From an uncultured Clostridia bacterium (GTDB lineage: Bacteria > Bacillota > Clostridia > Christensenellales > CALMFG01), in assembly GCA_937863465.1 (NCBI GenBank), contig CALMFG010000188.1, positions 1 to 43,255 on the forward strand: a DNA stretch of 43,255 bases, in the 5' to 3' direction. The notes under the pieces were generated by a model. The model worked only from the letters and a program-made list of their open reading frames with translations, did not search any database and was not told the origin of the DNA. The position numbers and the translations under genes were made by a program. How positions within the stretch are numbered: position 1 is the first letter of the stretch; each line of letters begins with the position of its first letter. Positions 1 to 43,255 of the stretch are shown here, piece after piece.

Positions 1-1
1 T

Positions 2-256
2 GAAGCATACAAAATTTACGAGAGCGAGCCGTTTCTCCATGTGCTGAAAAGCGGACTTCCCGAAATCAAGCATGTCGCGGGCTCCAACAACGTCATCATC
101 GGCTTTGAGATTGACGAGCGGAACAACCGGCTGATTCTGGTTTCGGTCATCGATAACCTAATCAAAGGCGCGGCGGGGCAGGCCGTGCAGAATATGAACG
201 TCATGTTCGGACTGGCGGAGACCGAGGGGCTTTCCGCAATCGGGCTATATCTATAG
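2..256 (+). CDS. argC: N-acetyl-gamma-glutamyl-phosphate reductase, C-terminal part (truncated by window start)
   Basis: Open from base 2: EAYKIYESEPFLHVLKSGLPEIKHVAGSNN...DNLIKGAAGQAVQNMNVMFGL, typical ArgC C-terminus; directly upstream of argB. Confidence 0.93.
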   Translation, partial: EAYKIYESEPFLHVLKSGLPEIKHVAGSNNVIIGFEIDERNNRLILVSVIDNLIKGAAGQAVQNMNVMFGLAETEGLSAIGLYL

Positions 257-270
257 GAGACGAGACAAAC

Positions 271-1134
271 ATGGAAAAATACATCGAGAAAGCGGGCATC
301 CTGATTGAAGCGCTGCCCTACATCCAGCAGCTGCAGGGAAAGACCGTGGTCATCAAGTACGGCGGTTCGGCGATGATGTCCGAAAGCCTGACCGAAAAAA
401 TCTTACAGGATATCATTCTTCTAAAATACGTCGGCATGAAACCCATCGTGGTGCACGGCGGGGGCAACGACATCAACAGGATGCTGGATAAGCTGGAGAT
501 TGAACCGAAATTTGTGGAAGGGCTTCGGGTGACCGACGCCGCGACCATGGACGTGGTTCAGATGGTGCTGACCGGCACCATCAACAAAAACATCGTCAGC
601 AATCTCTGCACACTGGGCGGCAAGGCCATCGGCCTTTGCGGCAAGGATGCCAACCTCATCACAGCCAAAAAACTGATTAACGCCAGCGGCGTGGATTACG
701 GCTATGTCGGCGAAGTGACCGGCGTCAACACCAAGCTTTTGGATATTCTGACCAGCGACGAGTATATTCCGGTCATTGCGCCCATCGGTACCGACGAGAA
801 GGGCAACACCTACAACATCAACGCCGATACGGTGGCGGGCGAGATTGCCGTGGCGACAAAAGCCGAGAAACTGATGTTTCTGACCGACACCGACGGCATA
901 AGGCGCGACCCCAAAGACCCGGATTCGCTGATTCATATCATCTCGGAAGGCGAGATCAACGAGATGATTCACACCGGTCAGATCAACGGGGGCATGCTGC
1001 CCAAGGTGGCCGGGTGCATCCGGGCGCTGGACAACGGCGTTAACCGCACGCATATTTTGAACGGAACCATCGAGCACCCGATTATTCTGGAGATTTTCAC
1101 CGATGCGGGTATTGGAACCATGGTCTATAAATAA
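271..1134 (+). CDS. argB: Acetylglutamate kinase
   Basis: TVVIKYGGSAM, VHGGGNDI, NINADTVAGEIA, NGGMLPKV motifs; arg operon context. Confidence 0.97.
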   Translation: MEKYIEKAGILIEALPYIQQLQGKTVVIKYGGSAMMSESLTEKILQDIILLKYVGMKPIVVHGGGNDINRMLDKLEIEPKFVEGLRVTDAATMDVVQMVLTGTINKNIVSNLCTLGGKAIGLCGKDANLITAKKLINASGVDYGYVGEVTGVNTKLLDILTSDEYIPVIAPIGTDEKGNTYNINADTVAGEIAVATKAEKLMFLTDTDGIRRDPKDPDSLIHIISEGEINEMIHTGQINGGMLPKVAGCIRALDNGVNRTHILNGTIEHPIILEIFTDAGIGTMVYK

Positions 1135-1144
1135 GAGGAATGCG

Positions 1145-2338
1145 ATGAACTATCAGGAAATTAAGCAAATTGAAAATACGCATTATGTCGATGTGTTCGG
1201 ACGACTGGACGTCTGCTTTACCAAGGGCAGGGGCACAACGCTGATTGAAAAACGCGGGAAACACTACAGCGACTTCTTAAGCGGCATCGCGGTCAACGCG
1301 CTGGGGTATTCGGACGCGGGTTTTAAACGGGCGTTAAAGAAACAGACAGATAAGCTGCTGCATACCGGCAACTACTTCTATATTGAAAGTCAGTCCGAGC
1401 TGGTGAAAGCGCTGGTGGCGGCCACGGGGTACGACCGCGTGTTTATCGCCAACAGCGGCGCCGAGGCGGTGGAAGCCGCGATTAAGCTGGCGAGGAAATA
1501 CTTCTACGACAAAGGCGAAAACAAAACCGAGATTATCACCATGGATGGCAGTTTCCACGGCCGAACACTGGCGACCTTGGCGGCCACGGGACAGAGCAAG
1601 TTCCACGAGGCCTATAAGCCGCTTTTGGAAGGCTTCAAGTATGTGCCTTTCCAGAAAATTGGCGCGCTGAAGGAAGCGATCACCGACAAAACATGCGCGG
1701 TACTGATTGAACCGGTGCAGGGCGAAGGCGGTGTGATGCCCGCGGGAGAAGTCTACTATCAGACGGTGCGGCAGATCTGCGACGAAGCCGGAATCCTGAT
1801 GATTGCGGATGAGATTCAAACCGGCATCGGGCGGTGCGGGCAGTTTTTGGCCTCGCAGGTGTATGGCGTGAAACCGGATATCGTGTGCCTGGCTAAATCG
1901 CTGGGCAACGGCCTGCCCATCGGCGCTATGCTGGCGACAGAAAACACGGCGCAAGCCTTTAAAACCGGCGACCACGGTTCCACCTTCGGGGGCAACCATC
2001 TGGTGTGCGCGGGCGCGGCGTATGTGGTGAAGAAAATCAGCGATGAAAAATTCCTGGCTGGGGTTCGGAGCATTTCGGAATACTTCATGCGAAAACTGGA
2101 GCCGCTCGAACGATTCCCGCAGGTGGAGAGCGTTCGGGGGTTAGGGCTGATGCTGGCGGTGGCCTTCTATGAAGGGTTCAGCGCCAAGAACTATCAAAAA
2201 GCATTGCTGGACGCCGGGTTTGTGGCGGCCACGGCGGGGCAGAACACCTTGCGGTTTCTGCCGCCCTACATCGTAAAGAAAAAGCAAATTGATGAACTGG
2301 TCAACGCGTTGGAAACGATTTTAACCGGCGAAAAATAG
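1145..2338 (+). CDS. argD: Acetylornithine aminotransferase
   Basis: Class III aminotransferase motifs (NSGAEAVEAAIKLARKY, DEIQTGIGRCG, GNHLVCAGA); ATG 1145 chosen over the ORF-track start 1103, which overlaps argB. Confidence 0.95.
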   Translation: MNYQEIKQIENTHYVDVFGRLDVCFTKGRGTTLIEKRGKHYSDFLSGIAVNALGYSDAGFKRALKKQTDKLLHTGNYFYIESQSELVKALVAATGYDRVFIANSGAEAVEAAIKLARKYFYDKGENKTEIITMDGSFHGRTLATLAATGQSKFHEAYKPLLEGFKYVPFQKIGALKEAITDKTCAVLIEPVQGEGGVMPAGEVYYQTVRQICDEAGILMIADEIQTGIGRCGQFLASQVYGVKPDIVCLAKSLGNGLPIGAMLATENTAQAFKTGDHGSTFGGNHLVCAGAAYVVKKISDEKFLAGVRSISEYFMRKLEPLERFPQVESVRGLGLMLAVAFYEGFSAKNYQKALLDAGFVAATAGQNTLRFLPPYIVKKKQIDELVNALETILTGEK

Positions 2339-2350
2339 AGGAGAAGAAAA

Positions 2351-3307
2351 ATGGACTTAAAAAAATACAAAGCAAAAGCGAAATTCAACCAGAAACACTG
2401 TCTGGGTCTGGAAGGCTACACCACCGACGAGATTCTGCAGGTGCTGGCACTGGCGTTTGAGTTAAAAGAAAAACAGAAGAAAGGCATCCCGCATAAATTG
2501 CTGGAAGGCAAAACGCTGGCCATGATCTTTGAAAAATCATCGACCAGGACGCGGGTATCCTTTGAGACCGGCATCTTCCAGTTGGGCGGACAGGGCCTGT
2601 TCCTCTCCTCCAGCGACCTGCAGATGGGCCGCGGCGAGCCGATTAAGGACACATCCAAGGTTATCAGCAGTATGTGCGACGGCATCATGATTCGGACATT
2701 TGCGCAATCCATCGTGGAGGAACTGGCCGAGTATTCCAGCGTGCCGGTCATCAACGGCTTAACCGATCTTCTGCATCCGTGTCAGGCGCTGGCCGACGTG
2801 ATGACCTTCTACGAAGTGCATGGTACGTTCGAGGGAAAGCTGATGTGCTACGTGGGCGACGGCAACAATGTGGCGCATTCGCTGATGATGGCCTGCGCGA
2901 AAATCGGCCTCGATCTGGCACTTGCCTGCCCCGAAGACCATATGCCCGACCCTGAAATGATGAAGAAAATTTCGCAGGAAGCGACCAAGAACGGCGTGGC
3001 CATATCCATCTATGACGACCCCAAAAAAGCGGTTATCGGCGCGGACGCCATCTACACCGACGTTTGGACCAGCATGGGACAGGAAGCGGACGCCGCCAAG
3101 AAGCAGGCCGCGCTATCGGCCTATCAGGTGGATGAAGCGCTCATCGCCCGGGCCAATGACGACTGTATTTTCCTGCACTGCCTGCCCGCCCACCGTGGTG
3201 AAGAGGTAACCAGCGGTGTTATCGACGGTGTCCAGTCAGCGGTCTACATCCAGGCTGAAAACCGCATGCATGTGCAAAAAGCGCTGATGGCGCTCTTGAT
3301 GAAGTAA
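2351..3307 (+). CDS. argF: Ornithine carbamoyltransferase
   Basis: FEKSSTRTRVSFE, HPCQALAD, FLHCLPAHRGEEV motifs; GAGGAGAAG upstream of ATG. Confidence 0.97.
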   Translation: MDLKKYKAKAKFNQKHCLGLEGYTTDEILQVLALAFELKEKQKKGIPHKLLEGKTLAMIFEKSSTRTRVSFETGIFQLGGQGLFLSSSDLQMGRGEPIKDTSKVISSMCDGIMIRTFAQSIVEELAEYSSVPVINGLTDLLHPCQALADVMTFYEVHGTFEGKLMCYVGDGNNVAHSLMMACAKIGLDLALACPEDHMPDPEMMKKISQEATKNGVAISIYDDPKKAVIGADAIYTDVWTSMGQEADAAKKQAALSAYQVDEALIARANDDCIFLHCLPAHRGEEVTSGVIDGVQSAVYIQAENRMHVQKALMALLMK

Positions 3308-3819
3308 TGCAGACGGTTGAACTTTTGCCCGCCGTGGTGGCGGACGCCGAAGCCATTTTTGCGCTGACGCATAAGTGCTTTATCGCTTATGCCGAAAAGA
3401 TTTTAAAGGACGGCAAAATTGAGGCGCTGACCGAGACGCTGGAAGACGTGAAACGGGATATTAGAGAGAAGCATGTCATCAAGTGTGTACTGGACGGCGA
3501 AATTGTCGGCTCGGTGCGGTACGAGATTCTGGATGATGACATCGCGTACCTGACACGATTCGGTGTGGACCCCGAGATTCAGTCGCTGGGGCTGGGCAGT
3601 CTTTTGATAGAGAAAGTGGCGGGGGAATGTGCGGCCAAAGGCGTGAAAGCGATTACGCTGTTTACGGCTTCTAAGATGACTTCGTCGGTGGCTTTCTACA
3701 TGAAGCATGGATACTATGTGCACAGTATCACGCGGGACAAGGGCTATATCCGCGCGTTTCTGGTGAAGGAGCTTTTACCCATGGACGAGCTCTACGATTT
3801 TGAGAAGGTACTGAAATAA
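3307..3819 (+). CDS. GNAT-family N-acetyltransferase, translationally coupled to argF
   Basis: GNAT core (LTRFGVDPEIQSLGLGSLLIEKV, FYMKHGY); TAATG overlap with argF stop. Confidence 0.85.
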   Translation: MQTVELLPAVVADAEAIFALTHKCFIAYAEKILKDGKIEALTETLEDVKRDIREKHVIKCVLDGEIVGSVRYEILDDDIAYLTRFGVDPEIQSLGLGSLLIEKVAGECAAKGVKAITLFTASKMTSSVAFYMKHGYYVHSITRDKGYIRAFLVKELLPMDELYDFEKVLK

Positions 3820-3824
3820 TGAAT

Positions 3825-3853
3825 AGCGGCTGCCTGGTGCGGCCGCTTTTTTG
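3825..3853 (+). terminator. Rho-independent terminator closing the arg operon
   Basis: AGCGGC-N11-GCCGCT followed by TTTTTTG. Confidence 0.8.
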
Positions 3854-3951
3854 TTTATCCTAAAATCAAAAATCTGTCGCAAAACCGCTGGAATTTTGAT
3901 ATGATACTTATGTTTTATTCTTAAGACTACTTTTCACTTAAAGGGTATGCG

Positions 3952-5427
3952 ATGCTATTTAATTCGGTCAGCTTTCTGATATTTTTCCCCATCGTGCTGG
4001 TGCTGTATTTCTATCTGCCCCAGAAACTTCGGTGGATGATGCTTCTCGCGGCCTCATACATTTTCTATATGTTCTGGGAGCCCAAATACATCGTCCTCAT
4101 CGTCTTTGTGACGCTGGTTAATTACGCGGCAAGCCTGCTAATCGCAAAAGCCGAGAAGAAGGGGGCCAAGCGCCTGTGGTTGACAGCAGGGCTGATAATC
4201 AGCCTGGGTCTTCTGGTCGTTTTTAAATACGCGTCGTTCTTCAATGAAAGCACGCGTGCGCTGTTCAGCCTGATGGGGTTCAATTACCCGGTCAAGCAGT
4301 TTTCATTGATTCTGCCCATGGGCATCTCGTTTTTCACCTTTCAATCCTTAAGCTACACCATCGACGTGTACCGCGGCAGAACGCCGGTGGAAAAGCATGT
4401 CGGCTACTTTGCGCTGTATGTTTCCTACTTCCCGCAGTTGGTCGCGGGCCCGATTGAGCGCTCGGACAATCTGCTGCCTCAGCTGAAAAAAGAATTTGTT
4501 TTTGACTATGACCGTGCGGTGCAGGGACTCCAACGCATGCTGTACGGTTTTTTCCTAAAGATTTTCATCGCGGACAATATCGCCAAATGCGTCAACGTGG
4601 TATATGATAATCCTTCGGCTTTTTCGGGGCTGGCGTACATCGGTGCCACATTCCTGTTTGCCATCCAGATATTCTGCGACTTTGCGGGCTATTCCGAAAT
4701 CGCCATCGGTTCGGCCAAGGTGATGGGCATCGACCTCATGGAAAACTTCCGCCAGCCGTATTTCGCCACATCGGTCAAGGATTTCTGGCACCGCTGGCAT
4801 ATCTCGCTGTCCACCTGGTTTGGGGATTATGTCTACATTCCGTTGGGCGGCAGCCGCGTAAAACCCGCGCGCAAGTACTTCAACATCATGGCGGTATTCC
4901 TGCTGTCCGGCCTGTGGCACGGCGCGGCATGGACGTTTGTCATCTGGGGATTTCTGCATGGGGCCATGCGCGTCATCGAAGAATTTTTTGCAAAACCGAG
5001 AAAGGCGCTGGAATCGCAGCTTTCGGGCGGACGAAAAAATGCCTATCGTGTAACCTCGGCGATACTGGTATTTCTGTTCGTATGCTTCGGGTGGATATTC
5101 TTCCGCGCCAACAGCGTGGGAGACGCGTTCTACATCGTATCGCATCTGTTCAGCGACGTACGCCAATGGAACGAATTTGCGTATATCGACAGCGTTCGGT
5201 CGGCCATGCTGATGAAATTCACCACGGTCTTCCTGCCGCTGGTCTTTGGTCTGTCCGTCATGCTGTTTGTATGGGCTCGCAGGGAAAAACACAAGGGCAT
5301 CCACCGTATGGTGAACGGATGGCCGTCGCTGGTCCGCTGGGGAATGTACTTCGCGTTCGGTCTGATGATCTGCCTGATGTTCATTTTGGGCAACAGCGAA
5401 GCACAGTTCATCTACTTCCAGTTCTAA
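3952..5427 (+). CDS. MBOAT-family membrane O-acyltransferase (AlgI/DltB-like)
   Basis: Multi-TM protein with FFPQLVAGPIER, DFWHRWHISLSTWFGDYVYIPLGGSR, SGLWHGAAWTFVIWG motifs. Confidence 0.95.
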   Translation: MLFNSVSFLIFFPIVLVLYFYLPQKLRWMMLLAASYIFYMFWEPKYIVLIVFVTLVNYAASLLIAKAEKKGAKRLWLTAGLIISLGLLVVFKYASFFNESTRALFSLMGFNYPVKQFSLILPMGISFFTFQSLSYTIDVYRGRTPVEKHVGYFALYVSYFPQLVAGPIERSDNLLPQLKKEFVFDYDRAVQGLQRMLYGFFLKIFIADNIAKCVNVVYDNPSAFSGLAYIGATFLFAIQIFCDFAGYSEIAIGSAKVMGIDLMENFRQPYFATSVKDFWHRWHISLSTWFGDYVYIPLGGSRVKPARKYFNIMAVFLLSGLWHGAAWTFVIWGFLHGAMRVIEEFFAKPRKALESQLSGGRKNAYRVTSAILVFLFVCFGWIFFRANSVGDAFYIVSHLFSDVRQWNEFAYIDSVRSAMLMKFTTVFLPLVFGLSVMLFVWARREKHKGIHRMVNGWPSLVRWGMYFAFGLMICLMFILGNSEAQFIYFQF

Positions 5428-5437
5428 GGTTTGTGAT

Positions 5438-6406
5438 ATGAAAAAACTTCTGCTGAAACTGCTGCTGATCGCCGTCATCATTCTCCTGCCTCTGGAGGGG
5501 CTGCTCTTTTTTGCGCCCATGTGGTATCAGAACACCGACTATGTCATGTGGAAGGCGGCATGGGAAATGTGTACACAGGAACGTGAGGCCCTGATTATCG
5601 GAGATTCCAGAGCCAAAGCCGCCATCATGCCGAACATGCTGGATGACGACACCGCATCCATCACGGTGGGCGGGGGAACGCCGGCCGAAGGCTACTATAT
5701 GCTGGAACGGTATCTAATGTATAACGAACCGCCGGAATATATCGTGCTTTCCTACGCGCCGTTTGACCTTACGGAACATGGATGGCTGTGGTACCGCACG
5801 GTGAAATATGGGTTTCTTTCTTTTAAAGAACAGGCCGAAATCGTCAGCGCATATCCGCACAGCGCTTCCGGCCTGATGAAGGACTGTGCCAAGCTGGTGC
5901 TGTATCGTGTGAAATACCCCAAGTATTACATGGCCGAACTGCGGGACTTTATCCTGCACCCCACGGAGAATATCGTCAAAAACAAGGCGACCTGCGCGCG
6001 CCTCAACCTGCTAGACGGATATCATTGGTTTTCGCAAAGGACGTATTCAGCTGATTTGAACGTCGAGGCCGGATATGCCGACTTTACGCCGAACGCGGTT
6101 CTGGACGATTACTTGAACCGCATCTTAACGCTGTGCGCGGAGAATGGAATCACAGTCTACTATGCGACCATGCCGATGAACGAAGCGTCCTTCTCGGCGC
6201 TGACGCCGGCCTATCAGGTCAGCTATGCCGAATACATTGACAGCCTGACGGCGGCGCATGCGAATATGACCGTGCTGTATGACTTGTCGGCCAGACCCAA
6301 CAGTTGGTTTTCGGACAGCAGTCACATGAATGAGAGCGGCGCCAGAGCGTTTACCGAGGAGTTTGCGGCGGCGCTGGCCCTGGCAAGGGAGGCAGAAACC
6401 CGTTGA
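5438..6406 (+). CDS. Membrane-anchored SGNH-like protein (copy 1)
   Basis: N-terminal TM; IIGDSRAKAAI block and DSSHMNESGARAF C-terminal D..H block; downstream of MBOAT. Confidence 0.7.
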   Translation: MKKLLLKLLLIAVIILLPLEGLLFFAPMWYQNTDYVMWKAAWEMCTQEREALIIGDSRAKAAIMPNMLDDDTASITVGGGTPAEGYYMLERYLMYNEPPEYIVLSYAPFDLTEHGWLWYRTVKYGFLSFKEQAEIVSAYPHSASGLMKDCAKLVLYRVKYPKYYMAELRDFILHPTENIVKNKATCARLNLLDGYHWFSQRTYSADLNVEAGYADFTPNAVLDDYLNRILTLCAENGITVYYATMPMNEASFSALTPAYQVSYAEYIDSLTAAHANMTVLYDLSARPNSWFSDSSHMNESGARAFTEEFAAALALAREAETR

Positions 6407-7383
6407 AAAAACTGCTGATTAAACTGATTATTTTTTTAGCCGTCTTTTGGGGGCTGTTTGCGGCGGCGGTGCTGGTTTTTCCGAAGTACCTGTATAACGA
6501 TGAATATGCGCTGTATACCTATACGAAAGGTGCGCTCACTGAAACACACGACGTGCTGATATTGGGAGATTCCCGCGCGCAGGCCGGTATTCTGGCGGAA
6601 GATTTCTCATCGGACGTTCAATCGCTGGCACTGCCCGGCGGCACGGCTGTGGAAGGGTATTATGTGCTGAAAGATTATCTCGCCCAAAACCCGGCGCCAG
6701 AGGCAATCATCATCTCCTATGCGCCCTACCATTTTGAGCTGGGCGAGACGTACTGGGAACGGGCGGTGAAGTTTAACTTTCTTTCACCGGCGCAGAGCTT
6801 GGCGATGGTGACCGATTCGGTCAGACTTCAGGACGATATCGAACTTCGGGGGAACGGCGCAAACGGCGCGGTTTGGCAGGTCGGCAGACTTCTGCTTTAC
6901 CAGTTGAAGTTTCCGCCGTACTACTTGGCCGACGTATCCGCGGGGCTGACGAAGGGCGCGAGAAACGCCGACTGGTATCGGAGTGTGACGGCTCAGGTCC
7001 GTGAAGGCCGCGGGCATTTCTACTTTGGACGCGACGAAAAGGCCGAAGCGCCGAATTCCGAAACCGCGCGAACTGATTTTGAAGAATCGGCGCTGATCGG
7101 CGAATACTTTGATCGTTTGCTGACGCTTGCCGAAGAAAACGACATCACCGTATATTTTTTCTGTGCGCCCATGAGCGAAATATCCGAGCAGGCGATGGAC
7201 GATGATTTTGTAAACGGGTTTCAGGCCATGATGGCCGGGGTGCAAAAAGCACACCCGTCGGCGGTGATTGACGCGTCGTTTCACTATCTGCCGGATGGAT
7301 ATTTCGGCGATGAGAGCCATGTGAACCCGAAAGGCGCCGAATGGTTCACCGAGTATATTCAGCAGAAAACGGGAATTGAATAA
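6403..7383 (+). CDS. Membrane-anchored SGNH-like protein (copy 2, paralogue of upstream gene)
   Basis: N-terminal TM; ILGDSRAQAGI, PGGTAVEGYYVL, DESHVNPKGAEWF; overlaps copy 1 by 4 nt. Confidence 0.7.
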   Translation: MKKLLIKLIIFLAVFWGLFAAAVLVFPKYLYNDEYALYTYTKGALTETHDVLILGDSRAQAGILAEDFSSDVQSLALPGGTAVEGYYVLKDYLAQNPAPEAIIISYAPYHFELGETYWERAVKFNFLSPAQSLAMVTDSVRLQDDIELRGNGANGAVWQVGRLLLYQLKFPPYYLADVSAGLTKGARNADWYRSVTAQVREGRGHFYFGRDEKAEAPNSETARTDFEESALIGEYFDRLLTLAEENDITVYFFCAPMSEISEQAMDDDFVNGFQAMMAGVQKAHPSAVIDASFHYLPDGYFGDESHVNPKGAEWFTEYIQQKTGIE

Positions 7384-7388
7384 AACAA

Positions 7389-7415
7389 AAAACGGATACG
7401 TGAGTATCCGTTTTG
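7389..7415. terminator. Bidirectional terminator between convergent genes
   Basis: ACGGATAC-GTGA-GTATCCGT, A-rich on the left and T-rich on the right; sits between a + gene (ends 7383) and a - gene (ends 7437). Confidence 0.85.
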
Positions 7416-7436
7416 ATTTTTCTCTTTATAATTTTT

Positions 7437-8084
7437 TTATGCGTATTTATCGACCAGATAGGTTTCCACAATGTCTTTAATCTGATACGGGCTGTCTACG
7501 ATGTAGTCAGGGTTTTCTTCCACCAGATGCGAAAGGCCGTCGAATCCCCAGGACGCCGCGATGACCTTGACCCGCGCTTTTTTACAGGCCAGAATGTCGC
7601 GCACTTCGTCGCCGACATACAGCACTTCGTCGGGCTCCAGATCGTTTTCCTTTAAAAAGCTTTTGATGAACTTGTGCTTTTTAAACAGCTTTTGCACCGA
7701 GATGATGCTGTCGAAATGGTCCACGTCGTTTTGCGCCAGCAGGCTGTGAATGTTGTCTTTCGAATTGGATGAGATGATGGAAAGTCCCACGCCGTAGTCT
7801 TCCAGGTCGTTTAGCAGATCGACGATGCCGTCAAACAGGGTGATACTGCTGATATGGCGCATAAAAGAAAGGCAACCTTCCACCCAGTACTTGGGTATCT
7901 GGTACCATTTGACGTTAAGCGCTTTAATCGCATCCTTCAAGGGCATTTTCGTCAGCTGCTGGTACTGCTCATGCGTGAACAGCGGCAGGTCGAATTTTGT
8001 GCAAACGTCATTTGCCACATGGAAAAAAACCGATTCAGAATCGGCCAGAGTTCCGTCGAAGTCAAAAATGATCTGTTTAATCAA
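7437..8084 (-). CDS. HAD-family hydrolase (phosphoglycolate phosphatase-like)
   Basis: IIFDFDGTLADSE, SIISSNSKDNI, VLYVGDEVRDILACKKARVKVIAASWGF. Confidence 0.9.
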   Translation of the reverse strand: MIKQIIFDFDGTLADSESVFFHVANDVCTKFDLPLFTHEQYQQLTKMPLKDAIKALNVKWYQIPKYWVEGCLSFMRHISSITLFDGIVDLLNDLEDYGVGLSIISSNSKDNIHSLLAQNDVDHFDSIISVQKLFKKHKFIKSFLKENDLEPDEVLYVGDEVRDILACKKARVKVIAASWGFDGLSHLVEENPDYIVDSPYQIKDIVETYLVDKYA

Positions 8085-8127
8085 AATGCTTTTCCCCAGT
8101 TATTTAAGTCAGTATTTAAGTTAACTT

Positions 8128-8156
8128 ATTATACCAACATCAATTCATCTCATCAA
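8128..8156 (-). promoter_or_regulatory. Predicted sigma-A promoter for the HAD gene
   Basis: On minus strand: TTGATG-N17-TATAAT, about 45 nt upstream of the start codon. Confidence 0.65.
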
Positions 8157-8231
8157 TATGTTTATTGCTGTGAATCGTTAACATCGTGTAAATTTTAACG
8201 TAAATCCGTATAAAATATAAAAATATGGAAG

Positions 8232-8263
8232 TGAAAAAGAAAAAAACAGCGATAACCCGCTGT
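8232..8263 (-). terminator. Terminator-like hairpin on the minus strand
   Basis: Minus strand reads ACAGCG-GGTTAT-CGCTGT followed by TTTTTTCTTTTTC. Confidence 0.55.
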
Positions 8264-8282
8264 GCGCGTTGACACGCAAGTA

Positions 8283-8291
8283 TGATATAAT
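8283..8291 (+). promoter_or_regulatory. Extended -10 promoter element for the YhhN-like gene
   Basis: TGATATAAT, i.e. TGn plus TATAAT, 23 nt upstream of ATG 8314. Confidence 0.5.
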
Positions 8292-8313
8292 CACTTGAAG
8301 CGAGGGAGGGTTT

Positions 8314-9018
8314 ATGGTCTATTTATACATTGCATTTATACTCTACGTTGGTTTTGCGGCGGCATATATTGTGGCCGATTACGGAAACAGAAGCAAGCTG
8401 AAGCGGGCGACCAAGATTCCGGCGGGCGTTCTGTATCTGGTCATTGCCCTGCTGGCATTTTTCCTGAACCGCGTGGATGGCAAGCTCGCGGCGGTTCAGC
8501 ACTTTGCCTGGGTGTTCGGCGCCATGCTTTGCTGCTTTGCCGGGGATATGATGATGCTGGGCGCGGGCGGAAGCAAAAAACGGATGCTGCTGGGCATGCT
8601 GGCGTTCTTCGCGGCGCATATCCTGCTGGCGGTTTACTTTACGCTGTATCTGCTGCGCACCGGCGCGCCGGCTGTCAGCCTGACCGAAGGCTTGATCATT
8701 CTGGCGGGGGCGGTGCTGGCGGGGCTTTTCCTGCGGATCAGAAAGCTGGATCTCGGTACACGCGGATTTAAAGCGATAGCGTTTATCTTTTTCATGTCGT
8801 CGGTCATCATGATCGCCAAAGCGGTTTCACTGATCAAGATGATGAATACCAACGCATCCTGGCCCACGCTGGTCGGCGTGCTGTTTATGGCGGCTTCGGA
8901 TTTCTTTTTGGCGTATAAATATTTCAGCACCGAAAAGAGCACCTATGCGCTGGGTACCGCACTGACCTTGTACTTTGCGGGCATGGCGGCGCTTCCCTTA
9001 AGCATCTATTATATCTAA
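8314..9018 (+). CDS. YhhN-family (lysoplasmalogenase-like) membrane protein
   Basis: Eight-TM-like hydrophobic protein with CFAGDMMMLG and ASDFFLAYKYF acidic blocks typical of YhhN. Confidence 0.75.
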   Translation: MVYLYIAFILYVGFAAAYIVADYGNRSKLKRATKIPAGVLYLVIALLAFFLNRVDGKLAAVQHFAWVFGAMLCCFAGDMMMLGAGGSKKRMLLGMLAFFAAHILLAVYFTLYLLRTGAPAVSLTEGLIILAGAVLAGLFLRIRKLDLGTRGFKAIAFIFFMSSVIMIAKAVSLIKMMNTNASWPTLVGVLFMAASDFFLAYKYFSTEKSTYALGTALTLYFAGMAALPLSIYYI

Positions 9019-9036
9019 TTCGTTTAGAGCAATTGT

Positions 9037-9909
9037 ATGGTGAAGGATATTATTAACAAAAAAACAGACGCGGTCAAAAATAACCGATATATCAGAGAAT
9101 ATGCCCTGATTGTGGCGGGCGTTTTGCTGGCCAGCTTCGGGCTGGACGGATTTCTCATCCCCAACAAAATCGCGGCGGGCGGAGTGAGCGGCATCGCGAC
9201 CATCCTCTATTATCTGTTCGGTTTTCCCGTGGGCGTCACCATGCTGGTCATCAATATTCCGCTGTTTATCGCGGGCGGCAAGGTGGCGGGCAGGGCGTTC
9301 TTTTTCCGCACACTGATGGCGACGATACTGATGTCTTTGTATATCGATCTGGTGCCGACGCCGGTGATGACGACCGACATGATTCTGGCCACGGTGTACG
9401 GCGGGACGCTGGTCGGAATCGGTCTCGGGCTCACCATATACGCCGGAGCGACCACCGGCGGGTCGGATATGGCGGCCAAGATTCTGCATGCGCGCGTTCC
9501 AAAAATCAGTGTGGCGACATTTTTATTCGTCATCGATGTGGCGGTGGTGCTGGCCGCGGCGCTGGTGATGGGCGCGGCTGTGGCGCTGTATGCCATCGCC
9601 TCGCTGTATATCTCATCCAAGCTCATCGATGTGGTGGTGGCCGGATTCAAGACCGGTAAAGCCTATTTCATCATCACGACCAAGCCGGACGAGATTAAGA
9701 AAGGCATCATTGAGGAGTTGGACCGGGGCGTCACCATCATCTCGGCGACGGGCGGATATTCGGGTGAGGAGAAGGCGGTGCTGCTGTGCGCCATCCGACG
9801 GAACGCCGAAGTGGTTGCCCTGAAGCGGCTGGTGGCCCGGGTGGATGAAAAAGCGTTCATGATTGCGACCAATGTGACCGAAGTGCTGGGCGAAGGATTT
9901 AATGATTAG
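9037..9909 (+). CDS. YitT-family membrane protein
   Basis: GLDGFLIPNKIAAGGVSGIATILYY, GATTGGSDMAAKI, C-terminal DUF2179-like domain (FIITTKPDEIKKGIIEELDRGVTIISATGGYSGEEKAVLLCA). Confidence 0.93.
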   Translation: MVKDIINKKTDAVKNNRYIREYALIVAGVLLASFGLDGFLIPNKIAAGGVSGIATILYYLFGFPVGVTMLVINIPLFIAGGKVAGRAFFFRTLMATILMSLYIDLVPTPVMTTDMILATVYGGTLVGIGLGLTIYAGATTGGSDMAAKILHARVPKISVATFLFVIDVAVVLAAALVMGAAVALYAIASLYISSKLIDVVVAGFKTGKAYFIITTKPDEIKKGIIEELDRGVTIISATGGYSGEEKAVLLCAIRRNAEVVALKRLVARVDEKAFMIATNVTEVLGEGFND

Positions 9910-9974
9910 CAAACCTTTTTCTAAAAGGGTTGTTAAATATTTTTAATTGGTCTATGATGATGCGTAAGACGCGT

Positions 9975-9993
9975 ATGCGTATGCGCATTTTTT
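9975..9993 (+). terminator. Possible terminator after yitT-like gene
   Basis: ATGCG-TATG-CGCAT followed by TTTTT; short stem. Confidence 0.4.
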
Positions 9994-10031
9994 AATCCCT
10001 GAGACTATAATTTTTAAAGGTTTTTAAATAT

Positions 10032-11408
10032 ATGAACAACGCAAAGAATTCTGCATTAAAGCTGGGCGAAATGCCCATCCCCAAACTGGTGCTCACCATG
10101 AGCGGACCGGCCATTGTTTCGATGATGGTGCAGTCGCTCTACAACGTGGTGGACTCCATCTTTGTATCGGGGTACTCTGAGGCGGCGCTGGCCGCCGTTT
10201 CGTTGGCTTTCCCCATCCAGCAGGTGATCATCGCCATGTCGGTCGGCATGGGTGTCGGCGTCAATTCGATGATCTCACGAAAATTGGGCGCCAAGGACCT
10301 GAAAGGCGCATCCAACGCGGCCGAACACGGTATCTTCCTGCTGGCGATTATGAGTGTGCTGTTCGCTTTTTTGGGGAGCTATACATCCGGATTTTTCTTC
10401 GGAATTTTCACTGCCGACAAACAGCTGATTGAATACGGAACGACCTATATCGGCATCATCATGACCTATTCGGTGGGCCGCATGATGAGCGCGGCGTTTA
10501 TGAGCATCCTCCAGGGCTCGGGCGATATGAAACTGCCGATGATTGGGCAGCTGATCGGCGCGGTGACCAATATCATCCTGGACCCCATTCTGATTTTCGG
10601 CCATATCGGCAGTGTTAACTTCTGCGAGCCCATGGGCGTGGCTGGCGCGGCGATTGCGACAGTCATCGGTCAGACGTCAACCTTTGTCTTCTTGGCCATC
10701 GCGTTCTTCTCGCGGGAGCATGTGGTCAAGTTGGACCTGAAAAACTTTCGTCCCAACGGCGAAATATTGGGCGGTATCCTGCGCGTAGCGCTTCCGGCCA
10801 TGGTGGCACAGGCGATTATCTCGGTCATGGTGGTCGGCATCAACAAGGTCATGGCGATTTTCAATTTTGCGGCGGTGACGGCTTTCGGCGTATACGTGAA
10901 AATTCAGTCGATGATTTTCATGCCGATTTTCGGACTCAACGCGGGCATCATGCCCATCTGCGGCTACGCTTACGGCGCGGACAACAAGAAGCGCTTCACT
11001 CAGGCGGTTAAGGTGGGATGGTACTTTGCAATCGCCATCACACTCCTCGGCTTCGTTTTGTTCCAGACCATCCCGGCGATTTTGTTCAGCATCTTCACGC
11101 TGTCCGACGAAGTGCTCGGCATCGCGATGTCCACCATGCGCATCATGGCGTTCGGCATGCCGCTTGCGGCCAGCATCTTTGTACTGTCGGCGCCGCTTCA
11201 GGCGATTGGCAAGTCATATATCACGATGATCAGCAATTTTCTGCGGGGCATCGTCCTGATACTGCCCCTGCTGTACCTGTTCAGCCGCTGGCTGGGCGTC
11301 TATTATGGTTGGATTGCGGGACCGATATCAGACCTGCTGACACTGGTCTTTATCGGTTTCTCATATATGCACATTATGAAGAAGTGGGATTATTTACACG
11401 GGAGGTAA
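10032..11408 (+). CDS. MATE-family efflux transporter
   Basis: Twelve-TM MATE organisation: VLTMSGPAIVSMMVQSLYNVVDSIFVSGYSEAALAAVSLAFPIQ, QGSGDMKLPM, GLNAGIMPICGYAYGA. Confidence 0.95.
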   Translation: MNNAKNSALKLGEMPIPKLVLTMSGPAIVSMMVQSLYNVVDSIFVSGYSEAALAAVSLAFPIQQVIIAMSVGMGVGVNSMISRKLGAKDLKGASNAAEHGIFLLAIMSVLFAFLGSYTSGFFFGIFTADKQLIEYGTTYIGIIMTYSVGRMMSAAFMSILQGSGDMKLPMIGQLIGAVTNIILDPILIFGHIGSVNFCEPMGVAGAAIATVIGQTSTFVFLAIAFFSREHVVKLDLKNFRPNGEILGGILRVALPAMVAQAIISVMVVGINKVMAIFNFAAVTAFGVYVKIQSMIFMPIFGLNAGIMPICGYAYGADNKKRFTQAVKVGWYFAIAITLLGFVLFQTIPAILFSIFTLSDEVLGIAMSTMRIMAFGMPLAASIFVLSAPLQAIGKSYITMISNFLRGIVLILPLLYLFSRWLGVYYGWIAGPISDLLTLVFIGFSYMHIMKKWDYLHGR

Positions 11409-11412
11409 AACC

Positions 11413-11907
11413 ATGAAAACCTGTATTGCCTTTTTTAGCAGAGACGGGAGCACCAAACTGGCCGCGGAAATTCTGGCCGAAAAGCTGAAAGCCGATTTGA
11501 TTGAGCTAATCGACCCGGTGAACTATCGCGGCGTCATCGGTTTCCTGCGCGGCGGATTCCGCGCGTCTTCCGGGGTTTCGGCCAAATTGGATGCGGAGAC
11601 GCTGAAGAAAATTGCTTCTTATGATACGGTGGTGGCCGCCACGCCGATCTGGGCGAGCAAGACCACGCCCGCGTTTAATGCCATTTTGACAGAAGCTGCG
11701 CTTTCGGGCAAAAGGTTTGTGGCGTTAACTGTGCAGGGAGACCTGAATGCTGCGGGGCACGACCAACGCGTTTCTGATATGAAAGAGAAATTGGCGGCGG
11801 CGGGCGCGGTGTTCGGCGGATGCTATCCGGTCGGCAGTGCGAAATTCGGCCGATGTGCGGATAAAGCGGACTTGGAGAAAAAGCTGGAAGGGTTTAAGAT
11901 TGAATGA
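11413..11907 (+). CDS. Flavodoxin-like protein
   Basis: FFSRDGSTKLAAEILAEKL phosphate-binding loop; TVVAATPIWASKTTPAFNAIL. Confidence 0.85.
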   Translation: MKTCIAFFSRDGSTKLAAEILAEKLKADLIELIDPVNYRGVIGFLRGGFRASSGVSAKLDAETLKKIASYDTVVAATPIWASKTTPAFNAILTEAALSGKRFVALTVQGDLNAAGHDQRVSDMKEKLAAAGAVFGGCYPVGSAKFGRCADKADLEKKLEGFKIE

Positions 11908-11918
11908 TGAAATTGAAG

Positions 11919-11950
11919 GACGGTCTGGTTTGTTCCGGCCGTCTTTTTTT
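11919..11950 (+). terminator. Rho-independent terminator
   Basis: GACGG...CCGTC stem followed by T8. Confidence 0.75.
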
Positions 11951-11976
11951 TGTCTGTGGTCTGGAAAGGTTTGCAA

Positions 11977-12798
11977 TTGAGTAAAACGATGAAACGGGAG
12001 ACTGTAAAACCGGTATTTTTTAAAGGCGAAACCGCTTTGCGGACTGAGGCCGAAGCGGGGTATGCCGCCAGCTTTGTGCGCTTTTCCACGCGGCATTACA
12101 GCGCCGAACCGATATCCGCGCCGGACAGGGAAGCGGTGGATGCTCTGGCGGTGCGCATCAATGCGTTTGACGACGGCATCCGAGCCGTGCCGGTATACGG
12201 CGCTGCCCCCGAACTGTTTGAATCTTTCGGCTACACCAAGTTGTCAGGGGTTCCAGCTTTTCTGGCGATTCTGGGGAAGAGAGAAAAATTCGCCGATGTG
12301 AAAGCGGGATTCTACGGCGAGGCGCTTTGTCTGGCTTTGACCCGCCGGAATTTGAAAACCTGCTGGGTATCGGGTTCTATAAAAAAGCAAATGCTGAAAG
12401 AATATATTGAGATATCCCGGGATGAGCGGTTTTTAACATCCATTGTTTTTGGGTATGGCGAAAATCGAACGCCCGAAGCCATCGCCGAACGCCGGAAGCG
12501 AAAACCGCTGGACAGGATATTCGCGGGCGAGCTGACCGATGAACGAACCCGCAAGCTCATGACGTGCGTGCAGAATGCGCCCTCGGCGATCAACAGACAG
12601 CCATGGCAGTATGCCAAAGAGAGCGGTTGCTTGGCAGTGCGCAAGCCGGTGATTCCGGGCGGGCCCTTTCCCGAAGCGCTGGATATCGGCATCTCGATGC
12701 TGCACGCAACTTTTGCTGGCGAGGCGCTGGGCATGGCGGGCGTGTGGAAAAAAGCCGACGGCGGGAATCTGGCTGTGTTTTCGATGTCCGCAGTTTGA
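11977..12798 (+). CDS. Nitroreductase-family protein
   Basis: RFSTRHYSAEPIS at N-terminus, NAPSAINRQPWQYA, LDIGISMLHATFAGEALG; TTG 11977 has GGAAAGG upstream (ATG 11989 is an alternative). Confidence 0.8.
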   Translation: MSKTMKRETVKPVFFKGETALRTEAEAGYAASFVRFSTRHYSAEPISAPDREAVDALAVRINAFDDGIRAVPVYGAAPELFESFGYTKLSGVPAFLAILGKREKFADVKAGFYGEALCLALTRRNLKTCWVSGSIKKQMLKEYIEISRDERFLTSIVFGYGENRTPEAIAERRKRKPLDRIFAGELTDERTRKLMTCVQNAPSAINRQPWQYAKESGCLAVRKPVIPGGPFPEALDIGISMLHATFAGEALGMAGVWKKADGGNLAVFSMSAV

Positions 12799-12862
12799 AA
12801 ATATCGAAAGAATATGATATTCTATCAGCGTTGCAGAATAATGAATTAAAGGGAAAACATCT

Positions 12863-13411
12863 TTGAAAGACTCGATCGATTACCTGTTAAGGTTTCTGTT
12901 CTATATTATCGGGAAACTCCTGCTGCTGTTGGTGGTGGCCACGCTGTTGGTGTTCAGCTTTATGGCCGCCAAGGATTACATGAACATCAATGTTCTGATT
13001 TCGGACGGCTTGAAGGAGCGCGCCAGCGTGGTTCTGGAAGGGGAAGACACCGCCAGCTTGTCACAGATTTTCAGTGAAGCGTATTTGGAGAAAGACGACC
13101 GTCTGGATGACGACACATACAACGGCTATGTCATCCGCTCATACCTGCAGGATATCGATATCGGATTTAAGCTGATTATGCCCTGGCAGCAGAAGGTTTC
13201 GGTGCGCGTCTCCGAGACCATCACGCATATCGACGGCGAACTGCCCGAAGACAGCCAGACCGAAGACATGACCGAAGCGGACATTGCGCCGCCAGAATGG
13301 GATGGCGCGGTGTATATGGTGACTTTGGAGCGCAGCGAGACCGCGTGGCATATCACCAACATGGAACGTATCGGGGATGCCTATGCGTCTTCAGCGACGG
13401 CAACCGAATAA
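12863..13411 (+). CDS. Hypothetical single-TM-anchored protein
   Basis: TTG start, one N-terminal TM (LLLLLVVATLLVFSFMA) and soluble domain; no recognised family. Confidence 0.55.
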   Translation: MKDSIDYLLRFLFYIIGKLLLLLVVATLLVFSFMAAKDYMNINVLISDGLKERASVVLEGEDTASLSQIFSEAYLEKDDRLDDDTYNGYVIRSYLQDIDIGFKLIMPWQQKVSVRVSETITHIDGELPEDSQTEDMTEADIAPPEWDGAVYMVTLERSETAWHITNMERIGDAYASSATATE

Positions 13412-13470
13412 ATGGAGAATTGTATCAGTCATGGGAAAAAACCGTGGCTGATTTATATTGCGGGGGAAAG

Positions 13471-14460
13471 ATGGATTTAAAGCAGGCGATGCAGGGCAAG
13501 GTGCTGCTGGCGCCGATGGCGGGTGTGACCGACCGCGCGTTTCGCGGTATCTGCAAGTCGATGGGCGCGGATTTGACCTATACCGAGATGGTCAGTGCCA
13601 AAGCACTGCAATTTAAAAACATCAAAACCAAAAGACTGCTGGATATCGGTGAAATCGAAAAACCGGCGGGTGTACAGCTCTTTGGCAGCGAGCCCGATGT
13701 CGTCGCGGATATGGCGGCGATGATTGCCGAAAGCTATGCGGGTGACATTTTTTTGATCGATATCAATATGGGCTGTCCTGCGCCCAAGATTGTGAACAAC
13801 GGCGAAGGCTGTGCGCTGATGAAAAATCCGGCGCTGGCCGCGCGGATGGTGCGGCGCGTGAAGGACAGCGTGAGTCTGCCGGTGACGGTCAAAATTCGCA
13901 AAGGATTTTCGACGGATACCGTAAACGCCGTGGATTTTGCAAAAACATGCGCAGACAGCGGCGCCGATATGGTGACCGTGCATGGGCGCACGCGGGAGCA
14001 GTATTATTCGGGGAAAGCCGACTGGGAAATCATCCGGCAGGTCAAGCGCGCGCTGGATATTCCGGTGGTCGGCAACGGAGACATCTTTTCGGCGGCGGAC
14101 GCCAAGCGCATGTTTGAGGAGACCGGCGTGGATGCCGTGATGGCGGCGCGTGGCGCGCTGGGCAACCCGTTTCTGTTTCGGGAGATTCAGCACCTCTTAA
14201 AAACCGGCGAAGCGATGCCCGAACCGGATGCGGCCGAACGCATGGAAACCCTGATGCGGCAGGCGGCCGAAACCGTGGCGCAGAAGGGTGAAAAAACCGC
14301 GGTGGTCCAGCTCCGTAAGCATGCGGCTTGGTATATCAAGGGACTTAGAGGCGCCAAGGTTTACCGCGAAGCGCTGGTGCGCGTCAACAGCTTACGCGAA
14401 CTGGAAGATATTGCGCGGGAAATAATCGCCGAATCGTCTCGAAGTCGTGCGGAATTTTGA
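13471..14460 (+). CDS. dus: tRNA-dihydrouridine synthase (DusB-like)
   Basis: LAPMAGVTDRAFR, DINMGCPAPKIVNNGEGCALM, VTVHGRTREQYYSGKADW, GNGDI motifs; ATG 13471 preceded by GGGGGAAAG. Confidence 0.95.
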   Translation: MDLKQAMQGKVLLAPMAGVTDRAFRGICKSMGADLTYTEMVSAKALQFKNIKTKRLLDIGEIEKPAGVQLFGSEPDVVADMAAMIAESYAGDIFLIDINMGCPAPKIVNNGEGCALMKNPALAARMVRRVKDSVSLPVTVKIRKGFSTDTVNAVDFAKTCADSGADMVTVHGRTREQYYSGKADWEIIRQVKRALDIPVVGNGDIFSAADAKRMFEETGVDAVMAARGALGNPFLFREIQHLLKTGEAMPEPDAAERMETLMRQAAETVAQKGEKTAVVQLRKHAAWYIKGLRGAKVYREALVRVNSLRELEDIAREIIAESSRSRAEF

Positions 14461-14516
14461 TAGTTTTTGCTAAAGAAAGTCCTTATAATCTTGTGTATTG
14501 TGAAAAATAAAACAAA

Positions 14517-15422
14517 ATGCCGATGATAAAACAGGAAAACGCCACATCCCATGGCCTGAATAAAACACGAAAATCGTTTGCCGAAAAGTTTGCCGCGCTG
14601 ACGTCGGCTTTCAAGCGCGTGGATGAGAATTTTTTGGAGGAGCTCGAAGAAATCCTGATTCTCTCAGATATGGGCGTGGAAACATCCGCCTATCTCATCG
14701 GCGCTTTGCGGAGCAAGGTGAAGCAGGAGGGCATCGAAAAGCCCGAAGCGATTCGTTCGGCGCTGACCGATATCATTGCCGAGCTTTTGGCGGGAGACGC
14801 GCCGAATTATGAAAGCCCGACCGTGATGCTGATTGTGGGCGTCAACGGCGTGGGCAAAACCACAGCCATCGGGAAGCTGGCACATCGGTTTAAGACCCAG
14901 GGCAAGCAGGTGGTTCTCGCGGCAGGCGATACCTTCCGCGCGGCGGCCGGCGAACAGTTGGCCAAATGGGGGAAGAACGCGAATGTACCCGTGGTGAAGC
15001 ACCACGAGGGCACCGACCCGGGCGCGGTGGTGTTTGACGCGGTACAGTCGGCCAAGGCCAAAAACGCGGATTTCCTGATCTGCGACACGGCGGGGAGACT
15101 GCACAACAAGCAGAACCTGATGGAAGAACTGGAGAAAATCGACCGCGTTATCGGCAAATCGTGGCCCGAAGCGCACCGCACGAATTACCTCGTGGTGGAT
15201 GCGGCCACCGGCCAGAACGCGCTGGTTCAAGCCAAAGCTTTTATGGAAAGCGTTAAGATTGACGGCATCATCCTAACCAAGCTGGACGGAACGGCCAAGG
15301 GCGGGATGGCGTGCGCCATCAAGAAAACGCTGGGTATCCCGGTCGTCTATATCGGCGTGGGAGAGAAGATGGAAGACCTGATTCCGTTTGATGCAGACGA
15401 ATTCGCAAGCGGACTGCTGTAG
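14517..15422 (+). CDS. ftsY: Signal recognition particle receptor FtsY
   Basis: GVNGVGKTTAIGKLAHRF, DTFRAAAGEQL, DTAGRLHNKQNLMEEL, TKLDGTAKGG, IGVGEKMEDLIPFDADEF. Confidence 0.97.
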   Translation: MPMIKQENATSHGLNKTRKSFAEKFAALTSAFKRVDENFLEELEEILILSDMGVETSAYLIGALRSKVKQEGIEKPEAIRSALTDIIAELLAGDAPNYESPTVMLIVGVNGVGKTTAIGKLAHRFKTQGKQVVLAAGDTFRAAAGEQLAKWGKNANVPVVKHHEGTDPGAVVFDAVQSAKAKNADFLICDTAGRLHNKQNLMEELEKIDRVIGKSWPEAHRTNYLVVDAATGQNALVQAKAFMESVKIDGIILTKLDGTAKGGMACAIKKTLGIPVVYIGVGEKMEDLIPFDADEFASGLL

Positions 15423-15518
15423 GCGGCTTACGGGAGATATGCCCTTGTAAAAAAGCCTGATTCGGTATAAAGTATTGCGTATAGATGGGTTTATTCTTTA
15501 GGATTGGAAGCGGAGCAC

Positions 15519-15797
15519 ATGATTGAAATCATCATCGGCGCGGTGGTGGGCATCGTCTTTGGCATCATACAGGTTCTGATTTTAACCCGTGTGGTGGAAG
15601 CGGTGACCGGCACCGGCAACGCGAAACCGGGCGGATTCATCTGGATTGTCCCGCAGTTTCTGGTGACGGTAGCGGCGTTTGCGGCTTTGGGGTTCTATTC
15701 CAATAAAGCACTGCTGGCGGCGGCCGGGGGTTTAATCATCGCTACATTTGTGGTCTGGATGATACGGTCGAATAAACCTTCAGGAAAGGAAGAATAG
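15519..15797 (+). CDS. Small three-TM membrane protein in the AtpI position of the ATP synthase operon
   Basis: MIEIIIGAVVGIVFGIIQVLILTRVVEA... with three hydrophobic segments; ends 1 nt before atpB; ATG 15519 preferred over TTG 15504. Confidence 0.7.
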   Translation: MIEIIIGAVVGIVFGIIQVLILTRVVEAVTGTGNAKPGGFIWIVPQFLVTVAAFAALGFYSNKALLAAAGGLIIATFVVWMIRSNKPSGKEE

Positions 15798-15798
15798 T

Positions 15799-16482
15799 AT
15801 GGGTTCAGGTTTTTCTGTTGAGATTAACCCCACGCGATACAATATTCTGGGGCTGGATATCGGCGTTACGGTCATTACAGCATACTGCGTCAGTCTGGCG
15901 TTGCTGATATTCGGTCTGATTGTACGCTTTGTCCTGGTGCCCAGATTCAAGGATCAACCCAGAAAGATCCAAAACATCCTTGAACTGATTGTGGAAAGCA
16001 TCAATAAGTTCTCCACGAATACGGCGGGGGAATATGGCAGCAAGCTGGCGGCATACGGACTGACGCTGGCGTTTTTCCTGGTGGTGTCCGGCTTATTGGA
16101 GCTCATCACCATCCGTGTACCTGGAACGGATATCAATTTTACCATCGCGATTTCCCTGATGAGTTTTATCATCATCAACGTCATGGGACTGATGGAAAAG
16201 GGTATCTGGGGCAGAATAAAGCATTACTTAAAGCCAAACCCGATTATCGGATTCTTTCGTCTGGTATCGGATTTGATGATCCCCGTTTCGCTCGCCTGCC
16301 GGATGTTCGGCAATCTGCTTTCGGGACTGGTCATCATGGAACTGGTTTACTTCGCGATGGGCAATTTCGCCGTGGGCATACCGGCGGCCTTAAGTGTGTT
16401 CTTCACCCTCTTCCATGTGCTGATGCAGACCTACGTGTTCCTGATGCTGACCTTCTCGTTTGTGCATGAGGCGACCGAGTAG
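15799..16482 (+). CDS. atpB: F-type ATP synthase subunit a
   Basis: VPGTDINFTIAISLMSFI, SLACRMFGN (essential Arg), MQTYVFLMLTFSFVHEATE. Confidence 0.95.
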   Translation: MGSGFSVEINPTRYNILGLDIGVTVITAYCVSLALLIFGLIVRFVLVPRFKDQPRKIQNILELIVESINKFSTNTAGEYGSKLAAYGLTLAFFLVVSGLLELITIRVPGTDINFTIAISLMSFIIINVMGLMEKGIWGRIKHYLKPNPIIGFFRLVSDLMIPVSLACRMFGNLLSGLVIMELVYFAMGNFAVGIPAALSVFFTLFHVLMQTYVFLMLTFSFVHEATE

Positions 16483-16557
16483 GCAATATATAACGAAACT
16501 GACTGCCGGAAGGCAGTGAAAATAAACGTGAATTTTAATTTTTGGAGGATATGATAG

Positions 16558-16776
16558 ATGGACGGATTAGTTGCAATTGGTGCAGGTATTGCGGTTTTGA
16601 CCGGTTTCGGCGCAGGTATTGGTATCGGTGTGGCCACATCCAAGGCATGTGAAGCGATTGCGCGTCAGCCTGAAGCGATGGGCAAAATCACTTCGACGCT
16701 GCTCTTGGGTTTGGCGCTGGCCGAATCCACCGCGCTGTATGGATTTGTTATCTCCATCATGATGATTTTCAAATAG
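16558..16776 (+). CDS. atpE: F-type ATP synthase subunit c
   Basis: 72-aa hairpin: helix 1, ARQPEAMGKI loop, LALAESTALYGFVI helix 2. Confidence 0.97.
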   Translation: MDGLVAIGAGIAVLTGFGAGIGIGVATSKACEAIARQPEAMGKITSTLLLGLALAESTALYGFVISIMMIFK

Positions 16777-16833
16777 AAGAGCATCGGGATAATCGGGTAA
16801 GTTTTTTAGAAAACGTTTGGAAGGTATACGCAT

Positions 16834-17310
16834 ATGGAAATACATTGGCAGGATATCATACTTCACGCAGTCAATATCGTCATACTGTTTGTTGGTCTGC
16901 GTATGCTGCTCTACAAACCAATCAACAAGTTTTTACAGGCGCGGGAAGCGCGGTTTGAGGGCAGAATTTCGGATATCGAACAGAAGGAAGCCGAGGCTGC
17001 CAAGCATAAGCAGGAGTATGATGCGCTTCTTAGCAGGGCGCACAGCGACGCGGCTGAGATTATCAAGCACTCGTCTGATTTGGCCAAAGACCACGCCAAG
17101 GAAGTGGTCACCAAAGCGGAAGACCAAAGCCGCGATATGATTTCGCGCGCCAAAAAAGATATCGAGAACAAAAAGCTTCAGGAGAAGGAAAACCTGAAAA
17201 CCGAGATCACCAATATGGCGGTTCAGATTGCGGGCAAAGTTCTCCAGCGTGAAGTGACCATGGACGACAACAAGAAAATCATTGATGATTTCTTTACAAA
17301 GGTGGGCTAG
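16834..17310 (+). CDS. atpF: F-type ATP synthase subunit b
   Basis: N-terminal TM and coiled coil, C-terminus AVQIAGKVLQREVTMDDNKKIIDDFFTKVG. Confidence 0.95.
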   Translation: MEIHWQDIILHAVNIVILFVGLRMLLYKPINKFLQAREARFEGRISDIEQKEAEAAKHKQEYDALLSRAHSDAAEIIKHSSDLAKDHAKEVVTKAEDQSRDMISRAKKDIENKKLQEKENLKTEITNMAVQIAGKVLQREVTMDDNKKIIDDFFTKVG

Positions 17311-17313
17311 AAG

Positions 17314-19128
17314 GTGAGCATTAAGGGAAGATTGAGAACGGCGGTAGATTTCGACGAAACCTCCATCGCGTCCATCAAACAGCAGTTTGAAGAGATGGTC
17401 GGGGAGCCTATCGATTTCTCTGTCGATAAAGACCCGAATATAATCGGCGGGTTTATCGTATATGTCAAAAACAAAGTATACGATCGGAGCATAAAGACTC
17501 ATCTGGATGAGATTAAAAAATACATTCAGGAGGTCTATGAAACGCCATATAAGGATGACGAATACGTGGAAAGTGGATTTGAGCTGAACGCCGAAGCGTT
17601 TGGTAAAATCACCAAAGAACGCATCTACGAATATGAAGAAGACCGCACAAAGAAGGATGTGGGAATGGTCACATTCAGCGGCGACGGCGTGGTGCAGGTC
17701 AAGGGTCTTGACAACTGCAAATACGGCGAGCTCTTGCAGTTCCAGAACAATGCTTTTGGCATCGTCATGAATCTGGACAAAGAGAAAGTCGGCGCGGTTC
17801 TTTTAAGCGCGGCCAGCGAAGTGGCCGAAGGTTCGCCCGTCCGAAACACCGGCAATGTGGTTCAGGTGCCCGTGGGAGACAAGTTGCTCGGGCGCGTCAT
17901 CAACCCCATCGGTATTGCGATGGACGACAAAGGCAAGCTGCACATCGAGCGGCATCGGACGATTGAACATGAAGCACCGAGCATCATCGACCGTCAGGCG
18001 GTTCGTGAACCTCTGGAAACCGGCATTATGGCTGTGGATGCGATGATTCCCATCGGCAAAGGCCAGCGCGAGCTGATTATCGGCGACCGCCAGACCGGCA
18101 AAACGGCGATTGCGATTGATACCATCATCAACCAGCGCGGCAAGGACGTCATCTGCGTCTATGTGGCCATCGGCCAAAAGGCCAGCACGGTGGCCAGCAT
18201 CATCAGCACGCTGGACGAAGCCGGCGCGATGGACTATTCGGTCGTGGTGGTTTCCACAGCTTCCGACTCGGCGCCGATGCAGTATATTGCGCCCTATTCG
18301 GGTTGTGCGATTGCTGAAGAATTTATGGATAAGGGCAAGGATGTACTGATCGTCTATGACGATCTTTCGAAGCACGCGGTAGCCTACCGCACCATGTCCC
18401 TGCTGCTCCGCCGTCCGCCGGGACGCGAAGCTTACCCGGGCGACGTTTTCTATCTGCATTCCAGACTGCTGGAACGTGCGGCCAGAATCAGCGACACCAA
18501 AGGCGGCGGATCCATCACCGCTCTGCCGATTATCGAAACCATGAGCGGCGATATTTCGGCGTATATTCCGACAAATGTTATTTCCATCACGGATGGACAG
18601 ATATATCTGGAAAGCGAGCTGTTTAACGCGGGCGTTCGTCCGGCCATCAACGTGGGACTTTCGGTTTCTCGCGTAGGCGGTTCGGCGCAGACTAAGGCAA
18701 CCAAAGCGGTGGCGCATCGTTTGCGTCTGGATTTGGCACAGTTCCGCGAACTGGCGGTTTTTGCCCAGTTCGCATCCGACTTGGACAAGGCCACACAGGA
18801 CAGCCTGTCGCATGGCGTGCGGCTGACCGAAGTGCTGAAGCAGGGACAGTTTAGACCGATTCCGATGTCCACGCAGGTCATGATGCTGTATGCCGTGGTC
18901 AACAAGCTTTTAAAAGATGTGCCCATTGAGCATATTCGGACACTGATGCCCGAACTCATCGACCATATTGACGCCAATTATCCGGGCGTTCGCATGGAGA
19001 TTGAGAAGACCAAAGATTTGCCTGAGAACGTCGCCAAGCTGATTGAGCGGGCGACCAGCGAATATGTGCCGATTTTCTTCAAACTGCACAACATCACGCC
19101 GCCTGAAAAAGAGGGTGAATCCGCATGA
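17314..19128 (+). CDS. atpA: F-type ATP synthase subunit alpha with N-terminal delta (AtpH) C-terminal-domain-like extension
   Basis: GTG start with AAAGGTGGG upstream. First ~70 aa (LRTAVDFDETSIASIKQQFEEMVGEPIDFSVDKDPNIIGGFIVYVKNKVYDRSIKTHLDEIKKYI) resemble AtpH C-terminus; alpha from about residue 90 (GDRQTGKTAIAIDTIINQ, YDDLSKHAVAYR). Confidence 0.93.
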   Translation: MSIKGRLRTAVDFDETSIASIKQQFEEMVGEPIDFSVDKDPNIIGGFIVYVKNKVYDRSIKTHLDEIKKYIQEVYETPYKDDEYVESGFELNAEAFGKITKERIYEYEEDRTKKDVGMVTFSGDGVVQVKGLDNCKYGELLQFQNNAFGIVMNLDKEKVGAVLLSAASEVAEGSPVRNTGNVVQVPVGDKLLGRVINPIGIAMDDKGKLHIERHRTIEHEAPSIIDRQAVREPLETGIMAVDAMIPIGKGQRELIIGDRQTGKTAIAIDTIINQRGKDVICVYVAIGQKASTVASIISTLDEAGAMDYSVVVVSTASDSAPMQYIAPYSGCAIAEEFMDKGKDVLIVYDDLSKHAVAYRTMSLLLRRPPGREAYPGDVFYLHSRLLERAARISDTKGGGSITALPIIETMSGDISAYIPTNVISITDGQIYLESELFNAGVRPAINVGLSVSRVGGSAQTKATKAVAHRLRLDLAQFRELAVFAQFASDLDKATQDSLSHGVRLTEVLKQGQFRPIPMSTQVMMLYAVVNKLLKDVPIEHIRTLMPELIDHIDANYPGVRMEIEKTKDLPENVAKLIERATSEYVPIFFKLHNITPPEKEGESA

Positions 19129-19997
19129 AGAACATGGGAGATATAAGGCATTCGATGCGGGCGATCAGCGATACCGAGCAGATCACCAAAGCGATGCACC
19201 TGATATCGACTTCAAAAATGAAGCGCGCAGTTTCAAACTACGAAAAGAACCGATACCATTTCGACCACGTACAGGCGGGCTTAAAGGATATTCTGGCGCA
19301 TTCGTCCGACCTTTCCCACCCATATGTCAAACACAGCGAGGGCGGTTCGGCGGCGTTTGTGGTCATCGCGGGGGATAAGGGCCTTTGCGGCGGGTATAAC
19401 CACAATGTGCTGAACTTTGCGCTGGCCGAAATGAAAAAGAACAAACAGCAGTATATCCTGACGGTCGGTCAGGAAGCGCGCGCGTTCTTTGAACGCAAAG
19501 GGTATATGATCGACGTTGAATTTCTGCATATCGCGCAGAATCCGTCGCTGGCCAACGCCCGAAACATCACGAACGATATTTTGGAGCTTTACGATTCGGG
19601 GGTTATGGATGAAGTGTACGTGGTGTACACCAAGTTCTATTCCCCGTTAAGGCAGGAGCCGCACATTATTCAGCTTTTGCCCGTGGAGGAATCCAACTTT
19701 GAGGACATCGAAACCGAGTACACATATTCCGCGGACTTAAGCTTTCACCCTTCGGTCAAGGAGGTTTTTGATCGGATGGTACCGCAGTATATTATCGGTC
19801 TGATGTACGGCTGTCTGGTTCAGGCCTATGCGTCCGAGCACAGCGCGCGGATGACCGCGATGGAAAACGCCACACAAAACGCGGACGAGATGCTGGCCAA
19901 GCTCTCACTGGAGTATAACCGGGCGCGTCAGTTTAACATCACCACCGAGATTTCCGAAATCATCGGCGCGATGGAAGCATTAAGCGACAGCTTTTAA
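19125..19997 (+). CDS. atpG: F-type ATP synthase subunit gamma
   Basis: DIRHSMRAISDTEQITKAMHLISTSKMKRA N-terminus; ITTEISEIIGAMEAL C-terminus; ATGA overlap with atpA. Confidence 0.97.
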   Translation: MKNMGDIRHSMRAISDTEQITKAMHLISTSKMKRAVSNYEKNRYHFDHVQAGLKDILAHSSDLSHPYVKHSEGGSAAFVVIAGDKGLCGGYNHNVLNFALAEMKKNKQQYILTVGQEARAFFERKGYMIDVEFLHIAQNPSLANARNITNDILELYDSGVMDEVYVVYTKFYSPLRQEPHIIQLLPVEESNFEDIETEYTYSADLSFHPSVKEVFDRMVPQYIIGLMYGCLVQAYASEHSARMTAMENATQNADEMLAKLSLEYNRARQFNITTEISEIIGAMEALSDSF

Positions 19998-21493
<1,496 letters not shown>

Positions 21494-21494
<1 letters not shown>

Positions 21495-21913
21495 TGGCGA
21501 ATACCTATCATTTGGAGATTATCACACCCGAAAAAGTGTTTTTCCAGGATGAGGTGATTTCCTGCATATTCCCGTCCGAAGACGGGTTCATGAGCATTCA
21601 GAGAAACCATGAAGCTCTGGTGGCGGCGGTGGTTATCGGCCCCGTCAAGATTCATCTAAAAGACGGCACCTGGGTGGAGTGCGCCACAACCGAGGGCTTT
21701 TTAGAGGTGCGCCCGGACGAGACCATGATGTTTGCCCAGACGGTGGAATGGCCGGATGAGATTGACATGAACCGTGCTCAGGAAGCCGCCGAGCGGGCCA
21801 AGGAGCGGCTGCGGCAGAAACAGAGCTGGAACGAATACCAGCAAAGTCACATTGCGCTGGCACGCGCGATGGTGCGCCTGAAGGTGGGCCGCAAGAACCG
21901 AAATATCGAATAA
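21494..21913 (+). CDS. atpC: F-type ATP synthase subunit epsilon
   Basis: LEIITPEKVFFQDEVISCIFPSEDGFMSI; 1-nt overlap (TAGTG) with atpD; two-helix C-terminal domain. Confidence 0.93.
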
Positions 21914-21917
21914 TAAA

Positions 21918-21946
21918 ACGACCGGCGAAAATCCGCCGGTTTTTTT
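21918..21946 (+). terminator. Rho-independent terminator of the atp operon
   Basis: ACCGGCG-loop-CGCCGGT followed by T7. Confidence 0.85.
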
Positions 21947-22063
21947 ATTTGCGGTAAGTTTTGGAAATAAAAACGCCTGTGTTTCCTTTTTAAAGTGTTT
22001 TATTTGGCTAACATCGGTGGTAGAATAGGAATAACGATTAAGAGGAATGGACGTAAAATCAGC

Positions 22064-22621
22064 ATGGGCAGGATTTTTTACATTACGGGCGGCGCCTACA
22101 GCGGCAAATCAGCATTCGCGGAGAATATCACATCCAAATTTGAACGACTGGGGATTATGGTCATCGGCAGAAAATCGATGGCTAAAAAAGAGGAGCCCGA
22201 GGAAAACGAAACGGAACAGCAGACAAACGGGGTGAACTGGGAACGGATTGAGGTTTCCGGCCACTTTGATAATGTCCTGATAGAGAAGGATTTTGATCTG
22301 TTTATACTGGACAGCCTGACCGCGCTGGTGAAACACCGCATCATGGACGCTTATTCGGGCACCAATGCGCCGAACGCCGAGAAAAAAAGGGAGATCAGCG
22401 AAACGGTGAGCCGCGAGGTGATGAATATGGTAGTGGCCGCCAAGGACAACGACCGCAACCTGCTGGTTATTACCAGTGAAGTCGGGATGGGCACTTTGCC
22501 CGAAGACGACATTGCGCGGTTTTTCCGTGCCGAGACCGGCCGGGCCAACCAACTGATGGCGTCTTTGGCCGATGAAGCGTATTTGCTGGTTTCGGGAATA
22601 CCGATTAAAATTAAGGGCTAA
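22064..22621 (+). CDS. CobU/CobP-like P-loop protein (adenosylcobinamide kinase/guanylyltransferase family, divergent)
   Basis: FYITGGAYSGKSAFAE P-loop; LLVITSEVGMGTLPEDDIARFFRAETGRANQLMASLADEAYLLVSGIPIKIK matches CobU C-terminal half. Confidence 0.8.
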   Translation: MGRIFYITGGAYSGKSAFAENITSKFERLGIMVIGRKSMAKKEEPEENETEQQTNGVNWERIEVSGHFDNVLIEKDFDLFILDSLTALVKHRIMDAYSGTNAPNAEKKREISETVSREVMNMVVAAKDNDRNLLVITSEVGMGTLPEDDIARFFRAETGRANQLMASLADEAYLLVSGIPIKIKG

Positions 22622-22639
22622 ATTGAAGGAATTTTATAT

Positions 22640-23071
22640 ATGTTAATCAAACAGATTTCAATTTTTACGCAGAATATCAAAGGCGATCTCGCGCACATCA
22701 CGCGTACGCTGGGGGATGCGGGCATCGATCTCATCTCGCTCTCTATTGCGGACACCTCCACGTTCGGGGTGATTCGCGGCATTGTGGAGGACAGCGATCG
22801 TGCGCTGAAAGTGCTGAAAGAAGCGGGATTCACGGCCAAGACCACTGAGGTGATTGCCGTGGAAGTGCCGGATACGCCGGGCGGACTTGCCGGTGTGCTG
22901 GAGCGATTAAACGATGCCGGGCTGTTTGTGGAGTACCTGTATTCCTTTGTGCGGAGCAAGGGACAAAACGCGCTCATCGTCTTTCGCGTGGAGCAGCTGG
23001 ATTTGGCGATTGACGTTTTACAGAAACACGGCATTAAAGTTTTAACCAAAGAGGAAGTTTACAGCATTTGA
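22640..23071 (+). CDS. Tandem ACT-domain protein
   Basis: Two ACT-like repeats: GDLAHITRTLGDAGIDLISLSI... and DTPGGLAGVLERLNDAGLFVEYLYSF. Confidence 0.85.
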   Translation: MLIKQISIFTQNIKGDLAHITRTLGDAGIDLISLSIADTSTFGVIRGIVEDSDRALKVLKEAGFTAKTTEVIAVEVPDTPGGLAGVLERLNDAGLFVEYLYSFVRSKGQNALIVFRVEQLDLAIDVLQKHGIKVLTKEEVYSI

Positions 23072-24207
23072 TGGATTTTGAACTGGACGAAAAAAGGACG
23101 AGCGTGGTCGTGGATCTGGCCGCCCTTTCCCATAATTTACGAGAATTAAAGAAAAATCTGCCGGAGAGCGCCAAACTGGCGGCGGTGGTGAAGGCCAACG
23201 CCTATGGCCACGGCGCGGTGGAAGTCAGCCGCACGGCCGTGGAAAGCGGCGCTGACCTTTTGTGCTTTGCCACGGTGGGCGAAGCGCGCGAAGTCATTCA
23301 GGCAGGCGAAAAAGCGCCGATGCTGGTGATGGGCGCGCCCATGAGCGACAGCCTCACCGATATCGTGGATTACGGCATACGGCAGTGCGTTTTTCTGCCT
23401 CTGCACGTTTTGGCGCTGCAAAAAATTGCCGAGGAGAAAAACACCGAGGCGCTGGTGCACGTGAAGATAGACACCGGCATGAACAGGCTTGGCGTGAAAA
23501 CCGAAGCCGAGTTTGAAGCGCTGCTGGCCACACTGATTCGATGTGACCGCGTCACCTTCGAAGGCATGTTTACGCACTTTGCGGTCAGCGACGAAACGGA
23601 CAAAGCGTTCAGCCGCGCGCAGGCCGAGCTTTTTGAGCGATTCTACCAAATGGCACTGGAAAAAGGATTTTCACCCATCCGGCACGCCTGCAACTCGGGC
23701 GCGATCATCGATATGCCCGAATATGCGTATGATTTTGTCCGCGCGGGGATTGCGATGTACGGATGCTATCCTTCCAACGAGGTTTTCAAGGAACGGGTGA
23801 ACTTAAAACCCGTGATGAGCATTTATTCGCATATCGCGCATATCAAAACCGTTCTGACCGGCGAGAGCATCAGCTATGGGAGAACATTCATCGCCGAAGA
23901 ATCCATGCGGGTGGCCACGGTGCCCATCGGCTACGGAGACGGATTCAACCGCCTGTTGTCCAACCGCGGCGAGATGCTGGTGCACGGCAAACGCGCGAGG
24001 ATACTGGGACGGGTCTGTATGGATATGACCATGATTGACGTCACTGACATTGACGAAGCCAAGATTGGCGACGTGGTGACCGTGATGGGAGAAGACGGCG
24101 GCGAACGCATTTCAGCCGACGATATGGCGGATATTTGCGGCACTATCTCATATGAAATTCTATTGTCATTTACGCCGAGACTGCCGCGGGTCTATATCCA
24201 TGGATAA
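23071..24207 (+). CDS. alr: Alanine racemase
   Basis: AVVKANAYGHGAVEVSR (PLP Lys), HVKIDTGMNRLG, RAGIAMYGCYP, GRVCMDMTMIDVTD. Confidence 0.95.
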   Translation: MDFELDEKRTSVVVDLAALSHNLRELKKNLPESAKLAAVVKANAYGHGAVEVSRTAVESGADLLCFATVGEAREVIQAGEKAPMLVMGAPMSDSLTDIVDYGIRQCVFLPLHVLALQKIAEEKNTEALVHVKIDTGMNRLGVKTEAEFEALLATLIRCDRVTFEGMFTHFAVSDETDKAFSRAQAELFERFYQMALEKGFSPIRHACNSGAIIDMPEYAYDFVRAGIAMYGCYPSNEVFKERVNLKPVMSIYSHIAHIKTVLTGESISYGRTFIAEESMRVATVPIGYGDGFNRLLSNRGEMLVHGKRARILGRVCMDMTMIDVTDIDEAKIGDVVTVMGEDGGERISADDMADICGTISYEILLSFTPRLPRVYIHG

Positions 24208-24757
24208 AGAAAATTTGCGGAAATCCCTGCTGAAAATCCGGCGGGCCATGAGCGCGGCCGAAGCGGAAGCAAAGTCGAAAGCCATTTTTGAAAACCTAAA
24301 AAAACAGGCGGCGTACCAGAGCGCCAGGGCAGTGCTGGTGTATGCCGATTTTGACGGCGAAGTGCAGACCGGACGCATTATTGCCGACTTAGAACAACGG
24401 GGTGTGAACGTATACCTGCCGCTCATCCTCAGCGACACCGAGTTTGTGCCCTGCAGGATGACCAAAAACGTGCAGAAGAATCGCTACGGCATTGACGAAC
24501 CTGTACCTTGCGAGACCGCACCCAAAGCCAGCGGCAAGATTGACCTGGCCATTTGCCCGGGTGTGGGGTTCGACCGCTTGGGGAATCGGCTGGGCTACGG
24601 CAAAGGATATTACGACCGCTATTTAAGCGGTGAAACGTGCTATAAAATCGGGCTGGCGTATGAGGCGCAGATCGTCGCAGCTCTGGAAGACGGGCCGGAT
24701 GATGTTGCCATGAACTGCGTCATCACGGAAAAGGCGGTGTATGGCGCATGCGGGTAA
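24200..24757 (+). CDS. 5-formyltetrahydrofolate cyclo-ligase
   Basis: KENLRKSLLKIRRAMS N-terminus; DLAICPGVGFDRLGNRLGYGKGYYDRYL; ATG 24200 overlaps alr end. Confidence 0.93.
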   Translation: MDKENLRKSLLKIRRAMSAAEAEAKSKAIFENLKKQAAYQSARAVLVYADFDGEVQTGRIIADLEQRGVNVYLPLILSDTEFVPCRMTKNVQKNRYGIDEPVPCETAPKASGKIDLAICPGVGFDRLGNRLGYGKGYYDRYLSGETCYKIGLAYEAQIVAALEDGPDDVAMNCVITEKAVYGACG

Positions 24758-25293
24758 TCAGCGGGAAATATCGGGGCAGAAAGCTGGCCGCGCCCGAAGG
24801 ACTGCACACCCGTCCGACCATCGACCGCGTGAAGGAAGCGCTGTTCGGTTCGCTCCAGTTTCGACTGAAAGAAGCGCAAGTACTGGATTTGTTTGCGGGT
24901 TCGGGGGCGCTGGGCATTGAGGCCCTAAGCCGCGGCGCCAAAACGTGTGTGTTTGTGGAAAACGACCGCGCGGCCTTAAAGACGCTGGAAGCGAATCTGA
25001 CTTTTGTGGAGGCCGGAGCGACGGTGATTTCGGCCGATTATCTGTCGGCGCTGAATCGGCTGAGCGGGCAAGTGTTTGACATCATCCTGATGGACCCGCC
25101 GTACGAAGCCGGATACTACGAACCGGCTATGGCATATATCGCGGAAAGCGGAACTTTGGCCGATGACGGTGTTTTGATTTTAGAGATTAAGACCGGCATG
25201 GAAAGCGGCGGCGAGAAGTATTTTTCGCTGACCAAGCAGAAGGTTTACGGCGCCGTGACGCTGGAGATTTACGAAAGAGGGGGAAACCAATGA
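24748..25293 (+). CDS. rsmD: 16S rRNA (guanine966-N2)-methyltransferase RsmD
   Basis: MRVISGKYRGRKLAAPEGLHTRPTIDRVKEALF, LDLFAGSGALGIEALSRGA, ILMDPPYEAGYY. Confidence 0.97.
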   Translation: MRVISGKYRGRKLAAPEGLHTRPTIDRVKEALFGSLQFRLKEAQVLDLFAGSGALGIEALSRGAKTCVFVENDRAALKTLEANLTFVEAGATVISADYLSALNRLSGQVFDIILMDPPYEAGYYEPAMAYIAESGTLADDGVLILEIKTGMESGGEKYFSLTKQKVYGAVTLEIYERGGNQ

Positions 25294-25760
25294 GCGTTTG
25301 TATCTATCCCGGGTCGTTCGACCCGATCACCCTGGGACACCTCGATATCATCACGCGCGGCAGCCAGATGTTCGATCAGGTCATCGTCTGTGTGATGGTG
25401 AACACCCAGAAGAGCCCGGCGTTTCCGCTGGAAAAGCGGCTGGAGATGATTAAAGCGTCGGTCAAGCACCTCGGCAATGTGTCGGTGGACAGCCACGCAG
25501 GGCTTTTGGTGGACTATGCCAAAAAGCAGAACGCCGGGATTATCCTGCGCGGCCTTCGTGCGGTATCCGATTTTGAAAACGAGTTTGCCATGGCGGCCAT
25601 GAACCGCCAGCTGGCGGGCGACGTGGAGACGGTGTTCCTCATGACGCGCACCGAGTACTCGTTCCTTTCGTCCAGCGTGGTGCGGGAGATTATCCGCTTT
25701 GGCGGCGACGTATCCGAACTGGTTCCCAAAGCGATTTTAAGCGATGTGAAAGAACTTTAA
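25290..25760 (+). CDS. coaD: Phosphopantetheine adenylyltransferase
   Basis: CIYPGSFDPITLGHLDIITR, RGLRAVSDFENEFAMAAMNRQL, YSFLSSSVVREI. Confidence 0.98.
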   Translation: MSVCIYPGSFDPITLGHLDIITRGSQMFDQVIVCVMVNTQKSPAFPLEKRLEMIKASVKHLGNVSVDSHAGLLVDYAKKQNAGIILRGLRAVSDFENEFAMAAMNRQLAGDVETVFLMTRTEYSFLSSSVVREIIRFGGDVSELVPKAILSDVKEL

Positions 25761-25799
25761 GAAATAAGAGACTTTTGACTGTCAATCAGGGGGATTTTT

Positions 25800-28700
25800 G
25801 TGACAGGCGTTGATATAGAAAAATCAAAATTCAATCGGTTGGTGGCCGAGTGCTTCGAGCCTGCCGCACTCGCGGCGGTCAATATTCGGGAGATTTTCCT
25901 GCACAAAGCCAGCAACACCTACTATGTTATTTTCAATACCGAAAAAGTGTTCACCATGGCCGAAGAAGCGGCAATTGACCGCAAAAAGCATTCGGTCTTT
26001 TCGGGTATGCCCAAAGTGAAGTTTTTCTTCGATTATTCGGACCTCATTACCAAGGATCGCGCGATGATTGACCGAATCTTTGACCACGTCTATAACGAAT
26101 TTGTCTCATTCCGCCCGTATCTAAAGACCAGCCATGCCTATACCGACATGGGACGGTACCATATGGATTTTAAAACCGAGGCGGGCAAGCAGATGCTCTC
26201 GGATTTGGGCGTGGATTTGCGTATCAAAGAGCTCTTGTCTTTAACGTTCAGGAAGAACTACGCGCTGGCAGTGGGCATCGACCGCACACTGGAAGGGCGG
26301 GATGTTTCGGGCGTCAGCGTGCTGGAGCCCATGATGGAGACCGAAAAACCCAAAGCCCAAGAGACGCCGCAAGCCCCAAAAGCCGAAGCTAAGCGAAAAA
26401 CAGAAAAACCGCCATCCGGCAAGGTGCTGTTCGGCAAGGCCATCGCGCGAAAGCCGATGAAGATTTCCGATATCAACGATGAATCGGGCACGGTGGTGAT
26501 TGAAGGCGACGTGGTGGACTTTGACAGCCGTTCCTGTAAAAACGAGAGCGAGCTTATCTTGGTGCACGTCACCGATTACACCAACACCATCCTCTGCAAG
26601 ATGTTCATCAAAAAGGCGCAGTTCGAAAAGATTAAAGCCAGCATCAAAGGCGCGCATATCAAACTCAGCGGGAAAGTCTCGTATGACAAATTCAGCAAAG
26701 AACTGGTGGTCAACCCCATCGAGAATATCGTGACCCTGCCCACCGAAGCGCCCAAGGACACCGCCGAGAAAAAGCGCATCGAACTGCATCTGCACACTGT
26801 GATGAGTCAGGAGGATTCGACCATCCAGATTGCCGATGCCGTCAAGCGCGCCAAAGCGTTTGGGCACAAAGCACTGGCCATCACCGACCACGGCGTGGTG
26901 CAGGCCTACCCGACGGCGCAGAACGAAGCCAAACGGGCGGGCATCGATATCATCTACGGCATGGAAGCCTATATGACGCTGGACCGGGCCGACGCCTACA
27001 AAGGCGTGCGGGATATTCCGCTGTCGGGCGAATTCGTTGTGGCGGACATTGAAACCACGGGATTTTCGCCGGTGGCCGAACGCATCATCGAAATCGGTGC
27101 GGTGAAGGTGAAAGACGGCAAGCTGGGTGAAACGTTCTCGATGTTTGTTGATCCGGGAAAACCGATTCCGCTGGAGATTACGCGGCTGACCGGCATATCG
27201 CCGGAAATGGTGCTGGGCGCCTCCGGGCAGGAAGCGGCGATTAAAGCGTTTAAGGCCTTTGCGGGGGCTGCCTGCATCGTGGCGCATAACGCCGATTTTG
27301 ACCTGTCGTTTTTCCGTTCCACTGGGGCGCGGTATGGCGTATACTTCACCGAAAACCCGGTGCTGGATACGCTGGGGCTTTCGCGCTGTCTGCTCTCGCA
27401 GAATAAAAACCATAAGCTGGACACGGTCGTTCGGCATTTTGACATTCCACTAAATCATCATCGCGCCCTGAACGACGCCACGGCCACGGCCGAGGTGCTG
27501 ATTCGCTTTTTTGATATGATGAAAGCTATGAATATCTTAAGTACGGCGCAAATCAACAGCGGCCTTGCCAGCCTGAAAGGCAAACAGAACAACAAGGTGT
27601 ACCACACCATTCTGCTCTGCAAAAACAAGACCGGCTTAAAAAACCTCTATCAGATGGTTTCCCATTCGCATATCGAGGGGTTCTATCGCACGCCGCGCAT
27701 CACCAAGGCACTGCTGGAAGAACATCGTGAGGGGCTCCTCATCGGTTCAGCATGCGAAAAAGGCGAAGTGTTCCAAGCGGTGCTGCAGGGCATCTCGGAC
27801 GCCGGTCTGGACGAAATCGCCAAATTCTACGATTACTTTGAGATTCAGCCGGACGGCAACAACGGATTCCTCATCCGCGAAGGCAGCGTGAAGGACGCCG
27901 AAGCACAGCATGCCATGAACCGGCGCATCATCGAACTCGGCAAACGGCACGGCAAGCTGACTGTGGCCACCACCGACGCACATTTCTTAGAGGAACGGGA
28001 CGCGGTGTTCCGCGAGATTCTGATGCGCGCTAAAAAGTTTCAGGATGCCGAGTTGCAGCCGCCGCTGTTTTTCCGTTCCACCGACGAAATGCTGAAAGAA
28101 TTTGAATATCTCGGCAAGGAAACGGCTGAGGAAGTGGTCGTCACCAACACGCACAAAATCTATGCGCAGATTGAGAAATTCCCGCTGTTCCCCAGCGAGC
28201 CCGCTATGCCCAAGATTGAGGACGCCGACGAAAAGCTGAAAACACTGGCTTACGACACCGCGCACGCCATGTATGGCGAAACGCTGCCTGACATTGTCGA
28301 AAAGCGGCTGGACCGCGAGATGAAACCCATCATCGGGCATGGTTTTTCGGTGCTGTATTACATCGCCCATATGCTGATTAAGGACTCGTACGACAACGGC
28401 TATGTGGTGGGTTCCCGGGGCTCTGTCGGGTCGTCCTTTGCGGCCACCGTCACCGGCGTCACCGAGGTCAACCCCCTGCCGCCGCATTACCGCTGCGGAC
28501 ATTGCCGGTACTCGGATTTTGATGTGGACAGAACGCTGTATAAATGCGGCGTGGATCTGCCGCCCAAGACCTGCCCGAAATGCGGCGAAGCGATGATTGC
28601 CGATGGGTTCGATATTCCGTTCGAAACGTTTTTGGGACTCAACGCGGATAAGGTGCCGGATATCGACCTCAATTTCTCGGGCGAATATCAGCCAAAAGCG

Positions 28701-30095
28701 CATAAATGGACGATTAACTTTTTCGGCGCATCCCACGTATTCCGCGCCGGAACCATATCGACCATATCCGACAAGACCGCATTCGGCTACGTGAAGAACT
28801 ATGCCGAAGAGACGGGGAAGCACATCTCAAACGCCGAGATTACGCGGCTGGCCAAAGGCATTGTGGGCGTTAAGCGCACCACGGGACAGCATCCGGGCGG
28901 ACTGGTTGTTGTGCCCAAAGATCAGGATATTCACGATTACACGCCGGTGCAAAAACCGGCCAACGATATGGAGAGTGATTCGGTCACCACGCATTTCGAC
29001 TTCGATTCGATGCACGATACGCTGGTCAAACTGGATATTCTGGGTCACGACGACCCGACCATGCTGCGTCTCTTGACCGACATCAGCGGCGTGGACGCCA
29101 AGAGTGTGCCCCTAAACGACGCCGAAACCATGACGCTGTTCTCGTCATTGGAAGCGCTGAAGCTTTCGCCCGAAAAGATGCTGGGCAGCGAGGTCGGCAC
29201 ATTCGGCATCCCTGAATTCGGCACCAAGTTTGTGCGCGGAATACTGCAGATGACCAAGCCCACCACCATGGCCGAATTGGTGCGCATCTCCGGCCTGTCG
29301 CACGGCACCAACGTATGGCAGGGCAACGCCGAACTTCTGATTAAAGAGGGTAAAGTCACCTTAAGCGACGTCATCGCCACACGCGACGACATCTACAACA
29401 CACTTCTGGAATACGGCGTGGAAGGCAAGCTGGCTTTCTTCACCATGGAGAATGTCCGAAAAGGACGGGGATTGACGGACGAGATGGAGACCGCCATGCG
29501 CGAAAAGAGTGTACCCGAATGGTTCATCGATTCCTGTAAAAAGATATCCTACATGTTCCCCAAAGCCCACGCGGTGGCTTACGTGACCATGGCGCTCCGC
29601 ATCGCCTATTTTAAGGTACATCATCCGCAGGCCTACTACGCCGCTTACTTCACGGTGCGGGCGGATAACTTCGATGCGAGCTATGTGACCGGCAACGGCG
29701 ACGTCATCCGCGCACATATCGCCGCCATCGAGAAAAAGCAGAACGAAGGGAAGGCCTCCAACAACGAGATCAACATGATCACCTATCTGGAAGTGGCTTT
29801 GGAGATGTACGAGCGGGGCATCGGCTTTTTGCCGGTGGACCTAAGTAAGTCCCACGCGAAAACGTATACGATTGAAGGCCAATACATTCGTCTGCCTTTC
29901 TCGGCATTGCCGGGCATCGGCGGGAACGCGGCCGATAATCTGTACGAGCAGGCCAGGATTTCGCCCTTTATTTCCAAAGAGGACATCAAAAACCGCGCCA
30001 AGGCGAGCAGCACCGTGCTGGCCGCTCTGGAGGAGTTTGGATGCCTTTCCGGCATCTCGTCCGAAAATCAGGTCAGTTTTTTTGACATGGCATAA
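25800..30095 (+). CDS. polC: DNA polymerase III PolC-type alpha subunit
   Basis: PHP domain ([14 protein letters not shown]), embedded exonuclease ([22 protein letters not shown]), [40 protein letters not shown]. Confidence 0.98.
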   Translation: [1431 protein letters not shown]

Positions 30096-30110
30096 ACTTG
30101 GATAATTTCA

Positions 30111-30139
30111 TGGACATTCGATGGAAATTCGTATATACT
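30111..30139 (+). promoter_or_regulatory. Predicted sigma-A promoter for secDF
   Basis: TGGACA-N17-TATACT in the polC-secD intergenic region. Confidence 0.65.
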
Positions 30140-30204
30140 GTTAAATTGACAAATGAATAGGACGGGGGAAGCAACGCCCTTGTTTTTTAGGAGGCAGTTT
30201 TTTT

Positions 30205-31488
30205 ATGAAGTTTCGCAATGCACTATTGCTCATTGCAATCATTGCAATCGTCGGCGGACTCATATTCATCGGCATTACGGGCGCTCACTTTGGCATCTAC
30301 AAAGTCGATCCGCTGTATAAGCAGGTGAACCTGGGCCTTGACCTGACCGGCGGTGCGTATGTTGTATATGAAGTAGATAATCCGGACCAGGTTGATGACC
30401 TGGACTCAAAGATTGAAGGCACGATGACCGTGTTCCGAAACCGTCTGGACGCCAAGGGCTTCACCGAAGCGACGATTGCCCAGCAGGGAACCGATCGTAT
30501 TCGTGTGGAAGTGCCGTTCAACTCGGAAGACGGACAGGGCGCAGACCCGAACATGATCAGCGAAGTTCTGGGCAAAGCGGCCAAGCTGACCATTGTGACC
30601 CCAGACGGGGATGTGGTGGTTGAAGGCGACGAGATGGTCTCGGCTGTTGCACAGCAAGGCTATTCCGACACCGGCGTGCTCCAGTATCAGGTGGCGTTTA
30701 AGCTTTCCAGTGAAGCAGCCACAAAATTCGCTGAAGCGACTCAGAAATACCTCGGCCAGGCATTGTCCATCTATGTGGATGATACCATGATTTCTTCACC
30801 CACTGTTGAAGGCGTTATCGCTGGCGGCGAAGGCGTCATCACGGGAAGCTTCACATCGGAAGAAGCCATCGATTTGGCCATCCAGATTGAATCTGGTGCA
30901 TTGCCGCTTGAACTACACGAAATTGAACAGCGGTCGATTTCAGCCACGCTGGGTGTGGATGCGCTCTCCAAGAGCCTCTTTGCCGGCGCCATCGGCATCG
31001 CGATTCTGTTCCTGTTTATGATTGTATACTATCGTCTGCCCGGCCTTATCGCCGATATGGCGCTGGTCATCTATATGTTCATCCTGCTGCTCCTGCTTTC
31101 AACAATCAAAGGCATCCAGCTGACATTGCCAGGTATTGCAGGTATCATCCTCTCCATCGGTATGGCGGTGGATGCGAACGTTATCATCTTTGAGCGATTC
31201 AAAGAGGAGCTGCGGTTGGGTAAATCCTTACGCACATCGCTGACGAGTGGATATCATAAAGCGTTGAGAACGATTCTCGATTCGAATATCACCACCATAC
31301 TCGCGGCGGTTGTTCTGATGATTTTCGGCAAAGGCGTGATCAAAAGCTTTGCCTATACGCTCACACTCGGTATTATCGTTTCAATGTTTACCGCGCTCTT
31401 CGTCACGCGCTGGTTCTTAAGACTGTTTATGAATATCGGTATCAAGAACAAAGTGCTGTATGGCGGAAGGAGGGTTGAAAATGACTAG
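30205..31488 (+). CDS. secD: Protein translocase subunit SecD
   Basis: LGLDLTGGAYVVYEV, GMAVDANVIIFERFKEELRLGKS; RND-like TM block. Confidence 0.96.
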   Translation: MKFRNALLLIAIIAIVGGLIFIGITGAHFGIYKVDPLYKQVNLGLDLTGGAYVVYEVDNPDQVDDLDSKIEGTMTVFRNRLDAKGFTEATIAQQGTDRIRVEVPFNSEDGQGADPNMISEVLGKAAKLTIVTPDGDVVVEGDEMVSAVAQQGYSDTGVLQYQVAFKLSSEAATKFAEATQKYLGQALSIYVDDTMISSPTVEGVIAGGEGVITGSFTSEEAIDLAIQIESGALPLELHEIEQRSISATLGVDALSKSLFAGAIGIAILFLFMIVYYRLPGLIADMALVIYMFILLLLLSTIKGIQLTLPGIAGIILSIGMAVDANVIIFERFKEELRLGKSLRTSLTSGYHKALRTILDSNITTILAAVVLMIFGKGVIKSFAYTLTLGIIVSMFTALFVTRWFLRLFMNIGIKNKVLYGGRRVEND

Positions 31489-32413
31489 ATTTAAAGTGGT
31501 TTCCAAAGCAAAATACTTTATTTCGGCCTCCATTATCGTCATCCTGATTGGTGTCGGTTTTGGCTTGTTTAACGGAATCAACCTTGGCATCGACTTTACC
31601 GGCGGCACACTGATGACCATTGAACTCGGTCAGGAATTTGATGTTGCGGATATCAATGAAGTGCTGGTTGCCAATGGCATTAAAGACGCGCCGGTTGTTA
31701 AAACCAGCGAGGAAGCCGGAAGCGCCATGACGCAGGCGCAGATTCGGATTAAGAATGTGGACGGCGTTAAAACGGAAGAATTGCGTACTGCCATTCTGGA
31801 CGGTTTACAGGAAAAATATCCTGACGCGGTCGTTTTCGACGGTGAAACAATCGGCGGAGTCACCAGTTCGGAGATTATCACCAACGCCATCCTTTCGGTG
31901 GTTATCGCTTCGGCACTGATGCTGGTATACATCTGGATTCGTTTTGAACTGTTTTCGGGCATCGCGGCGGTGGTCGCGCTGGTTCATGATATTCTCATCA
32001 TGTCGTCGATTATGATCATCTTCCACAAGCAGGTGAACAGCCCGTACATCGCGGCCGTTCTGACCATTGTGGGTTATTCCATCAACGACACCATCGTGCT
32101 GTTTGACCGTATTCGTGAAAACAACCGAATCTACTCGCACGCGGAATATACCCGCGCGGAAGTGGCGGACATCTCGTTTAACGAGACGCTGTCCAGAACG
32201 CTGAATACTTCGCTGACCACACTCATGACCATCACCTGTGTGTACATCTTCGGTGTGGACTCCATCAAGGAATTCGCTTTCCCACTCATCGTGGGTCTCA
32301 TCAGCGGAACGTACTCGTCTATTTTCATCGCTGCGCCAATTTGGGTATGGCTGATGAATCGTTCGCTTAAGAAACTTGGCATCAAGCAGAAGACCAAAGT
32401 TAAAAAAGCGTAA
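31481..32413 (+). CDS. secF: Protein translocase subunit SecF
   Basis: GIDFTGGTLMTIEL, GYSINDTIVLFDRIRENNR; GGAAGGAGG upstream of ATG 31481; overlaps secD by 8 nt. Confidence 0.96.
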   Translation: MTRFKVVSKAKYFISASIIVILIGVGFGLFNGINLGIDFTGGTLMTIELGQEFDVADINEVLVANGIKDAPVVKTSEEAGSAMTQAQIRIKNVDGVKTEELRTAILDGLQEKYPDAVVFDGETIGGVTSSEIITNAILSVVIASALMLVYIWIRFELFSGIAAVVALVHDILIMSSIMIIFHKQVNSPYIAAVLTIVGYSINDTIVLFDRIRENNRIYSHAEYTRAEVADISFNETLSRTLNTSLTTLMTITCVYIFGVDSIKEFAFPLIVGLISGTYSSIFIAAPIWVWLMNRSLKKLGIKQKTKVKKA

Positions 32414-32432
32414 AAAAGATTAAAAAGTTATG

Positions 32433-32471
32433 AAAAAAAGCCTTTCCGTATACTATCGGGAAGGCTTTTCT
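32433..32471 (+). terminator. Rho-independent terminator after secF
   Basis: AAAAGCCTTTCC-loop-GGGAAGGCTTTT. Confidence 0.8.
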
Positions 32472-32504
32472 GATATGATTTAAGAGAGCGAAAAGAAGGT
32501 CCGC

Positions 32505-34892
32505 ATGATTAAATCGAGATATGAGTTTTCGAAAAACGATATGGAGATCGCCGCGGCACTGGGCAAGTCCCTGGATTTGCCGAATGCGGTGGCGCTTCTG
32601 TTGCTGCGTCAGGGCGTTCGGACGCCGGCGGAGGCACAGTCTTTCTTCTCGCCGAGTTTTAATGACCTGCATGACCCGTTTCTCATGAAGAACATGACCG
32701 AATCGGTCGAGCAGATTCGCTTGAATCTGAGTGCAGGCAAAAAAATCGCGGTGTTCTGCGATTATGATGTGGACGGCACGTCGGCATGCAGCATCCTGTA
32801 CTTCTATTTTAAAAAAATCGGTGTGACGATCGATTACTATACGCCCGACCGGAACAACGACGGTTACGGGCTTAACGCGTCGGCCGTAAAAGAGATTGTG
32901 GACGCGGGCACCGATCTCGTCATCACGGTGGACTGCGGCATCACGAATGTGGCCGAAACCGCTATGCTGACCGATGCGGGCGTCACAGTCATCGTCACCG
33001 ACCATCATGAATGCGGCGAAGTTCTGCCGGATACGCCGTATATCTTAAACCCAAAACAGCCCGGGTGCCCATACCCATATGATTTTCTTTCGGGCGCAGG
33101 CATCGCGTTTAAGCTGGTGCAGGCGCTGGGCGGCCGGGACGCGATGGATGTCATCGATTATGCGGCACTGGGCACGGTGGCGGATATTGTGCCGCTGACC
33201 GGCGAAAACCGCATCATCGCCAAACTGGGTCTTGAAAAGATGAACACGGCTTTGTCACCGGGGCTGAAGCTATTGCGGCCGTATGTGCTGCCCGACAATA
33301 AGGCCATCGACGAGTATCATATCGGATTCGGGTTCGGCCCGCGCATCAATGCCGCGGGACGTATGGAATCGGCGCACTTGGCGCTGGATATGATGCTGGC
33401 CGAAAACGAGACGCCCCAGGCCAAAAAAGCGGCCGAGCGGCTGAACAGCCTCAACGACGAACGAAAAGATATCTGTGACGGCATCGTTTTAGAAGCGATG
33501 ACGCAGGTGATTAAAGAAAATTCGCTGAAAGAACCCGGCGCCATCTTTGTGATCGGCGATTGGGAGCCCGGCGTGGTGGGCATCTGCGCTTCACGTATCG
33601 CCGCGCGATTTGGACGTCCGGTGCTGGTCTTTGCCAGAAAAGGCGATGAAGCGGTGTGCTCGGCGCGAAGCATCGATGCCGTCAACATCTATGATGTGCT
33701 GAATAATTTCAACGAATATTATACCAAATTCGGCGGGCATCATATGGCGGCGGGGCTGACCATTCAGACCCGCGACTATGAGACGCTGAAAGAAAAAGTC
33801 AACCGACATCTGGCCGAGCAGTACGGCGAGGATGTGTTTATTCCGGCCGTTACGTACGATATCGAAGTGAAAGGCAATTTGTCAGAGAAATTTGCCGAAG
33901 CGGTGACACGGCTTGCGCCCTACGGTACCGAGAACCCCAAACCGCGGCTGTTGTTCCGCGACAGGGCGGTGCGACAGAAGAATTACTTCGGGAAAACCGG
34001 GCGGTCGCACTTTAAATTTAACCTCAACGAAAACGGCCAGCCGCTGTCCGCCATCAAGTTTTTCTACGACGAGAAGGACGACGCCATCGTGCGCGCCGAT
34101 GTAATCGGCAGTGTCAACATCAGCGATTACATGGGGCGGCCTGAAATCTTTGTCGAGTACATGGAATCGACTGATTTGGATGAATATATGGTCATGCCGG
34201 CCTTTGCTTATGAGCGGGCACTGGAAAATCTCACCGCGATATTGGATGGGTCAGGAAACGGCGGGAAGCCAGTGGATTTAGATGAATGCATGGCAACCAT
34301 CCAGGCGCAGGTGAAAAAAAGCCCGTTCGGGCTGGCGGTGCGGGTGGAGGACATTTTCCAGTATCGATTGCTGGCGACCCACCGCGAGATGAAAACGCTG
34401 ATTGCGGATGGGAAATTGCTCATTAAAATGGCCAACGAGTACCATGTACCGCTGAACGCGGTGGTGTTCAGTGAAAAGGACTTTCTTGCCTTAAAGCCCT
34501 ACCGCGAAGTGATGTCGTTCTCGCCCAAAGCGCAGAATTTCGGCGAAAGCAGAACGACTGTTATGTCCGTAAAAGAACTGAACGATTTATATCGGGAAAA
34601 AGGCAAGCGGTTTTATGTGGACAAGAAAGACATGGCGGCGGTGTTCGGCTGGCTGAAGCAGAACGAAAAGGACGAGCGAAAGCACCCGAACAAAGAAACG
34701 CTTTATGCGGAGATGGCCAGAGAAACGGGGCTTGCCGTGGAACAGGCAGTATCGGGAATTGCGGTTCTGGATGCGCTACGATTGATAGATATCGAAAAAT
34801 CTGATAGTATTATAATCAAAATTGTTCCTCAAGACGAAAAGAAAGACTTAAGCGACGCCGCGGTGTATGCGGCGCTGCAGAGGCTGAAATAA
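32505..34892 (+). CDS. recJ: Single-stranded-DNA-specific exonuclease RecJ
   Basis: VFCDYDVDGTSACSIL, TVDCGI, VTDHHECGEVLP, GPRINAAGRM, GGHHMAAGL. Confidence 0.97.
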   Translation: MIKSRYEFSKNDMEIAAALGKSLDLPNAVALLLLRQGVRTPAEAQSFFSPSFNDLHDPFLMKNMTESVEQIRLNLSAGKKIAVFCDYDVDGTSACSILYFYFKKIGVTIDYYTPDRNNDGYGLNASAVKEIVDAGTDLVITVDCGITNVAETAMLTDAGVTVIVTDHHECGEVLPDTPYILNPKQPGCPYPYDFLSGAGIAFKLVQALGGRDAMDVIDYAALGTVADIVPLTGENRIIAKLGLEKMNTALSPGLKLLRPYVLPDNKAIDEYHIGFGFGPRINAAGRMESAHLALDMMLAENETPQAKKAAERLNSLNDERKDICDGIVLEAMTQVIKENSLKEPGAIFVIGDWEPGVVGICASRIAARFGRPVLVFARKGDEAVCSARSIDAVNIYDVLNNFNEYYTKFGGHHMAAGLTIQTRDYETLKEKVNRHLAEQYGEDVFIPAVTYDIEVKGNLSEKFAEAVTRLAPYGTENPKPRLLFRDRAVRQKNYFGKTGRSHFKFNLNENGQPLSAIKFFYDEKDDAIVRADVIGSVNISDYMGRPEIFVEYMESTDLDEYMVMPAFAYERALENLTAILDGSGNGGKPVDLDECMATIQAQVKKSPFGLAVRVEDIFQYRLLATHREMKTLIADGKLLIKMANEYHVPLNAVVFSEKDFLALKPYREVMSFSPKAQNFGESRTTVMSVKELNDLYREKGKRFYVDKKDMAAVFGWLKQNEKDERKHPNKETLYAEMARETGLAVEQAVSGIAVLDALRLIDIEKSDSIIIKIVPQDEKKDLSDAAVYAALQRLK

Positions 34893-34894
34893 AT

Positions 34895-37048
34895 ATGGAA
34901 GATCTTTTAAAAAAAGCGAAAGAAACCTACGGTTCGGATGCGAACTACGCGCTGCTGGAAAAAGCGTTTAAAGTAGCCAAGGAGGCGCACGAGGGGCAGG
35001 TGCGCCTTTCGGGCGAGCCCTATTTTGTGCACCCTTACGAAGTCGCCAACATCCTGATGGATCTGGGTCTGGACGTGATGACCGTGGCGGCAGGTCTTCT
35101 GCACGACGTGATGGAGGACACCACGATTACGTCCGATGAGCTGGGACGCGAATTCGGTTCGGAAGTGCTGTATTTGGTGGACGGCGTGACCAAGCTGACG
35201 CAGGTGGACTATAAATCCCGCGAAGAGCGGCAGGCCGAAAGCTTCCGCAAGATGTTTTTGGCCATGGCCAAGGACATCCGTGTCATCATCATCAAGTTAG
35301 CCGACCGCCTGCACAATATGCGCACATTAAAGTTCCAGTCACCCGACAAGCAGATTGAAAAAGCGCGTGAGACTATTGAAATCTATGCGCCGCTGGCCAA
35401 CCGACTGGGCATCAACACCATCAAATGGGAACTGGAAGACCTGTCCTTAAAATATCTGGAACCCGAAATCTACTACTCCATCGTCGATCAGCTGAAATCC
35501 ACTCGCGCCGAGCGCGAAGCCTATATCAACCAGATTATCACGCAGATTCGGACGCGCCTGAAAGTGATGCGCATTCCGGCCGACATTGCGGGCCGACCCA
35601 AGCATATCTACAGCATCTACAACAAGATGATCAACAAGGACATCGAGTTTGAGGATGTCTACGACAAGGTGGCGGTTCGCTGTATTGTGAAAAACATCAA
35701 GGACTGCTACGGGGTCCTGGGCATTCTGCATACCATGTGGAAACCGATTCCGGGGCGGTTCAAGGACTATATCGCCGTACCTAAAAAGAATATGTACCAG
35801 TCCCTGCACACCACGCTGCTGGGCGACGAAGGCCGTCCGTTCGAGGTGCAGATTCGAACCGAAGAGATGCACAAGCAGGCCGAGTACGGTATCGCCGCGC
35901 ACTGGAAGTATAAAGAAGGAAAAGAGACCGAGAGTGATCTTGACGAGAAGCTGACCTGGGTTCGGGAGCTATTAGAAGTCAACGACGAGTTTAAGGACTC
36001 CAAAGAGTTTTTGGAATCCTTAAAGATTGACCTGTACCAGAACGAGGTATTTGTCTTTACGCCCAAGGGCGACGTCAAGGACTTCCCCAAAGGCGCTACG
36101 CCGCTGGACTTCGCCTACGCCATCCACTCGGAGGTGGGCAACAAATGCACGGGCGCCAAGGTCAATGAAAAAATCGTACCGCTGGATTATGAGCTGAATA
36201 CCGGCGATATCGTTTCCATCATCACCTCGCCGAATAAGACGCCCAGCCGCGACTGGCTGAAAATTGTCAAGACTCATCAGGCGCGGTCCAAGATTCGTCA
36301 GTGGTTCAGAAAAGAGCTGAAAGATGAGAACATCGAGAAGGGCCACGATATGCTGGCTGAAGAAGCCAAGCGGCGCGGCTACCAGCTGAAGAACCTCGTG
36401 AAGCCCGAATGGGTGAAGGGTATCTTCAAACGATTTATGCTGAACTCGGTAGAGGATATGTACGCGGCCGTGGGCTACGGCGGCATCACCACCAAACAGA
36501 TTCTAACGCGTCTGATTGCGCTGTATGACAAGGAAAATCCGACTGAGCCCCCGGTTCATGACGAAAAGACGCTGGAACACAACCGAAACAAGCAGGCGAC
36601 AGGCGACGGCGTCACCGTGAAAGGCGAATCGGGCATGCTGATTCGCTATGCCAAATGCTGTACGCCGGTGCCGGGCGACGAAATTATCGGCTACATCACG
36701 CGCGGACGCGGGGTTTCGGTGCACCGTAAGGACTGCCCGAACATCAACGAAGTGGATTTTGAGACCGGACGCATCATTGAAGTGGAATGGGCGGGCGAAG
36801 AGCGGCCCTTCTACAATATCGATATCGAGATTCGCGGGGACGACCGTAACGGCCTTCTGTCCGACATCACCCAGCTGATGTATAACTTAAACTATTCCAT
36901 CATGACGGTCAACGCGCGCCGCCAGAAGGGAAAAGAGACGGTCATCGAGATGGGGCTGGTGGTCTCCAACACCAAGGACTTAAAGCTGATTACCGGCAAG
37001 CTAAAAGGCATCAACGGAGTGCACGACGTGTACCGTATCAATAAATAG
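34895..37048 (+). CDS. Bifunctional-type RelA/SpoT homologue ((p)ppGpp synthetase/hydrolase)
   Basis: LLHDVMEDT HD motif, RPKHIYSIYNKM and EVQIRTEEMH synthetase motifs, TGS (DFAYAIHSEVG) and ACT domains. Confidence 0.97.
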   Translation: MEDLLKKAKETYGSDANYALLEKAFKVAKEAHEGQVRLSGEPYFVHPYEVANILMDLGLDVMTVAAGLLHDVMEDTTITSDELGREFGSEVLYLVDGVTKLTQVDYKSREERQAESFRKMFLAMAKDIRVIIIKLADRLHNMRTLKFQSPDKQIEKARETIEIYAPLANRLGINTIKWELEDLSLKYLEPEIYYSIVDQLKSTRAEREAYINQIITQIRTRLKVMRIPADIAGRPKHIYSIYNKMINKDIEFEDVYDKVAVRCIVKNIKDCYGVLGILHTMWKPIPGRFKDYIAVPKKNMYQSLHTTLLGDEGRPFEVQIRTEEMHKQAEYGIAAHWKYKEGKETESDLDEKLTWVRELLEVNDEFKDSKEFLESLKIDLYQNEVFVFTPKGDVKDFPKGATPLDFAYAIHSEVGNKCTGAKVNEKIVPLDYELNTGDIVSIITSPNKTPSRDWLKIVKTHQARSKIRQWFRKELKDENIEKGHDMLAEEAKRRGYQLKNLVKPEWVKGIFKRFMLNSVEDMYAAVGYGGITTKQILTRLIALYDKENPTEPPVHDEKTLEHNRNKQATGDGVTVKGESGMLIRYAKCCTPVPGDEIIGYITRGRGVSVHRKDCPNINEVDFETGRIIEVEWAGEERPFYNIDIEIRGDDRNGLLSDITQLMYNLNYSIMTVNARRQKGKETVIEMGLVVSNTKDLKLITGKLKGINGVHDVYRINK

Positions 37049-37064
37049 GGGCGGACAAAGCGGA

Positions 37065-37520
37065 ATGAAAGCGGTGATACAGCGGGTCAAATCGGCCAGC
37101 GTCAAAATAGCCGGCGAGACGGTCGGCGAGATCGGACAGGGCTTTCTGGTTTTACTGGGCATTGAAAACGACGATACTCAGGAAGACGCCGATTATATCG
37201 TGAAGAAAACCGTGGGCTTGCGCGTTTTCAGCGACGAAGCGGACAAGATGAACCTTTCAGTATCGGAGATTGACGGCGAAATTCTGCTGGTTTCGCAGTT
37301 CACGCTGATTGCCGACACACGAAAGGGCAACCGGCCTTCGTTTATCGGCGCCATGTCGCCGGATAAATCGGAACCGTTTTTCCAAAGCATCATCGCGGAC
37401 TTTAAGGCGGCCTACCCGAAGATTGAGACCGGCAGGTTCGGTGCGGATATGGCGGTTTCGCTCATTAACGACGGACCGGTCACCATCTGTCTGGATTCTC
37501 ACATCAGGAGAAAAGAATGA
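37065..37520 (+). CDS. dtd: D-aminoacyl-tRNA deacylase
   Basis: MKAVIQRVKSASVKI, LLVSQFTLIADTRKGNRPSF, GRFGADMAVSLINDGPVTI. Confidence 0.97.
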   Translation: MKAVIQRVKSASVKIAGETVGEIGQGFLVLLGIENDDTQEDADYIVKKTVGLRVFSDEADKMNLSVSEIDGEILLVSQFTLIADTRKGNRPSFIGAMSPDKSEPFFQSIIADFKAAYPKIETGRFGADMAVSLINDGPVTICLDSHIRRKE

Positions 37521-38143
37521 ACATCATCTGTATACAGACCGGCGATCTCATGGTGAACACCTATCTTTGCCATAACGAGACCTCCAAGGAAACCGTCATC
37601 ATCGATCCGGGCGGCTCTTATCATAAGATTAAGCACGTTTTGGACGAATATGGCCTCGAGCCGAAAGCGGTGCTTCTGACGCACGGGCACTTTGACCATA
37701 TCGGCGCGATGGAGCAGATTCGAGAAAGCTATGATGTGACGGTATTCGTCCATTCGGCCGACGCGGGGATGCTGACCGACAGCACGGCCAATATGTCCAC
37801 CTTTTTCTACTCCAAAGCGGTGATGTGCACCCCGCCCGATCAGACGCTGGAAGACGGTCAGGAACTGATGCTCTGCGGGATGAGTTTCAAGGTGCTCCAT
37901 ACGCCGGGGCATTCGCCGGGTTCGGTAATTTATCTGGCAGAAGGGCTGGCGTTTACCGGCGATACGCTGTTCTGCCGTTCGGTCGGACGCACCGATTTTC
38001 TGGGATGCGACCCCGCGGCCATGAACGCGTCGCTGGAGAGAATTAAGAAGATGATACCCAGAGAAACCAAACTGTTTCCGGGGCACGGCAGCGAGAGCAC
38101 CATGACCGAGGAACTGGAAGAAAACATATACTTAAATCAATAG
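37517..38143 (+). CDS. MBL-fold metallohydrolase (glyoxalase II-like)
   Basis: LLTHGHFDHIGA, HTPGHSPGSVIY, GDTLF, FPGHGSEST. Confidence 0.95.
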   Translation: MNIICIQTGDLMVNTYLCHNETSKETVIIDPGGSYHKIKHVLDEYGLEPKAVLLTHGHFDHIGAMEQIRESYDVTVFVHSADAGMLTDSTANMSTFFYSKAVMCTPPDQTLEDGQELMLCGMSFKVLHTPGHSPGSVIYLAEGLAFTGDTLFCRSVGRTDFLGCDPAAMNASLERIKKMIPRETKLFPGHGSESTMTEELEENIYLNQ

Positions 38144-38160
38144 ACAAAGAGGGAAGACAC

Positions 38161-38832
38161 TTGGGGAAATTGACCATTGCGCTGGACGGTCCGGCAGGTT
38201 CGGGGAAATCCAGCGTCGCCAAGCAGATTGCAAAAACACTGGGTATTCTTTACTTGGATACCGGCGCCATGTACCGCGCTGTCGGGTATGATATACTAAA
38301 AAAGGGCATCGATCCGCTGGACAGAGAACGGGTTGAAAGTGCGATGAAAGACATCGATGTTTTAATCCGCTTTATCGACGGCCAGCAGCAGGTGTGGGTA
38401 AACGGGGAGGACGTGACGGGAAAAATCCGTACGCCCGAAATCTCCAAAGCTGCGTCGGACGTGTCGGCGCATCCGGCCGTACGCATGGCTATGGTCGAGC
38501 TACAGCGCGAAACCAGCGAGCAGTACGACATGATACTGGACGGAAGAGACATTGGCACATTTGTTCTGCCAAACGCCGAGTTTAAGTTCTATCTGGTTGC
38601 TTCGTGCGAGGAGCGGGCCAGAAGGCGGCATAAAGAGCTGGCCGAGCGCGGGATAGATCGTCCGCTTTCCGAAATTCAGCGTGAGATGGAACAACGGGAT
38701 TACAACGATTCACACCGTGCGCTGGCGCCTTTAAAACAGGCCGAGGACGCCGTCCTGATCGATTCGACGGCGATGACGATTGATGAAGTGGCCAGACAGA
38801 TTATAGACACAATCAAGGGGGAAGTGAAATGA
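38161..38832 (+). CDS. cmk: Cytidylate kinase
   Basis: LTIALDGPAGSGKSSVAKQIAKTLGILYLDTGAMYRA, ILDGRDIGTFVLPNAEFKFYL; TTG start. Confidence 0.96.
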   Translation: MGKLTIALDGPAGSGKSSVAKQIAKTLGILYLDTGAMYRAVGYDILKKGIDPLDRERVESAMKDIDVLIRFIDGQQQVWVNGEDVTGKIRTPEISKAASDVSAHPAVRMAMVELQRETSEQYDMILDGRDIGTFVLPNAEFKFYLVASCEERARRRHKELAERGIDRPLSEIQREMEQRDYNDSHRALAPLKQAEDAVLIDSTAMTIDEVARQIIDTIKGEVK

Positions 38833-39419
38833 ATGCGTTATACTGGGTGGCAAAACATATTGCGGCGGTGCTCAACCGATGCGTTTTCTTCTTACGCGTG
38901 AAGGGCAGAGAAAACACAGACAACAAGGGACGCGTGATGATTATTTCCAATCACGTTTCATGGTTTGACCCTGTCATGCTGGGCGGATTATTTAAACGCA
39001 AGATTCACTATATCGCCAAAGCCGAATTATTCAAAAGCAAGGTGTCGGCTTACCTGTTGTCCCGACTGGGCGCTTTTCCGGTGGCCAGAGGGCAGGGGGA
39101 TTACGGCGCGATTAAGAAGTCTTTCGAGATTTTGAAAGAAGACAAGTGCCTCGGTATTTTCCCCGAAGGCACGCGATACGAAAAAGGCGAGATGGGCGAG
39201 TTCCAGCGCGGTGCGGCGGCGATTGCATTGCAGATGGATGCCAAGATTATACCGGTCTATTTCATGGGTGAGTTTAAAGCCTTCCGTCAGATCAAGGTCA
39301 TCATCGGCAAAGCGTTTTCTTTAAAGGATATGCTGAACCCCAAGGACAAGACCGCGGTGGATGAAGGCACACGGATTTTAAAAGATACACTGCTCCGGCT
39401 GAAACAGGAGCTGGGCTGA
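38829..39419 (+). CDS. plsC: 1-acyl-sn-glycerol-3-phosphate acyltransferase
   Basis: ISNHVSWFDPVMLGG (HX4D) and GIFPEGTRYEKGEM motifs. Confidence 0.93.
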   Translation: MNALYWVAKHIAAVLNRCVFFLRVKGRENTDNKGRVMIISNHVSWFDPVMLGGLFKRKIHYIAKAELFKSKVSAYLLSRLGAFPVARGQGDYGAIKKSFEILKEDKCLGIFPEGTRYEKGEMGEFQRGAAAIALQMDAKIIPVYFMGEFKAFRQIKVIIGKAFSLKDMLNPKDKTAVDEGTRILKDTLLRLKQELG

Positions 39420-39432
39420 CAGGGAGAAAAAA

Positions 39433-39501
39433 TTGCAGGTTATTGTAGCCAAACAGGCGGGCTTCTGCTTCGGCGTCAGATCCACGAAGACCGCCGCGTA
39501 A
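39433..39501 (+). pseudogene. ispH: IspH N-terminal fragment, out of frame with the rest of ispH
   Basis: TTG CAG GTT...= LQVIVAKQAGFCFGV, then RSTKTAA and TAA at 39499-39501; Cys-bearing GFCFGV is the IspH N-terminal motif. Confidence 0.8.
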
Positions 39502-39524
39502 TCTGCCTCCGCGTCAAGCGCGCC

Positions 39525-41612
39525 GTGGATGCCGTATATAAGAATATTGAGGCGTATAAGCATGTCTACACCTTTGGCCCGCTGATTCATAATCAGGCGG
39601 TTGTCCAGCGGCTGATGGAAGCTGGTGCGCCGTACGTGGACAGCTTGGACGAAATCACCGAGACCGAGAATGTGGCGGTCATCATCCGTTCGCACGGCGT
39701 AGCGCCTGAGGTACTCGCGTCCATCAAAGCCCGGGGCTTTGACATTATCGACGCCACCTGCCCCTTTGTGACGCGCATCCAGCGCAAAGCGCAGGACGCC
39801 AGCGCTGCCGATCGGTATGTCATCATCGTCGGGAAAGCCGACCATCCTGAAGTGGTGGGGATTTCGGGCTGGGCAAACGGACAGGCCTTTGTGGTGGACA
39901 GCGTAGCGGGTGTACGCGAATTGCCCGCGCTTAAAAATCCGCTGGTGGTGGCGCAGACCACCATCGAATCGACGATGTGGGAACAGGTGACCGAAGAGAT
40001 TATGCAACATTTCCCCGATGCCGAACTGTTCATGAGCATTTGTGAGACCACATGCCAACGGCAGACCGAAGCCGAGGAACTGGCGAAAAAGGCCGACCAT
40101 ATTCTGGTGGTCGGCGGAAAAAAAAGTTCCAACACGCAAAAACTCTACAATATTTGTTCAAAATACTGTAAAAGCGTACAGTTAATTGAGGATTCTAACG
40201 AACTATCTCTTGAAAAAATAAAACTTGATGATATAATAGGAGTTGTCGCCGGTGCTTCAACACCCGACTGGATGATTATGGAGGTAAAGAAAAGGATGAG
40301 TGAAGTGGAAAAGACGCCAATCGCGGCCGAGGAAGCGGTTGCGGGCGCTGAGGAGAGCGTCGTAGGCGTTGAGCAGACGGACGAGGTTTCTGCGGCTGAA
40401 AAGGAAGTGAAAACGAGCCAGGTAGAAACAAAATCCGCCGTGACAGACGAGGAAGACTTTCTTGCACAACTGAATGAAACATTCAAAACGATTAGAAAAG
40501 GGCAGATGATTACCGGTACCGTGGTACAGGTGACGGATGACGATGTTTCATTGAACATCGCGTACAAATCCGATGGTCTGATTTCCCGGAGCGAACTGCC
40601 GATTGAATCCGGCCAATCCGCCAAAGATGTCTATCATGTGGGCGATGAGCTGGAAGCTCAGGTCTTAAGCATGAATGACGGCGAAGGCAGAGTGAAACTC
40701 AGCCTGAAACGCATGCAGGACAAGGTCAAATGGCAGGAATTCTTGGATACGCACGAAGAAGATAAAGTGTATGACGCCAAGATTTTAAAAGCGGTTAAAG
40801 GCGGCGTAATTGCCAAAGTGAACGGCTATGAAGCCTTTATTCCGGTGTCTCATTTATCCTTAAAATATATTGAAGATGTGAAAGATTTCGTCGGAAAAGA
40901 TGTTAAAGTCAACATCATTGACGTCAATAAAGAAAAAAGAAGACTGGTTGCGTCTTTAAAGAATTTATTGTTAAAAGATGCGAAAGCGAAAAAGCTGGAG
41001 ATGATTGAGACCTTCGACAAGGGACAGAAGATCGTCGGTAAAGTTAAAAAACTGACCGATTTTGGTGCCTTTGTGGACGTTGGCGGCGTGGACGGATTAC
41101 TGCACGTGGCGGACATCTCCTGGAATAAAGTGAAACATCCTTCGGACGTTTTGGAAGAAGGACAGGAAATTGAAGTGCTGGTGCTGAACACAGACCCCAA
41201 AAAGAAACGCATCTCTTTGGGATTAAAGCAGCTGCAGTCCAAGCCCTGGGATGCGGCGGCCGAGAAGTATCTGGTCGGTTCCACCATTAAAGGCAAGGTG
41301 GTTCGCATCACCGACTTCGGCGCATTCATCACTCTGGAACCGGGCATTGACGGCCTTGTTCATATCTCTCAGGTTTCCAATCGCCGCGTTGAACGCGTTG
41401 AGGAAGTCCTGAAACTCGGTCAGGAGATCGAGGCAAAAGTGATGGAAGTCAAGCCGACCGAGCGTAAGATTTCCCTTTCGATCCGGGAACTCATGGAACC
41501 CGAAGTGAAGGAAGAGAAGCCCAAACGCGAAAAGGTTGAACGTGTGGTCATCCCGCCCGTTCAGGAAGCCACCGTCACCTTGGCGGATTTCTTCCCCAAG
41601 GAAGACGAATAA
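39525..41612 (+). CDS. ispH-rpsA: 4-hydroxy-3-methylbut-2-enyl diphosphate reductase (N-terminally interrupted) fused to ribosomal protein S1 (4 S1 domains)
   Basis: IspH: GPLIHNQAVVQRL, IRSHGV, DATCPFV, VGKADHPEV, VVGGKKSSNTQKL, AGASTP. S1: four repeats such as KKLTDFGAFVDVGGVDGLLHVADISW. Confidence 0.93.
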   Translation: MDAVYKNIEAYKHVYTFGPLIHNQAVVQRLMEAGAPYVDSLDEITETENVAVIIRSHGVAPEVLASIKARGFDIIDATCPFVTRIQRKAQDASAADRYVIIVGKADHPEVVGISGWANGQAFVVDSVAGVRELPALKNPLVVAQTTIESTMWEQVTEEIMQHFPDAELFMSICETTCQRQTEAEELAKKADHILVVGGKKSSNTQKLYNICSKYCKSVQLIEDSNELSLEKIKLDDIIGVVAGASTPDWMIMEVKKRMSEVEKTPIAAEEAVAGAEESVVGVEQTDEVSAAEKEVKTSQVETKSAVTDEEDFLAQLNETFKTIRKGQMITGTVVQVTDDDVSLNIAYKSDGLISRSELPIESGQSAKDVYHVGDELEAQVLSMNDGEGRVKLSLKRMQDKVKWQEFLDTHEEDKVYDAKILKAVKGGVIAKVNGYEAFIPVSHLSLKYIEDVKDFVGKDVKVNIIDVNKEKRRLVASLKNLLLKDAKAKKLEMIETFDKGQKIVGKVKKLTDFGAFVDVGGVDGLLHVADISWNKVKHPSDVLEEGQEIEVLVLNTDPKKKRISLGLKQLQSKPWDAAAEKYLVGSTIKGKVVRITDFGAFITLEPGIDGLVHISQVSNRRVERVEEVLKLGQEIEAKVMEVKPTERKISLSIRELMEPEVKEEKPKREKVERVVIPPVQEATVTLADFFPKEDE
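40210..40237 (+). promoter_or_regulatory. Predicted internal sigma-A promoter upstream of the S1 module
   Basis: TTGAAA-N16-TATAAT inside ispH, followed by GGAGG (40280-40284) and in-frame ATG 40296. Confidence 0.6.
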
Positions 41613-41678
41613 AACTGTTATTTTGACCGGGGCGGCCCTTGGCTGTTCTGGCAGAATATATTAAGACCCCCTTTACTT

Positions 41679-41709
41679 TAGCCGTGTTGTTTTACACGGC
41701 TCTTTTTTT
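41679..41709 (+). terminator. Rho-independent terminator after rpsA
   Basis: GCCGTGT-TGTTTT-ACACGGC followed by TCTTTTTTT. Confidence 0.9.
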
Positions 41710-41744
41710 AAGCAAAATCAGGGTTTGCGAATGAGGTTGTTAAT

Positions 41745-43255
41745 TTGCTGAAAGCGCTGTTCAAAAACAGAATCACCGATTTTAGGCCATGGGTTTTTAT
41801 CGCGCTCTATATGACGCTGGGCATTCTATCTGGCTATTATTCCGAGCAGAGCATGGTTTACGTCTATGTTTTTGGCGGCGTCGCGGCATTACTCGCTCTG
41901 CTGGACGGCATTAAAAACAAAGACGTCGCGTTTTTGGTGTTGTACTTCATCAGCTTTGCAGGCGGGATGATTCTGATGAACCTCACGCTGGACAGTGAGC
42001 CGCTGCCGTACGGCGAAACCAAAGTGACCGGACGCGTGACCAACGCCGTGCATTATGATACCAGGTCCTATTATATTCTGGATGAATGGACATTTGAGTA
42101 TAACGGAGAAACGGTCTCGCCTTACAAGGAATTACGGATTGCAACAGAGGCCAGAGATTTGGAGCCCGGCGATAGGATCGCTTTTTCGGCGACGCTGACT
42201 CTGCCCGATGTTCGGCGTAATATCGGCGGATTTGACGAACGGATATATTTGCTTGGCAAGGGCGTGGGGTATACAGCCAAGGGCACAGTGGAAGATATTA
42301 CTTTTATCGACCATACAACTACCGTTCAAAGTCTGCTCTCCGAGGTCAGCACGTATTTTAAGCGCACCATCGAAGCGATATTCCCCGACAGCACGGCGGG
42401 TATCGCCAAGGGCTTGGTGCTCGGCGATAAATCCGACATATCCGAAGCAGATTACGCCATATTTCAGCGCGGCGGCACGGCGAGTATTCTGGCGGTTTCT
42501 GGCCTGCATTTTGGTGTGCTTTCGCTTTTTGTCTTTTGGCTGATGAGTATTCTGGGAGTGGGGCGAAAACCCGCCCATGTCATCACGGCGGTGTTTATGC
42601 TGGCCTATGCCGGAATCGTTGGATTCACCATTTCGGCCACACGTGCGCTCATCATGGGCCTGGCTGTGGTTTTTGCCAGCCTGCTTGGAAAGAAAAAGGA
42701 CACACTCTCATATTTAGCCGCCGCTTATGTCATTTCTCTGACTATTTTGCCCGCTTCGCTGTTCTCGGCGGGCTTTATGTTGTCCTTCGGCGCGGTGTTC
42801 GCCCTGTTGGCGCTGACGCCGATTCTTGAAAAACCGCTGAAAAAGATACCCCGGCGCGTTTCGGGCCTGGTCACCGCACCCGTCGCCGCTACCATCGGCA
42901 CAGCCCCCTTCATCGTCAATTTTTTTTACTATTTTTCAGTCGTGGGTATCCTCGCCAACATCGTGGTCATCCCCATCGGCTCGCTGGCCGTGGTGACCAC
43001 GTTTATCGCGGCGATTCTGGGCAGAATTCTGGGTGTGCCGTTTGCGTGGGCTTCGGACAAGCTCATATGGCTGATGCAGACCATCACGGGCAAGCTGACC
43101 GCACTGCCGTTTGCGACGGTGGATATTCCGGCTTTGCCCGCCGGCTTCATCATCCTCTGGTTTGCCGCCATTTTTGTCGTCTCCGGCTATTGCCTGTTTA
43201 AACCCTGGCTGAAGCGAACGGCGGCAGCGATACTGGTCGTCGGCATGGCGGCCAT
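41745..43255 (+). CDS. comEC: ComEC/Rec2-family competence protein, N-terminal part (truncated by window end)
   Basis: Manual translation from TTG 41745 stays open to the window edge (absent from the ORF track because no stop is reached): KGLVLGDKSDISEADYAIFQRGGTASILAVSGLHFGVLSLF. Confidence 0.88.
   Translation, partial: MLKALFKNRITDFRPWVFIALYMTLGILSGYYSEQSMVYVYVFGGVAALLALLDGIKNKDVAFLVLYFISFAGGMILMNLTLDSEPLPYGETKVTGRVTNAVHYDTRSYYILDEWTFEYNGETVSPYKELRIATEARDLEPGDRIAFSATLTLPDVRRNIGGFDERIYLLGKGVGYTAKGTVEDITFIDHTTTVQSLLSEVSTYFKRTIEAIFPDSTAGIAKGLVLGDKSDISEADYAIFQRGGTASILAVSGLHFGVLSLFVFWLMSILGVGRKPAHVITAVFMLAYAGIVGFTISATRALIMGLAVVFASLLGKKKDTLSYLAAAYVISLTILPASLFSAGFMLSFGAVFALLALTPILEKPLKKIPRRVSGLVTAPVAATIGTAPFIVNFFYYFSVVGILANIVVIPIGSLAVVTTFIAAILGRILGVPFAWASDKLIWLMQTITGKLTALPFATVDIPALPAGFIILWFAAIFVVSGYCLFKPWLKRTAAAILVVGMAA

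Follow-up and report, generated by a model that had tools for sequence, protein, structure and literature searches.

An ATP synthase operon in which the delta subunit gene is missing and the alpha subunit gene begins with a piece of delta raises the question of how the peripheral stalk is held on F1, and of how many stalks such an enzyme carries. To our knowledge, F-type synthases of known structure are all taken to possess one peripheral stalk and one a subunit, and the ion/ATP ratio is therefore read from the size of the c-ring alone. The locus lies in a window of 43,255 nucleotides (the whole stretch of DNA analyzed here) from an uncultured bacterium of the order Christensenellales.

The fused atpA gene and its operon

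The operon lies on the forward strand in the order I-like/B/E/F/A/G/D/C, as given in a preliminary description of the locus, with atpH missing between atpF and atpA. All other subunits are encoded, every gene is intact, and a and b are single genes, as in ordinary operons. The atpI-like small membrane protein (97 aa; 15504 to 15797) was assigned by ORF position and composition, its match to Pfam ATP-synt_I being not significant (E = 0.34). It is followed by atpB (a subunit, 227 aa; 15799 to 16482), which matches NCBIfam a-subunit models and contains the ACRMFGN motif with the essential Arg; by atpE (c subunit, 72 aa; 16558 to 16776), found with a c profile built for this analysis (130 bits) and carrying its carboxylate in ..LAESTALYG..; and by atpF (b subunit, 158 aa, a normal length; 16834 to 17310), with scores of 69 bits against PF00430 and 81 bits against TIGR01144 and a TAG stop at 17308 to 17310. 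Downstream of the fused gene, atpG (gamma; 19125 to 19997; TIGR01146, 269 bits) overlaps the atpA stop by 4 bases, and atpD (beta, 467 aa; 20091 to 21494) and atpC (epsilon, 139 aa; 21494 to 21913) were recognized from their ORFs and from beta and epsilon profiles built for this analysis.

The fused atpA gene occupies positions 17314 to 19128 on the forward strand, begins with GTG, and encodes a product of 604 aa; translation could alternatively begin at a TTG, codon 7 (position 17332). Residues 1 to 94 of the product match positions 104 to 171 of the 172-position PF00213 OSCP profile (52.1 bits, E = 1e-13, with a gathering threshold of 22.3), the aligned part lying at residues 4 to 70, and several NCBIfam delta models independently match the same 94 residues over their C-terminal ~65 positions. 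The delta (OSCP/AtpH) C-terminal domain (CTD) is assigned to residues 1 to 74 (17314 to 17535) and carries the motif DPNIIGGF..YDRS. A linker of residues 75 to 92 (17536 to 17589) and the alpha N-terminal helix of residues 93 to 106 (17590 to 17631) come next; the helix is the counterpart of the delta-binding helix of canonical alpha and keeps 7 of 18 consensus positions. In the linker region (window 17527 to 17539), an AGGAGG is followed by an ATG at 17537 that is one base out of the alpha frame, probably by chance. The alpha body, consisting of the barrel, nucleotide-binding, and C-terminal domains, and the stop codon extend from 17632 to 19128. The part of the protein after the extension is a complete alpha (TIGR00962, 758 bits; cut-off, 484), in which PF02874, PF00006, and PF00306 are all matched and the P-loop GDRQTGKT at residue 257 is intact. 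By its full length, its P-loop, and its three domains, the product belongs to the F-type alpha subunits. Its relation to OSCP/AtpH is partial: the CTD is present by both profile and fold, with b binding predicted, but the N-terminal six-helix domain (NTD) that sits on the F1 crown is missing, and the CTD shares one ORF with alpha rather than forming a separate polypeptide.

The preliminary description had read the same fusion from the sequence and proposed an OSCP/AtpH HMM search of the extension, a comparison of its AlphaFold model, a genome search for a distant atpH NTD, and a survey of relatives. It also named two findings that would speak against it, an extension without an OSCP match and a complete atpH gene elsewhere in the genome; both were examined and neither was found. 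Its further claim, that the stator is tethered through alpha, holds in part: the covalent link follows from the sequence, whereas tethering within the assembled enzyme is a prediction drawn from that link.

Absence of the delta N-terminal domain

The TAG stop of atpF is followed by a single codon (AAG) and then by the GTG of the fused gene, in a shared frame. This gap leaves no space for a delta NTD, which has ~105 residues. In the genome assembly of the window (2.17 Mb, 97% complete, 209 contigs), a whole-genome search returned one OSCP match and one atpA, both being the fused gene. A profile restricted to the NTD found no match in this genome at E ≤ 0.1, and the same profile matched eight of eight full-delta genomes at E ≤ 1e-29. 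In 12 CTD-only genomes it gave no match at E ≤ 0.05 and a single match at E = 0.065, which lies inside a 1254-aa frame. The loss of both the standalone atpH gene and the NTD, as first described, is therefore upheld genome-wide.

Two other arrangements were considered and rejected. In a six-frame search, the OSCP match ran back through the atpF stop, as if an NTD were hidden at the C terminus of b; however, b is no longer than usual, b models cover it through to the C terminus, and the NTD-only profile has no match, so the OSCP match into atpF is an alignment extension. In addition, b and alpha of the window are in frame with one stop between them, which could permit a b-CTD-alpha product by readthrough; this is attributed to chance, since in relatives the frames often differ or the ORFs overlap.

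Predicted structure and comparison with known systems

An AlphaFold2 model of the fused protein, built from an alignment of 37 natural sequences (mean pLDDT, 76), shows a β-α-β-β-β-α domain at residues 1 to 74 (pLDDT 64 to 82), a disordered linker at 75 to 92 (pLDDT <50), a helix at 93 to 106, and then the alpha barrel. The best PDB match of the model in Foldseek is chain I of 9jc1 (584 columns, TM 0.81/0.87, rmsd 4.1 Å), which is an engineered delta CTD-alpha chain. In that work (Ueno et al. 2025; PMC12229609), residues 2 to 104 of Bacillus PS3 delta were deleted and the CTD was joined to alpha by a short linker. The resulting delta-deltaN-alpha enzyme carries as many as three stalks and three a subunits, and its H+/ATP ratio is 5.8, compared with 3.0; gel stoichiometry gave about two stalks on average from single gene copies, and by cryo-EM 15, 51, 26, and 8% of the particles had 0, 1, 2, and 3 stalks (PMC12229609). 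The authors argue that the delta NTD, which lies on the threefold axis, limits the enzyme to one stalk; in PS3, the NTD is contacted by two alphas and the CTD by one (PMC12229609).

At the gene level the window belongs to the same delta-deltaN-alpha class, having a CTD-alpha fusion, no NTD, and no second delta or alpha, so that in both enzymes the CTD is linked to the alpha N terminus and all alphas are fused. They differ in that the enzyme of the window is natural, ~50% identical, and known here from its genes, with a longer disordered linker and a diverged alpha N-helix. The architecture also has a natural precedent, which the preliminary description overlooked together with the engineered one: the Discussion of PMC12229609 names Acidaminococcus fermentans, along with two other UniProt entries (G4Q3K6 and A0A1I2C5T3), as having fusions of the same type, with the same predicted multi-stalk outcome. 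In that Discussion they appear as isolated cases, briefly mentioned and without a survey, whereas the Christensenellales examined here contain intermediates and repeated origins. A literature search on the ATP synthase of Christensenella and on natural multi-stalk F-type enzymes yielded PMC12229609 alone, and within the literature searched no stoichiometry, structure, or activity of a natural fused enzyme was found.

Two other systems share single features with the locus. The b-delta fusion of mycobacteria and Gordonia (PMC5709465; PDB 7jg5) likewise links delta covalently to an adjacent stator subunit, but it is the full delta, placed on b and not on alpha, and hence still one per F1; in the window, b has its own ORF of 158 aa, closed by TAG. 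The N-ATPase (alternate F1Fo; PMC5706428) shares the absence of a separate delta gene, but it dispenses with delta altogether, its b is longer, and its genes are arranged differently, while the alpha of the window carries a delta CTD. The N-ATPase models score below their cut-offs in the window (TIGR03324, 610 of 750.5; TIGR03321, 58 of 225; TIGR03306, 69 of 302).

Loss of the NTD and diverse fusion forms in relatives

Among 247 genomes of the order that are at least 90% complete, 115 have an OSCP match; about 20 of these matches are full length, and nearly all others start near profile position 95 to 105. Annotation of 133 operon loci revealed that most of the Christensenellales F-ATPases examined lack the NTD and have either standalone CTD genes of 69 to 96 aa or repeated CTD-alpha fusions. 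The median distance from b to alpha is 553 bp where delta is full and 229 bp where the CTD stands alone, while b and the fused ORF are -4 bp apart, and this shrinkage confirms the loss of the NTD. CTD-alpha fusions occur in about 70 operons, including those of the window and of cultured Christensenella isolates (L030 and L031), such as Christensenella intestinihominis and Christensenella sp. Marseille-P2438. Many of the surveyed genomes may be metagenome-assembled. The assembly of the window is fragmented, which would allow for a fusion created by sequencing or binning error or by a degenerating operon; this explanation is very improbable and already contradicted, given that diverged copies of the same fusion are present in isolate genomes and in so many operons and that the genes of the operon are all intact.

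In a second, phylum-wide sample of 398 genomes, further stop-free CTD-alpha ORFs of 589 to 659 aa were found in families f55, f80, f104, f121, f122, f139, f147, f194, f203, and f231, some of them in a second operon. In many full-delta genomes, delta and alpha share a frame with 1 to 3 stops between them, and few mutations may therefore suffice for a fusion. Other forms include a standalone tandem CTD (L138) and, in L246, a full delta accompanied by an additional CTD. At L184:3892-5934 and L212:3904-5934, two similar CTDs in tandem precede alpha (CTD-CTD-alpha); the partner b is long (233 to 249 aa), and there would be six CTDs per F1. In L228, a b of 257 aa carries the delta CTD at its C terminus (L228:5653-6426, genome G250) and the alpha is highly diverged; this b-CTD is a CTD-only analogue of the actinobacterial b-delta. 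A nearly full delta, with NTD and CTD, is fused to alpha in five genomes (L236, L237, L238, L239, and L243), which would put three NTDs at one crown. In genome G369, a full-delta-alpha operon stands beside a second, normal operon with a full delta.

Fusions of a b-like subunit, the delta CTD, and alpha

In 13 genomes from three genera of one family of the order (f10; L186, L195, L211, and L267 to L276), a b'-type subunit, the delta CTD, and alpha are encoded by one ORF. These ORFs are 736 to 791 aa long and stop-free, with identities down to 44% over the N-terminal region, and in 12 of the 13 genomes they are the sole atpA detected. In L186, whose product has 746 aa, the first ~150 residues match b (PF00430, 33.9 bits; cut-off, 28) and are followed by the CTD and alpha; the homologous stretches of L195 and L211 score below the PF00430 cut-off, and their b' identity is assigned through homology to L186. 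The predicted model has two long helices, a CTD, and alpha, and 9jc1 chains are again the top matches. A separate short b gene of 141 to 143 aa lies upstream in the loci examined. If the product is not cleaved, every alpha would be continuous with a membrane anchor. These triple fusions are the strongest comparative argument for more than one stalk, bearing on the relatives and not on the window itself.

Phylogeny and the relaxed alpha N-helix

The alpha-core tree, the second one built, comprised 144 rows (LG+C20, SH-aLRT only, quick search). L248, at a contig edge, had been removed for it, and L049 (Treponema) was no longer counted as CTD-alone, since it has a delta NTD that scores poorly. 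NTD presence changes at least 6 times on the alpha tree and the fused or unfused state 17 times; the CTD-alpha label changes at least 10 times on starred branches alone. The main clade of Christensenellales (70 rows, 99*) mixes standalone CTDs with CTD-alpha fusions and has no NTD anywhere, in keeping with an NTD that disappeared before repeated fusions took place. Another clade (27 rows, 98*) has full-delta-alpha fusions beside CTD-alpha fusions, in keeping with a fusion that preceded the disappearance of the NTD. We infer these directions, because gains and losses look alike in the counts. The window clusters with family f21 (96*) and next with Christensenella (95*).

The N-terminal helix of canonical alpha, approximately NLKPEEISSIIKEQIKNY, contacts delta. 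Its pairwise identity is 0.49 in operons with a full delta (25 sequences), 0.20 with a standalone CTD (31 sequences), and 0.16 in CTD-alpha fusions (66 sequences), compared with 0.67, 0.62, and 0.65, respectively, for the rest of alpha. For the alpha barrel, another part that faces the crown, identity declines from 0.58 with a full delta to 0.42 with a standalone CTD and 0.41 in CTD-alpha fusions. The drop in the N-helix is the pattern expected from a lost NTD contact, and differences in overall divergence among the groups may explain part of it.

Number of peripheral stalks

By its genes, the enzyme of the window is an F-type synthase whose delta is cut down to the predicted b-binding CTD and joined to the N terminus of alpha. 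Since F1 contains three alphas, the fusion predicts three docking sites, and not the one re-anchored stalk of the preliminary description, which had the fusion right but overlooked this multiplicity. Each alpha of alpha3beta3 would carry a CTD, giving the F1 crown up to three sites for b2 stalks; with the threefold axis free of the NTD, more than one stalk could dock, each with its own ion-conducting a subunit. The number of ions per turn would then be the c-ring size multiplied by the number of a subunits, and an anaerobe living on a small gradient would have either a synthase that runs on less ion-motive force or a pump that moves out more ions for each ATP.

We infer the stalk number from several observations and consider multi-stalk function the best explanation of the fused enzyme, with a probability of roughly 0.6. 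It draws on the precedent set by the engineered enzyme, on the triple fusions, and on the loss of constraint in the alpha helix; on the engineered triple-stalk chain 9jc1_I as the solved structure closest to the AlphaFold model; on the lack of an NTD and of a second atpA in the genome; and on the repeated origin of the fusion. It would fail if some alphas lost their CTD, that is, if an internal start or proteolysis of the linker yielded CTD-less alpha, returning the enzyme to a ratio of ~1:3 and to one stalk. The linker is predicted to be disordered, and codon 85 of the fused gene in the window is an in-frame GTG preceded by a weak AGGA, besides the out-of-frame AGGAGG near 17527. The 73 fused operons show no conserved internal start from which unfused alpha could be made, however: the linker lacks an in-frame start in 19 of them, and in just 3 is such a start preceded by a Shine-Dalgarno sequence of at least 5 bases. 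The length and sequence of the linker are highly variable, and no start with a Shine-Dalgarno sequence is conserved at the alpha junction of the triple fusions. A mixed alpha population is accordingly improbable, and three CTDs per F1 are the default expectation.

Even with three CTDs, an F1 could hold a single stalk if a and b were in short supply. In that case one alpha would anchor one b2 through its CTD in place of delta, as a tether after the loss of the NTD, and the other two CTDs would be unused. The single a and b genes of the operon agree with this, and the persistence of standalone CTD genes without an NTD indicates that CTD docking is viable without the NTD in either case. By analogy, the engineered enzyme may also point this way, as most of its particles have 0 or 1 stalk by cryo-EM (PMC12229609). 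In addition, the five full-delta-alpha fusions keep an NTD on each alpha, and fusion alone does not imply symmetric docking. On the other side, the engineered enzyme has about two stalks and a doubled H+/ATP ratio from single gene copies (PMC12229609), the b'-CTD-alpha form puts a membrane helix on each alpha and is hard to reconcile with one stalk, and the NTD was lost several times rather than once. We therefore regard a single stalk as rather unlikely and retain multi-stalk function.

A broader proposal, whose chances we judge to be about even, is that natural multi-stalk F-type synthases with several a subunits form a widespread, repeatedly evolved class in Bacillota that arose through loss of the delta NTD. 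One Christensenellales lineage would then have three stalks built in, each alpha being continuous with its own b-type anchor and CTD, and both c-ring size and the number of a subunits would tune the ion/ATP ratio. What is new here is the loss of the NTD in most of the Christensenellales F-ATPases examined, with standalone CTDs and repeated CTD-alpha, tandem, b-CTD, full-delta-alpha, and b'-CTD-alpha forms. The natural intermediates (standalone CTD, full-delta fusion, tandem CTD, and b'-CTD-alpha) are useful for learning what sets the stalk number, and the multi-stalk claim can be tested directly in Christensenella isolates in culture.

Physiological context

RnfC is encoded in 10 of 10 genomes checked, including that of the window (G000:C121:9023-10324, 543 bits), which suggests that an Rnf-made ion gradient may be available to these bacteria. 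The genome of the window also encodes an A/V-type ATPase subunit A (G000:C159:398-2128, 942 bits), and its F-type enzyme need not be the main synthase. A search of two Christensenella genomes detected no A/V-type subunit A, which leaves the fused F-type enzyme as the sole rotary ATPase detected in them. The c subunit of the window keeps its carboxylate (AESTALYG) and lacks the helix-1 glutamine, which is a feature of classical Na+ c-rings. A higher ion/ATP ratio, if true, would suit a fermenter with a weak gradient by allowing ATP synthesis at low force or the export of more ions per ATP. If two or three stalks are present, the c-ring rule would not hold for a large set of anaerobes of the gut, whose minimum gradient for making ATP would have been overestimated.

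Long b and c subunits in relatives

In L198, L202, L213, L184, and L212, b is 233 to 259 aa long and its second part repeats a b-like C-terminal stretch, for example ...ATEKLL...LYDKF and ...ATEKML...IYDKF in L213, which suggests a possible internal duplication. Genes for c of 120 to 176 aa were considered as doubled hairpins and rejected as such on inspection; those of 123 to 176 aa (L208, L213, L214, L221, and L227) encode a long N-terminal extension resembling a signal peptide, followed by a single hairpin.
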